Shown here: positions 1-64,000 of the stretch, in pieces
How positions within the stretch are numbered: position 1 is the first letter of the stretch
Layout: each line of letters begins with the position of its first letter
Assembly (NCBI RefSeq): GCF_030538755.1
Contig: NZ_JAUNTJ010000013.1
Span: forward strand, 19,103 to 83,102
Direction: 5' to 3'
Origin: Paracoccus sp. (in: a-proteobacteria)
GTDB taxonomy: Bacteria > Pseudomonadota > Alphaproteobacteria > Rhodobacterales > Rhodobacteraceae
DNA length: 64,000 bases
Position numbers and translations under genes: made by a program
The notes under the pieces: model-generated
Told to the model about the DNA's origin: nothing
Databases searched by the model: none
Seen by the model: only the letters and a program-made list of their open reading frames with translations

Positions 1-1
1 A

Positions 2-811
2 CGTCTTCAATCCGCCATCGCCAAGGCCCGCGCCTCGCGGCAGGAACTGGCCGGTGCGCCCGCAACTCCGGCGGCCGTTTCGGCGCCTGTCCCCGAAACC
101 GTGGCCGAGGCGTGGGGCGAGTTGCGCGAAATCCCGATCAGCGACGAATTGCTGATCGACAATCGCATCGTCTCTGTCGGCAAGGGCAGCGAGGCGATCG
201 AGTTCGACAAGCTGCGCACCCGCGTTTTGCAGCGGATGCAGGGCAAGGGCTGGACACGTCTGGCCATCACCTCGCCCGGCCCGTCCTGCGGCAAAAGCAC
301 AATCGCGCTGAACCTTGGCTTTGGCCTTGCCCGGCAAGAGGGCGCGCGGGTCATGGTTATCGAACTCGACATGCGCCGCCCGTCGTTCCGCAAGATCCTG
401 AATATTCAGCAGGGTTTTGACTTTTCCCGTTCGTTGGCCGGTGTTGCCGCGCCACAGGATCACCTGTTCCGCCCACGCCCGAATCTGGCCATCGGGATGA
501 CTGCCCGCGTTTCGGAATCGGCAGAACTGCTGCAATCCGGGGTTCTGGCCGATTCCATTGACCAGCTTCAGGCGCGATACCAGCCGACCATCATGATCTT
601 TGACCTGCCGCCCTTCAAGGTCAGCGATGACACCATGAGCTTTATGGACAAGACGGATTCGGTGATGATTATCGCCGCAGCCGGTCAGACCTCTATCGAG
701 GATCTGGACGAATGCGAACGCGAACTGGCCGGACAGACCGAAGTTCTGGGCGTCGTCCTGAACAAATGTCGCCATCAGGGCGCAGACAGCCAGTATTACT
801 ACTACGGCTGA
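2..811 (+). CDS. CpsD/CapB-family tyrosine autokinase, 5' end outside window
   Basis: Cytoplasmic P-loop kinase of the exopolysaccharide chain-length-control type (BY-kinase). A Walker A motif GPSCGKST lies at about nt 278-301, followed by a Walker A'-like VIELDMRRPS and a Walker B-like MIFDLPP. The protein ends in a tyrosine cluster (QYYYYG), the usual autophosphorylation tail. The reading frame is open to the left window edge and reads RLQSAIAKARASR, which looks like the true N-terminus of this family, so probably only a few codons are missing. A GTG at 101 is possible but would drop that conserved stretch. The membrane co-polymerase partner is expected upstream, outside the window. Family is clear; the polysaccharide is unknown. 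Confidence 0.85.
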   Translation, partial: RLQSAIAKARASRQELAGAPATPAAVSAPVPETVAEAWGELREIPISDELLIDNRIVSVGKGSEAIEFDKLRTRVLQRMQGKGWTRLAITSPGPSCGKSTIALNLGFGLARQEGARVMVIELDMRRPSFRKILNIQQGFDFSRSLAGVAAPQDHLFRPRPNLAIGMTARVSESAELLQSGVLADSIDQLQARYQPTIMIFDLPPFKVSDDTMSFMDKTDSVMIIAAAGQTSIEDLDECERELAGQTEVLGVVLNKCRHQGADSQYYYYG

Positions 812-817
812 CGCGGT

Positions 818-838
818 GCCGTGCCATTGCGGCACGGC
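818..838 (+). terminator. Hairpin after the tyrosine kinase gene
   Basis: A perfect 8-bp stem (GCCGTGCC / GGCACGGC) with a 5-nt loop starts 7 nt after the kinase stop codon. No T-run follows, so efficient intrinsic termination is uncertain. Confidence 0.4.
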
Positions 839-885
839 GCATCATCCGGTGATGGCCAGAACCCAAGCCTGCTTATGGTAAGGAA

Positions 886-960
886 TGGAGCGGGTGATCG
901 GGATCGAACCGACGACATTCAGCTTGGGAAGCTGACGTTCTACCACTGAACTACACCCGC
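886..960 (-). tRNA. tRNA-Gly (anticodon CCC)
   Basis: The minus strand folds as a full cloverleaf. The acceptor stem is GCGGGTG/CACCCGC, the D-arm contains AGTGGTA, the anticodon loop TTCCCAA gives anticodon CCC, and the T-loop is TTCGATC. The discriminator base is T, normal for glycine tRNAs, and CCA is encoded (886-888). It reads GGG codons. It stands alone between the kinase gene and the glxA-like regulator. Confidence 0.93.
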
Positions 961-1231
961 AGCGGGGCAGGGAATAGCCCAAGCCCTCGCCCGGCGCAAG
1001 ATGCAGCGGCAATCAAATCGGCGGCTTTTGCAAAACGAGTTTCCCGTGCCGGGGCTGGTCCCCAGCGGGATGTCGCATCTTGGCCCCCCACGGGCAAAAT
1101 CAGATTGCAAGCTCTGCCCTTGGGGTCATGCCGAAAAAAGCGGCGCGATCCGTTTGGTTGTGACGCAGGTCAGGTCAGCAATCGACTTGATTGCGCGCCC
1201 GTTCTAACCTGCCCAAGTTGCGGATGGGGCG

Positions 1232-2209
1232 ATGGGAATGGACAGCAAATATGTTGCCAAGGGCGTGGTGCATGTGCCGGTTCGGCAGGATGGGCCGCCC
1301 GCGCGTGTTGTGTTTCTGCTGCTGCCCCGGTTTTCGTTGCTGCCGTTTTCATCAGCGCATGAGGTGCTGCGGATCGCCAACCAACTGACCGCGCGGCAGT
1401 TGTTCGAATGGCAGATCCTGTCGGTCGATGGCGCGCAGGTGGCCTCATCCGGTGGGTTGACCGTGCAGCCGACCGGGGCGCTGGATGATCTGGCCCCCGG
1501 TGCGATGGTCTTTGTCTGCGGCGGCGTGCAGCCGGAATCGGCGGTCAACCGCAAGGTCAGCGACTGGTTGCGTCGTCAGTGGCGCAGCGGCGAAGTGGTG
1601 GGCGGGCTTTGCACCGGGGCCTATGCGCTGGCGCGCGCCGGGCTGCTGGCGGGGCGGCGCTTTACGCTGCATTGGGAAAACATCGCGCCCTTTCGCGCCA
1701 GCTATCCCTCGTTAGAGCCGGTCGAGCAGTTGTATTGCATGGATGGGCGCATCTGGACCTGCGCGGGCGGCGCGGCGGCGGCGGACCTGTTCATCACCAT
1801 GCTGCGCCGCCGCCATGGCGACCGGCTGGCCGATGCCGTTCTGTCGATGAGCCTGCACGGCCATCAGCGCGCCGGCGAGCAGTTTCAGCGCCGCCCCCTG
1901 CCACCCAGCCTGCGCCCCGGCGACCGCTTTGCGGCAGTGATGAGCGATGTCGAAGCCAATCTGGCCGATATTGTCGAGGTGGGTGACTTGGCCGGGCGGC
2001 ACGGCCTGTCGCGACGTCAGGTCGAACGGCTGTTCCGCCGCCATTTTGGCCAATCCCCGCGCGAACATCTGACTGCGCTGCGATTGCAGCGGGCGCGGGC
2101 GCTGATGGCTGAAACCGGGCTGAGCCGCGCCGAAATCGCGCAAAGCTGCGGGTTTTCGTCCAGCAGCCAGATGATGCGCACCATGCGCCGCAGCGTCGCG
2201 CCGGAATAG
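1232..2209 (+). CDS. GlxA-family regulator (DJ-1/PfpI-like plus AraC HTH)
   Basis: A 325-residue transcription factor. The N-terminal half is a DJ-1/PfpI-like domain (about residues 25-200) with a nucleophile-elbow-like VGGLCTGAYAL, Cys near 127. The C-terminal AraC-type double helix-turn-helix (about 235-322) has the typical SRRQVERLFRRHFGQSP and IAQSCGFSSSSQ segments. Such regulators often bind small nitrogenous ligands in the PfpI-like domain, but the ligand here cannot be read from sequence. A second ATG two codons downstream is an alternative start. A paralogue of the same architecture lies at 7625-8587, and the two may regulate related functions. Confidence 0.85.
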   Translation: MGMDSKYVAKGVVHVPVRQDGPPARVVFLLLPRFSLLPFSSAHEVLRIANQLTARQLFEWQILSVDGAQVASSGGLTVQPTGALDDLAPGAMVFVCGGVQPESAVNRKVSDWLRRQWRSGEVVGGLCTGAYALARAGLLAGRRFTLHWENIAPFRASYPSLEPVEQLYCMDGRIWTCAGGAAAADLFITMLRRRHGDRLADAVLSMSLHGHQRAGEQFQRRPLPPSLRPGDRFAAVMSDVEANLADIVEVGDLAGRHGLSRRQVERLFRRHFGQSPREHLTALRLQRARALMAETGLSRAEIAQSCGFSSSSQMMRTMRRSVAPE

Positions 2210-2214
2210 CGCGG

Positions 2215-2637
2215 TCAGATCAGTCCGACATCGGCCAGCGCGGCGGCCAGTTTCGGGGGCAGCGGGCTTTCTGATCCGCGCCCGGCGGGCAGGTCGGGCG
2301 GCGCGTCGGTGCCGGACAGATAGCGCCAGCCCTGAAAGGCGCGGCGCGGCACGGCGACGGTGCGCACGATCTGCCGGTCAAGCATCAGGCCGCAGCGGCG
2401 GATACCATCGGCGCCGATCCGTTCCTCGAACCCCAGCAGGCGTTGACGGGCCAGCATTACCCCCTTGAAAACCCAGTAAATCGAGCCGTCGGGCAGCAGC
2501 TCATCTTCGCGCTTGGGCCACATCCGGGTGATGTGGCAGGCCGGGCCATCGCCCCAGCGACCGGCCTGCCATCGGGCCAGTTCCTCGGGGCTGTCGCAGC
2601 CAACGCATAGTTTGGCGATGTTCAGGGGGGCGGTCAT
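2215..2637 (-). CDS. DUF1489 family protein
   Basis: A 140-residue soluble protein, convergent with the GlxA gene with 5 nt between their stop codons. It matches the alphaproteobacterial DUF1489 pattern: IAKLCVGCDSPEELARWQ near the start, HITRMWPKR, YWVFKGVMLARQRLLGF, then RRCGLMLD and RRAFQGWRYL. No enzymatic motif or signal peptide is visible. The function of the family is not known to me. Confidence 0.8.
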   Translation of the reverse strand: MTAPLNIAKLCVGCDSPEELARWQAGRWGDGPACHITRMWPKREDELLPDGSIYWVFKGVMLARQRLLGFEERIGADGIRRCGLMLDRQIVRTVAVPRRAFQGWRYLSGTDAPPDLPAGRGSESPLPPKLAAALADVGLI

Positions 2638-2691
2638 GGGGCCAAGATAGGGCGACCGCCGCGCGACGGCAAGGCGCGCCGCCGTCGCACC

Positions 2692-4272
2692 CTAGCGTTC
2701 GGTCAGTTTCAGTTCGATCCGCCGGTTCAGGGCGCGACCTTCGGCGCTGTCCTCGGGCGTGACGGGGCGCGTGTCGGCAAAGCCGGTGGGCGCCAGGCGA
2801 TCCGCCGGAAAGCCAAGGCTGCCGGTCATGTAACGCACCACGGCCAAGGCCCGCGCCTGGCTGAGTTCCCAATTGTCGCGATACCGCCCCATGCCGGACA
2901 GCGGCAGGTTGTCGGTGTGCCCATCCACGCGGATGATCCAGTCGATTTCCGGCGGAATATCCTGCGATATGCTGGTCAGCATCTGGGCGACGTTGCGGAT
3001 CTGGGCCTGCCCTTCGGGCGACAAATTCGCCTCGCCCGTCTGGAACAACACGCTGGAATCAAACACGAAACGGTCGCCGACGATGCGGACGCCCTGACGC
3101 CCTTCAAGGATTTGGGACAGGCGGCCAAAGAATTCCGACCGATAGCGGGCCAGATCGCGGGCCTCGGTTTCGGCGCGGGTGCGGGCCTCGGTTTCAAGGG
3201 CAAGGCGGCGGTCTTTTTCCTCGGCGGCCAGCAGCAGGGCGGCGTTCAACTGCGTGCCCAGATCCTGCACCCGCAGTTCGGCGGCGCGCTGTTCGTCGCC
3301 GCTGGCGTCCAGCGCCGCCTGAAGCCGGCCCAGATCGGCGTTCAGCGCGGAAACCTGTTCGTTCAGCAGGGCAAGGCGGCGCTGCCCCTCGGCCGATTGG
3401 GCCTGTTCCTGCGCCAACTGGTCCTGCGCGGTGGCCAGCAGGGCGGCGCGCGCCTCGGCCTGGGTGGCGCGTTCGGCGGCGGCGCGGGCGTCATCGGTCA
3501 ACTGATCCTGCGCCGCGCGGGCCGCAGCCAGCAGGGTCAGCGTTTCCTCGGCCTGTTTGCGGCTTTCTTCCAGCGCCAGCGTCATTGCGGTCAGTTCGGC
3601 ATCGGCCCCTTGCAACCGGTCGCGCAGCGCCTGCGCGGCGGCGGCTTCGGTCAGGCGGTCTGCCTCGGCCTGCGAAAGCCGGGCTTGCATTTCGTCCTGC
3701 GCCTGTTCGCCGCGTTGGCGCAGATCGGCGACCAGCGCCATCAGCGCATCGTGGCGGGCGGCGGCCAGACGCGCCTGTTCTGCCTGCGCGTCGATTTCCG
3801 ACCGCGCCGCCGCCACGGCCAGTTCGGCGGCCGAGGCGCGGCTGGCCGTTTCGTCCAACTGCCCCTGCAACTGCTGGCGATCGCTGCGGTCCTGTTCGCG
3901 TGCGGCCATCAGGGTGGCCACCTCGGCCTCGAAATCGGTAAGACGGCTGCGGCTGGCGGCCAGATCGTCGGACAGGCGCGCCACCTCGGCGCTGCGGCTG
4001 CGCGCCTGATCCTGCGATACCGACAGCGCCGCGCCCAGTTCCGACACGCGCGCGCCCAGCCGGGCAAGCTGGGTGTCGCGTTCGTCGATTTCCTGTTCCT
4101 GCGTGCTGATCGTGCTGTCCTGCACCGTGATCCGTTCGCGCAACAGCGATTGCACGACGATGAACACCGTCAGCAGAAAGATCAGCACCATCAGCAGCGC
4201 CGTCATCGCATCGACATAGCCGGGCCAGATGGTGCTGGCAAAGCGGTTGCCGCTGTTGCGCCCCAGCGCCAT
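2692..4272 (-). CDS. MotB/OmpA-like peptidoglycan-binding protein with long coiled coil
   Basis: A 526-residue protein with one N-terminal membrane segment (about 22-44). A long Ala/Gln/Glu/Arg-rich coiled coil follows (about 48-375). The C-terminal OmpA-like domain (about 395-522) contains IIRVDGHTDNLPLSG and ELSQARALAVVRYM, the peptidoglycan-anchoring signature. Its start lies 1 nt after the stop of the ExbB/MotA-like gene upstream, so the two are an operon. The layout (proton-channel-like partner plus membrane-anchored OmpA protein) resembles MotAB or TolQR-type energised envelope complexes. The coiled coil is far longer than in MotB, suggesting a periplasm-spanning rod. The role is inferred. 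Confidence 0.8.
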   Translation of the reverse strand: MALGRNSGNRFASTIWPGYVDAMTALLMVLIFLLTVFIVVQSLLRERITVQDSTISTQEQEIDERDTQLARLGARVSELGAALSVSQDQARSRSAEVARLSDDLAASRSRLTDFEAEVATLMAAREQDRSDRQQLQGQLDETASRASAAELAVAAARSEIDAQAEQARLAAARHDALMALVADLRQRGEQAQDEMQARLSQAEADRLTEAAAAQALRDRLQGADAELTAMTLALEESRKQAEETLTLLAAARAAQDQLTDDARAAAERATQAEARAALLATAQDQLAQEQAQSAEGQRRLALLNEQVSALNADLGRLQAALDASGDEQRAAELRVQDLGTQLNAALLLAAEEKDRRLALETEARTRAETEARDLARYRSEFFGRLSQILEGRQGVRIVGDRFVFDSSVLFQTGEANLSPEGQAQIRNVAQMLTSISQDIPPEIDWIIRVDGHTDNLPLSGMGRYRDNWELSQARALAVVRYMTGSLGFPADRLAPTGFADTRPVTPEDSAEGRALNRRIELKLTER

Positions 4273-4273
4273 G

Positions 4274-5656
4274 TTACGCCCCGCCGCGAGGATGCGGGCC
4301 GGGCGGCAGCAGATCGTCGCGGAACGGATCGTTAAAGCGCGCAGCCCGCACCGCCCGCGTCAGCACCAGCAGGTCGGATCGCAATTCCGACAGCATTTCC
4401 TCGCGCCCGTCGTTCAGGTCGATGACCAGCCGGTGCAGCGCAGCCTCGACGCCAGAGAGGTCGGGCGGGGCAGGGCGCGCGGTTTCGGTGGCGGCGATCA
4501 GCCGTTCCTGCAAGGCGGCCAGCCTGTCCTGCCCGGCGATCAGCCGGTCTTGCGCATCGGCCAGCCGGTTCAGCGTGTCGGCCAGCGCGGCGGCGCGGGC
4601 GATGGCGGCCTCGGCATCGCTGGCGCTGCGCCGGGCCAGCGCATCGACGCCCTGGGCCACCAGCAGCACCCGTTCATCGGCCTGCGCCGCGCCTTCGTCG
4701 CGGATGGCGTCGCGTTCGATCTGAAATTCGGCCCAGCGTTCCATCTGGCCGCCAAGCTGTTCCAGAAAGCCGGTAATCTCGGCCTGATCCGGTGCTTCGC
4801 CCTCGGTCGCGGCAAGGCTGATGCGGGTAAAGCCCGACATCCATTCCTCAAGCTCGCGGTAGAAGCGGTTCTGGCCGTGGCTGGCGAACAGGTCCAGCAG
4901 GCCGACGACCAGCGACCCGGCCAGCCCCAGCAGCGATGATGAAAAGGCGGTCGCCATGCCGCCAAGCTGGCTTTCCAGCCCGCCCATCAGCTTGTCGAAC
5001 AGGTCCATCGCGGTCTGCCCCTCTTGCGGGGCGAGGGCGCGGATGGTTTCGACGATGGCGGGCACGGTCGAGGCAAGGCCATAGAACGTGCCCAAAAGGC
5101 CAAGGAAAATCAGCAGGTTTGACAGATAACGGGTAATATCGCGCGATTCCTCGATCCGGGTGGCGACGGATTCAAGGATCGAGCGTGCCGCCACGGTCGA
5201 AATCGCCCCGCCCGCTGGCCCGCCCGCGCCCAGCAGTGCGGCCAGCGGTGCCAGCAGGCGCGGGGCCTGATCGGCGCTGCCATCGGGCCGGGTTGCGGTG
5301 CCCTTGTCACTGGCGGCGCGGCGTCGTGCGGCAAAGCGTTCGATCCAGCTGACCGATTGCACCAGTTGCGCGACCTGCCACAGGCACGCCAGCAGCCCCA
5401 GCACAAAGACCGACAGAATCAGCCCGTTCAGCCAGCGGTTGGCCAGAAAGATCGGCAGGATGCGCCCATAGGCGAACCAGCCGCCCGCCGCGACCAGCGC
5501 CAGCACGATCAGCATCAGCACGATCTGCCGCACTGGCTGGGAAAACTGCGGGCGCATCGCGGTCATGGTGACGGCGCGCTGATCGGCGGTCAGGCGCAGG
5601 CGCGCCGCCGATCCTGAAGCGCCGCCGGGCGGCCGGGCAGGGGTGGAGTCGGTCAC
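4274..5656 (-). CDS. MotA/TolQ/ExbB-like membrane protein
   Basis: A 460-residue inner-membrane protein started at a GTG (MTDSTPARPPGG). This start is preferred because it is preceded by an AAAGG-like site and because upstream sequence looks non-coding. TM helices lie near residues 36-58 and 65-88, with a MotA/ExbB-like pair further on (LSNLLIFLGLLGTFYGLAST and the AFSSSLLGLAGSLVVGLL helix). The C-terminal 150 residues are heptad-like and cytoplasmic or coiled. It is the upstream partner of the OmpA/MotB-like gene. Proton-channel function is inferred from architecture; no flagellar genes are nearby, so a motility role is unlikely. Confidence 0.75.
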   Translation of the reverse strand: MTDSTPARPPGGASGSAARLRLTADQRAVTMTAMRPQFSQPVRQIVLMLIVLALVAAGGWFAYGRILPIFLANRWLNGLILSVFVLGLLACLWQVAQLVQSVSWIERFAARRRAASDKGTATRPDGSADQAPRLLAPLAALLGAGGPAGGAISTVAARSILESVATRIEESRDITRYLSNLLIFLGLLGTFYGLASTVPAIVETIRALAPQEGQTAMDLFDKLMGGLESQLGGMATAFSSSLLGLAGSLVVGLLDLFASHGQNRFYRELEEWMSGFTRISLAATEGEAPDQAEITGFLEQLGGQMERWAEFQIERDAIRDEGAAQADERVLLVAQGVDALARRSASDAEAAIARAAALADTLNRLADAQDRLIAGQDRLAALQERLIAATETARPAPPDLSGVEAALHRLVIDLNDGREEMLSELRSDLLVLTRAVRAARFNDPFRDDLLPPGPHPRGGA

Positions 5657-5736
5657 GGCAAGGCCCTTTGGTCTTGTGGCATTGGGGCAAGTGTGGCCCG
5701 GATTGGCGCCGATGCCAAGTGTCGCGAAAGGCAGGG

Positions 5737-6294
5737 TTAATGTGACAGCCCGTCCGAGGGGGTCAGCAACTGGCGCACGGCGTCGGATAAGGCATCCATG
5801 TTTTCGTCGGCCAGCCCGATCTGGGCCAGATGGCGGGCGGTGTTGAACAGGTAATCGGCATTCGGCCCGCGTCGGCCATGGGCCAGAGCGATGATCCGCG
5901 CCTGTTCCGGTGCGGCCAGCCCGCCCGCATATTGCCAATGATCGCGCCGCATCACATAGGCCAGTGCCTGCACCTGCCGCCCGTCTTCCAGCGCCAGCGG
6001 CACCAGCGCCTCGGCATAGGCTTGCGTCACCAGTTCGCGGGCGCGCAGGGCGGCGATGATGTCGTCATGCCCGCCTTCGGGGATGCGCAGCGCCAGCCCG
6101 GTGCAATGCGCCGACATATCGGCATCCAGCCCCAGCACAAGGCCGGGGCGGTCGGGCGTGCCGCGATGTTCGATCGAGCGCAGGCAAAAGCTGCGGGCAT
6201 AGCCTTCCAGCCGGGCGCGGACGGTTTCGGTCGGATCGAAGCCCGGATCCCACATCAGCGAGCCATAACCGAAAACCCATGAAATCCTGTGCAT
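5737..6294 (-). CDS. ChaC-type gamma-glutamylcyclotransferase
   Basis: A 185-residue cytoplasmic enzyme expected to cleave the gamma-glutamyl bond of glutathione, giving 5-oxoproline and Cys-Gly. The diagnostic substrate-binding loop FGYGSLMWDP is at residues 8-17, followed by FCLRSIEHRGTP. A glutamate in the ALRARELV segment matches the catalytic Glu region of the ChaC family. Length fits the family. It sits just upstream of the ExbB-like gene on the same strand with an 80-nt gap, probably an independent unit. Confidence 0.85.
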   Translation of the reverse strand: MHRISWVFGYGSLMWDPGFDPTETVRARLEGYARSFCLRSIEHRGTPDRPGLVLGLDADMSAHCTGLALRIPEGGHDDIIAALRARELVTQAYAEALVPLALEDGRQVQALAYVMRRDHWQYAGGLAAPEQARIIALAHGRRGPNADYLFNTARHLAQIGLADENMDALSDAVRQLLTPSDGLSH

Positions 6295-6365
6295 TTGCCC
6301 TGTCCTTTCCGCCCCCGCAGATTAGGTCAGCGCCGCGCCGGATGAAAGGCCCTGTCCGGCGGCGG

Positions 6366-7535
6366 CTAGATCGCCTCGATCAGCTGCCGGCCCTTGCGGC
6401 CAAGACGCTCGGCCAGCTTGCGGCCTTCGCGCCCGGTCAGGATATGCCGCGCGGGCGTGGGGCTGTGATCGGGCGAGGCGAGTTCGGGGAACAGCGTCAC
6501 CACCTCGGCCCGGCCTGCGACCCCCAGCCCTTTCAGCGCCTGCGGCCCGGTCAGCAGGCTTTCGGCCCATGCACCGTTGGCGCGGACGATTTCGTGGTGC
6601 GGAAACAGCAGATGCCAGTATTCGACGCCCTGCGGCGGGTTCAGCACCGAAATGCCGGGCAGGCCCAGCAGATGCTTGGCGGCGACCAGCACCTCGCTGT
6701 GGCCGAACATCCGCTGCACGATGACCGAGCGCACCAGAACCCGATGCTGCGGCGAGACGATCAGATCGCGGCGCGGCGTGCCCTGGCCCAAGGCTCCGGC
6801 GCTGATGCGGATCGGGCGCAGGTTCGGCTGCACGTCCAGCCGCGCGGCGTCAACCGGCGTGCCGCGCACCCATGACAGCGGTTGCAGACCGCGATCTTGC
6901 GTGCGGATCAGGTCGCCCGCGCGCAGCGTTTCCACCGCGCGCGGCCCGGTCGCCGTGTCGATCAGCGTTCCGGCGGCAAAGCAATCGACGCTGGTCAGCG
7001 GCGCATAGGGCAGGCTGTAGTGGCTTGGCCCAAAGGTGGGCCGTTGCCTGACGGTAAACCCCGCCGTGGGGTCAAAGGTCGGAAAGGTGGTGTTTCCGTC
7101 GGCATCGGTTTGTGCCATCGGCAGAACCATCAGCGAATAGCGATTCCCCACCATCGTGCCAATAGAATCATCACCGGGCAGATGCGGAAAGCTGACCGCA
7201 AAGCGGTTGCCGTTGTCGTCCTCCAGAATCCGGTAAAAGCTGAAGGTCATCAGCGTGCCTTCCGGCAGGGTTTCCGTTGACGTTCCCGAACCCAGCGTCA
7301 GCGGCTGGCTGAGGTATTGCTCGGTTTCCGGCTGGGTTCCATGTCGCTGGGCCATCGCGACATTTTCCAGCATCGGGTCGCTGTCATACAGATACATCGT
7401 GTCCAGCTTGCCGCCCGACAGATCGACCTGCTGACCGGTGCGCATATCCCCCCAGGGGGCGTGCTGCGCGGCCATATTGGTTCGCGTGACAGGAACCTGC
7501 CAGTCCAGCGTCAGAATCGTGATGTGACGGATCAT
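6366..7535 (-). CDS. Hint-domain protein
   Basis: A 389-residue protein. Residues 1-185 are an uncharacterised acidic N-terminal region. A Hedgehog/intein-type Hint domain begins at Cys near 191 (CFAAGTLIDTATGPRAVETL), followed by AGDLIRTQDRGLQPLSWV and the SPQHRVLV block with a conserved His. No C-terminal extein or Hint-terminal His-Asn is evident, so classical intein splicing is unlikely. Autoprocessing by N-S shift remains possible. Rhodobacterales commonly carry several such proteins, some fused to calcium-binding repeats, but no such repeats occur here. Function unknown. Confidence 0.75.
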   Translation of the reverse strand: MIRHITILTLDWQVPVTRTNMAAQHAPWGDMRTGQQVDLSGGKLDTMYLYDSDPMLENVAMAQRHGTQPETEQYLSQPLTLGSGTSTETLPEGTLMTFSFYRILEDDNGNRFAVSFPHLPGDDSIGTMVGNRYSLMVLPMAQTDADGNTTFPTFDPTAGFTVRQRPTFGPSHYSLPYAPLTSVDCFAAGTLIDTATGPRAVETLRAGDLIRTQDRGLQPLSWVRGTPVDAARLDVQPNLRPIRISAGALGQGTPRRDLIVSPQHRVLVRSVIVQRMFGHSEVLVAAKHLLGLPGISVLNPPQGVEYWHLLFPHHEIVRANGAWAESLLTGPQALKGLGVAGRAEVVTLFPELASPDHSPTPARHILTGREGRKLAERLGRKGRQLIEAI

Positions 7536-7624
7536 TCTGCCCCCTGTCGTTCATCGCGGCTTTACCGCTGTTGACAGAGGCTTAACGGGTCAGTGGTTAA
7601 GGGCAGGTTAACGGCGTGACAGGA

Positions 7625-8587
7625 TCAGTCGCCGCCCATGCCGCGTTCGCGGTAAGGGGTGCTGCCATATTGCGCGCGGTAGCATTTCGAAAAATGCGAC
7701 GGGCTGGAAAAGCCGCAGGCCAGCGCCACCTCGATGATGGTCAGGTCGGTCTGCATCAGCAGGTTGCGCGCCCGCCCCAGCCGCGTTTCCATGTAATACC
7801 GCTTGGGGCTGCGGTTCAGATAGCGGCGGAACAGCCGTTCCAGCTGTCGTGTGGACATGCCTGCGTCGGCGGCCAGTTGTGCCGGGCTGACGGGTTCTTC
7901 CAGATTTTCCTCCATCCGGGCGATGACGGCGGCAAGGCGCGGGTGGCGCACGCCGATGCGGGTGGGGATCGACAGGCGCTGCCGGTCCTGCCCGGTGCGG
8001 ATGCCGGTATGCAGCAACTGGTCGGCCACATCGGCGGCCAGCGGGTCGCCGTGTTCCTCGGCGATCAGGTGCAGCATCAGGTCGATGGACGAGGTGCCGC
8101 CCGCCGCCGTGATCCGGTTGCCGTCATGCACAAAAACCGAGCGGTAAAGATCGACCTCGGGGAAGGCTTCGGCAAAACCGTCGTGGTTTTCCCAATGAAT
8201 CGTCGCCCGCCGCCCGTCCAGCAGGCCCGCCCGCGCCAGCAGCCATGCGCCGGTGCAGACCGCCCCCATCTGCGCCCCGCCGCGCGCCATGCGCCGCAGA
8301 AAAGCCATGGCGGGCCTGGATGCCGTTTGTGCGATGTCGATGCCGCCGCAGACCACCACCGTTTCCTTGCGGCCCGGTTCGATCTCTAACCCCGTGTCCA
8401 GCGCGACGCGGACGCCGTTGGAACAGGTGGCGTGATCGCCCCCCTCGCCCGCCAGCCGCCACTCATACAGGCGTCGTCCGGCGGCGCGGTTGGCCAGCCG
8501 CAAAGGCTCGATCGCGGCGGTAAAGGGCATCATTGTGAAACGAGGCAGCAGCAGAAACGTAAAGCATCGCGGTTTATCTGTGTCCAT
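7625..8587 (-). CDS. GlxA-family transcriptional regulator
   Basis: A 320-residue AraC-type regulator with an N-terminal DJ-1/PfpI-like domain ([17 protein letters not shown] carries the elbow Cys) and a C-terminal double HTH ([40 protein letters not shown]). The start at 8587 (MDTDKPRC) matches the family N-terminus; the much longer open frame upstream is antisense to the DAHP synthase. It is more like GbdR/CdhR-type regulators of quaternary-amine catabolism than the paralogue at 1232-2209, but the ligand is not determinable. It is divergent from the DAHP synthase gene with 129 nt between starts. Confidence 0.85.
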
Positions 8588-8703
8588 GATCGGTCTGTTA
8601 TTGATTTTCCGGCAAATCAGCAGGGAAAACCGTGCCGCGCAAGGGGGCGCGCTCTTTTCCTTGACGCCGGGTTCTTCTATAACCCGGCGACATTTCTGTT
8701 CCC

Positions 8704-8708
8704 GGAGG
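8704..8708 (+). promoter_or_regulatory. Shine-Dalgarno of the DAHP synthase gene
   Basis: GGAGG lies 8 nt before the ATG at 8717. It fixes that start against the longer open frame, which extends upstream to 8432. Confidence 0.75.
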
Positions 8709-8716
8709 ACCGTATC

Positions 8717-10123
8717 ATGACGCAGGAATCCCGCACCGCCGCCAGCCATAACTGGGACAAGGCAGGCTGGCGCGCCTATCCCCGCGTCCAGATGCCGGAT
8801 TATACCGATGCGGCGGCTCTGCACGCGGTCGAGGCACAACTGTCCAAATATCCGCCACTGGTCTTCGCCGGCGAGGCACGGCGCCTGCGCGCGCAACTGG
8901 CCGAAGTCGCCGCAGGCAAGGCATTTCTGTTGCAGGGCGGCGATTGCGCCGAAAGTTTCGCTGAATTTTCCGCCGACAACATCCGCGACACCTTCAAGGT
9001 GATGCTGCAAATGGCCGTGGTGCTGACCTGGGGCGCGCAACTGCCCGTGGTCAAGGTGGGCCGCATGGCCGGGCAATTCGCCAAGCCGCGTTCCGCGCCG
9101 ACCGAAACCGTGGATGGCGTGGAACTGCCCAGCTATCGCGGCGACATCATCAACGGTTTCGACTTTACCGAAACCGCGCGCGTGCCCGACCCGAACCGGA
9201 TGCTGATGGCCTATACGCAGGCGGCGGCCAGCCTGAACCTGCTGCGCGCCTTCTCGACCGGCGGTTATGCCGATATACAGCGCGTCCAAAGCTGGATCAG
9301 CGATTTCGCCGGCGGCCCCGAGGCGGCGCGCTATGCCGAGGTGGCCGAACGCATCAGTGACGCGATGGCCTTTATGGCGGCGGCGGGCGTGACCGCCGAA
9401 ACCGCGCATGATCTGGGCACGGTGGATTTCTATACCAGCCACGAGGCGCTGTTGCTGGAATACGAACAGGCGCTGGCGCGCACCGATTCCACCACCGGCC
9501 TGCCCGTGGCCGGGTCCGGCCATATGCTGTGGATCGGCGACCGCACCCGTCAGGTGGATGGCGCGCATGTCGAATTTGCGCGCGGGGTGCAGAACCCCAT
9601 CGGCCTGAAATGCGGCCCCTCGATTTCCGAGGATGACCTCAAGGCGCTGATCTGGAAGCTGAACCCGGATAACGATCCGGGCCGTCTGACGCTGATCGCG
9701 CGCTTTGGCGCGGGCAAGGTGGGCGACAATCTGCCACGCCTGATCCGCGCCGTTCAGGCCGAGGGCGCGAATGTCGTCTGGTCCTGCGATCCGATGCACG
9801 GCAACACGATCAAATCGGCCTCGGGCTATAAGACGCGGCCGTTCGATTCGGTGCTGCGCGAGGTGCGCGAGTTCTTTGCCATCCACGCGGCAGAAGGCAC
9901 CATCCCCGGCGGCGTGCATTTCGAGATGACCGGCAAGGATGTGACCGAATGCACCGGCGGCGTGCGCGCGGTGACGGATGAAGACCTGTCCGACCGCTAT
10001 CACACCGCCTGCGACCCGCGCCTGAACGCCAGCCAGTCGCTGGAACTGGCCTTCCTCGTGTCCGAGGAACTGCGCGCCCGCCGCCGCAATGGCGGTGCCG
10101 CGCAGAGTGTCAAGGCGGGCTGA
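8717..10123 (+). CDS. Class II 3-deoxy-7-phosphoheptulonate (DAHP) synthase
   Basis: First enzyme of the shikimate pathway: phosphoenolpyruvate plus erythrose-4-phosphate to DAHP. The protein has 468 residues, the usual size of the plant-like class II form. Hallmarks are [31 protein letters not shown] (including the metal-site region), RDIINGF-like [31 protein letters not shown] and the Glu/Asp metal ligands of [18 protein letters not shown]. It is a single gene followed by a hairpin. Downstream shikimate genes aroK-aroB are 10 kb away. Transketolase at 12071-14092 makes erythrose-4-phosphate, its substrate, though the genes are not co-transcribed. Confidence 0.93.
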
Positions 10124-10134
10124 TTGCTGCAACA

Positions 10135-10159
10135 GCCGGGGGGCGCTGTGTCCCCCGGC
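10135..10159 (+). terminator. Hairpin after DAHP synthase
   Basis: An 8-bp GC-only stem (GCCGGGGG / CCCCCGGC) lies 12 nt after the stop codon, in the gap between convergent genes. It has no U-tract. Confidence 0.45.
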
Positions 10160-10205
10160 CTGCTGCCAGGCCGCACTGGTTTGCCGCCGTGGCCTGCGCG
10201 GCGCG

Positions 10206-11072
10206 TTATTTCCAGCGCCGGTGAATCCAGAACCACTGGTCCATATGCTGGCGGACCAGTTGTTCCAGATCGTCATTCAGCGCCTGCATCATCTGCTCCG
10301 GCGTGTCCGCTGCGATGGCCGGGCCGATCTGGATGCGGAAGGTCAGCCCGTCGGGCTGGCGGATGCCCGCAATCGGCACCAGAAGCGCATCATATTTCAG
10401 CGCCAGTTCCGCAGGCGTCAGTACGGTGCGGGTCGGCAGGCCGAAAAAGCGCAGCTCGGGCGCGTCATAGGTGTATTGGTCAAACCCCAGCGCCAGCATA
10501 CCGCCGCCGCGCAGGAATTTCAGCATCGCCCCCATGCCCGACCGGCTGCGCGGAAACAGCGGTTGGGCAATGGCATTGATCGCGGGGATATAGTGTTCGT
10601 TGAACGCCTGATTGTTCATCGGGCGGAACAGCCCGCCCACGGGCCAGCCCCGTGCGGCCAGCGCGGCGCGCATGGCGTCGTAATTGCCGAAATGCGCGCA
10701 GGCCAGAATGACCGGGCGCCCCTCATCCGCCGCCTGTTCCAGCAGCGGCAGGCCGGGGCCTTGCATGACGGCGGTATCGCGGATGTGGGCGGTGAATTCC
10801 TCGCCCGAATAGATTTCCGCCAGCGACCGGCCCGCGTTGTCGGGCACGGCGCGGATCAGGCGGCGGACCTCGGCGGGGGGCAGGTCGGGCCGGGCCAGCG
10901 CCAGATTGGCGCGGATGCGTTTGCGCCAGCCGGCGATGGGGGCGATCACGCGCGCCATCACCCAGCCCGCCGCCGCGATCCTGTGCCGATAGGGCAGCAG
11001 GCCCGCAGCCCGCATCAGCGCGGCAAAGGCTCCGCTGCTGAGCCTGTCGGCGAAACCGGGGGTGTCAGCCAT
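10206..11072 (-). CDS. LpxL/HtrB-family acyltransferase
   Basis: A 288-residue membrane-associated acyltransferase of the lipid A biosynthesis (lauroyl) family. It contains the HX4D/E-like catalytic block ACAHFGNYDAMRAAL and the GLFRPMNNQAFNEHY segment typical of the group, and a positively charged C-terminus (WFWIHRRWK). The start chosen (MADTPGF, 11072) overlaps the end of the upstream permease gene by 8 nt, indicating translational coupling. An upstream in-frame ATG at 11105 lies inside the permease coding region. The acyl chain and acceptor cannot be deduced. Confidence 0.82.
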   Translation of the reverse strand: MADTPGFADRLSSGAFAALMRAAGLLPYRHRIAAAGWVMARVIAPIAGWRKRIRANLALARPDLPPAEVRRLIRAVPDNAGRSLAEIYSGEEFTAHIRDTAVMQGPGLPLLEQAADEGRPVILACAHFGNYDAMRAALAARGWPVGGLFRPMNNQAFNEHYIPAINAIAQPLFPRSRSGMGAMLKFLRGGGMLALGFDQYTYDAPELRFFGLPTRTVLTPAELALKYDALLVPIAGIRQPDGLTFRIQIGPAIAADTPEQMMQALNDDLEQLVRQHMDQWFWIHRRWK

Positions 11073-11985
11073 GTTGTGCCGCCTTTGCTTCGCGTGACCA
11101 GACATACAGCCCGGCGCCCACGATGATCGCCGCGCCGGTCAGGCTGAGCATATCCGGGATTTGCCCGAAAAACAGCCAGCCCCAAAGCCCCGCCCAGATC
11201 AGCCCGGTATAGCCAAAGGGCGCGATGGCCCCTGCCTCGGCCAGTGCAAAGGCGCGGATCAGCATGGCCTGGCTGATCGTGCCCAGAATGCCGATCAGCA
11301 CAAAGGCCCACAGGTGGCCAGTGTCGGGCATTGTCCAGAAAAACGGCACCGCCAGCGAGGACAGCACCGTTCCCATCGCCGCCGACCAGACAACCGAAGT
11401 GGCGGTGGAATCGAACCGCACCACCCGTGTCAGCAAGGCCCCCGCGGCATAGGTAAAGGCTCCGATCAGCGGCAGCAGCGCGGCGGGCTGAAACACGCCC
11501 GCACCCGGTTTGATAATCAGCATCGCGCCGATCATGGCCACCACGATCCCGGCGATGCGGCGCGGCCCGATCTTTTCGCCCAGAAACAGCGCCGCCCCTA
11601 GGGTAATCAGCACCGGGTTCAGGTCCATGATCGCGGTTGCCTCGGCCAGACCGATGAACTGGATCGAGGTAAAGAACAGCATCACCGATGCGATCTGCGT
11701 CAGCCCGCGTGCGAATTGCAGGCCCGGTTGCCGTGTCCGCATGGTGGCGGCCAGACGCGGGCCAAAGATCAGCGCAACCAGCACCATATTGCCGACGAAA
11801 CGCGCCCAGACCACCTGCACCGGGTGATAGAACTGGGTCAGATGCTTGGCCGTCGCATCCATCAGCGTAAAGGTAAAGATGGCGGCCAGCAGCAGTGCGA
11901 TCCCGGCGGCCTGTTCACCGCCGGGCTGGCGTTTGCCGTCCTTTTCGCGCCCCATCAGCGCAAAGGCGCGCGGCAGGACGGGCAT
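11065..11985 (-). CDS. EamA/DMT-family permease
   Basis: An inner-membrane transporter of about 306 residues with ten predicted helices in two EamA repeats. Characteristic segments are AAIFTFTLMDATAKHL, EATAIMDLNPVLITL followed by GEKIGPRR (end of repeat 1), and LAEAGAIAPFGYTGLIWA (repeat 2). The open frame extends to 12018, but its first codons (MSKYALWGQ) are encoded by an interspersed repeat at 11991-12029. The start is therefore placed at 11985, with 11955 as an alternative; neither has a clear Shine-Dalgarno. It overlaps the acyltransferase gene by 8 nt. Substrate unknown. Confidence 0.78.
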   Translation of the reverse strand: MPVLPRAFALMGREKDGKRQPGGEQAAGIALLLAAIFTFTLMDATAKHLTQFYHPVQVVWARFVGNMVLVALIFGPRLAATMRTRQPGLQFARGLTQIASVMLFFTSIQFIGLAEATAIMDLNPVLITLGAALFLGEKIGPRRIAGIVVAMIGAMLIIKPGAGVFQPAALLPLIGAFTYAAGALLTRVVRFDSTATSVVWSAAMGTVLSSLAVPFFWTMPDTGHLWAFVLIGILGTISQAMLIRAFALAEAGAIAPFGYTGLIWAGLWGWLFFGQIPDMLSLTGAAIIVGAGLYVWSREAKAAQHG

Positions 11986-11990
11986 CAGGC

Positions 11991-12029
11991 GTTGCCCCCA
12001 AAGAGCGTATTTGGACAAACAGGAAGCGG
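11991..12029 (+). repeat. Interspersed repeat, copy 1
   Basis: First of three copies in the window (others at 26433-26472 and 39900-39939). All share GTTGC, a C-run followed by AAG, then GCGTATTT and CAAACAGGAAGCGG. This copy lies between the tkt stop codon and the EamA start. Confidence 0.75.
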
Positions 12030-12070
12030 GGCCTGATTTATCCGAATACCCTCGTCAGGGGCTTGGGCCA

Positions 12071-14092
12071 TCACAGCAGATCCCGCGCCAGTTCGGCAAC
12101 GGCCTGGGCGGTGATCCCGAATTCCTTGTAGAGTTCGGGGGCCGGGGCGGATGCGCCGAAGCCTGTCATGCCGATGAAGCCTGCCTTTTTCTCGCGCCCG
12201 CGTTCGCCCAGCAGCAGCCAATCCCACGGCTGGCGCACGGCGGCCTCGATCGCGATGCGGACCGGGCCTTTGGGCAGGATGTCCTTGCGGTAATCCCTGG
12301 GCTGGTTGCGGAACAGTTCCATCGAGGGGACCGAGACGACGCGGGTGGCGATGCCTTCGGCCTCCAGCGTGTCGCGGGCGGCGACGGCGATTTCCACCTC
12401 GGAGCCGGTGGCCATCAGGATGACCTCGGGTTCGTCGCTGGCTTCGCGCAGGATATAGGCGCCGCGTGCCGACAGGTTTTCGCCCGCATCCTCGCGCAGC
12501 AGGGGCAGGTTCTGCCGCGACAGGGCCAGCACCGAGGGGGTGCTTTCCTGCGACAGCGCGATTTCCCACGCTTCGGCGGTTTCGATCTGGTCGCAGGGGC
12601 GCAGCACCAGTGTGTTGGGTGTGGCGCGGCTGATGGCCAGATGTTCGACCGGCTGGTGAGTCGGGCCGTCTTCGCCCAGACCGATGGAATCATGGGTCAT
12701 CACATAGACCACCGGCAGACCCATCAACGCCGACAGGCGCATGGCCCCGCGCGCATAGTCGGTAAAGGCCATGAAGGTGCCGCCATAGGGGCGGAAGCCG
12801 CCGTGCAGCCAGATGCCGTTCATCGCCGCCGCCATGCCGTGTTCGCGGATGCCATAGTGCAGATAGCGGCCCTTGCGGTTATCGGGGCCGAACACGCCCA
12901 GATCCGGCGTTTTGGTGTTGTTCGAACCCGTCAGGTCGGCCGAGCCGCCAAAGTTTTCCGGCATCACCGGGTTCAGCGCCTCGAGCACGTTTTCGCTGGC
13001 TTTGCGGGTGGCAACCTTGGGTTTGGCTTCCAGCGACTGCTGTTTCAGCGTCTGAACCGTGGCGGCCAGTTTCGGTGTTGCGTCACCGCCGATGCGGCGG
13101 GCGAATTCGTCGCGCTGATCGGTCGGCAGCGCATCGACGCGGCCTGCCCAGTCTTTGCGGGCGTCGCCGCCGCGCGCGCCGATCTTGCGCCATTCGTCCA
13201 GCACGTCCTGCGGGATGACGAATGCGTCGTGATCCCAGCCATAGGCGCTGCGGGTGGCGGCGATTTCGTCTTTGCCCAGCGGCGAGCCATGTGCCTTGTA
13301 GCTGTCGGCCTTGGTCGGAGCGCCAAAGCCGATGATGGTTTTCGCGGCGACCAGAGTCGGGCGGCCATCGTCGTTTTTCGCCTGCGTCAGGGCGCGGTCG
13401 ATGTCGGCGGCGTCGTGGCCGTCGCATTCCAGCACGCGCCAGCCGGCGGCGGCAAAGCGTGCCTTTTGATCGGTTTTATCCGACAGCGACACGCGGCCGT
13501 CGATGGTGATGTCGTTGTCGTCCCAGATCACGATCAGGCGGCCAAGCTGCTGGCGGCCGGCCAGGCCGATGGCCTCGTGGCTGATGCCTTCCATCAGGCA
13601 GCCGTCACCGGCGATGACCCAGGTGCGGTGGTCGCACAGGGCGGGGCCGAATTCGGCGCGCATCGCCTCTTCGGCGATGGCCATGCCGACGGCGGTGGCG
13701 ATGCCCTGACCCAGCGGGCCGGTGGTGGTTTCCACGCCCTCGACATGGCCATATTCGGGGTGGCCCGCCGTGATCGCGCCCAATTGGCGGAAGTTCCTGA
13801 TCTGATCCAGCGTCATCTGTTCGTATCCGGTCAGATACAGCAGCGAATAGATCAGCATCGAGCCATGCCCGGCGGACAGCACGAAACGGTCGCGGTCGAA
13901 CCAGTTCGGTGCCGAGGCATCGAATTTCAGGTGGTTGCGGAACAGCACGGTGGCCACATCGGCCAGACCCATCGGCGCGCCGGGGTGGCCCGAATTGGCG
14001 GCCTCGACCGCGTCCATGGTCAGGGCGCGGATGGCGGTGGCAAGGTTCCAGTGCAGCGGTTCGGCGGCCTTTCGGCGGGCAGCAACATCCAT
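12071..14092 (-). CDS. tkt: Transketolase
   Basis: A thiamine-diphosphate enzyme of the pentose phosphate and Calvin pathways that moves two-carbon units between sugar phosphates and yields erythrose-4-phosphate. At 673 residues it is full length. The N-terminal ThDP domain shows [25 protein letters not shown] and the [13 protein letters not shown] motif. The Pyr domain has [17 protein letters not shown] (catalytic Glu), and the C-terminal domain carries [10 protein letters not shown]. The start at 14092 (MDVAARRK) is the first that makes biological sense; the open frame upstream to 14227 overlaps the divergent gene's promoter region. Confidence 0.95.
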
Positions 14093-14204
14093 CGGGCGTC
14101 CTTTCGGCGTTAAACTTTGCTGGTGTGATATGCAGCCCGCGCCCCTGTTGCAAGCGCAAGCCGCGCCCGATAGCTTTGCGCGCGCCGCAACAGGAACCTG
14201 CCTC

Positions 14205-16223
14205 ATGACCGATCTTCCCGCCATCACCGGCTTTCGTCAGGATCGCGTCGGCGCGCGGATCGTGTGCCTGCTGAATGTGATCCGGCTGGGGCAGGAGTTC
14301 GGTGTTCCGGCGCGGTTCATGTGGTTAAGCGATCCCTCTGGCCCTTATCCTGAACTGGTCGATCCGGGGCATTTTCTGGATGCCGGTTTTGTGGCGCAGC
14401 ATATCGGCGTGGTGTCGCGCGGACCTGATCTGGCCAGGCTGCGCAATCTGTCGGCGCTGGCCCCGACGATGGACCGCGATCTGTTCGCCAGGATGCTGTC
14501 GCGCGGCGACGGGTTTTTCTGCGACACGGCCTTTGGCGCGCTGTGTCTGATCGACGAAGGCGAAAACGAGGTCCGCGCCCGGCTGGCCGCCATCGCCGCG
14601 GATCTGCCGCTGTCGCCACGTCTGCGTGATGAGCTGGCGCGCCTGCGCGACCGTCTTGCGCAGGGCAGCGGGGGGGGCACACCTGCGGCCATTCACGTCC
14701 GGCGGGGCGATATTCTGGATAGCGATCCGTGGAGCCTGTCGTCATGGCCCGGAAAATACGTTCCCGACGAATTTTTCCGCGCGTGGATCGAGCGGCAGCC
14801 GGGGCCGGTGGTCGCCTTTTCCGATACGCCCGCCGCCGTGCATCATCTGGCGCAGGGCGATCCCAAGGTGATGCTGATCGACGATCTGCTGCGGGATCGG
14901 GGCCTGCTGCCGGCTGAACGCGACGTGCTGGAATTGCTGGTGATGGGCGATTTCGCGCGGATCGGCGCGCCGTCCAACAGCGCCTTTTCCCGTGCGGCGC
15001 AACTGGTGGGCCGCGCGCGGGTCGAGCCGCTGCCAACGGCCCTGCCGCGCCCGGCGCTGATCGCGGCCTATGATGCGCTGCTGGATCGGGTGATCGAGCG
15101 GCCCGACAGCTTTTTTGCCTTGGGCGATCTGGCGCAGTCGCTGCATTACGCGGGTGCCCATGCGCTGACGACCGGGCAGGGGGCGCGGCTGGCGCGGGCA
15201 CGGGCGCAGGATCAGGCGCTGATGACGGCACATCCCTTTACGCGGCTGGTGCTGGCGCAGGCGGCGCTGGCGGGGGGGATGCGCGAACTGGCGCAGGATC
15301 AGCTGGCCGCCGCGCTGGACGATGAGCGCACCCGGCGGCGCGACCGGCAGCAATGCGAACAGATGCTGACGCTGATCGAATCAGAGGAAACCGATTTCGA
15401 CATCGACGAGGCGCTGATCGAACATGTCTTCATCGGCCGCAGCCTTGGCCCCGATATTGTCGTGCCGATCTTTGCCGCGCGCGCCTTGCTGGCCGAGGGG
15501 CGGGCGGGCAAGGCGCTGATGTTCCCGCCGGAACTGGCCATCGGGCTGGTGCGCGGCACCGGCGATGGCGATGATCCGGCAGTCGCTGCCCTTGGCGGCG
15601 GGGCGCGCGCGCGGGTCTTGCCCGGCTGGCTGTATATGATGGACTGGGCCGAACTGCTGCCCGACGAAGCCTCGCGCGAACCGATGCGCCGCTATCCGGC
15701 GCTGTCCGCCAAGCTGCGCACCATCGGCCCCGATGCCGCCGAGGTCGAGGCCCGGCTGGAGGCAGGCGAACAGCCCCCCGCCCCCGAAACCGAAAAGCAG
15801 GCGCGCCGGATCGGGCTGTATGGGGCCGCGCTGGCGGTTCATGGCCGCTATCGCCGGGCGATGCAGGTGCAGACATGGCTGCAAGGGCACATGCCCAATG
15901 ACCCGCTGACATGGAAACGGATCGCCGACATCCACTTTGCCCATGGCAATGCGCATCGCGGCATGACGAATCTGGATCAGGCATTGGCGCTGATGCGCAG
16001 CAACCCGCTGCTGCAACTGTCCAAGGCGCGGCGGATGGCGGCGGCGGGGCGGCAGCGCGGCGCGGTGTTCCATCTGGGCCGGGCCGAGGGCTTTTGGCCC
16101 GGCCTGAACCTGTGGGCGCAACAGCGTATTCTGATTAACCGCGCGCTGCGGGCGGCGGCACAGCAGGCCGCCGATGCGCCCGCCACCCCGACCCCGCCCA
16201 AAACGCCGCCCTCAGCCGGCTAA
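14205..16223 (+). CDS. Glycosyltransferase-like protein (HVRRGD motif) with TPR-like tail
   Basis: A 672-residue cytoplasmic protein. The N-terminal half (about 1-270) looks like a GT11/NodZ-type fucosyltransferase fold. It opens with [20 protein letters not shown], an N-terminal acceptor/donor strand-like segment. [15 protein letters not shown] (near 164-178) corresponds to the GDP-fucose-binding H-x-R-R-G-D motif, and [15 protein letters not shown] follows. The C-terminal half is Ala/Arg/Leu-rich, with degenerate helical repeats (for example [24 protein letters not shown]) resembling TPRs. It is divergent from tkt with 112 nt between. Family is suggested, not proven; donor and acceptor are unknown. 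Confidence 0.6.
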
Positions 16224-17624
16224 GCCGCCGTCCGTGCCGGATGCCGCATCGCCCGCCTGACTGCGCGACAGCGGGCGGATGCGCAGCTTGGCGATGCGGT
16301 TTTCGCGCCGTTGCAGCACCTCGAAGCGATAACCGTGAAAGCTGAACACCTGCCCCTGTTCGGGGATCGACTGCGCCATGTGGATGACCAGCCCGGCGAC
16401 GGTGTTCGCCTCGTCATCGGGCAGGGTCCAGTCCAGCGCCCGGTTCAGGTCGCGGATCGTCATGGCACCATCGACGACGTAATCGCCATGCGGCCCGGCG
16501 GTCAGCGCGCCCGCCGCCTCGGCATCGTGTTCGTCGGTGATCTCGCCGACGATTTCTTCCAGAATGTCTTCCAGCGTAATCAGCCCGCGGATGCTGCCAT
16601 ATTCGTCCACCACCAGCGCAAAATGAGTGCGCCGCTTTAGAAACTCGCGCATCTGTTCGTCCAGCGCGGTGGTGTCGGGGACGAAATAGGGCTTCATCGC
16701 CACCGCCATCACGTCGAAATCGCGCACCGCATCGGCGGGGTCGCCTTGGCCGTCATAGGCGCTGCGATGGACGGCGCGCAGCACGTCCTTGGCGTGCAGC
16801 ACCCCGACGACGTTTTCGCGTTCGTTGCGATACAGCGGCAGGCGGGTGTGCGAACTGTCCAGCACCGCCTGAAGAATTTCGGCAGGCGGCAGGCCCGCGT
16901 CGATCATCTCGATTTCCGAGCGGTGGCGCATCACCTCTTCGACCGAGCGGTTGCCCAGATCCAGCGCCCCCAGCAGGCGGTCGCGGTCCTCTTTCTGGAC
17001 GGCGCCGGTGGCCTGACCGATCGACAGCGCGCCGGCGATTTCTTCGTGCAGGCTGAACATCGCCCCGGCGGGATCGGTCTTGACGCCGAACAGACGCAAA
17101 AGGCCACGCACGATCACCCGCACGATGGCAACGATGGGCGACAGGACCAGGGTGATCCAGCGGATCGGGCGGGCAACGCGGCGGGCCATATCCTCGGGCG
17201 CGGAAATGGCATAGGTTTTCGGCATCACCTCGGAAAAGATCAGCACCAGAATGGTGACGACGGCGGTTGCGATGGCAACGCCCTTGGGGCCGAACACGGC
17301 GGTCATCAGCGCCGTCGCCAGCGAGGCCGACAGGATGTTCACCACGTTATTGCCCAGCAGGATCGCGCCGATCAGCCGCTCGCTGTCTTTGGTTACGGCC
17401 AGTGCGGTTTGCGACCCGGTGTCGCCCTTGTCGGCGCGGGCCTGCAACTTGCCCCGGCTGGCCGCCGTCAGCGCGGTTTCCGAACCGGAAAAGAACGCCG
17501 AGACCATCAGCAGCACCACGATCACCGCGCTGGTGGCCCAGAAGGCGGCGTCAAAGCGGCTGCCGGTCTGCGTGGCGGCGTCGGCGGTCTGCGCAAGGGC
17601 GGCGGTGCCAAGGGCGGAAATCAT
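16212..17624 (-). CDS. CNNM/CorC-HlyC family transporter (DUF21 plus CBS)
   Basis: A 470-residue inner-membrane protein. The N-terminal DUF21/CNNM domain (about 28-215) includes FFSGSETALTAASRGKLQ, GNNVVNILSASLATAL and FSEVMPKTYAISAPE. A CBS pair follows (about 235-370, with VVDEYGSIRGLITLEDILEEI), then a C-terminal CorC_HlyC domain. These proteins are implicated in Mg2+/Co2+ handling. Its ATG overlaps the xerD stop codon (ATGA). Its 3' end overlaps the convergent glycosyltransferase-like gene by 12 nt. A second, DUF21-less CorC is at 41641-42558. Confidence 0.88.
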   Translation of the reverse strand: MISALGTAALAQTADAATQTGSRFDAAFWATSAVIVVLLMVSAFFSGSETALTAASRGKLQARADKGDTGSQTALAVTKDSERLIGAILLGNNVVNILSASLATALMTAVFGPKGVAIATAVVTILVLIFSEVMPKTYAISAPEDMARRVARPIRWITLVLSPIVAIVRVIVRGLLRLFGVKTDPAGAMFSLHEEIAGALSIGQATGAVQKEDRDRLLGALDLGNRSVEEVMRHRSEIEMIDAGLPPAEILQAVLDSSHTRLPLYRNERENVVGVLHAKDVLRAVHRSAYDGQGDPADAVRDFDVMAVAMKPYFVPDTTALDEQMREFLKRRTHFALVVDEYGSIRGLITLEDILEEIVGEITDEHDAEAAGALTAGPHGDYVVDGAMTIRDLNRALDWTLPDDEANTVAGLVIHMAQSIPEQGQVFSFHGYRFEVLQRRENRIAKLRIRPLSRSQAGDAASGTDGGLAG

Positions 17625-18628
17625 CGTCTTGTCCCTGAAATGTCTGATGGGTCGGAAACACTGGCCGCGCCGGAATTGCGCGCCAGCGGGTGGTGATCCA
17701 GCACCAGCCGCCGCATCCGGTCGGCCAGCACATGGGTATAAATCTCGGTCGTGCCAAGATCGGCATGGCCCAGCAAGGTCTGGATCGCGCGCAGATCGGC
17801 ACCGCCTTCCAGCAGATGCGTGGCGAAGGCGTGGCGGATGACATGCGGCGTTACCCGCGCCGGGGCGATCCCGGCCAGAACCGCCATCTGGTCCAGCAGC
17901 CGCCCGAACACCTGCCGGGGCATATGCCCGGCGGCCGAGGGCGCGGGAAACAGCCAGCGCGCGCCGTGCCCGGCCACCAGCCGCCCCAGCGCCGTGTCGG
18001 CGGGCGCATTGTCGCGCAGCACCAGCCAATGCGTCAGCGCATCGCGCGCCGGGCGTGACAGCGGCACCATGCGATCCTTGTTGCCCTTGCCCCGGATCAG
18101 CAGCACCTGCGGATCGCCGCGCGTGGCCGCCACCGGCAGGCCGACCAGTTCGCTGACACGCATCCCGGTGGCATAAAGCAGTTCGATCAGGCAGGCGTTG
18201 CGCGCCTGTTCGGCGGCATCGCGCCCGGCGCGGGGGGCGGCGGCGATCAGCGATTCCACCTCGGCCATGGTCAGCGACCGGGGCAGGCGCGCCGCCCGGC
18301 CCGGCCCGGTGATGCGGATGGCCGGATCATCGGCGCGCCAGCCCTCGGACAGGGCAAAGGCGCAGAACTGCCGGATCGAGGACAACCGCCGCGCCCGCGT
18401 GGACCGCGCCAGACCAAGCGCGTCGCAGGCGGCCAGGTAATCCTCGATCTGGTCGCGGGTGGCGCTGGTCAGATCGGTGCCGCGCGCCGACAGATGGGCG
18501 GCAAAGTCGATCAGGTCGCGGCCATAACCTTCCAGCGTGTTGCGCGCCGCCCCGCGTTCGGCGGCCATCGCATCCAGAAAGGCGGAAATGGCGCGGTCGC
18601 CTTGCGGGGGGGGTGGGGCTGCGCTCAT
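17621..18628 (-). CDS. xerD: Tyrosine recombinase XerD
   Basis: A site-specific recombinase that with XerC resolves chromosome dimers at dif. At 335 residues it shows a SAM-like core-binding domain (about 13-95) and a catalytic domain with the full tyrosine-recombinase set: Arg157 in ATGMRVSEL, Lys181 in RGKGNKDR, His262 and Arg265 in HVIRHAFATHLLEGGADLR, His288 in LLGHADL, and the nucleophile Tyr297 in IYTHV. The longer frame upstream is a shadow. It is linked by 4-nt overlaps to the secreted-protein gene upstream and the CNNM gene downstream. Confidence 0.92.
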   Translation of the reverse strand: MSAAPPPPQGDRAISAFLDAMAAERGAARNTLEGYGRDLIDFAAHLSARGTDLTSATRDQIEDYLAACDALGLARSTRARRLSSIRQFCAFALSEGWRADDPAIRITGPGRAARLPRSLTMAEVESLIAAAPRAGRDAAEQARNACLIELLYATGMRVSELVGLPVAATRGDPQVLLIRGKGNKDRMVPLSRPARDALTHWLVLRDNAPADTALGRLVAGHGARWLFPAPSAAGHMPRQVFGRLLDQMAVLAGIAPARVTPHVIRHAFATHLLEGGADLRAIQTLLGHADLGTTEIYTHVLADRMRRLVLDHHPLARNSGAASVSDPSDISGTRR

Positions 18629-20100
18629 CGGTTGCGGGCCGCCTGCTGGCGTTCCAGCGCGATCTGCGCGGCGGCCAGCCGGGCGTCGTCTTCCAACCCC
18701 AGCCCGGCCAGCGAGGCCAGCCCGCGCGCCGCGCGCATGTCGTCGCCGTCGATTGCGGCGTCGATGTCGGCCATGGCGGCCAGCAACGCCTCGCCCTTGC
18801 GGGCATCGGGGGGCTGCGTCGGATCGGGCAGGGGGGGCGTGTCGCCCTGACCGACCCAGCCGCGCAGCCGGGCCAGCGCGGCCTGCGCCTGCGGTGTGGT
18901 GGCGGACAGCGACGGCAGGGCGGGGGCCAGCATCTGCGCCAGCACATCCTCGGCCCCGGCACTGGCAAAGGTGGCGGCGGCATCGGTCAGCAACTGATCG
19001 GGCGCGGTGTCGCCGCCGGTGATCGCCCGGTCCAGCGCCTGCACCGCCGCCGCCCGGTCCCACACCCCGCCCGAGGCCGCGGGCCGCTGTTCGCTGTAGA
19101 TCGCCAGCATATCCGCAGGCGACAGAACCCCCACCGCCGCCAGCCGCTCGGCCGCGTCCAGCCGCGCCTTCCAGCCGCTGTTGGCGCGCAGGTCGGAATG
19201 GGCAAAGGCAATCGGCAGATGCGAGGTCGGCAGCGGCTGGCCCACCGCCTCCAGAATGCGCAGGTCCAGCGGGGTCAGCGGGTCGGGCGGGACAAGAGCC
19301 TGACCGGCATCGACATAGGAATCGTCCAGAAATTGCTGCATCAGCCCGTTGCGGTCCGGGTCCATCAGCCCCAGATCGCTGGCGCCGTGAAAGACGATGG
19401 CCGCCGCCGACCAGTCGCCCGATTGCGCCAGACAAAAGATGCGCGCGGCAAAGCTGGGTGCGATGCCGGGGGTGGCGTTCATCATCTGACAGGCCTGCAT
19501 TTCGTCGCCGTCCAGCAGAGCGATGTCGAACAGGCGGCGAAACACCTCGGGCTTGCCGCTGCCGGCCTGCTGCATCAGCAAGGCGCGCGCGGCTTCCAGA
19601 TTGCCCATGTCCAGCAGCCGGTCCGCGCGGGCCAGAAACAGCCGTCCGCGCGGCGAATCACCGGCGGGTGCGGCAAGCTGCGCGGTCAGCAGCCGCTGCA
19701 TCAGCGCGGTCATCGCGGGCAGGCGGGTCGGGGTCTGGCGGATCAGCCGCGCCAGATCATCGGCGGCGCTGCCGTTCCACAGATCGCCGGGCAGGCCCGC
19801 TGCATCGGGCGTGACGGTGCCCGCCGTGTCAGGGTCTTCGCTGTCCAGCCGCGAAACCGTCACCCGCCCGACCGAACCTGTGCGCGCCACGGGCTCAATC
19901 GGTGCGCGCGGCGCAGCGTCCTGTGGGCTGGCGGGCTGGCGGGGCGGGCGCGCATCACCGGGCCGCCAGCCCGACGCCTGACGCGGGGGGGCCTGAACCG
20001 AGCCGGACAGCCAGTCGCTGGCGGACAAGGGCGATTGCGCCGGGGCAGCCCCTGCCGCCGCCAGCCCGATCGCCAGTGCCGCCGTCAGCCTGTGGATCAC
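18625..20100 (-). CDS. Secreted hypothetical protein in the xerD operon
   Basis: A 491-residue protein beginning at a GTG and carrying a Sec signal peptide (RLTAALAIGLAAAGAAPAQS). The mature part starts with a Pro/Ala/Arg-rich disordered stretch (about 25-75). It continues as Ala/Leu-rich helical hairpins (about 90-490) that look like an alpha-solenoid without any recognisable catalytic motif. The GTG overlaps the stop of the 44-residue membrane-peptide gene (GTGA), and its own stop overlaps xerD. A periplasmic scaffold is plausible but inferred. Confidence 0.75.
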   Translation of the reverse strand: MIHRLTAALAIGLAAAGAAPAQSPLSASDWLSGSVQAPPRQASGWRPGDARPPRQPASPQDAAPRAPIEPVARTGSVGRVTVSRLDSEDPDTAGTVTPDAAGLPGDLWNGSAADDLARLIRQTPTRLPAMTALMQRLLTAQLAAPAGDSPRGRLFLARADRLLDMGNLEAARALLMQQAGSGKPEVFRRLFDIALLDGDEMQACQMMNATPGIAPSFAARIFCLAQSGDWSAAAIVFHGASDLGLMDPDRNGLMQQFLDDSYVDAGQALVPPDPLTPLDLRILEAVGQPLPTSHLPIAFAHSDLRANSGWKARLDAAERLAAVGVLSPADMLAIYSEQRPAASGGVWDRAAAVQALDRAITGGDTAPDQLLTDAAATFASAGAEDVLAQMLAPALPSLSATTPQAQAALARLRGWVGQGDTPPLPDPTQPPDARKGEALLAAMADIDAAIDGDDMRAARGLASLAGLGLEDDARLAAAQIALERQQAARNR

Positions 20101-20231
20101 CCAAGCCCCTCCAGCGCGACGGGCTGGCGGATTTCCTGTTGCTGCGGCTCCATATCGCCCAGATAGGCATAACCGATCAGCCCCAGAGCCGCCGCCACCA
20201 GCAGCACCGCCAGAAATTTCACCAGCCGCAT
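20097..20231 (-). CDS. 44-residue single-helix membrane peptide, head of xerD operon
   Basis: A short gene encoding one hydrophobic helix (FLAVLLVAAALGLIGYAYL) followed by an acidic/polar tail (GDMEPQQQEIRQ). The start is ATG at 20231. The stop overlaps the GTG start of the secreted-protein gene (GTGA), exactly as the next two gene pairs overlap, which argues strongly for translation. The Lys/Arg-first N-terminus suggests N-in, C-out topology, or an uncleaved signal anchor. Function unknown. Confidence 0.7.
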   Translation of the reverse strand: MRLVKFLAVLLVAAALGLIGYAYLGDMEPQQQEIRQPVALEGLG

Positions 20232-20407
20232 GTTTCGTCCTTGCCTTGTCTTACCTTATTCCGCCAGTCGCGCTTATGCCCGACCGATGCCGGTCTGCGC
20301 CAGCCGGGGTGGACTATATAGGGCAATTCCGCAAAGATCACGCCATTCGGTGCAGATCGTGCCGGGATAACACAAGTCTTTGACGACGCGGGGCGAATCG
20401 GCGGTTT

Positions 20408-20974
20408 ATGGGGCAGGAAAAGGGCAGGCGGCTGGCGCGGCACATCGTGCTGATCGGCATGATGGGCGCCGGAAAAACGGCGGTTGGTTCGGAAACGGCG
20501 CGCAGGCTGGGCGTGCCCTTCACCGATTCCGATGTCGAGATCGAGGCCGCCGCCGCCATGTCCATCAGCGAAATCTTTGCCCGCGACGGCGAAACCTTTT
20601 TCCGCGACCGTGAAACGCAGGTGCTGTCGCGCATCCTGAGCGGGCCGCCGGGGATCGTCTCGACCGGGGGCGGGGCGTGGATGCGGCCGGAAAACCGTGC
20701 GCTGATCCGCGAACACGGGCTGGCGGTGTGGATCGACTGCGATCTGGAAACGCTGTGGCACCGGGTGCGGCAGCGGCCCACCCGCCCCTTGCTGCAAACC
20801 GCCGACCCCAAGGGCACGCTGGCATCGCTGATCGAAACCCGCTCGCCCGTTTATGCCACGGCGGATCTGGTCTTTGAATCGCGCGCCGGTGATACGGTCG
20901 AGGCGGCCAGTGCCCGCATGATCGACCTTATCCGCTCAGCCGACCCCGACATCTGCGAAAGGACCGCCCCATGA
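20408..20974 (+). CDS. aroK: Shikimate kinase
   Basis: Phosphorylates shikimate at O3 using ATP, step five of the shikimate pathway. It has 188 residues. The P-loop GMMGAGKT is at 17-24, shikimate-binding Asp lies in PFTDSDVEIE, Arg in TFFRDRE, and the GGG of STGGGAW is at 87-89. The lid Arg is in RQRPTRPLL. The stop overlaps the aroB ATG by 4 nt (ATGA), so aroK-aroB are translationally coupled. The start could also be a later codon before HIVLIG; the first ten residues are weakly conserved. Confidence 0.93.
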   Translation: MGQEKGRRLARHIVLIGMMGAGKTAVGSETARRLGVPFTDSDVEIEAAAAMSISEIFARDGETFFRDRETQVLSRILSGPPGIVSTGGGAWMRPENRALIREHGLAVWIDCDLETLWHRVRQRPTRPLLQTADPKGTLASLIETRSPVYATADLVFESRAGDTVEAASARMIDLIRSADPDICERTAP

Positions 20975-22083
20975 CCCCCCTTGCCGAGACCCGCGTTCAC
21001 GTCGCCCTTGGGGATCGCGCCTATGACGTGCTGATCGGGCGCGGCCTGATCGGGCGGGCGGGCGATCTGATCGCGCCCCTGCTGCGCCGTCCGCGCGTGG
21101 CGATTCTGACCGATGAAACGGTGGCCGGGCTGCATCTGGCCCCGTTGCAGGCGGCGCTGTCGGCGGCGGGGATCACCAGTTCCGCCCTGACCCTGCCTGC
21201 GGGCGAGGCCACCAAAAGCTGGGATCATCTGGGCCGCGCGGTCAACTGGCTGCTGGCCGAAAAGATCGAGCGGCGCGATGTGGTCATCGCCCTGGGTGGC
21301 GGGGTGATCGGCGATCTGGCGGGCTTTGCTGCCGCGATCCTGCGGCGCGGCGTGCGATTCGTGCAACTGCCCACCTCCTTGCTGGCGCAGGTTGACAGTT
21401 CGGTCGGGGGCAAGACCGGCATCAACAGCCCGCATGGCAAGAACCTGATCGGCGCCTTTCATCAGCCCTCGCTGGTGCTGGCCGACATCGACGTTCTGGC
21501 CAGCCTGCCGCCGCGCGATTTTCTGGCCGGTTACGGCGAGGTGGTGAAATACGGTCTGCTGGGCGACGCCGCCTTTTTCGAGTGGCTAGAGGCAAACGGC
21601 CCGGCCCTGCGCGATGATCCGGCGCTGTTGCAGCACGCGGTCGCCCATTCCGTCGCCATGAAGGCCGGCATCGTCGAGCGTGACGAGACCGAGCAGGGCG
21701 AACGCGCGCTGCTGAACCTTGGCCACACCTTTTGCCACGCGCTGGAATCGGCCACCGGCTATTCCGCGCGGCTGCTGCATGGCGAGGGCGTGGCGATCGG
21801 CTGCGCCCTGGCCTTTGATCTGTCGGCGCGCATGGGGCTTTGCCCGCAGGAAGACCCCAGCCGGGTCGCCGCGCATCTGTCGGCCATGGGGATGAAGGCG
21901 CGGATCGCCGATATTGCGGGCGATCTGCCCGATGATGCGGCGCTGATCGCCTTGATGGGGCAGGATAAAAAGGTGGTGGACGGGCGGCTGCGCTTTGTGC
22001 TGGCGCGCGGTATTGGTCAGGCGTTTGTCAGCGACGATGTGCAGCGCACCGATCTGGCGGCAGTTCTGGCGGCCTCGCGTTAA
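20971..22083 (+). CDS. aroB: 3-dehydroquinate synthase
   Basis: NAD+- and metal-dependent cyclisation of DAHP to 3-dehydroquinate, the second shikimate step. The 370 residues are full length. Motifs include GEATKSW, the NAD-binding GGGVIGDLAGFAAAILRRG, PTSLLAQVDSSVGGKTGIN, and metal ligands in GYGEVVKYG, NLGHTFCHALE and LLHGEGVAIG. It is the distal gene of aroKB and is followed by a GC-rich hairpin, then by the 3' end of the convergent intron/ssb transcript. Confidence 0.95.
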   Translation: MTPLAETRVHVALGDRAYDVLIGRGLIGRAGDLIAPLLRRPRVAILTDETVAGLHLAPLQAALSAAGITSSALTLPAGEATKSWDHLGRAVNWLLAEKIERRDVVIALGGGVIGDLAGFAAAILRRGVRFVQLPTSLLAQVDSSVGGKTGINSPHGKNLIGAFHQPSLVLADIDVLASLPPRDFLAGYGEVVKYGLLGDAAFFEWLEANGPALRDDPALLQHAVAHSVAMKAGIVERDETEQGERALLNLGHTFCHALESATGYSARLLHGEGVAIGCALAFDLSARMGLCPQEDPSRVAAHLSAMGMKARIADIAGDLPDDAALIALMGQDKKVVDGRLRFVLARGIGQAFVSDDVQRTDLAAVLAASR

Positions 22084-22106
22084 CGGCGGCTGATCTGCCA
22101 AAGCGA

Positions 22107-22134
22107 TGACGCCGCCCGTTGCGGGGCGGCGTCA
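22107..22134. terminator. GC-rich hairpin between aroB and the ssb-intron unit
   Basis: A perfect 11-bp stem (TGACGCCGCCC / GGGCGGCGTCA) with a 6-nt loop sits between convergent genes. Before intron insertion it would have lain 8 nt after the ssb stop codon, so it was probably the ssb terminator and may serve aroB as well. Neither side has a clear U-tract downstream. Confidence 0.55.
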
Positions 22135-22140
22135 CGAAAA

Positions 22141-22230
22141 GTAGGGTAGAGCACGTGTTTCCGGGTTTGCCGGATGACCGTTGCTCCCCCTCCGAACCGG
22201 ACGTGCGGCTTTCACCGCATCCGGCTCTCC
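22141..22230 (-). ncRNA. Intron domains V and VI
   Basis: The catalytic hairpin (domain V) and branch-point hairpin (domain VI). Domain V pairs GAGCCGGATGCGG with CCGCACGTCCGGTTC around a GTGAAAG-like loop. Domain VI has a lower GGG/CCC stem, bulged A, and upper GAGCA/TGCTC stem. Both look intact, so the ribozyme may still splice. Confidence 0.8.
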
Positions 22231-22333
22231 ATTTCCGATCCTGCAAGAGCAAAGCGATTGTCCGAGAGCGTGCCCCGGTGAAGATCAACATGGCATGGGC
22301 GGCATAGCACCAAAGTCTTGCGACGCCGGGCAC

Positions 22334-24097
22334 TCATAAGCCGCTGCCAGTGCGAGGTTCCATCCTTGAGGTCCGCGAGCTTGCGCACGTGATAACCTCG
22401 AACGGAGCATCTTCAGTTCCGCAGTATTCACATTTTCGGGCCGCAATCCGTCGCAGCAGTTCCGAGCGAGATGCGAAGATGTGGATATTCGGCTTTTCAT
22501 CGGAGTTTTGCGAGACGACGACCCATCGGTGTTTCAACCGGAACACCGGCAGACGCCGTTCCTCTCCTTCCAGATGATAGGCAAGCGAGTGGCCATGTAC
22601 CGGGCAGCGCATACGCGCAAACATTTTACCCCAGCTTGTGTCGTGCTTCCGCGCCAGCGTTTTGTAGAGGCTCGTGTGGGCCATCCATTCCAGCCGGTTC
22701 AGATAGTACTTCGGTGCCAGTGCATAATAATTTGCGAACCCGCGAAGCTCCGCGTTGTATTGGGCTACGATCTCGTAGTCCGACAACGGCAGCATCATGG
22801 ACTTGAAGCGTATGTCATTTCTCCCGGCGTCCATGACGCCATATCCTTTCGCCATAGCGAAGTTACGGGTTTTCTCTTCCGGCACATAGAGATGGATGTG
22901 ATCGGTCACCGTGCGCTTGACAGCAAAGACTGTCTTGCCCGCAGCTTCCAACCGACATTTCATGCGTTTGTCGAGCCGACGGGTTTGGACCCCGTAGCCG
23001 AGGAAGACGGTGCCTTTGTTCATGGCACCCATCCGCGATTTCTCCGCCGAGATGGTGAGCTTCAGCGGCCCCTCAACGAAGGACCGGACCTCTGCCATGA
23101 TCTGCGCGGCCTCCTCTTTCGCGCCGACGATGCCGATAAGGAAGTCGTCGGCGTATCGCACGTAGTGCAATCGCTTGAATCCCTCGTCATGCATGTCAAC
23201 GCTGGGGAGAAGTGCTTTTGCCGCCTCCATCTCCTGCATTTCCTGTCGCCACCTTGCTGCGTTTGGATGGCTGTCGCCATGCATGCGCAGTTTTTGACGG
23301 CGAATGGATGCAAGATTATTCAGACGGCAGTACTCGGGATTGGGTTTCCTTCGAGCACCTCGATTGAATGCCGCGATCCGGGTCTCCATAAACTGATCGA
23401 GTTCATGGAGGTAGATGTTGGCGAGGATCGGCGATACGACGCCACCCTGCGGTGTCCCGCTGTAAGTGGCGTTATATGTCCAATCTTCGAGATAACCGGC
23501 CACGAGGAATTCCCTGATCAGATTCAGGAACACAGGATCATCGATCTTGCGCGCCAGAAGACCAAGCAGGGTTTCATGGTCGATATTGTCGAAGTAGCCC
23601 TTGATGTCGACTTCGCAGATCCACTTGGTGCCTTTCCACGATCGAACAATCTGGTTGAGCGCCGTGTGGCATGAACGCCCCGGCCGGAAGCCATGCGACC
23701 GGTCCGAGAAGACCGGTTCATAGATCACTTCCAGCAGGGTGCGCACGACCTCCTGCACCAGTTTGTCGTCGCCCGTGGGAATGCCGAGCGGGCGCTTCTT
23801 GCCTGCCGGATTCTTCGGGTCCTTGAGGATGTAAGTCCTGCGAACCGGAGAGGGTTTGTAGATGCCTGCGCTGATGGCATGCATCAACGCAGCAACTCGT
23901 TCCTCCCCGAACCCGTCGAGAGTGTTGCCCGTAACGCCGGGGGTGAGCGCCCCCTTGTTGGCGTAGAGCTTTGCATAGGCCGAATACCACAAATCCGCAT
24001 GCGTTCGCATGAGCTTGTGGAGTTTCCGGACCCTTGCCCCTCCGCAGGTGGCTTTACCCACGCCTTCCAATGCCGTGACGGTGCGAGCGGATAGCAC
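22334..24097 (-). CDS. ltrA: Group II intron reverse transcriptase/maturase, HNH domain frameshifted
   Basis: Intron-encoded protein of 587 residues. RT blocks are all present: RPLGIPTGDDKLVQE and HGFRPGRSCHTAL, EVDIKGYFDNIDHETLL, GTPQGGVVSPILANIYLHEL, the catalytic YVRYADDFLIG, LTISAEKSR and FLGYGVQ. A maturase X domain follows (LRGFANYYALAPKYYLNRL). An HNH endonuclease domain starts at CEYCGTEDAPFEV, but a 1-nt deletion near 22393 shifts the frame and the protein ends in unrelated residues. The +1-corrected frame continues HVRKLADLKDG, RRRKTLVLCRPCH, DLH and stops at 22212 inside domain V, as intact homologues do. Splicing may persist; DNA second-strand cleavage probably does not. Confidence 0.9.
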   Translation of the reverse strand: MLSARTVTALEGVGKATCGGARVRKLHKLMRTHADLWYSAYAKLYANKGALTPGVTGNTLDGFGEERVAALMHAISAGIYKPSPVRRTYILKDPKNPAGKKRPLGIPTGDDKLVQEVVRTLLEVIYEPVFSDRSHGFRPGRSCHTALNQIVRSWKGTKWICEVDIKGYFDNIDHETLLGLLARKIDDPVFLNLIREFLVAGYLEDWTYNATYSGTPQGGVVSPILANIYLHELDQFMETRIAAFNRGARRKPNPEYCRLNNLASIRRQKLRMHGDSHPNAARWRQEMQEMEAAKALLPSVDMHDEGFKRLHYVRYADDFLIGIVGAKEEAAQIMAEVRSFVEGPLKLTISAEKSRMGAMNKGTVFLGYGVQTRRLDKRMKCRLEAAGKTVFAVKRTVTDHIHLYVPEEKTRNFAMAKGYGVMDAGRNDIRFKSMMLPLSDYEIVAQYNAELRGFANYYALAPKYYLNRLEWMAHTSLYKTLARKHDTSWGKMFARMRCPVHGHSLAYHLEGEERRLPVFRLKHRWVVVSQNSDEKPNIHIFASRSELLRRIAARKCEYCGTEDAPFEVITCASSRTSRMEPRTGSGL

Positions 24098-24718
24098 TGA
24101 CTACCCTCCCTCGGGCATTCGTTGGCGTTGATCGTAAACTGCTCCCCTTCCTCCTTACCTCGGCGGGTTTCGTGGCCGTTGCCGGTCACTTATGCTGCCG
24201 TTTCAGGTCGGGCTGGTTACCGACTGCAATCCCCGTTACAGGATCACATCGAGTACTATGGGAGCTCCGTCGCCATATTGGACATGCATCCAACTTAGGC
24301 GATCCCGTATTCCCAGTCGGACAAGAACCGCTGTGGTTAGGCCCCGCGTTCGACCCTTTGCCACTCTCATTGAGCAGGCGTCGGAGAAGTCAGGTGAGGC
24401 AGCGTTCTAATCTCACTGCTCCATTCTCCGAGATGGCGTCTCATCAGTCTTTCGCCACCGATATCCCAAAACCGCTAAGGTCTACGATTCAACCAATCAA
24501 GGCTTGGCCATACACAGCTTGCAATGACGAAGACCGCGCTAGACTGATTCGCCGTCACTCGCCTTTTGTCCCAATATGCTGTTTTCCCCCGCCGGTTTTC
24601 ACCGGTTACTTCCTGTTACCAGGCCGAGGTGAATTGGGCTTGCAATGAACCTCCTGACAGTTCATGCTTACGAGGAAATTCCCCGTAAGCACTTGTTTCG
24701 ACTAGTAAAACGGCGCAC
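24098..24718 (-). ncRNA. Intron domains I-III (5' ribozyme portion)
   Basis: This 621-nt stretch carries no gene. It holds the intron 5' splice site (GTGCG at 24714-24718), the structured domain I with candidate EBS2 (24463-24467) and EBS1 (24404-24410), and domains II-III before the maturase ORF. Tertiary contacts were not modelled. Confidence 0.7.
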
Positions 24719-25234
24719 TCAGAACGGGATTTCGTCGTCGTAATCGGCGCGGCTGCCGCCGCCACCGGACGAACCGCCCCGGCTGCCGCCGCCCGAGGGG
24801 CCGTCGTCATAGCCGCCACCGCCGCCATACCCGCCCCGGTCGCCGCCATAGCTGCCGCCACCACCGCCGCCGCCCGAGCCGCCGCGGCCGTCCAGCATGT
24901 GCAGTTCAGACCGATAGGGGCGCAGGGCGACCTCGGTCGAATAGCGGTCGTTGCCGGACTGGTCCTGCCATTTGCGGGTTTCCAACTGACCCTCGACATA
25001 GACCTTGCTGCCCTTTTTCAAATACTGCTCGGCCACGCGGACCAGCGGTTCGGAATGGATGACGACGCTGTGCCATTCGGTCCGTTCGCGCCGTTCGCCG
25101 CTGTTACGGTCCTTCCACTGTTCGGATGTGGCGATACGCAGGTTGGCGATCTTGCCCCCGTTCTGGAAGGTGCGGATTTCCGGGTCTTGCCCCAGATTCC
25201 CGACCAGAATGACCTTGTTGACGCTGCCTGCCAT
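24719..25234 (-). CDS. ssb: Single-stranded DNA-binding protein
   Basis: Tetrameric SSB coating ssDNA in replication, repair and recombination. It has 171 residues: an OB fold (about 1-112) with [19 protein letters not shown] and [13 protein letters not shown], a Gly/Ser/Tyr-rich disordered linker (about 115-163), and the protein-recruiting tip DDEIPF. The stop codon is followed at once by the group II intron, so the coding sequence is intact even in unspliced RNA. The intron separates the gene from its presumed terminator hairpin at 22107-22134. It is divergent from the lytic transglycosylase gene. Confidence 0.95.
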
Positions 25235-25449
25235 GGAATGTCCTTCACTGTGCCTTTGACGCCGTGATGCGCCGCTTGGGCGTGTTTACAGCCTGCTGCG
25301 GCGGGGCGAAAGGCCAAGATGGCCAACGCCTTTTTCGGCGGAAAATCGCCGAGCTTTCGGCGCCATTTCGGTGCCGGAATTGTGGTGCTGGTTCCGCCGG
25401 GGGATTTTGCTATAGTCCCGGCAACGAAAAGACAGACGAGGGCGGTGAC

Positions 25450-26076
25450 ATGGGTTTTGGCAGGCATTTGCGTGCGGCTGTGGTCGTGGCCTTGGGGCTT
25501 GGGGTGGCATTGCCCGCCGGGGCGCAGGGGCTGTTGGTGCCGCAGGGGTCTGATCGGTCGCGCGCCGCGCAATTCGACCGGCAAACCCGGCTGATGGATT
25601 CGCGGCTGGCCAGCCAGTATCAGCAATCCGCCCGGCTGCGCCCGGATGGCGGCAATCGTTCGCAGGTGGTGATCGAGCTGTCCTCGAACAACATCCCCGC
25701 CTATCGCGGGCGGCGCAGCGAATATCTGCCCCATGCCCGCGCCGCAGCCCGCAAGCATGGCATCCCCGAGGACCTGTTCCTGCGGCTGGTGCAGCAGGAA
25801 TCGGGCTGGAACCCGCGCGCGCGGTCGCATAAAGGCGCGACCGGGCTGGCGCAGCTGATGCCCGGCACGGCGGCCAAGCTGGGCGTGAACCCGCATGATC
25901 CGGTGCAGAATCTGGACGGCGGGGCGCGCTATCTGCGGATGATGTATAACCAGTTCGGCAACTGGCGGCTGGCTTTGGCTGCGTATAACGCCGGACCGGG
26001 GGCCGTGACCAAGCATGGCGGCATCCCGCCCTATCGCGAAACCATCAACTATGTGCGGATCATTTCCGGCAGCTAA
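25450..26076 (+). CDS. Lytic transglycosylase (SLT domain)
   Basis: A 208-residue exported peptidoglycan-cleaving enzyme. A signal peptide ([20 protein letters not shown], cleavage after AQG or AQ) precedes a linker. The SLT goose-lysozyme fold (about 95-205) has catalytic Glu in [13 protein letters not shown], then [20 protein letters not shown] and [18 protein letters not shown]. The ATG at 25450 is preferred to the open frame reaching 25264 because the signal peptide begins there and GAGGGCGG precedes it. A TATAGT box near 25412 may be its -10. Confidence 0.9.
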
Positions 26077-26080
26077 AGGC

Positions 26081-26410
26081 TCAGGGTGCGTCTGACGCGG
26101 GCGCGGCCTGCTGCGCGCCCATGCGGCCCAGGACGGATTGCGGGATCGCGTAAAGGCGGATGACGGCGGGCCAATCATGCAGGCCGGCCAGTTCGCGCAG
26201 CACCATGAATTCCCACGCGGCATTTGCGGCCAGAGTCAGTTCCGCTTGGGTCGCGGGATCGGGCAGCGCAGCCAATGCGCGTTCCAGCCGCCGCCCGGCG
26301 CGGCCAAGCGCCGATGCGCGTTCGGCCTGCAATTCCACATCCAGCGGCGAATCGCCCAGCTTGTCGCGGGTGGTCGCCCAGTCCATGCGCAAGCGGATGT
26401 CTGCCCTCAT
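26081..26410 (-). CDS. Small hypothetical protein, DUF6665-like
   Basis: A 109-residue soluble protein, largely helical, with ERASALGRAGRRLERALAAL and VIRLYAIPQSVLGRMGA. The pattern is like the alphaproteobacterial DUF6665 proteins, an attribution from memory and tentative. The start at 26410 is chosen because codons further upstream are contributed by an interspersed repeat. It lies downstream of hom on the same strand and is convergent with the transglycosylase gene, 4 nt apart. Function unknown. Confidence 0.65.
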   Translation of the reverse strand: MRADIRLRMDWATTRDKLGDSPLDVELQAERASALGRAGRRLERALAALPDPATQAELTLAANAAWEFMVLRELAGLHDWPAVIRLYAIPQSVLGRMGAQQAAPASDAP

Positions 26411-26432
26411 CAGCGTTCCTTTCGGGGGCGCG

Positions 26433-26472
26433 GTTGCCCCCAAAGAAGCGTATTTGGGCAAACAGGAAGCGG
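26433..26472 (+). repeat. Interspersed repeat, copy 2
   Basis: Nearly identical to copy 1 at 11991-12029, with one inserted A and one A-to-G change. It lies between the hom stop codon and the start of the small hypothetical gene. Confidence 0.75.
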
Positions 26473-26487
26473 CAAGGCCGGGGTGGA

Positions 26488-27789
26488 TCACACCTCTTCG
26501 ATGCGCAGTTCGACGGGTTCGCCCAGAAGCACGCCGGTTTTGGGCAGCTGTTCGATGGCAAAGTCGATGGCGTCGGGGGTGGTTTTGTCGGTGACGATCA
26601 GCACCGGCACGCCGTCGCCGTCGTGGTGGCTGTATTGCCGCATCCGGTCGATGGAAATGCCTGCATCGCCCAGAACCGAGGCGATTTTTGCCAGCGCGCC
26701 GGGTTTATCCAGCAATTCCATGCGCATGTAATAGGCGGCAGGCACCGCCGTGCGTGCGGGTTGTGCCGCCGTCAGCGAGGCGGCGGGCTGGCCAAAGACC
26801 GGCAGGCGCACGCCGCGCGCGATTTCCACGATGTCCGACATGACGGCGCTTGCCGTGGGGCCTTCGCCCGCGCCGGCACCGCGCAGGACGATCTGGCCTA
26901 CGCTGTCGCCTTCGACCACCACCATATTGGTGCCGCCGACCAGTTGCCCCAGCGGGCTGTCGGCCGGGACAAGACAGGGTGACATACGCTGTTCCAGCCC
27001 GCGCGCGGTCATCTGTGCCACGCCCAGCAATTTGATGCGATAGCCCATGTCGCGGGCGCGGTTGATGTCGTCGATGCTGACCCGCTCGATCCCTTCGATT
27101 TCCACCGCATCGAAATCAACCTGCGTGCCAAAGGCGATGGCCGACAGGATCGCCAGCTTGTGCCCGGCGTCGATGCCGCCCACGTCCAGCGTCGGGTCCG
27201 CTTCGAGATAGCCAAGCTGCCGCGCCTCGTCGAATACGGTTTCATAGGGCAGGCCCGCGCTTTCCATCCGGGTGAGGATATAGTTGCAGGTGCCGTTCAT
27301 CACCCCCATGACGCGGGTCATGCCATTGCCAGCCAGCGATTCCGTCAGCGTCTTGATGACCGGGATGCCGCCTGCCACGGCGGCCTCGAACCGGATGACG
27401 CGGCCAAGGGATTCGGCCAGTTCGGCCAGTTCGTGACCGTGGATCGCCAGCAGCGCCTTGTTCGCGGTGACGACATCCTTGCCGGCGCGCAGTGCGGCCT
27501 CGATACTGTCGCGGGCGATGCCGGCGTCGCCGCCGATCAGTTCGACATAGACATCCACATCGTCGCGCTGCGCCAGATCGACGGGCGAATCTTCCCAGCC
27601 GAATTCCGACATGTCGAAATCGCGGTTCTTGTGGCGATCACGGGCCGACACGGCGCTGACCGTCAGCGGGCGGCCCGAGCGGTTGCCCAGCAGGTCGGCA
27701 TGGCGCTGGATGATTTTGACCACGCCGGTTCCTACCGTGCCAAGCCCGGCGATACCAAGGCGGAGGGGGGCGCTGTCGGTCGTGGTCAT
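26488..27789 (-). CDS. hom: Homoserine dehydrogenase
   Basis: Reduces aspartate semialdehyde to homoserine on the route to threonine and methionine. It has 433 residues: an NAD(P)-binding GIAGLGTVGTGVV near 12-24, VVTANKALLAIHG, the catalytic-domain signature YLEADPTLDVGGIDAGHKLAIL, and a C-terminal ACT domain (about 350-433) for threonine feedback. The start at 27789 (MTTTDSAPLRLG) matches family length. The stop is followed by a repeat copy. Confidence 0.93.
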   Translation of the reverse strand: MTTTDSAPLRLGIAGLGTVGTGVVKIIQRHADLLGNRSGRPLTVSAVSARDRHKNRDFDMSEFGWEDSPVDLAQRDDVDVYVELIGGDAGIARDSIEAALRAGKDVVTANKALLAIHGHELAELAESLGRVIRFEAAVAGGIPVIKTLTESLAGNGMTRVMGVMNGTCNYILTRMESAGLPYETVFDEARQLGYLEADPTLDVGGIDAGHKLAILSAIAFGTQVDFDAVEIEGIERVSIDDINRARDMGYRIKLLGVAQMTARGLEQRMSPCLVPADSPLGQLVGGTNMVVVEGDSVGQIVLRGAGAGEGPTASAVMSDIVEIARGVRLPVFGQPAASLTAAQPARTAVPAAYYMRMELLDKPGALAKIASVLGDAGISIDRMRQYSHHDGDGVPVLIVTDKTTPDAIDFAIEQLPKTGVLLGEPVELRIEEV

Positions 27790-27900
27790 GTCTGGCCTCT
27801 TGTCCTGAATTGGCCGGGTGTTAGCGCGGGTCGCGCCGCGCGGCAAGGCGACAAACGGCTACAGCCAGGCCCGCAAGCCTGACCTGCGGATAATCCGGCG

Positions 27901-28446
27901 TCAGCCGCATGGCGGTTCGCTGGCCCCGTTCGGGTGCTGACCGGCGATCTGTCCGGCGATGCCGGTGGCGCGCATGATCGCCAGACAGCGCCGCGCCGCC
28001 GCAAGGGTCTGATCGCGCAGGCGGTTCACCTCGGTTGCGGTCATCGGGCCGGGCGGGGGTGCGCCCTTGGTGTTGATGAAGGTCGGTTGCCACAGCCCTT
28101 CGGTATGGGTGGGCCGCCACGAGGCATGGCAGATCAGGTTGCGCAGCTTGCGAATGTCGCGCAGCTCGGCGATCAGCGGCTTGCGCCCCTCGGCCCCGCT
28201 GTCGCGGCTGGCGGCGGCAAAGGCGTCGATCAGTGTGCCCATGCTGTCGTCGGCCAGATTCTCCATCCGCTCGATCCAGTCCTGCAAGGCGGCGTCGCTG
28301 GCGCTTTCGCCCAGGCCTTTCAGGGTCAGCGAATAGATCGCGCGTTTCAGCGATTCTTCCAGAAAGCCAAAGGATGCGACGGCATGGCCGATGGCCTGTG
28401 CCATGTCGGGGTCAAGCTGGGGGCAGGGGCGGTCGGGTTGCGTCAT
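27901..28446 (-). CDS. Hypothetical protein with HEPN-like RNxxxH motif
   Basis: A 181-residue protein, mostly helical, without signal peptide. Residues near 118-123 read RNLICH, matching the R-N-x3-H motif of HEPN ribonucleases or MAE_28990-type proteins, in the context LRDIRKLRNLICHASW. No nucleotidyltransferase partner is adjacent, so a toxin-antitoxin role is not supported. The start at 28446 (MTQPDRP) is preferred; ATGs at 28479 and 28497 are alternatives. Function unassigned; HEPN membership is a weak inference. Confidence 0.6.
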   Translation of the reverse strand: MTQPDRPCPQLDPDMAQAIGHAVASFGFLEESLKRAIYSLTLKGLGESASDAALQDWIERMENLADDSMGTLIDAFAAASRDSGAEGRKPLIAELRDIRKLRNLICHASWRPTHTEGLWQPTFINTKGAPPPGPMTATEVNRLRDQTLAAARRCLAIMRATGIAGQIAGQHPNGASEPPCG

Positions 28447-28549
28447 GGTTCCTTGGGCGCGGTCGCGATATGATGTCATGGTATGTCCGCTGCCCAAAAT
28501 CGCAAGAGCATGGTGCCCGGCTGATCGGATTGAGGCGGGCGAGCCGCTG

Positions 28550-29479
28550 TCAGGGCAGATGCGCGCCCAGCATCCAGCCTTCCCATGCCTGTTCGTCGGC
28601 GGTCAGCGGCGGATGTTCGGGCCGGTGGCCGTCATGGGTCGCGATCATTCCGATAGCCCCCACCAGCGCGTCAAAGGCATCGTCGTTCGCCTTGGCCTTA
28701 TGCCCGGCAAATCCGGTGCGGACCATATGTTCTATGGGGGGCGACAGGGTGATGGATAACGCCTGCGCCTTGTCCAAAAGCGCCGGGGCCAGTGCCATCA
28801 GTTTCTGCGGATCGGTTTTGCCCGGCTTTTGCCGGGGCGTCAGCCCCAGCAGGTCGTAAAACCGGGTGGGATAGGTTTCGGCCAGCGTCAGGCGGGCGGT
28901 GCTGTCGTGCAGATCGCCGTCAAAGGGCCAGAGGTGGCTTTCGCCTTGCAAGGGCAGGATGATCTCTTTCAGGCCCGCGATCATGGCCTTGCCAACCTGA
29001 TTGCCGCCAAGCGTCCAGAACATGACCGCCGCCGCGTTGCCCATACCTGCCGCGCGGTCGCAGCGCCTGTGCAACTGATCCCACGTCAGGTTCAGGGCGT
29101 TGGTCAGTTGTGCCCGGTGCTGGCTGCCCTTTTCGGCCGTGGCCTGCGGATAGAACGGGCGATAAACCGAGATGTCTTGAACGATCTGCCCCGGTAACAG
29201 CCAATGTGGCCACTGTCCGCAAGACAGAGCCTGCAAAAAGGCGCGGAAATGCGGAAACCCGGTTCTTTGCGCATAGGCGGTGGGCAAGCCGATGGGGAAA
29301 TCGAACCCGGCCAGAACCTGATGATTGCGGCTTGCCTGTCGCAAACCATTGGCAACGTCGGCAGGGAACAGGTCCGCTGCTGGCGCAAGATCACCAATCA
29401 CCTATCCCGCACCGCTGCGCCGTGCAAGCGCCCCCCACCGTTTGGCGGGGGACGTTGACCAGTCGAAATGCGCGATCAG
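28550..29479 (-). pseudogene. DUF429/RNase H-like nuclease family gene split by in-frame TAG
   Basis: The main open part (28550-29401, GTG start, 283 residues) carries VLAGFDFPIGLPTAYAQRTG, MFWTLGGNQVGKAMI and LWPFDGDLHD, typical of a predicted RNase H-like (DUF429-type) family. Immediately upstream a TAG (29402-29404) interrupts the frame. Yet the same frame before it encodes LIAHFDWSTSPAKRWGALAR, which is the expected catalytic N-terminus (HFDWS) of that family. A single TGG-to-TAG change would explain it. The first codons abut the mutase stop codon, and a CTG at 29479 or a lost ATG would be the start. The truncated GTG product would lack the HFDW motif. Confidence 0.65.
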
Positions 29480-29485
29480 AACCGC

Positions 29486-31618
29486 TCACCCCCGTGCTTC
29501 GCGGATCAGGCGCAGGATGTCGGCGGCGGCGGCGGGGATGTTGGTGCCGGGGCCGAAGATCGCCTTGACGCCTGCGGCCTTGAGGAAATCGTAATCCTGT
29601 TGCGGGATCACGCCGCCGCAGATCACCAGAATATCCTTGGCCCCCTGCGCCGCCAGAGCCTCGATCAGTTTCGGGGCCAGCGTCTTGTGACCCGCCGCCT
29701 GCGAGGAAATGCCCACGACGTGAACATCGTTGTCGATGGCGTCCTGCGCGGCTTCTTCGGGGGTTTGGAACAGCGGGCCAACGTCCACGTCAAAGCCGAT
29801 GTCGGCGAATGCGGTGGCGATGACCTTGGCGCCGCGGTCATGGCCGTCCTGCCCCATTTTCACCACCAGCATACGCGGGCGGCGGCCTTCGGTTTCGGCA
29901 AAGGCTTCCACATCGCGCTGGATCTGGGCAAAGCCTTCGTCGCCCTCGTAGGCGGCGCCGTAAACGCCGGCCAGCGTTTTCACCTCGGCCCGGTGGCGGC
30001 CAAAGATTTTCTCCATCGCCATGCTGATTTCCCCCACGGATGCGCGCACACGGGCGGCCTCGACCGCCGCTTGCAGCAGATTGCCGCCCTGTTCGGCGCG
30101 GCGGGTGATTTCGTCCAGCGCGGCCTGACAGGCGGCTTCGTCGCGGGTGGCGCGCATTTCGGTCAGGCGCGCGATCTGCGATTCACGCACCTTCACGTTG
30201 TCGATGTCCAGAATGTCGATCGGGTCTTCCTTGTCCTTGCGATATTTGTTGACGCCGACGATGACTTCTTCGCCCCGGTCGATCATCGCCTGACGCCGCG
30301 CCGCCGTTTCCTCGATCCGCAGTTTCGGCATCCCCGTGGCGACGGCCTTGGTCATGCCGCCCATGTCCTCGACCTCCTGGATCAGCGCCCATGCCTGTTC
30401 GGCCAGTTCGGCGGTCAGGGTTTCGATGTAATACGACCCGGCCAGCGGATCGACGACATGGGTGATGCCGGTTTCTTCTTGCAGGATCAGCTGAGTGTTC
30501 CGCGCGATGCGGGCGGAAAACTCGGTCGGCAGGGCGATGGCTTCGTCCAGCGCGTTGGTGTGCAGCGACTGCGTGCCGCCAAGCGCCGCCGACATCGCCT
30601 CGTAGGCGGTGCGGATCACGTTGTTATAGGGGTCCTGTTCCTGCAACGAAACGCCCGAGGTCTGGCAATGCGTGCGCAGCATCAGGCTGCCGGATTTCTT
30701 CGGGTTGAAATCCGACATGATCCGGTGCCACAGCAGACGCGCGGCCCGCAGCTTGGCAATTTCCATAAAGAAGTTCATGCCGATGGCGAAAAAGAACGAC
30801 AGCCGCCCGGCAAAGGCATCAACATCCATCCCGGCGGCAATCGCGGCGCGGACATATTCGCGCCCGTCGGCCAGCGTATAGGCCAGTTCCTGCACCAGAT
30901 TGGCCCCGGCTTCCTGCATGTGATAGCCGGAAATCGAGATGCTGTTGAATTTCGGCATCTCGTTGCTGGTATATTCGATAATATCGGCAATGATCCGCAT
31001 CGAGGGTTCGGGCGGATAGATATAGGTGTTCCGCACCATGAATTCTTTCAGAATGTCGTTCTGAATAGTGCCCGACAGAACCGAGCGGTCGTGGCCCTGT
31101 TCCTCGCCGGTGACGATGAAGTTCGCCAGAATCGGGATGACGGCACCGTTCATGGTCATCGAGACCGACACCTTGTCCAGCGGGATGCCGTCGAACAGGA
31201 TCTTCATGTCCTCGACCGAATCGATCGCCACCCCGGCCTTGCCCACATCCCCCACAACGCGGTCATGGTCGCTGTCATAGCCGCGATGGGTGGCCAGATC
31301 GAAGGCGACCGACACGCCCTGCTGACCGGCAGCCAGTGCCTTGCGGTAAAAGGCATTCGATTCCTCGGCGGTGGAAAAGCCCGCATATTGCCGGATCGTC
31401 CACGGGCGGCCCGCATACATGGTCGCGCGGGGGCCACGGGTAAAGGGCGCAATCCCCGGCAGGCTGTGCATATGGTCCAGCCCTGCCGTATCCTCGGCGG
31501 TATAAAGCGGTTTGACCTCGATCCCCTCCAGCGTCTGCCAGTTCAGATCATCGGGGTTGCGGCCCTTCAGTTCCTTTTCCGCCAGCTTGCGCCAGTCATC
31601 CAACGTCGGTTTTGTCAT
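29486..31618 (-). CDS. scpA: Methylmalonyl-CoA mutase
   Basis: Adenosylcobalamin-dependent isomerisation of (R)-methylmalonyl-CoA to succinyl-CoA, the last step of propionyl-CoA assimilation. It is 710 residues, the single-chain catalytic form. The TIM barrel (about 20-550) has [20 protein letters not shown] and [15 protein letters not shown]. The C-terminal B12 domain has the base-off D-x-H-x2-G motif in [13 protein letters not shown] and [12 protein letters not shown]. It is followed closely by the broken DUF429-like gene. No epimerase or MeaB chaperone gene is in the window. Confidence 0.95.
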
Positions 31619-31677
31619 GATCTGTCCTTTCCGATTGGACTGCCTGCCCTATATTCAAAGGGCAGAACGAGGTGCCG

Positions 31678-32256
31678 ATGAAGTGTAAATTATTGCCCGC
31701 GACGATGTTTCTGGCCGCGATGGCCGTGGCTGCGATGGGGCCGGGGCGATCCGATGCGCCGCCTGAATCCGTGGTGCCGCCGGTGCAACCGTCCCAGCCT
31801 GCGACGGGCGCGGCATGGCCGACCAGCCGGTCGCCCGAACCCGATGCGCCGGGTTCCGCCGCAGGCCAGCCCGCCGCCGTGGGCCAAGCCGTGCTGCGCA
31901 TCCTGCCCGCGTCCGAGGCTGATCCGGCGACGTTCCTGTGGCAGGCGCGGCCCCTGGTGATCTTTGCCGATACCGCCGCCGACCCCGCCTTTATCGAACA
32001 GCTCAAGCGGTTAGAGCGTGATCCGGCGGCGCTGATTGCCCGCGATGTGGTGGTGATTACCGATACCGACCCAGCGGCAAACAGCGCATGGCGGCAGCAA
32101 TTGCACCCGCGCGGCTTTTCTCTGGTGCTGCTGGACAAGGACGGGCAGGTGAAACAGCGCAAGCCCAGCCCGTGGACGGTGCGCGAAATCAGCCGCGCCA
32201 TCGACAAATTCCCGCTGCGGCGGCAGGAAATCGGCCGGGCAGGGGTGCTGCCCTGA
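31678..32256 (+). CDS. DUF4174 family exported protein
   Basis: A 192-residue protein with a short signal peptide (LLPATMFLAAMAVAAMGPG), a Pro/Ala-rich linker (about 25-70) and a C-terminal DUF4174-like thioredoxin-fold domain (about 78-190). This has FLWQARPLVIFADTA, ALIARDVVVITDTD and GFSLVLLDKDGQVKQRK. No CxxC motif is present, so it is not an obvious redox enzyme. The start at 31678 has GAGG 5 nt upstream; the GTG at 31672 is less likely. Divergent from the mutase gene. Function unknown. Confidence 0.72.
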   Translation: MKCKLLPATMFLAAMAVAAMGPGRSDAPPESVVPPVQPSQPATGAAWPTSRSPEPDAPGSAAGQPAAVGQAVLRILPASEADPATFLWQARPLVIFADTAADPAFIEQLKRLERDPAALIARDVVVITDTDPAANSAWRQQLHPRGFSLVLLDKDGQVKQRKPSPWTVREISRAIDKFPLRRQEIGRAGVLP

Positions 32257-32307
32257 TTGCAATTCACCGAAACCCCGCTCATATTCATAAGAACGAGTGA
32301 GGGCATC

Positions 32308-32502
32308 ATGGACAAACCGAAATCCCTGCGCATTTTCCGGTCGCATCCGCGGACAGAACCCGTCCTGACCAGAAAGCCGTCGCGCCCCGAACGCCCCGAG
32401 GTGCAGACCAGCGGCGCGCGTCTTTCCCTGATTGCAGAAGCCGAACGGATCATGGGCGTCCAACCGATCCTTGGCCGGACGAAGCCGCGTCCGGGCTATT
32501 GA
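32308..32502 (+). CDS. Small basic hypothetical protein
   Basis: A 64-residue Arg/Pro/Lys-rich peptide (SLRIFRSHPRTEPVLTRKPS) preceded by GAGTGAGGG. No domain is recognised. Its last 53 nt overlap the 3' end of the convergent membrane-protein gene, so one of the two may be mis-called or truncated. Confidence 0.45.
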   Translation: MDKPKSLRIFRSHPRTEPVLTRKPSRPERPEVQTSGARLSLIAEAERIMGVQPILGRTKPRPGY

Positions 32503-33049
32503 CGGAACGGCGTCCGGTTCCGTCCATATTATTGGCAATGGCGATCATCGCCTTTTCGCCCAGCTCCAGCGCCTCCAGTTCAAAGGCGATATAATCGCGA
32601 TACATCGCTGCTGCGCGATCCGCGCCGATTTTTTCCTTATCCAGAACCCGCAGATCGGTAATCATCGCCGAAATGGCGTTCAACTGGCTGTAATACAGAA
32701 CCAGCGGGTCAATGGTGTCGCGGGGCAGGATGTGGATATTCTCGATAATGGCGCGAAAGATCGCATCATTGGATTCCGATGGGATGGTCGGGAAATAATC
32801 CGGCTGGGTTTCGATCATGCGGGCGATGGTTTCGCCATATTCGGCCAGTTCCTCGCGCCGCAGCATGGCGACATTGGCGCGGATTTCGGCAAACAGGGCG
32901 CGCTGGACATCGCGCACCCGTTCCGCGCGATGGCGGCGGTCGCGCCAGATGTTCTGATAGGCCACCACCCACCAGCCCGCCGCCAGAAACAGCCCGGCAA
33001 TCACCGCCTGCTGCGCGGGGGGCGCAAGGATATGATCCAGAGGGGCCAT
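32450..33049 (-). CDS. Membrane-anchored hypothetical protein downstream of pccA
   Basis: A 199-residue protein with one N-terminal helix (QQAVIAGLFLAAGWWVVAYQ). A long charged helical cytoplasmic or periplasmic domain follows (RDVQRALFAEIRANVAMLRR, YYSQLNAISAMITDLRVLDK). The start ATG overlaps the upstream stop codon (ATGA). No family recognised. It is probably co-transcribed with pccA via the intervening membrane protein, but nothing indicates a role in carboxylation. Confidence 0.65.
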   Translation of the reverse strand: MAPLDHILAPPAQQAVIAGLFLAAGWWVVAYQNIWRDRRHRAERVRDVQRALFAEIRANVAMLRREELAEYGETIARMIETQPDYFPTIPSESNDAIFRAIIENIHILPRDTIDPLVLYYSQLNAISAMITDLRVLDKEKIGADRAAAMYRDYIAFELEALELGEKAMIAIANNMDGTGRRSVNSPDAASSGQGSVGRP

Positions 33050-33516
33050 CAGCGCACATCCTGCCGCACGATCCAGTCGCGCAGCATCAGGCCGGTGGTG
33101 AAATAGCCCACGGCGGCAACGAAAGGTGCCCCGGATACGGGCAGCGGCGTCAGAAAGGCCACCCCCATCGCCAGCAAGGGCAGCGCCGCCATCATTCCAC
33201 CCGCAGCGGCCAGCCGCCACAGCCGGGGCCAGCGCCCGGCGGCCAGCGCGATCACCGTGCCATAGGCCAGCGCCCCGGCCATCGCCAGCAGGGCGAATTG
33301 CCCGGCCAGTTCCAGCAATTGATGCGTCAGGCGGGAACTGTCCAGCCCCACCGCCGCCGATACCCGGTCATGCAGCGCCGCCGCCCGCACCGGAAAGCGC
33401 CATGCCAGCGCCAGCACAGCCGCCCCCGCCGCCAGCCCCGCCATCAGGGCCAGCGCCACGATGCCACGGCCAAGCGGGCGGGCCGCCACCTTATTCGAAC
33501 TCGATGATGACGTCAT
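33049..33516 (-). CDS. Polytopic membrane protein overlapping pccA
   Basis: A 155-residue hydrophobic protein with about four helices (GIVALALMAGLAAGAAVLAL, LAMAGALAYGTVIALAAG, MMAALPLLAMGVAFLTPL and a final one near PFVAAVGYFTTGLML). Its start lies inside the last 26 nt of pccA in another frame, so translation is likely coupled. No known family. Confidence 0.65.
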   Translation of the reverse strand: MTSSSSSNKVAARPLGRGIVALALMAGLAAGAAVLALAWRFPVRAAALHDRVSAAVGLDSSRLTHQLLELAGQFALLAMAGALAYGTVIALAAGRWPRLWRLAAAGGMMAALPLLAMGVAFLTPLPVSGAPFVAAVGYFTTGLMLRDWIVRQDVR

Positions 33517-35536
33517 CGACGCGCAGGCTTTGCCCCGGCTCGGCGTTGACGGATTTCACCACGGATTTCTTTTCGGCGCGCAGGATGTTTTCCATCTTCA
33601 TCGCTTCGATGGTGGCCAGCGCCTGACCTTCCTGCACCTCGTCGCCCTCGGCCACGTTGATTTTCACCACCAGCCCCGGCATCGGGCACAGCAGGAATTT
33701 CGACGTATCCGGCGCCACCTTTTCCGGCATGAAGCGGGCCAGTTCGGCGGTGCGCGGACGGCGGACATAGACCTTGAGATCGGCGCCGCGCGTGCGCATC
33801 CGATAACCGGCGTGGATTTTATCGACCTTGATGACCAGGGGTTCGCTGTCCACCGTCAGCCGCGCCAGCGACATGCCGGGCAGCCAGTCGCCCTCGACGC
33901 GCATGGTCTGGTCGCCGATGGTCACATCCGCGCCCTCGGGGTCGGCGATCATGCGCACCTTGATTTCCTGCTTGCCGATCAGCACCACCCAGTTCGACCC
34001 GACATGGCGTTCGTGATTGCCCAGACGGCCGGTGATCCGGGTGCGGCGAATTTCCGCGACGCGGTGCATTGCCGCCGCCGTTGCCGCGATCCGGTTCATA
34101 TCTTCGGGCGAGGGTTCGATGCCCTGAAAACCGTCGGGATATTCCTCGGCGATAAAGGCCGTGGTGATGTCGCCGCTGACGAAACGCGGGTGGTCCATCA
34201 CCGCCGACAGGAAGGGCAGGTTGTGGCCGATCCCTTCCACCTCGAACCCGTCCAGCGCCTCGCGCATGGCTTCGATCGCGCGGTCGCGCGTGGGTGCCCA
34301 TGTGCACAGCTTGGCGATCATCGGGTCGTAATACATGCTGATCTCGCCGCCTTCATAGACGCCGGTATCGTTGCGCACGGCGGTCGCGCCCTGCCGCACA
34401 TCCTCGGCCAGCCATTTGCCGCTGCCGACCATCGGCCCGGCGGCAACCTCGGCCGGGGGGCGGTAACGGGTCAGGCGACCAATCGAGGGTAGAAAGTTGC
34501 GATACGGGTCTTCGGCATAAAGACGGCTTTCAATCGCCCAGCCGTTGATTTTCAGATCTTCTTGCCGGAAGGGCAGAGGCTCGCCGCTGGCGACACGGAT
34601 CATCTGTTCGACCAGATCGACGCCGGTAATCAGCTCTGTGACCGGATGTTCCACCTGCAAGCGGGTGTTCATTTCAAGGAAATAGAAATTCCGTTCGCCA
34701 TCGACGATGAATTCCACCGTGCCTGCGCTGGTGTAACCCACTGCCTTGGCCAGCGCGACGGCCTGTTCGCCCATGGCCTTGCGCGTGGCTTCGTCAAGAA
34801 AGGGCGAGGGCGCTTCTTCGATGACCTTCTGGTTGCGCCGCTGGATCGAGCATTCGCGTTCGTGCAGGTAAACCGCGTTGCCGTGCTGATCGGCCAGCAC
34901 CTGAATTTCGATGTGGCGCGGCTGCGTGACGAATTTCTCGATAAAGATGCGGTCGTCGCCAAAGCTGTTGGCGGCCTCGTTCCTGGAACTTTCAAAGCCC
35001 TCGCGCGCCTCGGTGTCGTTCCAGGCGATGCGCATCCCCTTGCCGCCGCCGCCCGCCGATGCCTTTATCATCACCGGATAGCCGATCTGCTGGCTGATCT
35101 TCACCGCTTCATCGGCGTCGGCGATCAGGCCCATATAGCCGGGCACGGTGGAAACGCCCGCCTCGGCGGCGATCTTTTTCGAGGTGATCTTGTCGCCCAT
35201 CGCCTCGATCGCGCCAACGGGCGGGCCGATAAAGGCCACGCCGGCCTGTTCCAGCGCCTCGGCGAATTTCATGTTCTCGGACAGAAAGCCATAGCCGGGG
35301 TGAACCGCCTCGGCGCCGGTCTGGCGGATGGCCTCCATGATCTTGTCGATCACGATATAGGATTGGCCCGCCGGGGGCGGGCCGATGTGAATCGCCTCAT
35401 CCGCCATTTCGACATGCAGCGCGTTGCGGTCGGCATCCGAATAGACGGCAACCGTCTGGATGCCCATCTTGCGCGCGGTCTTGATGACGCGGCAGGCAAT
35501 TTCACCGCGGTTGGCGATCAGGATTTTCTTGAACAT
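33491..35536 (-). CDS. pccA: Propionyl-CoA carboxylase alpha subunit (biotin carboxylase plus BCCP)
   Basis: Carboxylates its own biotin with ATP and bicarbonate and hands CO2 to PccB. The 681 residues are full length. The biotin carboxylase domain (about 1-450) begins FKKILIANRGEIACRVI. It has the ATP-grasp loop IKASAGGGGKGMR and the VEHPVTELITGVDLVEQMI segment. A BT linker domain follows, then C-terminal BCCP with biotinylation site EAMKMEN (Lys about 646). It is separated from the upstream lipoprotein genes by a strong terminator, so it probably has its own promoter within the short 35537-35554 gap or depends on read-through. Confidence 0.95.
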   Translation of the reverse strand: MFKKILIANRGEIACRVIKTARKMGIQTVAVYSDADRNALHVEMADEAIHIGPPPAGQSYIVIDKIMEAIRQTGAEAVHPGYGFLSENMKFAEALEQAGVAFIGPPVGAIEAMGDKITSKKIAAEAGVSTVPGYMGLIADADEAVKISQQIGYPVMIKASAGGGGKGMRIAWNDTEAREGFESSRNEAANSFGDDRIFIEKFVTQPRHIEIQVLADQHGNAVYLHERECSIQRRNQKVIEEAPSPFLDEATRKAMGEQAVALAKAVGYTSAGTVEFIVDGERNFYFLEMNTRLQVEHPVTELITGVDLVEQMIRVASGEPLPFRQEDLKINGWAIESRLYAEDPYRNFLPSIGRLTRYRPPAEVAAGPMVGSGKWLAEDVRQGATAVRNDTGVYEGGEISMYYDPMIAKLCTWAPTRDRAIEAMREALDGFEVEGIGHNLPFLSAVMDHPRFVSGDITTAFIAEEYPDGFQGIEPSPEDMNRIAATAAAMHRVAEIRRTRITGRLGNHERHVGSNWVVLIGKQEIKVRMIADPEGADVTIGDQTMRVEGDWLPGMSLARLTVDSEPLVIKVDKIHAGYRMRTRGADLKVYVRRPRTAELARFMPEKVAPDTSKFLLCPMPGLVVKINVAEGDEVQEGQALATIEAMKMENILRAEKKSVVKSVNAEPGQSLRVDDVIIEFE

Positions 35537-35554
35537 GGCTGGTCCCCGGACATG

Positions 35555-35590
35555 AAAAAACCGCCCCGGACGCCAAAGGCCGGGACGGCA
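35555..35590 (-). terminator. Rho-independent terminator before pccA
   Basis: On the minus strand a GC-rich stem (CCGTCCCGG / CCGGGGCGG, one mismatch) is followed by TTTTTT. It would end transcripts from the small lipoprotein genes and partly insulate pccA. Confidence 0.75.
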
Positions 35591-35629
35591 GAAAAGGTTT
35601 GCGCGCCGCGCGTGGCGGCAGCGGTCAGA

Positions 35630-35851
35630 TTATTGGCAAAGCCGCACGTCGTCGCACAGCGCGCCCGCGACGGCGCCGATGGCCGCGCCTTTGACACGAT
35701 CCGACCCGCCTTTGCCGCGCACGGTCTGGACGGTATAGCCGCCTGCCGCACCGATGATGGCGCGGTCCGCGTCGGTCGGCCGGATGTTTTGCGTGCAGCC
35801 CGCCACAAGGGCAAGCGAGACGCCGGAAGCAAGGAGAAAGATCTTGCGCAT
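35630..35851 (-). CDS. Small lipoprotein (glycine-zipper type), paralogue A
   Basis: A 73-residue lipoprotein: signal peptide with lipobox LVAGC (Cys19), then a glycine-rich segment (IIGAAGGYTVQTVRGKGG, GAAIGAVAGALCDDV) and a C-terminal Cys (RLCQ). It shares the ending GALCDDV-x2-C with its upstream neighbour at 35936-36184, so the two are a tandem duplicate pair. Two cysteines near the end could form a disulfide. It is followed by a strong terminator. Confidence 0.75.
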   Translation of the reverse strand: MRKIFLLASGVSLALVAGCTQNIRPTDADRAIIGAAGGYTVQTVRGKGGSDRVKGAAIGAVAGALCDDVRLCQ

Positions 35852-35935
35852 GTCAGTTGTCTTTCCGTCAGGCCAAGGCCGTCCGCGCCATGCAGGCGCG
35901 GAGGAACCGTGGCGATTGCGTTGAAATGACGCCGA

Positions 35936-36184
35936 TCAGTAGCCCGATGCCGAGGCGCAGACGCCCACATCGTCGCACAGCGCGCCTGCGGCACCGCCGA
36001 TAAGCGCGCCGGTGCCAACGTTGCCGTCAACGGCTTTGGCGATGACGGCACCAGCCACGGCACCACCGGCAGCGCGCTGCACGTCGGGCGAAATGGCGGG
36101 TGCGCCATAGCCTTGCTGGCAAGCCGACAGGGTTGCCGCAACAAGAAGAGCGCCGGAAAGGCGAAGGATCGAAGTCGTCTGCAT
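35936..36184 (-). CDS. Small lipoprotein (glycine-zipper type), paralogue B
   Basis: An 82-residue lipoprotein with lipobox LSAC (Cys22) and a glycine-zipper stretch (AAGGAVAGAVIAKAVDG, GALIGGAAGALCDDVGVC). It resembles small outer-membrane SmpA/OsmB-like glycine-zipper proteins in general character only. It is paralogous to the 35630-35851 gene. Both sit between pccB and pccA. Confidence 0.75.
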   Translation of the reverse strand: MQTTSILRLSGALLVAATLSACQQGYGAPAISPDVQRAAGGAVAGAVIAKAVDGNVGTGALIGGAAGALCDDVGVCASASGY

Positions 36185-36318
36185 ATCACTGTGCCTGTAT
36201 CAAAGACCCGTTTTCGGGCCGGTTGTGTTGAACATACGCAGGTTATGCCATTTCTATTCCAACAGGCAAACTGAAATGGCCGTGAAAAGGTGGTGATGGG
36301 CAAGGGTTTGCGCATGAT

Positions 36319-36756
36319 TCAGCCGCGCCCTGCGTCGGAATCGTCGCCATCGTCCCAATCGCCGTCATCCTCGGGCCAGTCGTCGCCATCTTCCCAACCT
36401 TCGCCATTGTCAGGCTTGGCGAAAATTTCCGGGAATGAGGCCTCGGCCCGCGCCAGATCGACGACGAAAAGCTGTTCGTAATCGGTGGGGTTCAGCTTGC
36501 CCACGGGCATCACCTCGCGCCCGATCAGCCATGACAGGCGGCCCGCGTCCAGATTGCCGCGTTCAAAGGGTTCGTCGCCGAAATGTTCGATCAGAGCGGC
36601 CAGAAAGGCGACATCGGCGCGGCGATCAGCGGGGCGGCGGTCCTTGAACCGTTCGCGCCGGGTGATCGGCGTGGCGCCTTTGGCATTGGCGCGGCGGATG
36701 ACGAATTGGAAATCGGTGCCGGCCAGACGGCCCGGAAAGCCGCGATGCTTCAGCAT
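36319..36756 (-). CDS. Hypothetical protein with highly acidic tail
   Basis: A 145-residue protein. Residues 1-110 form a small domain (MLKHRGFPGRLAGTDFQFVI, PITRRERFKDRRPADRRADV). The last 35 residues are a run of Asp, Gly and Trp (GEGWEDGDDWPEDDGDWDD). No signal peptide. Conserved position beside pccB in relatives is an impression, not checked. Function unknown. Confidence 0.7.
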   Translation of the reverse strand: MLKHRGFPGRLAGTDFQFVIRRANAKGATPITRRERFKDRRPADRRADVAFLAALIEHFGDEPFERGNLDAGRLSWLIGREVMPVGKLNPTDYEQLFVVDLARAEASFPEIFAKPDNGEGWEDGDDWPEDDGDWDDGDDSDAGRG

Positions 36757-36822
36757 GACACGCCCCTCCGGCAGTGGGCGATGCCTTGGCGCGGGCAGTC
36801 AGGCCGCCCGCGCCGCGTGGCG

Positions 36823-36972
36823 TCAGTTGGCGCCGTATTTGCCCTGATAGACAGGCTCGGGCGCGATGGCGACGGGGCCGGGCGTGACCGAAATTTGCGG
36901 CTGCGGCTGTTGCTGCTGGCAAGCGGCCAGAGCGGACAGCAGGACGAGGCCGAGAACGATTTTCTTCGACAT
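36823..36972 (-). CDS. 49-residue lipoprotein downstream of pccB
   Basis: A short gene: MSKKIVLGLVLLSALAAC gives a clear type II signal peptide with lipobox LAAC (Cys18). Then come a Gln/Pro stretch (QQQQPQPQ) and a short tail ending QGKYGAN. The start ATG is preceded by AGGAGAAAT, a good Shine-Dalgarno. It belongs to the string of small envelope genes between pccB and pccA. Confidence 0.75.
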   Translation of the reverse strand: MSKKIVLGLVLLSALAACQQQQPQPQISVTPGPVAIAPEPVYQGKYGAN

Positions 36973-37173
36973 GGGAAATTTCTCCTGTAATCCGGGGCGG
37001 TTGTGCCCCGGCTGCTCGGGTTTGTTCCGGCGCGTTGGTGCGTCGGATGCGCTATTTTATCCCCTGCCACCGCGCCCCGACAGATGGCGCAGGTCAGCCG
37101 GCCCACAAGTCCGGCGGAATGTGGCCATGCTGCATCATACACGCAGGCGTGAACGGTCATCTGGATCAGCCCC

Positions 37174-38706
37174 TTACAGCGGGATGTTGTCGTGTTTCTT
37201 CCACGGGTTCGACAGCTTTTTGTTGCGCAGGCTGGCGAAGGCGCGGGCGACGCGTTTGCGGGTGCCATAGGGCTGGATCACCTCGTCGATAAAGCCTTTT
37301 TCGGCGGCAACGAAGGGGTTGGCAAAGCGGTCCTCGTAATCGCGGGTCCGCTCGGCGATCTTGTCGGCATCGCCCAACTCGCTGCGATACAGGATCTCGA
37401 CCGCGCCCTTGGCCCCCATCACGGCGATTTCCGCCGTCGGCCAGGCATAGTTGAAATCGCCCCGCAGATGTTTCGACGCCATGACGTCATAGGCCCCGCC
37501 ATAGGCCTTGCGGGTGATGACCGTGACTTTCGGCACCGTCGCCTCGCCATAGGCGAACAGCAGCTTCGCGCCGTGCTTGATAACGCCGCCATATTCCTGC
37601 GAGGTGCCGGGCAGGAATCCCGGCACGTCAACCAGCGTCAGGATCGGAATTTCGAACGCATCGCAGAACCGCACGAAACGCGCCGCCTTGCGGCTGCTGT
37701 CAATATCCAGACAGCCCGCCAGAACCATCGGCTGGTTCGCCACGATGCCCACGGTCTGACCTTCCAGCCGGATAAAGCCGATGACGATATTACCCGCGAA
37801 ATCCTTTTGAATTTCGTAAAAATCGCCCTCATCCGCGATTTTCAGGATCAGTTCCTTCATATCGTAGGGCTGGTTCGGGTTGTCGGGCACCAGCGTGTTC
37901 AGCGAGTGATCCAGCCGGCCCGGATCGTCAAAGAAGGGTCGGGTCGGCGCGCGGTCGCGGTTCGACAGCGGCAGAAAATCGAACAGGCGGCGAATTTCGA
38001 CCAAGGCTTCGACATCGTTATCGAAGGCACCATCGGCAACGCTGGATTTCTTGGTATGGGTGCTGGCCCCGCCCAGTTCCTCGGCGGTGACGACCTCGTT
38101 GGTGACGGTTTTCACCACATCCGGGCCGGTCACGAACATATAAGACGTGTCGCGCACCATGAAGATAAAGTCGGTCATGGCCGGGCTGTAAACCGCGCCG
38201 CCCGCGCATGGCCCCATGATGACGCTGATCTGCGGGATCACGCCGGATGCCATGATGTTGCGCTGAAATACCTCGGCATAGCCGGCAAGGCTGGCGACGC
38301 CTTCCTGAATCCGTGCGCCGCCCGAATCGTTCAGGCCAATCACCGGCGCGCCGTTCTGCATCGCCATGTCCATGATCTTGCAGATTTTCTGCGCATGGGT
38401 TTCCGACAGGCTGCCGCCGAAAACGGTAAAGTCCTGGCTGAATACATAGACCATGCGGCCATTGATCGTGCCCCAGCCCGTCACCACGCCGTCGCCATAG
38501 GGGCGGTCGGATTCCATGCCGAAATCGGTGCTGCGGTGGGCCACGAACATGTCGAATTCTTCGAAGCTGCCTTCGTCCAGCAGCACCTCGATCCGTTCGC
38601 GGGCGGTCAGCTTGCCGCGGGCGTGCTGGGCGTCGATCCGGCGCTGTCCGCCGCCCAGCCGGGCGACTTCGCGGCGGCGTTCAAGTTCGGTGTGGATGTC
38701 TTTCAT
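37174..38706 (-). CDS. pccB: Propionyl-CoA carboxylase beta subunit
   Basis: Biotin-dependent carboxyltransferase converting propionyl-CoA to (S)-methylmalonyl-CoA with PccA. It is 510 residues with both crotonase-like halves: the N-half oxyanion region [19 protein letters not shown] and [17 protein letters not shown]; the C-half [18 protein letters not shown] and [17 protein letters not shown]. Upstream, between it and alr, are TTTGCAAA-like sites that suggest ScfR/PccR-type control. First gene of the propionate cluster, 202 nt from the next small gene. Confidence 0.95.
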
Positions 38707-38771
38707 AAGGCGGCCCTCTTGCGACGGATTTGCGGCACTTTAGGCATCCATGCGCCCGGCGCAAAGCGGAA

Positions 38772-38820
38772 TTGCGCAAGTTTGCAAAATATGCGGCGGG
38801 GCGTTGGTGCAAATTGCAAA
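38772..38820. promoter_or_regulatory. Putative PccR/ScfR-type operator upstream of pccB
   Basis: Three related sites lie within 49 nt, between 38772 and 38820: TTGCGCAA (38772-38779), a perfect TTTGCAAA palindrome (38781-38788) and TTGCAAA (38814-38820). They fall in the divergent pccB-alr gap. Short-chain fatty-acyl-CoA regulators such as PccR of Rhodobacter sphaeroides bind TTTGCAAA-type repeats near pccB. The regulator gene itself is not in this window. Confidence 0.5.
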
Positions 38821-38868
38821 CTCGTCAAAGGGCTTGACGCAGCAGCGGCTTGGGCGCATCGACGCGGC

Positions 38869-39894
38869 ATGGTTTTGCAGATTGATCTTGGGGCCGTTGC
38901 GGCCAATTGGAAGGCGCTGGCGGCCAAAGCCCCCGGCGCCCGCACCGGCGCGGTGGTCAAGGCCGACGCCTATGGTCTGGACGCCGCCCTTGTGGCGCCC
39001 GTGCTGTATGAATGCGGCGCGCGGGATTTCTTTGTCGCGCTGGCATCCGAGGGGCAGGCGATCCGCCCGCATCTGCCGGGGGACGCGCGTATCTTTGTGC
39101 TGTCGGGGCATATGGCGGGCGCGCCTTTGGGCGGGCTGATCCCGGTGCTGAACAGCGCCGAGCAGTTTTTCCGCGACCGCGCCATGCGGCCGGGCCAGCC
39201 GTTCGGCATTCAACTGGACACGGGCATGAACCGGCTGGGGCTGGAGCCGGCCGAATGGTCCGGCATCCGGGGCGAGGCGATGGCCGCCAATCAGGGCCAG
39301 GGTCCGGCGCTGGTCATGTCGCATCTGGCCTGCGCCGACGAGGACAGCCCCGAAAACGCCCGGCAACTGGCCACCTTTCACGAGATGACGCAGGGCGTGA
39401 CCGCGCCGCGCAGCCTGTCGGCGACGGGCGGGATCTTGCTGGGGGCAGAGTATCATTTCGATCTGACCCGCCCCGGCATCGGCCTGTATGGCGGCGCGCC
39501 CTTTGCCGAGGCTGCGCCGGTGGTGCGGCTGTCGCTGCCGGTGATCCAGACGCGGATCGTGCGGCCCGGCGAATTCGTCGGTTACGGCGCAAGCTGGCGG
39601 GCCGGGCGGGTGACGCGGGTGGCGACTGTGGCGGCGGGCTATGCCGACGGGCTGCACCGCGCGCTGGCCCGTGGCGGCGCGATGCTGTGGGCGGGCGAGG
39701 TCGCTTGCCCCGTCATCGGGCGGGTGTCGATGGATCTGATAACCTGCGATGTGACCGATCTGCCCGATGTGCCGGATGCGCTGGATATTCTGAATGACCG
39801 TCAGGGTGTGGATGCGTTGGCCGGGGCTGCCGGAACCATCGGTTACGAGGTGCTGACCAGTCTGGGCGCGCGGTATCAGCGCAGCTATATCTGA
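38869..39894 (+). CDS. alr: Alanine racemase
   Basis: PLP enzyme interconverting L- and D-alanine for peptidoglycan. It has 341 residues. The PLP lysine is in AVVKADAYGLDAA (Lys31). TGMNRLGL and the catalytic tyrosine region VAAGYADGLHRAL are present, with GRVSMDLITCDVTDLP near the C-terminus. The ATG at 38869 gives an N-terminus starting directly at the first beta strand (MVLQIDLGAVAANW). The longer frame upstream is antisense to pccB and rejected. It is followed by repeat copy 3. Confidence 0.92.
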   Translation: MVLQIDLGAVAANWKALAAKAPGARTGAVVKADAYGLDAALVAPVLYECGARDFFVALASEGQAIRPHLPGDARIFVLSGHMAGAPLGGLIPVLNSAEQFFRDRAMRPGQPFGIQLDTGMNRLGLEPAEWSGIRGEAMAANQGQGPALVMSHLACADEDSPENARQLATFHEMTQGVTAPRSLSATGGILLGAEYHFDLTRPGIGLYGGAPFAEAAPVVRLSLPVIQTRIVRPGEFVGYGASWRAGRVTRVATVAAGYADGLHRALARGGAMLWAGEVACPVIGRVSMDLITCDVTDLPDVPDALDILNDRQGVDALAGAAGTIGYEVLTSLGARYQRSYI

Positions 39895-39899
39895 GCGTC

Positions 39900-39939
39900 G
39901 TTGCGCCCCAAGATGCGTATTTAAGCAAACAGGAAGCGG
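39900..39939 (+). repeat. Interspersed repeat, copy 3
   Basis: Starts 5 nt after the alr stop codon. It is more diverged in the centre than copies 1 and 2 (TTTAAG in place of TTTGGA/TTTGGG) but keeps GCGTATTT and CAAACAGGAAGCGG exactly. Confidence 0.72.
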
Positions 39940-40037
39940 CGGGCGCGGCGGATTGGCCACATCTTGCCGGGGCGCGGGCGGTTCTGCCCTTGTGCGAATC
40001 CCCTTGAATTGCCACCTTGGGGTCAGAGTGATCTTTC

Positions 40038-40043
40038 GGAGAG
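40038..40043 (+). promoter_or_regulatory. Shine-Dalgarno deciding the TTG start of phoH
   Basis: GGAGAG sits 4 nt before TTG at 40048 but 19 nt before the next ATG (40063), favouring the TTG start. Confidence 0.6.
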
Positions 40044-40047
40044 ACTT

Positions 40048-41136
40048 TTGGGCCTGAACCCTATGCCCCCCGCACCATCCGGCGATGCCAGCCCGGCGGC
40101 TGAAACCTTGCTGGAGTTTCCCGACAACCGTTTGCTGATTGATCTGTGCGGTGCCAATGACCGGCATCTGGCGCGGATCGAGGAGGCTTTGGGCGTGCAT
40201 ATCCTGCGGCGCGGCAATCTGCTGGCCGTGGTTGGCCCGGCCGAGGCGCAGGCCGAGGCGGCGCGGGTTCTGCGCGGTCTTTATGCGCGGCTGGAACAGG
40301 GCCGCAGCGTTGAAATGGGCGAGGTCGAGGCCGCCTTGCGTATGGGCGATGCCCCTGCCGCCGAGGTCAGCCCCGCCGAGCAGCTGGAGATGTTCAGCGC
40401 CGGCAATTACGAATTGCGCACCCGCAAGAAATCGGTCGAGCCGCGGACCGAGGCGCAGAAGGATTACGTCCGGTCGCTGTTTCAGAACGAACTGGCCTTT
40501 GGCATTGGCCCCGCTGGCACCGGCAAGACTTATCTGGCTGTCGCGGTTGGCGTGACCATGCTGATCGGCGGCCATGTGGACAAGATCATCCTGTCGCGCC
40601 CTGCTGTCGAGGCGGGCGAACGTCTGGGCTTTCTGCCCGGCGACATGAAGGAAAAGGTCGATCCCTACATGCAGCCGCTTTACGACGCGCTGAACGATTT
40701 TCTGCCGTCGAAGCAGATGCAGAAGCTGATGGAGGAAAAGCGCATCGAAATCGCGCCTCTGGCATTCATGCGCGGGCGCACGCTGGCCAGTGCCTTTGTC
40801 GTGCTGGACGAGGCGCAGAATGCCACTGCCATGCAGATGAAGATGTTCCTGACCCGGCTTGGCGAAGGCTCGCGCATGGTGATTACCGGCGACCGCAGCC
40901 AGATCGACCTGCCGCGCGGGATGCAGTCCGGTCTGGTCGAGGCCGAACGGATTCTCAAGGGCGTCAAGGGCATCAGCTTTTCCTATTTTACCGCGCAGGA
41001 CGTGGTGCGGCACCCCTTGGTGGCGCGGATCATTCAGGCCTACGATGCCGAGGATGTCGCCGCATTGGCGCGCGGCGAAGGGGATGGCAACCGTGGCGAT
41101 TATGCGCCGCGCCGGATGCCGCGATCCGATGCCTGA
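40048..41136 (+). CDS. phoH: PhoH-family ATPase
   Basis: A 362-residue cytoplasmic P-loop ATPase of the PhoH/YbeZ type, linked with YbeY in ribosome maturation and RNA metabolism. An N-terminal KH-like region (FPDNRLLIDLCGANDRHLAR, then GVHILRRGNLL) precedes the ATPase domain: Walker A IGPAGTGKTYLAVA, Walker B FVVLDEAQNAT, sensor MVITGDRSQIDLP. The TTG start is preferred on its Shine-Dalgarno and because MGLNP resembles family N-termini. Its stop overlaps ybeY by 8 nt. Confidence 0.92.
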   Translation: MGLNPMPPAPSGDASPAAETLLEFPDNRLLIDLCGANDRHLARIEEALGVHILRRGNLLAVVGPAEAQAEAARVLRGLYARLEQGRSVEMGEVEAALRMGDAPAAEVSPAEQLEMFSAGNYELRTRKKSVEPRTEAQKDYVRSLFQNELAFGIGPAGTGKTYLAVAVGVTMLIGGHVDKIILSRPAVEAGERLGFLPGDMKEKVDPYMQPLYDALNDFLPSKQMQKLMEEKRIEIAPLAFMRGRTLASAFVVLDEAQNATAMQMKMFLTRLGEGSRMVITGDRSQIDLPRGMQSGLVEAERILKGVKGISFSYFTAQDVVRHPLVARIIQAYDAEDVAALARGEGDGNRGDYAPRRMPRSDA

Positions 41137-41644
41137 GCCGCTGACCGATACCGTCATCGAGGACGACCGATGGGACGCCGCCGGTCTGCCGGGCCTTGCG
41201 GATCGCGCGGTTGCTGCGACTCTGGCCTGGCTGGGGATCGGTGGCGAGGTGGTTGTGCTGGGCTGCGATGATGCCCGCATCGCGGCGCTGAATGCCGATT
41301 TCCGGGGCAAGCCCAAGGCAACCAATGTGCTGTCATGGCCTTCGGTCGAACCCGAACGCCCCGCCCCCGGTGCCGCCCCGCTGCTGCCCGAGGATGAAGA
41401 ACTGGGTGACATTGCCATCGCCTATGATACCTGCATGGCCGAGGCCGCCGTGCAGGGCAAGGCGCCTGCGGATCATGTCACGCATCTGCTGGTTCACGCC
41501 GTGCTGCATCTGGTCGGCTATGACCACGAAACCGACGCCGATGCGGAAACCATGGAAGCGGCCGAGCGTTCGATCCTTGCCACGCTGAATATCGCCGACC
41601 CTTATGCGGCCGAACGCGCCCCGACAATCGAGAGAGAAAGATGA
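41129..41644 (+). CDS. ybeY: Endoribonuclease YbeY
   Basis: A single-strand endoribonuclease needed for 16S rRNA 3' maturation and ribosome quality control. It has 171 residues. The metal-binding signature is H-x3-H-x5-H in LLVHAVLHLVGYDHETDA, preceded by ALNADFRGKPKATNVLSWPS and LGDIAIAYDTC. The start is within the end of phoH, and its stop overlaps the next gene's ATG (ATGA). The three genes form one operon. Confidence 0.93.
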   Translation: MPEPLTDTVIEDDRWDAAGLPGLADRAVAATLAWLGIGGEVVVLGCDDARIAALNADFRGKPKATNVLSWPSVEPERPAPGAAPLLPEDEELGDIAIAYDTCMAEAAVQGKAPADHVTHLLVHAVLHLVGYDHETDADAETMEAAERSILATLNIADPYAAERAPTIERER

Positions 41645-42558
41645 GCGACGATCCCCGAAGTCCCGAGATACCGAAAACGCTGGAAGACCCCGCAGGCTGG
41701 GCCGATGGGGTCGGTGGCGAGGGGCGCGATCTGCCCGGCTCGCGCGGGTTTCTGGGGCGGTTTTTCGGGGTCTTTTCCGGCGATGAACCTGCGGCAGCCG
41801 CCGAACTGCCGGGCAACGCCTCGCAGCCTGCGCCCGGTCTGGTGAACCTGCGGCGCTTGCGCGTGGATGATGTGGCGATCCCCAAGGCGGAAATCATCGC
41901 CGTGCCCGTCACCGTCTCGCTGGATGATCTGGTCGAGATGTTCCGCGAACACGGCTTTTCGCGGATTCCGGTGTTTCGCGGCACGATGGACAGCCCTTTG
42001 GGGCTGATCCACCTCAAGGATCTGGCGCTGAAACATGGGTTTGGCAAGGGCGGGCGCTTTACGCTGCGCCCGATGCTGCGGCCTTTGCTGTATGTGCCGC
42101 CCTCGATGCCCATCGGGGTGCTGTTGCAGCAGATGCAGCAAAAGCGCATCCACATGGCGCTGGTGATCGACGAATATGGCGGCGTGGACGGGCTGGTCAC
42201 GATCGAAGACCTGATCGAGCAGGTGATCGGCCAGATCGAGGATGAACATGACGAGGCCGAAGGCGGGCTGACCGTTCTGGTCAAGCCGGGCGAGTGGCTG
42301 ATTCAGGCCCGCGCGCCTCTTGCCGATGTCGAGGCGGAAACCGGGCTTCGGCTGGCCACCGGCGAGGAAGAAGAAGAAATCGACACGCTTGGCGGGTTGG
42401 TGTTCATGCTGACAGGCCGGGTGCCCGTCCGTGGCGAGGTGATCGCACTGGAATCAGGGACCGAGATTGAAATCGTCGATGCCGACCCGCGCCGGATCAA
42501 GCGGGTGCGCCTGCGCGCGCCCAAGGATCGCCCGGCGGTCGAGGGCAAGGCCGTATAG
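41641..42558 (+). CDS. corC: CorC/HlyC-like CBS-domain protein
   Basis: A 305-residue soluble protein with a CBS pair (about 65-200) including VRLDDVAIPKAEI-like RVDDVAIPKAEIIAV and ALVIDEYGGVDGLVTIEDL, and a C-terminal CorC_HlyC domain (about 215-300). It lacks the DUF21 membrane domain found in the 16212-17624 protein. The position after ybeY is the usual one. In many relatives lnt follows; here the next gene is on the other strand. Confidence 0.88.
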   Translation: MSDDPRSPEIPKTLEDPAGWADGVGGEGRDLPGSRGFLGRFFGVFSGDEPAAAAELPGNASQPAPGLVNLRRLRVDDVAIPKAEIIAVPVTVSLDDLVEMFREHGFSRIPVFRGTMDSPLGLIHLKDLALKHGFGKGGRFTLRPMLRPLLYVPPSMPIGVLLQQMQQKRIHMALVIDEYGGVDGLVTIEDLIEQVIGQIEDEHDEAEGGLTVLVKPGEWLIQARAPLADVEAETGLRLATGEEEEEIDTLGGLVFMLTGRVPVRGEVIALESGTEIEIVDADPRRIKRVRLRAPKDRPAVEGKAV

Positions 42559-42588
42559 GCCCGGCGGTCGCGCCGGGGCGGGCATCCG

Positions 42589-43407
42589 TCAAAGGCGCGC
42601 AAAGGCGGCGGCGTGCGTCACCGGGCTGTTGGCGGGCAGTTTCGGCCCCGCCGTCATCAGATGCGGGCCTGCATAGGGCGACGCCAGATCGGCCGGGGCA
42701 AAGCCAAAGCGGCGGTAATAGGCCGGATCGCCCAGAGCGATGATCGTGTGATCGGCAAAGCTGTCGATTGCGGCGCGGATCAGGGCGCTGCCGATCCCGC
42801 GCCCATGCAGGGCAGGGTGAACGGCCACCGGGGCCAGCGCCAGTGCCGGACCGGCCGCGCTCACCGGCGACAGGGCGATATGGCCAAGGATGGTGCCCTG
42901 CGCCTCGGCCACCAGCGACAGGGCCATATCGTCATCGGCGCGCAGATTGGCAACCAGATCCGACTCGGCCTTTTGGTCAAAGGCGCGGCGCAGCAGTTGC
43001 GCAATCCCGTCGTGATCGGCGCGGGTTTCCGGGCGCAGGCGGGGCAGAGTATCAGTGGCGGCAAAGTCGCGGCGGATCGCGGTGCTGTCTTGCCCCCATG
43101 GGCTGGCCTGCGTGCGGGACTGATGCGCGGCGAAAGCGGCCTCATCGGCGAAAAGCTCGTTCAGGTGCCAGATCATCGGGTCGTCATCCTGCGCAAGATC
43201 AAAGCGCAGGCAGCCCGGTTCGGCCCGGCTGGCGGTGATGTGATCGGGCAGCAGGCGCATGGCCAGCAGCATCTGATCCATATCGGCGCAGATCAGCCGC
43301 CCGCTTAGCGCCCGCAGCGGCGGCGAGATGGCGATCTCGGTGCCGGTCGGCGGGCCGGGGTGGTGATGGGCGTGATGTGTGTGATGCCCGCAGGCGCAGC
43401 CGGTCAT
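42589..43407 (-). CDS. Fusion of ABM-type monooxygenase-like domain and GNAT acetyltransferase
   Basis: A 272-residue protein. The N-terminus is Cys/His-rich (CACGHHTHHAHHH), a likely metal-binding tag. Residues about 30-110 resemble an antibiotic-biosynthesis-monooxygenase ferredoxin-like domain (DHITASRAEPGCLRFDLAQ, MIWHLNELFADEAAFAAHQ). Residues about 120-265 are a GNAT N-acetyltransferase (VAVHPALHGRGIGSALIRAA, then ALGDPAYYRRFGF). Both domains appear complete. The two activities are not usually linked, so either could be regulatory. Convergent with corC, 30 nt apart. Confidence 0.75.
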   Translation of the reverse strand: MTGCACGHHTHHAHHHPGPPTGTEIAISPPLRALSGRLICADMDQMLLAMRLLPDHITASRAEPGCLRFDLAQDDDPMIWHLNELFADEAAFAAHQSRTQASPWGQDSTAIRRDFAATDTLPRLRPETRADHDGIAQLLRRAFDQKAESDLVANLRADDDMALSLVAEAQGTILGHIALSPVSAAGPALALAPVAVHPALHGRGIGSALIRAAIDSFADHTIIALGDPAYYRRFGFAPADLASPYAGPHLMTAGPKLPANSPVTHAAAFARL

Positions 43408-43480
43408 GGTGGTTCCCCTTGCTTTGGGCGCAGCTTACCGGCCCATGCGCCATGGCACCAGCCGTGCAAAGGTCTTGCGC

Positions 43481-44266
43481 CTAACGGATCAGCGCGTCGA
43501 AATCGGGGTATTCGTCCTGCTCCGGCTGGCCCGCCGTATAACCCAAAGCGCCCGGTTCGGCATAAGGATCATCCCCGGCCTGTGGGTGGCAGGCGTGCAG
43601 ATAGGTGCGGGTGACGGATTCAGTCGCGCCAAAGACCTGCGGCAGAGGCAGCACGACCCAGCTTTCGCCCGTCGCAAAGGCGGGTCGCAGCGGCGAACAA
43701 AAGAACCGCACCGTAACCGGATCAGACCACGCCAGCCCGTCAGGCGGCGCATCCGGGTAATTTGCGCCCGGATGCTGGCTATAGGCCAGACGCTGCGTCA
43801 CCTGCACCAGATGGCCCGGCACGGCGGCGCTGCCCTGGCCGATCTGCTGCGGCGCGGATTGATCGACCCAGAAACAGCCATCCATATGGCAGCGCCCGGC
43901 AAAAGCACCGGGTGGCGGCGGCTGATCCGCCGCCCGCACACAGATCGCCGCGCTGTCGCCGAACCAGCAGGCCGGGTCATCGGGGTTGCGCTGAACCGCG
44001 CCCCAATCGCTGCGCCCGCCATCGGGGCCAAGGCCGGTCAGCCTGCCGTGCCCCGGCGCCGTGATGTCCAGCGAAACCGCTGTCGCGCCCGCGATCTGGC
44101 TGTGATCCAGCATCCGCACGGTGAAACTGCCGCCGCGCCGCAACTGGAAATCACAAGGCCCGGCGCTGCTTTGGTCGGCGCGGGCGATCTCGCATTGCGG
44201 GGGTGCTGTGGCATGGGCGGGCAGGGCGGCACAGGCGGCAAGCAGGGCGGGCAGATACAGGCGCAT
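43481..44266 (-). CDS. Secreted hypothetical protein
   Basis: A 261-residue exported protein with signal peptide MRLYLPALLAACAALPAHA. The mature part has eight or so cysteines in short motifs (PPQCEIAR, AGPCDFQL, PACWFGDSAAICVR, GRCHMDGCFWVD), suggesting disulfides, with a C-terminal acidic Pro/Asp-rich tail. No known domain. The upstream extension to 44380 is rejected because the signal peptide begins at 44266. Confidence 0.68.
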   Translation of the reverse strand: MRLYLPALLAACAALPAHATAPPQCEIARADQSSAGPCDFQLRRGGSFTVRMLDHSQIAGATAVSLDITAPGHGRLTGLGPDGGRSDWGAVQRNPDDPACWFGDSAAICVRAADQPPPPGAFAGRCHMDGCFWVDQSAPQQIGQGSAAVPGHLVQVTQRLAYSQHPGANYPDAPPDGLAWSDPVTVRFFCSPLRPAFATGESWVVLPLPQVFGATESVTRTYLHACHPQAGDDPYAEPGALGYTAGQPEQDEYPDFDALIR

Positions 44267-44442
44267 GGCAGAACCTCGGGCAGGATGCGGCCATGCTGAT
44301 GCACGCCGGCGTTTCGGGCAAGAGGCGGGTAATGTGCGGTGAAGAAAGGGCAGGCCAACCGGCGGTTTGATTTTCGCCAAGGCCGTTCATACGTCCTGAT
44401 GGCAAGCTGCAACCACGATCACAGCAGCAAAAGGGAAACCCG

Positions 44443-44670
44443 ATGTCCGATCCTTGGCTTACGACCCTGATAACCGCCACCCCGCAACAGGGGTTCGAAC
44501 TGGCCGTGACGCTTGGCCGTCGCGGCGTGAAAACCACGCAGCCCGACGCGGAAGTGCTGCACAAGTTGCGCCCTGTTTATGCCAATGATGCCGATGCGCT
44601 GACGGCGGCATCGCAGGTGGTGGCGATCAATTTTCAGACCATCGCTGCGGCGAACAATTACTGGCGCTGA
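44443..44670 (+). CDS. Small hypothetical protein
   Basis: A 75-residue soluble protein (MSDPWLTTLITATPQQGFEL at its start) with a good Shine-Dalgarno-like GGGAAAC upstream. It is one base from the following cupin-like gene and probably co-transcribed. No family recognised. Confidence 0.6.
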   Translation: MSDPWLTTLITATPQQGFELAVTLGRRGVKTTQPDAEVLHKLRPVYANDADALTAASQVVAINFQTIAAANNYWR

Positions 44671-44671
44671 C

Positions 44672-44944
44672 ATGACAGAACAAATCTATCGCTCGACCGA
44701 GGTATTCACGCAGGACACCATCCCCGACGCGCTGTTGAAGGAACACAAGATCAAGGCCGGATCGCGCGGCCTGCTGCGGGTTCTGTCGGGGCGCATCTGG
44801 CTGGTTTACGAAGATCGCGACGAACGTATCCTGCTGTCACCCGACCACCCCGGCCTGATCGAGCCGCTGACCCCGCACCATGTCGAACTGGACGGCGCGG
44901 TGCAGTTTCAGATCGACTTTATGTATGACCGGCCGGATGGATGA
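44672..44944 (+). CDS. DUF1971 (TehB/YeaR-like cupin) protein
   Basis: A 90-residue single-domain beta-sandwich protein: YRSTEVFTQDTIPDALLKEH, AGSRGLLRVLSGRIWLVYED and IEPLTPHHVELDG match the DUF1971 pattern, seen in the N-terminal part of some tellurite-resistance TehB proteins and in YeaR. The His pair in LTPHHVEL fits a cupin-like metal or ligand site. Role unknown; the TehB link does not prove tellurite resistance. Confidence 0.75.
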   Translation: MTEQIYRSTEVFTQDTIPDALLKEHKIKAGSRGLLRVLSGRIWLVYEDRDERILLSPDHPGLIEPLTPHHVELDGAVQFQIDFMYDRPDG

Positions 44945-45054
44945 TCTGACCGCGTAACCGATTGATATTTACTGGTATAAGGCGACCGCGCCCGAACAGG
45001 TTCCGGGGGGGGGCTGACATATGCGGGATCTTGTTTGATGTAATTAGGATCAGT

Positions 45055-45438
45055 TCAGTTAAGGGGACTGGGAGTGATGGCTGCATAAACCGATGCCACA
45101 CTAAATGAGCTGACGATATATGCCAGAACGATGCCAAACAAAAAACCGATCCAGACTAGCACACCCCACCAGCGGCGCGTTGCACAGAGATAGACCAGCA
45201 ACCCCAACGGTGTCAGCAAGATTGTCAGCAGCCGTGTGCCGCTACCGACCGTCTGGCCGCGCTGATCCGCATCTGCGCGCTGCCATAAAACGCACAGCAC
45301 GACGATCCCGACCATTTGAATGAAATCATTCCATGTATAGGTCGGCATTGTATCCATGTCGGGCCAGAATGTCCTGTCGATTACCGCACCGATGGCGACG
45401 TAAACGAGAAGCAGCACATAGATTTGCCAAGGCTTCAT
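45055..45438 (-). CDS. Small polytopic membrane protein coupled to guaA
   Basis: A 127-residue protein with about four helices ([62 protein letters not shown]). Its ATG overlaps the guaA stop codon (ATGA), so it is translationally coupled. The region around it has a more AT-rich 3' end than its neighbours, hinting at recent arrival or relaxed constraint. No family recognised. Confidence 0.62.
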
Positions 45439-46991
45439 TCCCACTCGATCGTTCCCGGCGGTTTCGAGGTAATATCATAGGTCACGCGGTTGATCCCGCG
45501 CACCTCGTTGATGATCCGGGTCGCCGTTTCGCCAAGGAAATCATGGCTGAACGGGTAATAATCCGCCGTCATCCCATCGACCGAGGTCACGGCCCGCAGC
45601 GCGCAGGCATAGTCATAGGTGCGCCCGTCGCCCATCACGCCGACGGTTTTCACCGGCAGAATGGCGACGAAAGCCTGCCAGATGTCGTCATACAGCCCGT
45701 GCTTGCGGATCTGGTCGATAAAGACGGCATCGGCGCGGCGCAGGATCTCCAGCTTGTCGCGGGTGATCTCGCCGGGGCAGCGGATGGCAAGGCCGGGGCC
45801 GGGGAAGGGGTGGCGGCCGATGAATTTGTCCGGCAGGCCCAGCTCGCGGCCAAGGGCGCGCACTTCGTCCTTGAACAGTTCGCGCAGCGGTTCGACCAGC
45901 TTCAGCCCCATCTTCTCGGGCAGACCGCCGACATTGTGGTGCGATTTGATCGTGACCGAAGGCCCGCCGCTAAACGACACGCTTTCGATCACATCGGGGT
46001 AAAGCGTGCCCTGGGCCAGAAACTCGGCACCCTCGATCTTGCTGGCCTCGCGCTGGAACACGTCGATGAACAGCTTGCCGATGGTCTTGCGCTTGACCTC
46101 GGGGTCGGAAACGCCCTCAAGCGCGCCGATGAACAGGTCGGATTCCTCGGCATGGATCAGCGGGATGTTGTAATGGTCGCGGAACATGGTCACGACCTCA
46201 TCGGCTTCGTTCAGCCGCAGCAACCCGTGATCGACAAAGACGCAGGTCAACTGGTCGCCAATCGCCTCGTGGATCAGCACGGCGGCGACGGATGAATCAA
46301 CCCCGCCCGACAGACCGCAGATCACCCGCTTGTCGCCCACCTGTTCGCGGATCTTCGCAATCGCATCGTCGCGATAGCTGGCCATGGTCCAGTCGCCGCT
46401 GAACCCGGCCAGACGCACGAAATTGGCAAACAGATCGGCACCGCGCGGGGTGTGATGCACCTCGGGGTGGAACTGCACGGCAAAGAAATTGCGCGCCACA
46501 TCCGCCGTGATCGCATAGGGCGCACCGGGCGAGGTGCCGTAAACCGCAAAGCCGGGGGCCAGCCGCGATACATGATCGCCATGGCTCATCCAGACCTGTT
46601 CGCGCCCGTCGTCGAACCAGCCCTCTAACAGCGGCAGGCTGTCATCGGCGGGCGTCACGAAGGCGCGACCGAATTCGGCGGTGCCATCGCCGCTTTCGAC
46701 CAGCCCGCCCAGTTCCTGCATCATCACCTGCTGGCCATAGCAGATGCCCAGAATCGGCACGCCCATTTCAAAGGCCAGACGCGGCGGGCGTGGGCTGCCC
46801 TCGCGCGTTACGCTGTCAGGACCGCCCGAAAAGATGATCGCGCGCGGGGCAAAGCCGCGCAGGAAATCCTCGGTCACGTTCTGATAGGGGTGAATTTCGC
46901 AATAGACATTCAACTCGCGCAGACGCCGCGCAATAAGCTGCGTCACCTGAGAGCCAAAGTCGATGATAAGAAGGCGCTGATGCTGGGTCAT
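45435..46991 (-). CDS. guaA: GMP synthase (glutamine-hydrolysing)
   Basis: Amidates XMP to GMP using glutamine and ATP. It has 518 residues. A class I glutamine amidotransferase N-domain has nucleophile Cys in [12 protein letters not shown] and the His-Glu pair in QFHPEVHHT. The ATP pyrophosphatase domain has P-loop [14 protein letters not shown]. The C-terminal dimerisation domain carries [19 protein letters not shown] and ends GTIEWE. Monocistronic apart from the coupled small membrane protein. Confidence 0.96.
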
Positions 46992-47107
46992 ATCCGCGCT
47001 TTAGGCCCGCCAGCCCCCTGACGCAAGAGGCCAGCGCCCCCCGGAACCCACTGCACCCGGCGCGCGTTGCGAAAGATGAATGGAAACAACCATCTGCCGA
47101 GGTCGCC

Positions 47108-47620
47108 ATGCTTTGCCGCTCTTTCATCGCCGTCGCCGCACTTGCCACACTGACTGCCTGCGAAAATGGCGCAATGCCGGGGGGAAACGGTAGCGCGCCC
47201 GCGTCTGCGCTTGCCGCGCAATGTCTGGCAGACCCGGCGCAGTCGCAGGATATGGAAAACGCGCTGAACGCCGCCCGCCAGGTCGAGGGTAAAACTATCC
47301 TGCGCAACCATGCCAACCTGTCCGCCATCGCCCAAAACCACGCCTGCGACATGGCTCGGATGGGGCAGGGCACGGTTGCCGGATCGGACGGATCGAACAT
47401 CGTCGAGCGGGCGCGGGCCGTCAGCTATCCGACCTGCGGCGTGGTGCAGCTTGTCACCGTCGGCGGCACCCCGACGCAGGTCGTCAACCGCTGGCTGGCA
47501 TCGAAACCGCATCGCGAACAGGTGCTGGGGCAACTGTCCACCGACATCGGCGCGGGCGTGACCATCGGTCCCGATGGCCGCCAATGGTGGAGCGTGGTGA
47601 TGGGCCACGACTGCCGCTAA
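47108..47620 (+). CDS. CAP/SCP-domain lipoprotein
   Basis: A 170-residue lipoprotein with lipobox LTAC (Cys18) and a Gly/Ser/Ala linker. A CAP (SCP/PR1-like) domain follows (about 40-170) with NHANLSAIAQNHACDMARMG, VVNRWLASKPHREQVLG and WWSVVMGHDC. The His residues of the CAP cavity appear kept. Bacterial CAP proteins are extracytoplasmic and of varied function. Divergent from guaA with 116 nt between. Confidence 0.8.
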   Translation: MLCRSFIAVAALATLTACENGAMPGGNGSAPASALAAQCLADPAQSQDMENALNAARQVEGKTILRNHANLSAIAQNHACDMARMGQGTVAGSDGSNIVERARAVSYPTCGVVQLVTVGGTPTQVVNRWLASKPHREQVLGQLSTDIGAGVTIGPDGRQWWSVVMGHDCR

Positions 47621-47650
47621 CCACAACAGCCCGTCTTTCGTTTGCAAATA

Positions 47651-47693
47651 TCCCGCGGGGGTCTGGGGGCGCGAAGCCCCCAGCGTCGCGGGA
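47651..47693. repeat. Nested palindromic intergenic element (TATCCCG type)
   Basis: An outer 7-bp stem (TCCCGCG / CGCGGGA) encloses an inner 8-bp stem (CTGGGGGC / GCCCCCAG), preceded by TTTGCAAATA. It lies between convergent CAP and livM genes, so it is suited to bidirectional termination. Similar AAATATCCC/GGGGGC elements recur between genes in Rhodobacterales (from memory). Confidence 0.6.
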
Positions 47694-47701
47694 CGCAACC
47701 C

Positions 47702-49048
47702 TTACTTTTCCGGCAGCAACCCGCGGGGCGAGAACCGCAGCACCAGCAGCAACACCACCCCCATCGCGATAAAGCGCATATGCGGCGCGCTGCCCAGCAA
47801 TTGCTGTTTTACCGTGCCATCGGGCAGGGGCAGGGTCAGCACGCCGATCAGTTGCGGCCCCCAGACCTCGACCTTGATCCAGATGAACCAGATCAGCACT
47901 GCGCCCAGCACGGAACCCCAGTTGTTACCCGATCCACCGACGATCACCATCACCCAGATCAAAAAGGTATAGCGCAAGGGGTTATAGCCCGTGGGCGCCA
48001 TCAGCCCGTCCAGCGTCACCATCATCGCCCCGGCCATGCCGATGACCGCCGACCCGATGATGAACACCTGCAAATGCCGCGAAGTGACGTTCTTGCCCAT
48101 CGCCTCGGCGGCGGTTTCATTGTCGCGGATGGCGCGCATCATCCGGCCCCAGGGCGATTTCAGCGCCAGTTCCGCCAGCAGGATCAGCAGCAGCAGCACG
48201 ACAAGGAACAGCAGCATATAGCACAGCTTGACCCAGATCCCTGACGCCTCGGCCACGGTAAAACCCCAGCTGGCGGCAAAGTCCTGAAACTGCGGATTAC
48301 GCTGAAGCGCGATCTCATAGGGGACCGGGCGCGGGATCGAGGTGATGTTCTTGACCCCGCGCGCCAGCCATTCCTCGTTGCGCAGAACGGCGACGATGAT
48401 TTCACCGATGCCCAGTGTGGCGATGGCCAGATAATCGGACCGCAGCCCCAGCGCGACCTTGCCCACGCCCCATGCGGCGGCGGCGGCGAACAGCCCGCCC
48501 ACCGGCCACGCCAGCAGCACCGGCAGACCCAGCCCGCCGATATTGCCGAACCGTGCCGACTGGTTGGCCTCGATCGCTGTCACGGCGGGGTCAAAGATGG
48601 TGCGGAACAGGAAAAACCCCACGATCAGCACGGTGGCGACAGCCAGCCCGCGCAGCCTGCCCTTGGGCATCCGGCCCCAGACTTGCGCGGCCAGCACCAG
48701 CGCCCCCAGCCCCACGGCCAGCGACAGCAACAGGCGCGGCCCGCCCGCAGCCCACGCCCCCTCGACCGGCGGCAGCGAGATCAGCACAGGCGCCAGCCCG
48801 CCGATGGCCAGAAACCCGACCACGCCCGAGTTGAACAGCCCGGCATAGCCCCATTGCATGTTCACGCCCAAGGCCATGATGGCCGAAATCAGCCCCATGT
48901 TCAGAATGGCCAGCGACGTGTTCCATGACCCCGAAAACAGGCTGTTGTTCAGGGTGCCTTCCAGCACGAACAGGATGGCGAGAACCGCAAACAGAACCGG
49001 CGCGCGCAGCGGGCTGGATGCGGTATTTGCCTGACGATTTCCCGACAT
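47702..49048 (-). CDS. livM: Branched-chain amino-acid ABC permease LivM
   Basis: Inner-membrane permease of the Liv (HAAT) system, 448 residues with around ten helices. The N-terminal core includes GLISAIMALGVNMQWGYAG. The EAA-like cytoplasmic loop is ALKSPWGRMMRAIRDNETAAEAMGKN, contacting the ATPases. WVMVIVGGSGNNWGSVLGAV is near the C-terminus. It is longer than E. coli LivM because of an N-terminal extension and a cytoplasmic insertion (about 120-170). Order on the minus strand is livK-livG-livF-micropeptide-livH-livM. Confidence 0.9.
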   Translation of the reverse strand: MSGNRQANTASSPLRAPVLFAVLAILFVLEGTLNNSLFSGSWNTSLAILNMGLISAIMALGVNMQWGYAGLFNSGVVGFLAIGGLAPVLISLPPVEGAWAAGGPRLLLSLAVGLGALVLAAQVWGRMPKGRLRGLAVATVLIVGFFLFRTIFDPAVTAIEANQSARFGNIGGLGLPVLLAWPVGGLFAAAAAWGVGKVALGLRSDYLAIATLGIGEIIVAVLRNEEWLARGVKNITSIPRPVPYEIALQRNPQFQDFAASWGFTVAEASGIWVKLCYMLLFLVVLLLLILLAELALKSPWGRMMRAIRDNETAAEAMGKNVTSRHLQVFIIGSAVIGMAGAMMVTLDGLMAPTGYNPLRYTFLIWVMVIVGGSGNNWGSVLGAVLIWFIWIKVEVWGPQLIGVLTLPLPDGTVKQQLLGSAPHMRFIAMGVVLLLVLRFSPRGLLPEK

Positions 49049-49059
49049 GTTCAGCCCCC

Positions 49060-50067
49060 TTACACGGATTTGCCACGGAACAGCCCGGTCGGGCGGAACA
49101 GCAGAACGGCGATCAGAATGATAAAGCTGACCGCGAATTTATACTCGGTGGACAGCAGTTGCAGCAGCCCGCCCGGTTGCCAGTCGGGGAACAGGTATCC
49201 CGCAACCTTGACCCATGGATAGGTGATCGCCACCTCGGAAAAGGCGACGATAAAGCCGCCCGCGATGGCCCCCACCGGGCTGCCCAGACCGCCGACGATG
49301 GCGGCGGCAAAGATCGGCAGCAGGATCTGGAAATAGTTGAAGGCCTTGAACGACTTGTCCAGGCCATACAGCGTGCCGGCAATGGTCATCAGCGCGGCGG
49401 CGATGATCCATGTCTGGCGCACCACCTGTTCCGGGTCGATGCCCGACAGCAGCGCCAGATCCTCGTTATCGGAATAGGCGCGCATCGCCTTGCCCGACCG
49501 GGTGCGATTCAGAAACCAGAACAGCGCGGCGACGACCAGAAAGGCGACCACGACGGTCAACGCTTGTGTGCTGCGCAGCGCCAGACCCTCGCTCAGCCCG
49601 GTCAGTTCGCGGAATTCGCGCACACTGATGACGAACCGTGCACCGTCGTCAAAGCGGATTTCGTCCACGCCGATGACCAGACGGGTCAGGCCGTTCATGA
49701 TGAACATCACCCCGACCGAGGCCATCACCAGAATGATCGGCGGCGATTTCCTGGCGCGATAGAACCGATAGACCGCGCGATCCGTCCCCAGCACCAGCAG
49801 GGCCGTGGCGGCGATCCCCAAGGGCAGCGCCAGCAGCGCGGTGGGCAGCGGGCCAAGGCTGATGCCCATGGATTGCAGCCACCATGTGAACAGGATCACC
49901 ATGGCGGTGCCGAATGCCATGGTGTCGCCATGGGCAAAGTTCGAAAACCGCAAGATGCCATAGATCAGCGTCACCCCCAATGCGCCAAGCGCCAACTGCG
50001 CCCCGTATGCCGCAGCAGGAATGAAAACGAAGTTAAGAAAGGCGACAAGCGCGTTCAGAATATCCAT
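49060..50067 (-). CDS. livH: Branched-chain amino-acid ABC permease LivH
   Basis: A 335-residue permease partner of LivM, with about eight helices. Conserved blocks: QLALGALGVTLIYGILRFSN, ASVGVMFIMNGLTRLVIG, the coupling loop RTRSGKAMRAYSDNEDLALL and AIVGGLGSPVGAIAGGFIV. The start at 50067 is fixed by an excellent Shine-Dalgarno (AGGAGG) and by a TGATG overlap with the micro-protein gene. The open frame reaching 50127 runs inside that gene. Confidence 0.92.
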   Translation of the reverse strand: MDILNALVAFLNFVFIPAAAYGAQLALGALGVTLIYGILRFSNFAHGDTMAFGTAMVILFTWWLQSMGISLGPLPTALLALPLGIAATALLVLGTDRAVYRFYRARKSPPIILVMASVGVMFIMNGLTRLVIGVDEIRFDDGARFVISVREFRELTGLSEGLALRSTQALTVVVAFLVVAALFWFLNRTRSGKAMRAYSDNEDLALLSGIDPEQVVRQTWIIAAALMTIAGTLYGLDKSFKAFNYFQILLPIFAAAIVGGLGSPVGAIAGGFIVAFSEVAITYPWVKVAGYLFPDWQPGGLLQLLSTEYKFAVSFIILIAVLLFRPTGLFRGKSV

Positions 50068-50213
50068 CAGGTCGCCTCCTTGCAGGTGCCGATACAGGTC
50101 GTCGGTGCGCATTCGGTCTCGACGCATTCGGTTTCAAAGGCGCAGTCAAAGGAGCGATCATCCGCCAGCACCGGCAAGGGGGCCAGAAGGGCGCAAAGAA
50201 CAGGCATCCGCAT
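50067..50213 (-). CDS. 48-residue cysteine-rich secreted micro-protein inside the liv operon
   Basis: A short gene: signal peptide MRMPVLCALLAPLPVLA, then a mature peptide of about 31 residues (start DDRSFDCAFETEC, then VETECAPTTCIGTC) with five cysteines spaced like a knotted or metal-binding peptide. Its ATG is 3 nt after the livF stop, and its TGA shares an A with the livH ATG, so it is embedded in the operon. The N-terminal part resembles longer periplasmic proteins of about 130 residues I recall from Rhodobacterales, so it may be a truncated remnant. Confidence 0.6.
   Translation of the reverse strand: MRMPVLCALLAPLPVLADDRSFDCAFETECVETECAPTTCIGTCKEAT
50075..50080 (-). promoter_or_regulatory. 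Strong Shine-Dalgarno of livH
   Basis: AGGAGG lies 7 nt before the livH ATG and within the last codons of the micro-protein (Lys-Glu-Ala). Its position decides the livH start. Confidence 0.75.
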
Positions 50214-50216
50214 CGC

Positions 50217-51047
50217 TTAGCCCCCCAGAAAGGTGCGCCGCACCTCATCGTTGGCCATCAGCTCGCGCCCGGTGCCGGTATGGGCGTTCGCGCCCTGCAC
50301 CAGAACATAGGCCTTGTCGGCAATCGCCATCGCCTGCTGGGCGTTCTGTTCGACCATCAGCACGGGCAGGCCGGTGCGGGCGATTTCGATGATGCGGTCG
50401 AACAATTCGTCCATCACGATGGGCGACACGCCCGCCGTTGGTTCATCCAGCATCAGCAGTTGCGGACGCGTCATCAGCGCCCGGCCAACGGCGACCTGCT
50501 GGCGCTGACCGCCCGACAGCTCGCCCGCGGCCTGACGCCGCTTGTCGCGCAGGATCGGGAACAGGTCATACACCTGTTCGATGGTCGGGCGGAAATCGTC
50601 GTCGCGGATGAACGCGCCCATTTCCAGATTTTCCTCGACCGACATCGAGGGGAAGATGTTGTTCACCTGCGGCACAAAGCCCATGCCCGCCTTGACCCGA
50701 TCCTGCGGATTCAGCGCCGTAATATCACGCCCGTTCAGCCGGACCGAGCCTTGCCGCAGGTCCAGCATCCCGAACATCGCCTTCATCGCGGTGGATTTGC
50801 CCGCGCCGTTCGGCCCGACGATCACGGCGATTTCGCCGCGTTCCACCGAGATGGTGCAGTCGTGCAGAATGTCCGGCCCCTTGCCATAGCCGCCGGTCAT
50901 GTTTTCGCCGATCAGAAACGGATCGCCCGCCTTGCCGGGGCCAGTCGTGCCGCTGCGGCGGGTGCCGTCGATGGTGCCCATGCCCTTGGTGTTGGTGATC
51001 GAGGCGTCGCGGTTGCCGCGCCCGCCGAATACGTCGCTGTCGCTCAT
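50217..51047 (-). CDS. livF: ABC transporter ATPase LivF
   Basis: A 276-residue ATPase of the Liv importer. It carries Walker A VGPNGAGKST, signature LSGGQRQQVAVGRAL, Walker B LLMLDEPTAGVSP and an H-loop-like VEQNAQQAM. Unusually, about 45 residues of Gly/Thr/Arg-rich sequence (MSDSDVFGGRGNRDASI at the start) precede the ATPase fold, which begins near FLIGENMTGGYGKGP. The ATG overlaps the livG stop (ATGA). Confidence 0.9.
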   Translation of the reverse strand: MSDSDVFGGRGNRDASITNTKGMGTIDGTRRSGTTGPGKAGDPFLIGENMTGGYGKGPDILHDCTISVERGEIAVIVGPNGAGKSTAMKAMFGMLDLRQGSVRLNGRDITALNPQDRVKAGMGFVPQVNNIFPSMSVEENLEMGAFIRDDDFRPTIEQVYDLFPILRDKRRQAAGELSGGQRQQVAVGRALMTRPQLLMLDEPTAGVSPIVMDELFDRIIEIARTGLPVLMVEQNAQQAMAIADKAYVLVQGANAHTGTGRELMANDEVRRTFLGG

Positions 51048-51826
51048 ACGGGCACCATGTCCTTGTTCTTCAGGCCGCGGCCCAGATAAGCTTCGATCAC
51101 GACCTCGTTCTGCATGATGCTGGCGGCCGAGCCTTGGGCCAGCACCTTGCCTTCGGCCATGACGATCACCGGATCGCAGATTTTTCCAATGAAATCCATG
51201 TCATGTTCGATCACGCAAAAGGTATAGCCGCGTTCGCGGTTCAGGCGGATGATCGAATCGGCGATGGTCATCAGCAGGGTGCGGTTCACGCCCGCGCCCA
51301 CCTCGTCCAGAAAGACGACCTTGGCATCGACCATCATGCAGCGGCCCAGTTCCAGCAGCTTTTTCTGCCCGCCTGACAGGTTGCCGGCCTTTTCATTGGC
51401 GACATGGCTGATGGTCAGAAATTCCAGCACCTCGTCGGCCTTTTCGCGCAGGGCGCGTTCTTCGGCGGCGATGCGGCCACGGCGGAACCATGTGTTCACC
51501 AGCGTTTCGCCGGTCTGGCCGCCGGGCACCATCATCAGGTTTTCGCGCACGGTCATCGACGAAAATTCGTGCGCCAGTTGAAAGGTCCGCAGCAGCCCTT
51601 TGTGAAACAGCTTGTGCGGGGGCAGGCCGGTAATATCCTCGCCCGCCATGGTCACGTTGCCCGAGGTCGGCGGCAGCACCCCCGCGATCACGTTGAACAA
51701 GGTGGATTTGCCCGCGCCATTCGGCCCGATCAGCCCGGTGATCGACCCCTTGGCAATGGACAGGCTGGCACCGTCCACGGCGCGGAAACCGCCAAAGTGC
51801 CGGTGCAGGTTCGTGACCTGAATCAT
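51044..51826 (-). CDS. livG: ABC transporter ATPase LivG
   Basis: A 260-residue ATPase, partner of LivF. Walker A is IGPNGAGKSTLFNV, the signature LSGGQKKLLELGRCM, Walker B VVFLDEVGAGVN and the switch His in CVIEHDMDFIG. The start at 51826 (MIQVTNLHRHFGG) is the family norm; the open frame extending to 52042 overlaps livK and is rejected. Separated from livK by 103 nt containing a strong hairpin, probably tuning binding-protein excess over ATPase. Confidence 0.9.
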   Translation of the reverse strand: MIQVTNLHRHFGGFRAVDGASLSIAKGSITGLIGPNGAGKSTLFNVIAGVLPPTSGNVTMAGEDITGLPPHKLFHKGLLRTFQLAHEFSSMTVRENLMMVPGGQTGETLVNTWFRRGRIAAEERALREKADEVLEFLTISHVANEKAGNLSGGQKKLLELGRCMMVDAKVVFLDEVGAGVNRTLLMTIADSIIRLNRERGYTFCVIEHDMDFIGKICDPVIVMAEGKVLAQGSAASIMQNEVVIEAYLGRGLKNKDMVPV

Positions 51827-51894
51827 GCATATTCCCCTGTAAACCTTCGCGTTAAACCCGAAGTGTCCGGCGTGACGCCATTTTCTGTTTGGGT

Positions 51895-51921
51895 GCCGCC
51901 CGGCAGCAGGGGCCGGGCGGC
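51895..51921 (-). terminator. Hairpin between livK and livG
   Basis: A perfect 10-bp GC stem (GCCGCCCGGC / GCCGGGCGGC) with a 7-nt loop, 9 nt after the livK stop codon in the direction of transcription. No U-tract. It may attenuate or stabilise the livK 3' end. Confidence 0.55.
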
Positions 51922-51929
51922 AGAGTGCA

Positions 51930-53111
51930 TCAGTGGAAACCGACGACTTCCAACTGGCCACCGTTGATGACGGTTTCGCGGAAGCTGCCGGCGCTTTCGC
52001 CCGGTTCGACCAGTTCCACGGACGAGGCACCGACGTAATCAATGTCCTGACCAGCGGCCAGCAGCTCCAGCCCCTTGGCCAGTTCGCCCGGCAGGATCTG
52101 TTCGCCCGGCGCGTTGGCCACGTCCATCACCTTGTCCTTGAACGTGGCGGGGTCGGACGACCCGGCGGCCTGCATCGCCAGCAGGATCAGCGCGGCGGCG
52201 TCATAGGCTTCGGCGGAATAGGCACCCTGCGGGTCGAATCCGGCGGCGGCACCCAGTTCGTTAAAGCGGTTGCGGCCTTCGCCATCGGCTGCCGGGTTCA
52301 CACCGATCGAGCCGTCGATTTCGTCGCCAAAGCGTTCGGCCAGCGGGTCGCCGATCATCCCGTCGGGAAAGATAAAGCGGTCGAACGACCCGGTATCCAG
52401 CGCCGCGCGGGTGACGCCGGAACCGCCCTGATCGACGTAACCGGCGACGACCAGCACATCACCACCAGCAGCGGCCAGTGCCGCAACCTCGGCCGAATAG
52501 TCGGCTTTGCCATCGTCATGCGCGGCGGTGATCGTCACCGTGCCGCCTGCATTCTGGAAGGCGGTGGCAAAGCTGTCGGCCAGCCCCTTGCCGTAATCGT
52601 TGTTGGTATAGGTGACGGCGGCGCTTTCGATGCCCTTGCTGCGCGCGATCTGTGCCATCACTTCGCCCTGACGGGCATCCGACGGCGCGGTGCGGAAGAA
52701 CAACCCGTTATCCGCAATGTCGGTCAGCGCCGGAGACGTGGCCGAGGGCGATACCATCAGCACACCGTTGGGCATCGCCACCCGTTCCAGCGTGGCGATG
52801 GTTTCGCCCGAACACTGGCCGCCAACCATGGCGCGCACGCCTTCGCTGACCAGACGTTCTGCGGCGGAAACCGCGGCGGCGGCGTCGATGCAGGTGGTGT
52901 CGCCGCGCACCGAAGTCACGGTCGAGCCGCCCAGCAGCAGGCCGGAATCGCTGACCTCTTTCATGGCGGCTTCGGCACCGGCGGCGATGTCGGGTGCCAT
53001 GGATTCCAGCGGCCCGGTAAAGGCCAATTGCGTGCCGATCTTGATTTCCTCGGCGTTAACCAGACCGGCCGTCATCATGCAAGCGGTCGTGGCAAGAAGC
53101 AGTTTTTTCAT
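51930..53111 (-). CDS. livK: Branched-chain amino-acid binding protein, copy 1 (LivK type)
   Basis: Periplasmic solute-binding protein of the Liv system, 393 residues. A signal peptide (KKLLLATTACMMTAGLVNA) is followed by the two-lobe Peripla_BP fold starting EEIKIGTQLAFTGPLESM. Ligand-site segments include SPSATSPAL and TYTNNDYGKGLADSF. Same length and clear sequence identity to copy 2 (53213-54394): both keep GETIATLERVAMPNG and AAALILLAM. Tandem duplicates; ligands may differ. Confidence 0.9.
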   Translation of the reverse strand: MKKLLLATTACMMTAGLVNAEEIKIGTQLAFTGPLESMAPDIAAGAEAAMKEVSDSGLLLGGSTVTSVRGDTTCIDAAAAVSAAERLVSEGVRAMVGGQCSGETIATLERVAMPNGVLMVSPSATSPALTDIADNGLFFRTAPSDARQGEVMAQIARSKGIESAAVTYTNNDYGKGLADSFATAFQNAGGTVTITAAHDDGKADYSAEVAALAAAGGDVLVVAGYVDQGGSGVTRAALDTGSFDRFIFPDGMIGDPLAERFGDEIDGSIGVNPAADGEGRNRFNELGAAAGFDPQGAYSAEAYDAAALILLAMQAAGSSDPATFKDKVMDVANAPGEQILPGELAKGLELLAAGQDIDYVGASSVELVEPGESAGSFRETVINGGQLEVVGFH

Positions 53112-53212
53112 TCTATCCCGTCCTGTTGGTTATTGAATTACCGTGCAGCTTAGACGCCGCACGGTCGTTGGAAAAGCGGCTTTTACCGCGCCGCGCGGCT
53201 TTTGCTGGTTAA

Positions 53213-54394
53213 TCAGCGATAGCCGACGACCTGCAATTCGCCGTCGCGGAATTCCACCTCGCGGTAAACACCGGCGGATTCGCCCGGCTCGACCAGTTCG
53301 ACCGAGGTCGCGCCGACATAATCCACGTCGCCGCCCGCGTTGATGATTTCCAGTGCACGTGCCAGTTCACCGGGCAGGATCTGTTCGCCCGGCGCATTGG
53401 CAATATCCATCACGCTGTTTTTGTAAACGCCGGGATCGGTGGTGCCCGCCTTGGCCATCGCCAGCAGGATCAGCGCCGCCGCGTCATAGGATTCGGCGGA
53501 AAACGAGTTTGACCCGTCAAAGCCCGCCTCGGATGCCAGCGCGATATAGCGTTCGCGGCCCTCGCCTTCGGATGACGGGTTCTGGCCAAAGCTGCCGTCG
53601 ATTTCCGCGCCAAAGCGTTCTTGCAGCGCGTTCGACACCATGCCATCGGCGAAAACGAAGGTGTCAAAGGCGCCGGTGTCCAGCGACCCGCGCACGATGC
53701 CGGAACCGCCCTGATCGACGTAACCGGCCACCACCAGCGCCTCGCCCCCGGCGGCGGCCAGCGCGGCGACTTCGGCGGCGTAATCGGCCTTGCCGTCGTC
53801 ATGGGCGGAGCTGACGGTCACGCTGCCGCCCTTGGCGGTGTAGGCGGCGGCAAAGCTGTCGGCCAGCCCCTTGCCGTAATCGTTGTTGGTATAGGTGACG
53901 GCGACGGTGTTGACGCCGCGATCCAAAAGGATGTCGGCCATCACCTCGCCCTGACGGGCATCGGACGGCGAGGTGCGGAAGAACAGCCCGTTATCCTCGA
54001 TCGTGGACAGCGCGGGCGAGGTGGCCGAGGGCGCGATCATCACGATGCCATTGGGCATGGCGACCCGTTCCAGCGTGGCGATGGTTTCGCCCGAACACAT
54101 GCCGCCCACGATGCCCTTGACCCCATCGGCCACGATACGTTCGGCGGCGGATACGGCTGCGGCGGCGTCGGTGCAGGTGGAATCGGCGCGCACGCCCGTG
54201 ACGGTGGTGCCATCCAGCAGCAGGCCGGAATCGCTGACCTCTTTCATGGCCAGCAGCGCGCCTTTTTCCATTTCGGGCGACAGCGATTCCAGCGGGCCGG
54301 TAAAGCCGATGGAAATGCCCAGCTTGATGTCTTCGGCGGTTGCGGCACTCGCCAGCAAGGCCCCGGCAGCCGTAGCGATCAACAGTTTTTTCAT
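53213..54394 (-). CDS. livK: Branched-chain amino-acid binding protein, copy 2 (LivK type)
   Basis: A 393-residue periplasmic binding protein, upstream tandem copy. Signal peptide KKLLIATAAGALLASAATA; mature start EDIKLGISIGFTGPLESL. It diverges most from copy 1 between residues 20 and 50 and around 215-270, while the hinge and ligand-loop segments are kept. The Shine-Dalgarno GGAGG lies just upstream of the ATG. First gene of the Liv operon; the promoter region 54395-54545 holds an inverted repeat GTTTTCC/GGAAAAC. Confidence 0.9.
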   Translation of the reverse strand: MKKLLIATAAGALLASAATAEDIKLGISIGFTGPLESLSPEMEKGALLAMKEVSDSGLLLDGTTVTGVRADSTCTDAAAAVSAAERIVADGVKGIVGGMCSGETIATLERVAMPNGIVMIAPSATSPALSTIEDNGLFFRTSPSDARQGEVMADILLDRGVNTVAVTYTNNDYGKGLADSFAAAYTAKGGSVTVSSAHDDGKADYAAEVAALAAAGGEALVVAGYVDQGGSGIVRGSLDTGAFDTFVFADGMVSNALQERFGAEIDGSFGQNPSSEGEGRERYIALASEAGFDGSNSFSAESYDAAALILLAMAKAGTTDPGVYKNSVMDIANAPGEQILPGELARALEIINAGGDVDYVGATSVELVEPGESAGVYREVEFRDGELQVVGYR

Positions 54395-54545
54395 TTTTTC
54401 CTCCCGTTTGGATCAAGATCCTGCGGCAGAGGTTAGAGGCGCGTTTTCCAAAAAGAAAGCATTTCGGATGGAAAACCAGCCATGCCGTGCCATGTTGCAT
54501 GTGCGGGTGGCGGCGCAGCCTGTAAACTGCCCCGCGCGGGGCGCG

Positions 54546-55058
54546 TCAGCGGCGCAGCGCGGGTGGCTGGTGCCGGATGTCGGCGCGCCGCCGTCGCCGC
54601 AGCAACGCAGCCACAGCGGACCAGAGCGCCATCCCCAGACCCAGGCCGATGGCGGCGGCGGTAATCCCGGCGGTGGTCACGGGCAGGGCGGGGCGGAAAT
54701 CGCCCCATGTCGCGGCCAGAGTGGCGGGATCGCGCAGACGGTGGGGCAGGGCGATGCGTTCCAGCGGGGCGGCGGCGCGCAGCAGGGCCAGATCGGCGCG
54801 GGCGCGGTCCAGTCGGGTGAACACGCGGCCCATATCGCGCTGATGCAGGTCGCGAAAGGTGCTGCCCGACAGATCGGCCAGCGCCTGTTCGCGGGTCAGT
54901 CCGGCGCGGCTGGCGCTGGAGTCGAAATCGGCGGTGACGCGGCTCAGCGCATCGACCTGTCCGCCCAACCGCTGCACATATTGGTCGGAAAAGGCTGGAA
55001 ACTGTGACAGGGCAGCGGCGCAGCAGGCCGCAAACCCCAGCCGCAGCACCCCCGCCAT
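54546..55058 (-). CDS. DUF2937 family membrane protein
   Basis: A 170-residue protein with an N-terminal hydrophobic helix (VLRLGFAACCAAALSQ), a helical middle (SDQYVQRLGGQVDALSRVTADF, then SRAGLTREQALADL) and a second TM helix near 130-150 (ITAAAIGLGLGMALWSAVA), ending in Arg-rich residues. This is the DUF2937 pattern. Its ATG shares a base with the proS stop codon (TGATG), indicating translational coupling. Function unknown. Confidence 0.78.
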   Translation of the reverse strand: MAGVLRLGFAACCAAALSQFPAFSDQYVQRLGGQVDALSRVTADFDSSASRAGLTREQALADLSGSTFRDLHQRDMGRVFTRLDRARADLALLRAAAPLERIALPHRLRDPATLAATWGDFRPALPVTTAGITAAAIGLGLGMALWSAVAALLRRRRRADIRHQPPALRR

Positions 55059-56416
55059 CAGACCGGATAGCCGGCGGCGATCACCGGATCGTAGATCGCC
55101 TTGATCCGGGCCACGGCCTCGGAGGGCGACATTTCCTCGGATTCGCCGCTGCGGCGGCTGGTCAGTTCAACCTTGTTGTTGGCCAGACCACGCGGGCCGA
55201 CGGTGATGCGCCAGGGCAGGCCGATCAGGTCCATGCCGGCGAATTTCGCCCCCGCCCGTTCGTCGCGGTCGTCATACAGCGGATCAAGCCCTGCGGCGCG
55301 CAGATCGTCATAAATGGCCTGACAGGCGCTGTCGGTGCTGGCATCGCCCTGCTTCAGATTGACGATGCCGACATGGAAGGGCGTCACGCCCTCGGGCCAG
55401 ATGATGCCCTTGTCGTCGTGGCTTGCCTCGATGATGGCACCCAGCAGGCGGGAAACGCCGATGCCGTGGCTGCCCATCTCGACCGGCACCCGCGCGCCAT
55501 CGGGACCGACGACCGTCGCGCCCATCGATTCAGAATATTTGGTGCCGAAATAGAAGATCTGCCCGACCTCGATGCCGCGGGCGGAACGGCGGCGATCCTC
55601 GGGGATCTGGGCGAACGTTGCCTCGTCATGGGTTTCGTCGGTGCGGGCATAGCGGCTGGTGAATTCTTCCAGAATCGACTGGCACTGTTCCACGCTGTCA
55701 TAATCAATCGCGCGGTCGCCGAATTTCAGCTCGGTGATGGCGCTGTCATAAAACACCTCGGATTCGCCGGTTTCGGCCAGAACCAGAAACTCATGCGTGT
55801 AATCGCCGCCAATCGGCCCGCCATCGGCACGCATCGGAATCGCCTGCAAGCCCATGCGTTCGTAGGTGCGCAGATAGCTGACCAGATGGCGGTTATAGGC
55901 GTGCAAGGCCGCCTCGCGCGTCAGGTCAAAGTTATAGCCGTCCTTCATCAGAAACTCGCGCCCGCGCATGACGCCAAAGCGGGGGCGCACCTCGTCGCGG
56001 AATTTCCACTGGATCTGATACAGCGTCAGCGGCAGATCCTTGTAGCTGTTCACATGCGCGCGAAAGATGTCGGTGATGACTTCTTCGTTGGTGGGGCCGA
56101 ACAGCATGTCGCGGTCGTGCCGGTCCTTGATGCGCAGCATTTCCTGACCGTAATCGTCATAGCGCCCGCTTTCGCGCCACAGATCGGCCGACTGGATGGT
56201 GGGCATCAGCACCGGGATATGACCGGCGCGGGCCTGTTCTTCATGCACGATCTGTTCGATCCGGCGCAGCACCTTAAGCCCCAGCGGCAGCCAGGAATAG
56301 ATGCCCGCCGATTGCTGCTTTATCATCCCGGCGCGCAGCATCAGCCGGTGGCTGACGATCTGGGCCTCTTTCGGGTCTTCTTTCAGGACGGGCAGGAAAT
56401 AGCGCGACAGACGCAT
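55058..56416 (-). CDS. proS: Prolyl-tRNA synthetase, short (type 3) form
   Basis: Class II aminoacyl-tRNA synthetase charging tRNA-Pro. It has 452 residues, lacking the editing-insertion domain of E. coli ProS, as is normal in alphaproteobacteria. Motif 1 region [17 protein letters not shown], motif 2 [20 protein letters not shown], motif 3 [16 protein letters not shown], and a C-terminal anticodon-binding domain. The start at 56416 ([10 protein letters not shown]) fits homologues; the frame to 56443 adds nine residues. Confidence 0.94.
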
Positions 56417-56551
56417 AGCGGGCACCTTTGTTCGTTTGGCCACGGTCTAGGGCAGGCGGGCAGGCGGGGCAAGATGGCGTGGCGTGGCCCGCTGCGCTTG
56501 CATCAGGGCCAACATCATAGCACAACGAGCGCGTAACGCGACGGAGATACC

Positions 56552-57760
56552 ATGCAGGTCAGTGGGCGCAAACAGGTCTGGTATTGGGGCATCGCCGCCG
56601 CCGTGCTGATGCTGGTGCTGTGGCAACTGGGGTCAACGCTGACGCCGTTTCTGATCGGCGCGGCCATCGCCTATCTGCTGAACCCGATTGCCGACTGGCT
56701 GGAAACCCACGGGCTGAGCCGTGTCTGGGCCACCGTGCTGGTGACGCTGAGCGTGGCGCTGCTGATCGTGGCGGCGCTGCTGGGGATCATCCCGCTGCTG
56801 TCGCGCCAGTTCGCGCAACTGGTGCAGACCGCGCCCGAGATGTTCAACCGGCTCCAGTCCTTCCTGGGCGAGCGTTTCCCCGAACTGCTGGACGACCAAA
56901 GCCCCGTGCGCGAAACGCTGGCCAATATCGGCAACACCATTTCACAGCGCGGCGGCGAGCTGGCCGGGATGGTGCTGGGGTCGGTGATGAACGTGTTAAG
57001 CGTGGTGATGATGATCGTCATCGTGCCGGTGGTCGCCTTTTATCTGCTGCTGGACTGGAACAACATGCTGGCGCGGGTTGACAGCCTGCTGCCACGCGAC
57101 CACGCCACGACCATCCGCCGTCTGGCGCGGGAAATCGACGATGCCCTTGGCGGGTTCCTGCGCGGCGAGGGCATGGTGATGACCATTCTTTCGGTGTTTT
57201 ATGCCACCGGCCTGCTGTTGGTCGGGTTGCCCTTTGCGCTGTTGGTCGGGGTGATCGCGGGGGTGTTTTCCTTCATCCCCTATGTCGGCACGATCATTGG
57301 CGGCGTCACCTCGATCGGGCTGGCGCTGTTCGCCTTTTGGGGCGATCCGGTGATGATCGGCACCGTCGTTGCGATCTTTGTCGCGGGGCAGTTGATGGAA
57401 AGCAACTATCTGGTGCCGAAACTGGTCGGCAAGCATGTCGGCCTGCATCCCGTCTGGCTGTTGCTGGCGCTGTCGGTGTTCGGGTCGCTGTTCGGCTTTG
57501 CCGGGATGCTGATTGCCGTGCCCGTGGCGGCGGCCTTGGGGGTTCTGGTGCGCTATGCGGCGGAACAATACAAGGAAAGCGGCCTTTATACCGGGCGCGA
57601 AATGCCCACCCCGCCGCCGCAGCCCACCTTGATCGAGATCGTTCCCCCCGGCACTGTCGAGCGTGAGTGGCGGCAGGCCGAACGCGCCGCCGAACAGCGC
57701 ATCAACGAGGTGCGGATCGACGAGATGATCGAGGAACGGGCCAAGCAAGACGAGTCGTGA
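56552..57760 (+). CDS. perM: AI-2E-family (PerM) permease
   Basis: A 402-residue polytopic membrane protein. Paired N-terminal helices (YWGIAAAVLMLVLWQLG, FLIGAAIAYLLNPIADWL) and the C-terminal set with GVIAGVFSFIPYVGTIIGG and HPVWLLLALSVFGSLFGFAGM define the AI-2E/PerM family. The C-tail is charged. Substrate is unclear; related proteins export AI-2 or act in Na+/H+ and cell-envelope processes. The stop overlaps the GTG of hda (GTGA), so the pair is coupled. Confidence 0.87.
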   Translation: MQVSGRKQVWYWGIAAAVLMLVLWQLGSTLTPFLIGAAIAYLLNPIADWLETHGLSRVWATVLVTLSVALLIVAALLGIIPLLSRQFAQLVQTAPEMFNRLQSFLGERFPELLDDQSPVRETLANIGNTISQRGGELAGMVLGSVMNVLSVVMMIVIVPVVAFYLLLDWNNMLARVDSLLPRDHATTIRRLAREIDDALGGFLRGEGMVMTILSVFYATGLLLVGLPFALLVGVIAGVFSFIPYVGTIIGGVTSIGLALFAFWGDPVMIGTVVAIFVAGQLMESNYLVPKLVGKHVGLHPVWLLLALSVFGSLFGFAGMLIAVPVAAALGVLVRYAAEQYKESGLYTGREMPTPPPQPTLIEIVPPGTVEREWRQAERAAEQRINEVRIDEMIEERAKQDES

Positions 57761-58443
57761 CCCGGCAAATTCCCCTTGATCTGCGCACGCCTCCGGCGTT
57801 GACGCGCGGCGATTTCCTGTTGGCCGCCGCGAACCGCGACGCATTGGCGATGCTGGATGCCCCGGCGCTGTGGCCGCAGGGGCGGATGCTGCTGGTCGGG
57901 CCAGAGGGCGCGGGCAAAAGCCATATCGCCGCCTTTTGGGCGGCAGAGCGCGACGCGCCGGTGATTGCGGCGGATGCGCTGGCGGACGGCTCGCCCGAGG
58001 CGCTGTTGAACAGTGGCGCGCTGGTGGTCGAGGATGCCGAGCGCGTGGCGGCCCGTGCGGCGGATCAGACGGCGCTGTTTCACCTGTGGAACCTTGCGCC
58101 CGCGCGCGGGGCGCTGTTGTTGCTGACTGCCCGCACCGCGCCGCGCGACTGGGGGCTGACGCTGCCCGACTTGCGGTCGCGCATGGATGCGATGACGCAG
58201 GTCAGGCTGGGCGCGCCCGACGAAGACCTGCTGGCCGCTGTTCTGGTCAAGCTGTGCGCCGACCGTCAGCTTGCCATGCCGCCCGCGCTGATCGGCTGGC
58301 TGGTGCGGCGGATGGACCGCGATCTGGGGCTGGCCCGGCGTCTGGTTGCGGCGCTGGATGCGGCGGCTTTCGCTGCTGGCGGGCCTGTAACGCGGCGGAT
58401 GGCGGCAGATATACTGGACAAGATGCCTGCATCTGACGCATGA
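57757..58443 (+). CDS. hda: DnaA regulatory inactivator HdaA (DnaA-like AAA+)
   Basis: A 228-residue DnaA-like protein that, with the DNA clamp, is expected to stimulate hydrolysis of DnaA-bound ATP and limit initiation. Clamp-binding-like QIPLDLRTPP is at residues 4-13. The P-loop LVGPEGAGKSHIA is next, followed by a DnaA-like lid (ARGALLLLTARTAPRDWGL). GTG start overlapping perM. The arrangement hda-ppk downstream is common in alphaproteobacteria. Confidence 0.88.
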   Translation: MTRQIPLDLRTPPALTRGDFLLAAANRDALAMLDAPALWPQGRMLLVGPEGAGKSHIAAFWAAERDAPVIAADALADGSPEALLNSGALVVEDAERVAARAADQTALFHLWNLAPARGALLLLTARTAPRDWGLTLPDLRSRMDAMTQVRLGAPDEDLLAAVLVKLCADRQLAMPPALIGWLVRRMDRDLGLARRLVAALDAAAFAAGGPVTRRMAADILDKMPASDA

Positions 58444-58470
58444 TCTCCGGCTAAAAAATGGGCAAGACCG

Positions 58471-60636
58471 ATGACACAAGCCGATTATCTGAAAACTCCA
58501 TTTCCTGAACCCCAGGATCTGCCCGGTGGCACCCCGACCGGCCCGGCGCGGTTCTTTAACCGCGAATTGTCGTGGCTGTCTTTCAACTGGCGGGTGCTGG
58601 ACGAGGCGCGCAACCCTCGGGTGCCTCTGCTGGAACGGTTGCGCTTTGTGTCGATCAGCGCCACCAACCTTGACGAATTCTATACCGTCCGCGTCGCCGG
58701 TCTGCGCGAACTGGTGCGCGAGGGGAACACCACCCCCAGCGATGACGGGCTGACGGCGGCTGAACAGCTTGTGCTGATAAATGCCGATGCCCGCCGGCTG
58801 ATGGGCGCGCAGCAAGCGGTCTGGAACCGGCTGCGCCACGAGATGGAGCGGGAAGGCATCGCCATTCTGTCGCGGTCGCGCATTACCCGCGCCGAAGAGG
58901 AATTCCTGCACCGCTATTTCGCCGACCGCGTGTTTCCGGTGCTGTCGCCGCTGGCGATCGACCCGGCGCATCCGTTCCCCTTCATCCCCAACACCGGCTT
59001 TTGCCTTGCGCTGGAACTGGCCCGCGAAAGCGATGGCCGCCAGATGCAGGCGCTGCTGCCGATCCCGGCGCAATTGCAGCGGTTCATCCCTCTGCCGGGC
59101 GGCGAACGCTTTTTGCCGCTGGAAGATCTGCTGCTGATGCACCTGTCCAGCCTGTTCCCCGGTTATCGCGACGCCGGGCATTGCGCCTTTCGCGTGCTGC
59201 GCGACAGCGATCTGGAGGTCGAGGAAGAGGCCGAAGACCTGGTGCGAGAGTTTGAAACCGCATTGAAACGCCGCCGCCGGGGCAGCGTGATCCGGCTGAA
59301 AATCACCGCAGGCGCGCCCGACCGGCTGCGGCGGGTCATCATGGACGAACTGGCCGTCAGCCCCGACGAGGTGATCGAGGTGCAGGGCCTGCTGGGCGTC
59401 GCCGATCTCAAGGAACTGGTGCTGGACAGCCGCCGCGATCTGCTGTGGCCGTCCTTCGCGCCGCGTGTGCCCGAACGGGTGCAGGATCACCACGGCGACA
59501 TGTTCGCCGCGATCCGGCAAAAGGACATGCTGCTGCACCACCCCTATGAGACCTTTGATATGGTGGTGCGGTTTCTGCATCAGGCGGCGCGCGACCCCGA
59601 TGTTCTGGCGATCAAGCAGACGCTGTATCGCACCAGCCGCGACAGCCCCATCGTCGATGCGCTGTGCGAGGCGGCCGAGGCCGGGAAATCCGTCACCGCG
59701 CTGGTCGAGCTGAAAGCCCGCTTTGACGAGGCCGCCAACATCCGCCAGTCGCGCAGGCTGGAACGGGCCGGCGCGCATGTGGTTTACGGCTTTGTCAACT
59801 ACAAGACCCATGCCAAGATCAGCAGCGTTGTCCGGCGCGAGGGCGACAGCCTTGTGACCTATACCCATTGGGGCACCGGCAACTATCATCCGATCACCGC
59901 GCGGATCTATACCGACCTGTCGCTGTTCACCTGCAACCCGGCGCTTGGCCGCGATGCGACCAAGGTTTTCAATTACTTGTCTGGCTATGTTCAACCAGAG
60001 GGGTTGGAAAATCTGTCGATCAGCCCGATCAGCATGAAGCCGCGCCTGCTGGACCTGATCGCGCGCGAGGCCGAAATGGCCCGCCTTGGCCGCCCCGCCG
60101 CGATCTGGGCCAAGATGAACAGCCTGATCGAAAAAGATGTGATCGAGGCGCTGTATGAGGCCAGCGCAGCGGGCGTCAAGATCAGCCTTGTCGTGCGCGG
60201 AATTTGTGGAATTCGGCCCGGTATCAGGGGCTTGTCAGAAAATATTCGTGTGAAATCTATCGTCGGCCGCTATCTGGAACATTCGCGCATCGTCTGTTTC
60301 GGCAATGGCCACGGCCTGCCCAGCAAAAAGGCGCGGGTGTTCTTTTCCTCTGCCGACTGGATGGGCCGCAACCTGAACCGGCGTGTCGAAACGCTGGTCG
60401 AATGTCTGAACGATACCGTCAAGGCGCAGATCGTCAGCCAGATCATGGCCGCCAACATGGCGGACGAGGCGCAAAGCTGGCTGTTAATGCCTGACGGCAG
60501 GTTCTTGCGCTATCTTCCTGAAGGACAGGAAGATTTGTTCAATTGCCATCGCTTTTTCATGGAAAATCCGTCGCTGTCCGGGCGGGGAACCGCTGGCGCG
60601 CGCGATGTGCCCGCACTGACCCATTCGGCGGATTAA
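58471..60636 (+). CDS. ppk: Polyphosphate kinase
   Basis: Reversibly makes inorganic polyphosphate from ATP. It has 721 residues. N-domain [18 protein letters not shown] is followed by a head domain. Catalytic C1/C2 domains contain [20 protein letters not shown] and the phosphohistidine in [34 protein letters not shown] follows. The second His region ends [13 protein letters not shown]. It is 27 nt after hda, probably one transcript with it. Followed by 205 nt before ppx. Confidence 0.95.
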
Positions 60637-60841
60637 GGCCGCAGGTTGGGGGCGGCGGGCCGGATCGCGCCTTGCGCATCGGCCCGTCGGACTGCACGCG
60701 ACTTCAGACTGCCGTGTCAAGCTGCGTCATGCCCATGCTACGCAGCGAGAATTGTTAAAAACTGCGTGGCCCGCTGATTGACCTGATAGACATGCCATTG
60801 CATTAACCTTTTCGTTACTGCCCCAGTGTAAAGAGGCCCCC

Positions 60842-62383
60842 ATGCATGGCGTGCGAACCACCAGCGGCAAGAAGATCGACCCGTTCGGGACCGAATCTCC
60901 GTTTGGCCAGCTTGCCGCGCGCGAGTTGCGGCGGGTCGGCGTGGTGGACATCGGCTCGAACTCGGTTCGGCTGGTGATTTTTGACGGGGCGGCGCGCTCG
61001 CCCGCGTATTTCTATAACGAAAAGGTCATGGCCGGGCTGGGGCGCGATATGGCCGCCACCGGCAGCCTGAACCCCGAGGGGATGGAGCGCGCCCTGGCCG
61101 CGCTGAAACGCTTTGCGGCGCTGTCGCGCGATATGGGCATCCGCCCGCCCGTCTGTGTCGCCACCGCCGCCATGCGCGAGGCCAGCAACGGGCCAGCGTT
61201 CCGCAAAAAGATCGAAAAGGCCACCGGCCTGAAAATCCACGTCATCGACGGTCAGGAAGAGGCGCGGCTGTCGGCGCAGGGCGTGCTGCTGGGCTGGCCC
61301 GATGCGCGCGGGCTGGTGTGCGACATCGGCGGCAACTCGATGGAACTGGCCGAGGTCGAGGACGGCCGCATCGGGCGGCGCGCGACCTCGGGTCTGGGGC
61401 CGTTCCGCTTGCAACAGGTCAAATCGGGCCTGCGCAAGCATATCCGCGAAATCATGGCCGGGCTGGCTCGCGAATTGGGCACGGAGCACGACAGGCTGTA
61501 TCTGGTCGGCGGGTCGTGGCGCGCCATCGGGCGGCTGGATATGGAGCGGCGCGGCTATCCGATGACCGTGCTGCACGAATACCGCATGACCCCCGATGAC
61601 GTGGCGGCGACGCTGAAATGGATCGCCGACAGCGACCTGTCGGATCTGCGCGCCCGCACTGGCGTTTCGTCGTCGCGGATGGATCTGATCCCGCTGGCTG
61701 CGCAGGTTCTGGACGAACTGGTTCAGACCTTTGCCCCCACTGAGCTGGCGATCAGCAGCTATGGCATCCGCGAGGGGCTGTTGTATGAGCAGATGTCCAA
61801 CAGCCTGCGCAAGCGTGATCCGCTGATCGAGGCCGCGCGGTTTACCGAACGCCAGATGGCCCGGATGCCGGGCGGGGGCAAGCTGCTGTATCAGTTTCTG
61901 CGCCCGCTGTTTCCCGATGCGCCGCCCGAACGCGACAGGCTGATGCACGCCGCTTGCCTGCTGCATGATACAAGCTGGCGCGCGCACCCCGATTATCGCG
62001 CCGAATCCTGTTTCGATAATGTCACCCGCGCGAATATGGCCGCGCTCAGCCACCCCGAGCGTGTCTTTATCGGCCTTGCGTTGCTATATCGTTACAAGAA
62101 TAACCGCCAGAACAGCGCGATGGCTGCGCTGTTTAACCTGTTGACCGACTCAGAACAACGTGATGCGGAAATTCTGGGCAAGGCGATGCGCTTTGGCGCG
62201 ATGTTTTCCGCCGGTGATCCTTTGGATGCGGGCGCGCTGCGGATTTCGCCCAAGGGAGACGCGCTGGAACTGCGGCTGACCGACAAGGGGCGCGCGCTGA
62301 TGGGTGAGGTGGCGCAATCCCGGTTTGAATCGCTGTGCAAGGCGATGGGGCTTGCCCCGGTTGTTAAGGGGCAGGGCGAATAA
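60842..62383 (+). CDS. ppx: Exopolyphosphatase / Ppx-GppA phosphatase
   Basis: Hydrolyses terminal phosphate of polyphosphate or (p)ppGpp. It has 513 residues. The ASKHA N-lobe has GVVDIGSNSVRLVIFDGAA, EEARLSAQGVLLG and VCDIGGNSMELAE. The C-terminal region (about 330-500) is HD-like helical with HAACLLHDTSWRAHPDYR. It starts with a short polar extension. The 205-nt gap after ppk (60637-60841) has no other gene visible and could hold a promoter. With ppk it forms a synthesis-degradation pair. Confidence 0.93.
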   Translation: MHGVRTTSGKKIDPFGTESPFGQLAARELRRVGVVDIGSNSVRLVIFDGAARSPAYFYNEKVMAGLGRDMAATGSLNPEGMERALAALKRFAALSRDMGIRPPVCVATAAMREASNGPAFRKKIEKATGLKIHVIDGQEEARLSAQGVLLGWPDARGLVCDIGGNSMELAEVEDGRIGRRATSGLGPFRLQQVKSGLRKHIREIMAGLARELGTEHDRLYLVGGSWRAIGRLDMERRGYPMTVLHEYRMTPDDVAATLKWIADSDLSDLRARTGVSSSRMDLIPLAAQVLDELVQTFAPTELAISSYGIREGLLYEQMSNSLRKRDPLIEAARFTERQMARMPGGGKLLYQFLRPLFPDAPPERDRLMHAACLLHDTSWRAHPDYRAESCFDNVTRANMAALSHPERVFIGLALLYRYKNNRQNSAMAALFNLLTDSEQRDAEILGKAMRFGAMFSAGDPLDAGALRISPKGDALELRLTDKGRALMGEVAQSRFESLCKAMGLAPVVKGQGE

Positions 62384-62478
62384 CCCTATGGTTTAACTGG
62401 ATTCCGGGTTCAGTTTTTCAACTTTACTCACGCGGGCGTTACCTCCTACGATGTTAACCAGTGTTAACGGGGGTAACG

Positions 62479-63003
62479 ATGATTCTGAAGTTTTTGGGCG
62501 CGGCTGCGGTCGCCATGGGGCTGGCCGCCCCGGTGAATGCGGCTGTGGCGGAATACCATGGCAGTTTTGACGAAGGCTATATAAAAGGGCACTTTGTCGG
62601 GCTTGATCTCGAAGGGAATGGTGTCGTAACCAAGCTATTGGATTTCCATATAGCGTTTGATGATATGAATTACGGCAGTCATAGCTATTTTTATATTGAA
62701 TCTAGTACTGCGACGGATTTCAAATTTATTGACCATGGCGATTGGTCCGGAAGCCTGAACGGCACTGCTTTCATCAGTTATTGGGTGCCGCTTTGTGATT
62801 CATGGAATACTCCGCCTTGTATGCCCGGCGATATGCCGGGATATGATTACTTTGACCAATGGCGATTCGAAACCACTTCGGTTGAATTTGTCCGATACGA
62901 TCTGACCCCCGCCCCGGTCCCCGTCCCCGGCACGCTGCCCCTGATCGCGGGTGGCATCGGTGCGCTGGCGGTGTTGCGGCGGCGGCGCAAGGCTGTGGTC
63001 TGA
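62479..63003 (+). CDS. VPLPA-CTERM-like surface protein, paralogue 1
   Basis: A 174-residue exported protein: signal peptide KFLGAAAVAMGLAAPVNA, mature domain starting YHGSFDEGYIKGHFVGLD, and a C-terminal sorting tail with VPVPGTLPLIAGGIGALAVL followed by RRRRK (short Pro motif, helix, Arg cluster), as in PEP/VPLPA-CTERM proteins processed by exosortase. The calcium-loop position is degenerate (DLEGNGVVTKLLDF) compared with paralogue 2. AT-richer than neighbours. The ATG at 62479 is preferred over GTG at 62461. Exosortase gene not in the window. Confidence 0.75.
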   Translation: MILKFLGAAAVAMGLAAPVNAAVAEYHGSFDEGYIKGHFVGLDLEGNGVVTKLLDFHIAFDDMNYGSHSYFYIESSTATDFKFIDHGDWSGSLNGTAFISYWVPLCDSWNTPPCMPGDMPGYDYFDQWRFETTSVEFVRYDLTPAPVPVPGTLPLIAGGIGALAVLRRRRKAVV

Positions 63004-63123
63004 CGCGCCATCGGTTGTGCGGCGCATCGCCGCGCAACCTTTCTTAAGATTTGGTTAAAATTCATCTGGTCAGATGGCCGGTATTTTGTATGCTCAATTC
63101 ACGAATCTGTGTTGAGGTGCGTT

Positions 63124-63708
63124 ATGCTGACTACCTGTTTCAAGAAAGTTTCGTGCTACCTGTCACTGTCGGTTTTGGCACTTGGCTTGCCCGCCATGGC
63201 ACAGGCCGCGACCTATCAGGGCCATTTCGACGAAGGCTATATCTGGGGCAGCTTTGCCGGGATTGACCGCAACGGCGATGGTCGCATCACGCCCGATGAA
63301 TTGACCGGCTTTTCCGCCACGCTTGACAATATGACCGGCGGGCCGGGCCAGTATCGTGTTGAAAGCAAAAGCGTTTCGAATTTCCTTTTCGTGCATCACG
63401 GGCCGGGGAAAGCCACCCTTAGCGGAACGGTTTCGTTCTGGTTTCGGCAGGCTGTCTGCGAATACTGCTGGGGTGGTGGCTATGATCCCTATGACGACGC
63501 ATACGGTTTTGCGGCAATGATTGCGCCCAGATATTCTTATGGCGAATATGAGGTGCGCGAAACGCTGAATACCAGCAATGTCAGCTATCAGCTTACCCCG
63601 GCAACCGTGCCTTTGCCCGCAGGCGGGGCCTTGCTGACCGGAGGGCTGGCCGCGCTGGCCTTGATGCGCCGACGTGGGTCACGACCGGATCAGCAGGGCC
63701 GGGGATGA
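63124..63708 (+). CDS. VPLPA-CTERM-like surface protein with EF-hand loop, paralogue 2
   Basis: A 194-residue exported protein. Signal peptide CYLSLSVLALGLPAMAQA; mature part YQGHFDEGYIWGSFAGIDRN. An EF-hand loop DRNGDGRITPDEL (D-x-N-x-D-G-x-I-x3-E) near 52-64 should bind Ca2+. The Cys pair in VCEYCWGGG is possibly disulfide-forming. The C-terminal tail VPLPAGGALLTGGLAALALM then RRRG is the canonical VPLPA-CTERM sorting signal. The start has GAGGTG 6 nt upstream. Paralogous to 62479-63003, so a tandem duplication with retained calcium loop here. Confidence 0.8.
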   Translation: MLTTCFKKVSCYLSLSVLALGLPAMAQAATYQGHFDEGYIWGSFAGIDRNGDGRITPDELTGFSATLDNMTGGPGQYRVESKSVSNFLFVHHGPGKATLSGTVSFWFRQAVCEYCWGGGYDPYDDAYGFAAMIAPRYSYGEYEVRETLNTSNVSYQLTPATVPLPAGGALLTGGLAALALMRRRGSRPDQQGRG

Positions 63709-63712
63709 ATGC

Positions 63713-63737
63713 AAAGGCCGCCCCAAAGGCGGCCTTT
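63713..63737. terminator. Bidirectional terminator after the CTERM genes
   Basis: A perfect 10-bp stem AAAGGCCGCC / GGCGGCCTTT with a 5-nt loop, between convergent reading frames. A/T-rich stem ends on both sides make it a plausible terminator in both directions. Confidence 0.75.
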
Positions 63738-63754
63738 GTCGATATGCGGGCAGA

Positions 63755-63946
63755 TTATTCCGCGCCGTTATAGGTATAGGCCAGAATCGCCCCCGGATTG
63801 GCGGGCTGGTTCGAAACACCACCCGCCACCGGCTCGAAATTGCCGGCGCTGTCGGTGGCGATCCAGATCGTCCTGCCATCGGGTGAGATTTCCGTATCGC
63901 GCAGGCGGTTGTCGCTGTGGAAATAGCGGGTGAGGGGCTGGGTCAC
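63755..63946 (-). pseudogene. C-terminal remnant of a PQQ-type sugar/aldose dehydrogenase
   Basis: A 63-residue frame on the minus strand: RYFHSDNRLRDTEISPDGRT followed by IWIATDSAGNFEPV and PGAILAYTYNG, resembling the last segment of soluble PQQ glucose/sorbosone dehydrogenases, which are about 450-500 residues. The frame is blocked by a TAA about 15 nt upstream of its GTG, so the rest of the enzyme is missing here. The break is abrupt, suggesting an insertion or deletion near 63946-63990. The window ends 54 nt later, so the cause cannot be seen. Confidence 0.55.
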
Positions 63947-64000
63947 ATACGCGCTAACTTAAGGGCTTGTGGGGTTTCTGGCGGCGTTTGCCTGGCTTTT

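Follow-up and report, generated by a model that had tools for sequence, protein, structure and literature searches.

A group II intron lineage that appears to recognise the DNA encoding the conserved C-terminal tip of SSB

A group II intron that begins at the very base following the stop codon of ssb raises the question of whether its RNA recognises the last codons of this gene, or whether it came to lie there in some other way. The question was addressed in the window, by which we mean the whole stretch of 64,000 nucleotides analysed here, from a draft Paracoccus genome (3.0 Mb, 50 contigs, 87% complete) in which a single copy of the intron was found.

The intron, its protein and the ssb locus

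The locus comprises the following features:

24719..25234, minus strand: ssb (5' exon), open reading frame of 171 aa, PF00436 match (E 2.8e-36), C-terminus ...YDDEIPF-TGA
22141..24718, minus strand: group II intron, 2,578 nt, GTGCGCC...CCCTAC, delimited by the RF00029 match and boundary comparisons
22334..24097, minus strand: intron-encoded protein, open through its reverse transcriptase (RT) and maturase part, 587 aa including an out-of-frame tail
22248..22394, minus strand: HNH endonuclease remnant in another frame, with a frameshift near 22394, located by tblastn with the protein of the Gluconobacter aidae copy (L002)
22141..22229, minus strand: domains V and VI (Rfam RF00029, 68.5 bits, cut-off 40)
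22090..22140, minus strand: 3' exon, beginning TTTTCG and containing a strong hairpin (fold -25.7 kcal/mol), between ssb and the convergent aroB

On the minus strand ssb ends in the codons GAC GAC GAA ATC CCG TTC TGA, and the first intron base, 24718 (GTGCGCC), is the base directly 3' of the TGA, as the preliminary description of this DNA had claimed; this 5' end was aligned across five copies. At the other end, the RF00029 match to domains V and VI (22229-22141) places the intron terminus ...CCCTAC at 22141, in agreement with the Gluconobacter copy, for which the empty site is known. The downstream gene, convergent with ssb, was identified as aroB by PF01761/PF24621. Elsewhere in the window, a tRNA gene lies at 889-960 on the minus strand.

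The group II character of the element is evident from domains V and VI, from an RT with maturase and from pairings between exon-binding (EBS) and intron-binding (IBS) sequences. The open reading frame matches PF00078 (9.9e-35) and PF01348 (5.4e-08), both above cut-offs, and falls just below them for PF08388 (22.4 vs 23) and TIGR04416 (279.9 vs 300). In a search confined to solved structures its nearest neighbour is LtrA (5g2x, E 1.7e-114), with the next best match at 3.2e-42. Because the protein is LtrA-like, the intron probably belongs to the ML/IIA (Ll.LtrB-like) subclass. With Ll.LtrB and the ML/IIA introns it shares an LtrA-nearest protein, RT, maturase and HNH domains (the last in L002), and two short pairings with the 5' exon; Ll.LtrB, in contrast, sits inside a relaxase gene, whereas the window intron would home to the ssb tip codons and insert after the stop.

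An intact HNH endonuclease, a usual but not universal trait of ML/IIA introns, is lacking in the window copy and present in L002. The L002 protein aligns with the window over residues 2-574 in one frame and 575-623 in another, and its HNH domain (PF21368) has no match in the window reading frame. The frameshift may be an assembly error. As the sequence stands, the window copy is probably competent to splice but poorly mobile, since the frameshift breaks the endonuclease on which efficient homing would depend.

These observations bear on the idea that a group IIC-type insertion was guided by a hairpin near the ssb end. Group IIC introns insert after terminator motifs and are without an endonuclease domain, according to PMC4424553, and a strong hairpin does occur within 45 nt (<=45 nt) of the insertion site. 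This hairpin, which is absent from the terminator scan output and is therefore named a hairpin only, nevertheless lies on the 3' side, so that the intron is not inserted directly after a terminator hairpin; the protein is much further from the GsI-IIC RT (6.8e-41) than from LtrA; and L002 carries an HNH domain. We find a IIC-type origin barely credible.

Pairing with the SSB tip codons and the breadth of the target

Five short elements define the proposed recognition of the 5' and 3' exons:

24726..24730, minus strand: IBS2 ATCCC, bases -12 to -8, read from the sequence, 5/5 pairs with EBS2
24719..24725, minus strand: IBS1 GTTCTGA, bases -7 to -1 including the stop codon, 7/7 pairs with EBS1, one of them G-U
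24463..24467, minus strand: EBS2 GGGAT, from sequence and pairing, co-varying with IBS2 in the Acetobacter tropicalis copy L003
24404..24410, minus strand: EBS1 TTAGAAC, in a predicted hairpin loop with its last base at the closing pair, supported by sister introns
24411, minus strand: A immediately upstream of EBS1, candidate delta nucleotide, possible partner of T 22140, where the 3' exon begins

All four motifs named in the preliminary description were recovered on the minus strand at these coordinates (from intron nt 252 for EBS2 and nt 309 for EBS1), and its claim that all seven IBS1 pairs form, with one G-U, agreed with our computation, which adds the full EBS2 pairing. Two chance tests were applied. 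The loose test, in which any ordered complements 20-120 nt apart within the first 622 nt of the intron were accepted and G-U allowed, was passed by 3,162 of 16,000 random 12-mers from the window (~20%) and by 1,480 of 8,000 shuffles of the ssb site. Pairing by itself is thus poor evidence, because about one random 12-mer in five finds such a pair somewhere in the intron. Under the strict test, which held EBS1 within its 13-nt loop and the start of EBS2 within a 55-nt zone upstream, 165 of 127,976 window 12-mers passed (0.13%); pairing at 12/12 with exactly these EBS2 and EBS1 sequences (G-U allowed) was achieved by two of the 127,976, one of which is the ssb site itself.

Domain I was assessed through alignment and sister introns; a permissive Rfam search of the 5' part of the intron returned one unrelated weak match (Yfr19, E 1.3). 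A hairpin bearing EBS1 was predicted in all four introns folded (the window copy, L002, L003 and L004, the last a second A. tropicalis copy), the loop holding the whole of EBS1 in L003 and L004, and the whole but its last base in the window and L002. The fold energies of these hairpins do not stand out (z -1.0 to -1.95), and around EBS2, folded in three of the introns, no clear structure emerged. Immediately 5' of EBS1 stands A in the window and L002 and U in A. tropicalis, with T and G, respectively, opening the 3' exon, combinations that would allow the delta-delta' pairing of the LtrA-like class in place of EBS3-IBS3, three cases not amounting to proof.

If the intron recognises these codons, a suitable site should be widespread, as the preliminary description proposed, and this was borne out within the phylum of the window. 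Of 180 genomes of the phylum, 162 contain DNA encoding D-[D/E]-I-P-F followed by TRR (a stop or, rarely, TGG), and 7 contain a reversed control pattern. Among the 150 matches listed, which were unfiltered for ssb, 148 end in a stop codon, and these 148 tips pair with the window EBS2 and EBS1 at 12/12 in 98 cases, at 11/12 in 48 and at 10/12 in 2. At synonymous positions, only Pro codons other than CCG and the Ile codon ATA break the pairing. That wobble-tolerant EBS bases let one intron accept most synonymous tips is partly supported: a G faces the third position of both Ile and Phe and a UU the final two bases of each of the three stops, and the intron is not tolerant at the third position of Pro. 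Three of these bases are simply the Watson-Crick partners of ATCCCGTTCTGA. The fourth is the U, in place of a C, that faces the second base of the stop; with it, 98 of the 148 tips pair fully instead of 52.

Within the window's own genome, 30 places fit full pairing (G-U allowed) vs 36 for the reversed control. The exact sequence ATCCCGTTCTGA occurs there three times and is followed by the intron at ssb only; the two unoccupied sites (L083, L084) both have C at +1, and the ssb site has T.

Relatives at ssb, in sister lineages and in a phage gene

Relatives were sought by comparing the window protein with 84,980 species, each represented by one genome, in a scan that relies on exact 8-residue peptides and would miss more distant members, and three loci emerged out of ten candidate stretches. 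In G. aidae (L002; intact protein, 63% identical), the intron lies right after the ssb TGA with EBS2 and EBS1 identical to those of the window copy. In A. tropicalis (L003; protein 66% identical over its on-contig part), it lies right after an ssb TAA, and here EBS2 GGAAT stands opposite IBS2 ATTCC, where the window and L002 have GGGAT opposite ATCCC, a co-variation that preserves the pairing; EBS1 of L003 pairs at 6/7, with one mismatch. The 3' half of this intron is on a separate contig (L008), next to a gene that in 5 fetched related loci comes after ssb. The flanks of these copies are each host's own ssb neighbourhood in Gluconobacter and Acetobacter. The third locus (L004), in the same A. 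tropicalis genome, is a copy within a transposase gene (PF05598) that pairs at 3/5 and 5/7 and whose protein has an in-frame stop. The check that the preliminary description proposed, whether homologous introns lie after ssb stop codons, thus came out positive and supports its interpretation, as both other species with a close relative have a copy there; L004 and the sister introns considered below qualify this result. In a midpoint-rooted phylogenetic tree the four ssb-type sequences, of which two are partial, form a clade with 100/100 support; the program warned that this clade and the viral sequences are joined through long branches. The close family is rare: three host species and one phage contig were found.

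Most ssb loci in the three host genera are empty. In the genus of the window this holds for 19 of the 20 loci read (21 genomes searched, one without the locus), in Gluconobacter for 10 of the 11 with a recognisable tip (13 genomes and 12 loci, the twelfth showing no tip), and in Acetobacter for 14 of 15 (16 genomes), i.e., for 43 of the 46 loci read, a count that excludes further ssb-like copies in the same genomes. One Gluconobacter locus (L043) has the exact empty junction TGA-TCCTGTCAG, agreeing with both L002 junctions. The species nearest the window (L022) is without the intron and has different downstream DNA, so an exact empty 3' junction was not seen for the window. In a relative of Gluconobacter (L047), the ssb stop is followed by GTGCGCCC, with the rest of the intron start absent.

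Carriers are likewise scarce in broader samples. At strict cut-offs, one of 390 genomes sampled from the order of the window (its own) and one of 385 from the class carried the intron, with no other carrier in either set. In the Acetobacteraceae, 9 of 397 genomes had a match, namely G. aidae, A. tropicalis and seven at 42-46% identity. The pattern EIPF-stop-GTGYG occurred in one of 398 genomes of the phylum, again the window's own. The 5' part of the intron gave no DNA match in phages or plasmids with the window as query, and none in E. coli genomes with L002 as query; in a protein search, the best 5,000 plasmid records and all 51 phage records were each below 60% identity (<60%).

It could be argued that a single ancestral insertion at ssb was inherited vertically or carried along with the gene, given that the same site is occupied in three genomes and that the window and L002 introns are little more alike (73.0% over the 5' 603 positions, 65.2% over the whole) than their ssb genes (64.3%). 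For the window copy, this identity contrast is no proof of separate arrival. The Gluconobacter and Acetobacter introns, however, are 95.8% identical over 614 nt (L002 vs L003; 96.9% over 517 nt for L002 vs L008) while their ssb genes are 69.3% identical, which indicates that these two introns reached ssb separately. Together with the predominance of empty loci and the lack of other carriers in order and class, this makes shared ancestry highly implausible, and the patchy distribution suggests a separate arrival in the window genome as well.

A further explanation is survivorship: insertions would occur at many sites, and the only copies to last would be those lying harmlessly after the stop of a gene. 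Insertion after a stop is indeed harmless to the protein, and one A. tropicalis copy (L004) lies elsewhere. Nevertheless, in all three genomes found a copy follows the ssb stop and forms 11 or 12 of the 12 possible pairs, two of these three ssb copies arrived separately by the comparison above, and a filter for harmless sites would not single out ssb among thousands of stops. We regard survivorship as quite unlikely.

Sister introns at 41-48% protein identity were read at seven Acetobacteraceae loci and at seven plasmid loci, fetched out of 40 listed (L013-L019, L070-L076), with boundaries set by the GTGCGCC motif, found at the start of 13 of the 14. The exons at these loci are unlike the ssb tip, and because introns at this distance follow other exons, the ssb-tip specificity is confined to the present clade. 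One of the exons, that of L016, L017 and L076, does end in ...TACCTGA, with the last four bases common to the ssb site. These three are Acetobacteraceae copies of one sister intron at one site (...GTGTACCTGA) in a short gene.

Eleven of the fourteen sisters entered a search for the best complement of the intron's own exon, limited to intron nt 200-420 (L016 represented its site for L017 and L076 as well, and L075 was left out for its unrecognised start). The best complement fell at the place homologous to EBS1 in six of the eleven, compared with 14 of 110 mismatched exon-intron pairs, or 6 of 100 after removal of related pairs. The six represent three related sets (L014; L070 and L074; L071, L072 and L073), and in the other five the best complement lay away from the EBS1 place (with a tie for L013). 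The sister alphaproteobacterial introns thus have the start and the EBS1 position in common with the window intron but occupy different exons, for instance inside an ArdC gene. A common ...GTNTTCAAYG stretch, annotated as ArdC in L071, precedes the introns of L071, L072 and L073, and this lineage seems to have its own fixed coding target. No DUF932 label is applied to the sister gene of L014 and L015, as the tested stretch gave no Pfam family.

A search for the tip codons joined to the intron start matched four viral contigs, one of which (L011) continues as intron, with 118 nt that are 77% identical to L002 starting at the first intron base. Together, patterns of this kind matched the viral contigs L009, L010, L011, L012 and L020; from the 100-120 bases that follow the site and the lack of a YADD motif, the four other than L011 are judged not to be introns. 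The gene interrupted in L011 (124-501, minus strand) encodes a DUF6511 protein (PF20121, 1.1e-24, the match running to the end of the protein and of the profile) with the C-terminus ...FDDEIPF-stop, and it lies two genes away from a gene for a Sak4-like annealing protein. The contig stops 5' of where EBS2 and EBS1 would lie; its target, ATTTTGA, would call for an EBS1 in a shifted position. Among viral scans, the one with the window protein found no relative, the one with a pattern for the intron 5' end found only L011, and an alignment-based one found six relatives at 37-45% identity, outside the clade and with exons unread. Since DUF6511 shares the tip and is also interrupted, what the intron targets seems to be the DNA encoding the tip and not ssb as such. 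The phage DUF6511 protein may itself imitate the SSB tip to reach SSB-binding proteins.

A model for homing to the SSB tip and its implications

We consider it very likely that this is a mobile group II intron, probably of the ML/IIA subclass, belonging to a small lineage that homes to the DNA encoding the SSB C-terminal tip I-P-F-stop. The protein would be expressed from the ssb transcript, and the spliced intron RNA together with this protein would recognise ATYCC-GTTYTRR through EBS2 and EBS1. Reverse splicing would then insert the intron directly 3' of the stop codon, and cleavage of the opposite strand by the HNH domain of the protein would provide the primer for reverse transcription. 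Since the insertion follows the stop, SSB could be made with or without splicing, and purifying selection on the SSB tip would keep the target in most genomes of the phylum. In this light the intron looks like a selfish element, which recognises the coding sequence of the conserved SSB tail and leaves the protein unharmed. More tentatively, the lineage may track the motif rather than the gene, its RNA being tuned to I-P-F-stop codons anywhere (in ssb or in the phage DUF6511 gene) and phages ferrying it between families and orders; this extension remains rather doubtful.

A host-beneficial role, in which the intron is retained for regulating the processing or stability of the ssb mRNA 3' end, might be suspected from the way it parts the ssb stop from its natural 3' hairpin, as splicing would change that end of the mRNA. 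We judge such a role very unlikely, given that nearly all sampled relatives do without the intron and that the protein of the window copy is broken.

A precedent reportedly exists in the Azotobacter groEL intron of Michel et al. 2007, at the termination codon of that gene. PMC4465626 describes a groEL stop-codon group II intron, of a lineage with a large insertion at the 5' extremity. It too is a group II intron at the stop of an essential gene, but the gene differs. In the available text of the literature on group II introns, stop codons and ssb, no report of an intron at the ssb tip was found, although Michel et al. 2007 may name one; the available part of PMC7923331 contains no report of an ssb-stop intron, and among the matches listed for insertion sites, housekeeping genes, groEL, Gluconobacter and Acetobacter there was nothing on ssb.

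If the proposed reading is true, this lineage would represent a selfish RNA that couples a target held constant by selection with a position after the stop, where it is harmless even when unspliced, and its homing site would be ready-made in most sampled genomes of the phylum. With this lineage one could test directly how an intron RNA adjusts to a codon-degenerate target and how introns cross between phages and chromosomes, and the end of ssb, an essential gene, would be a candidate insertion site usable in a broad range of hosts.
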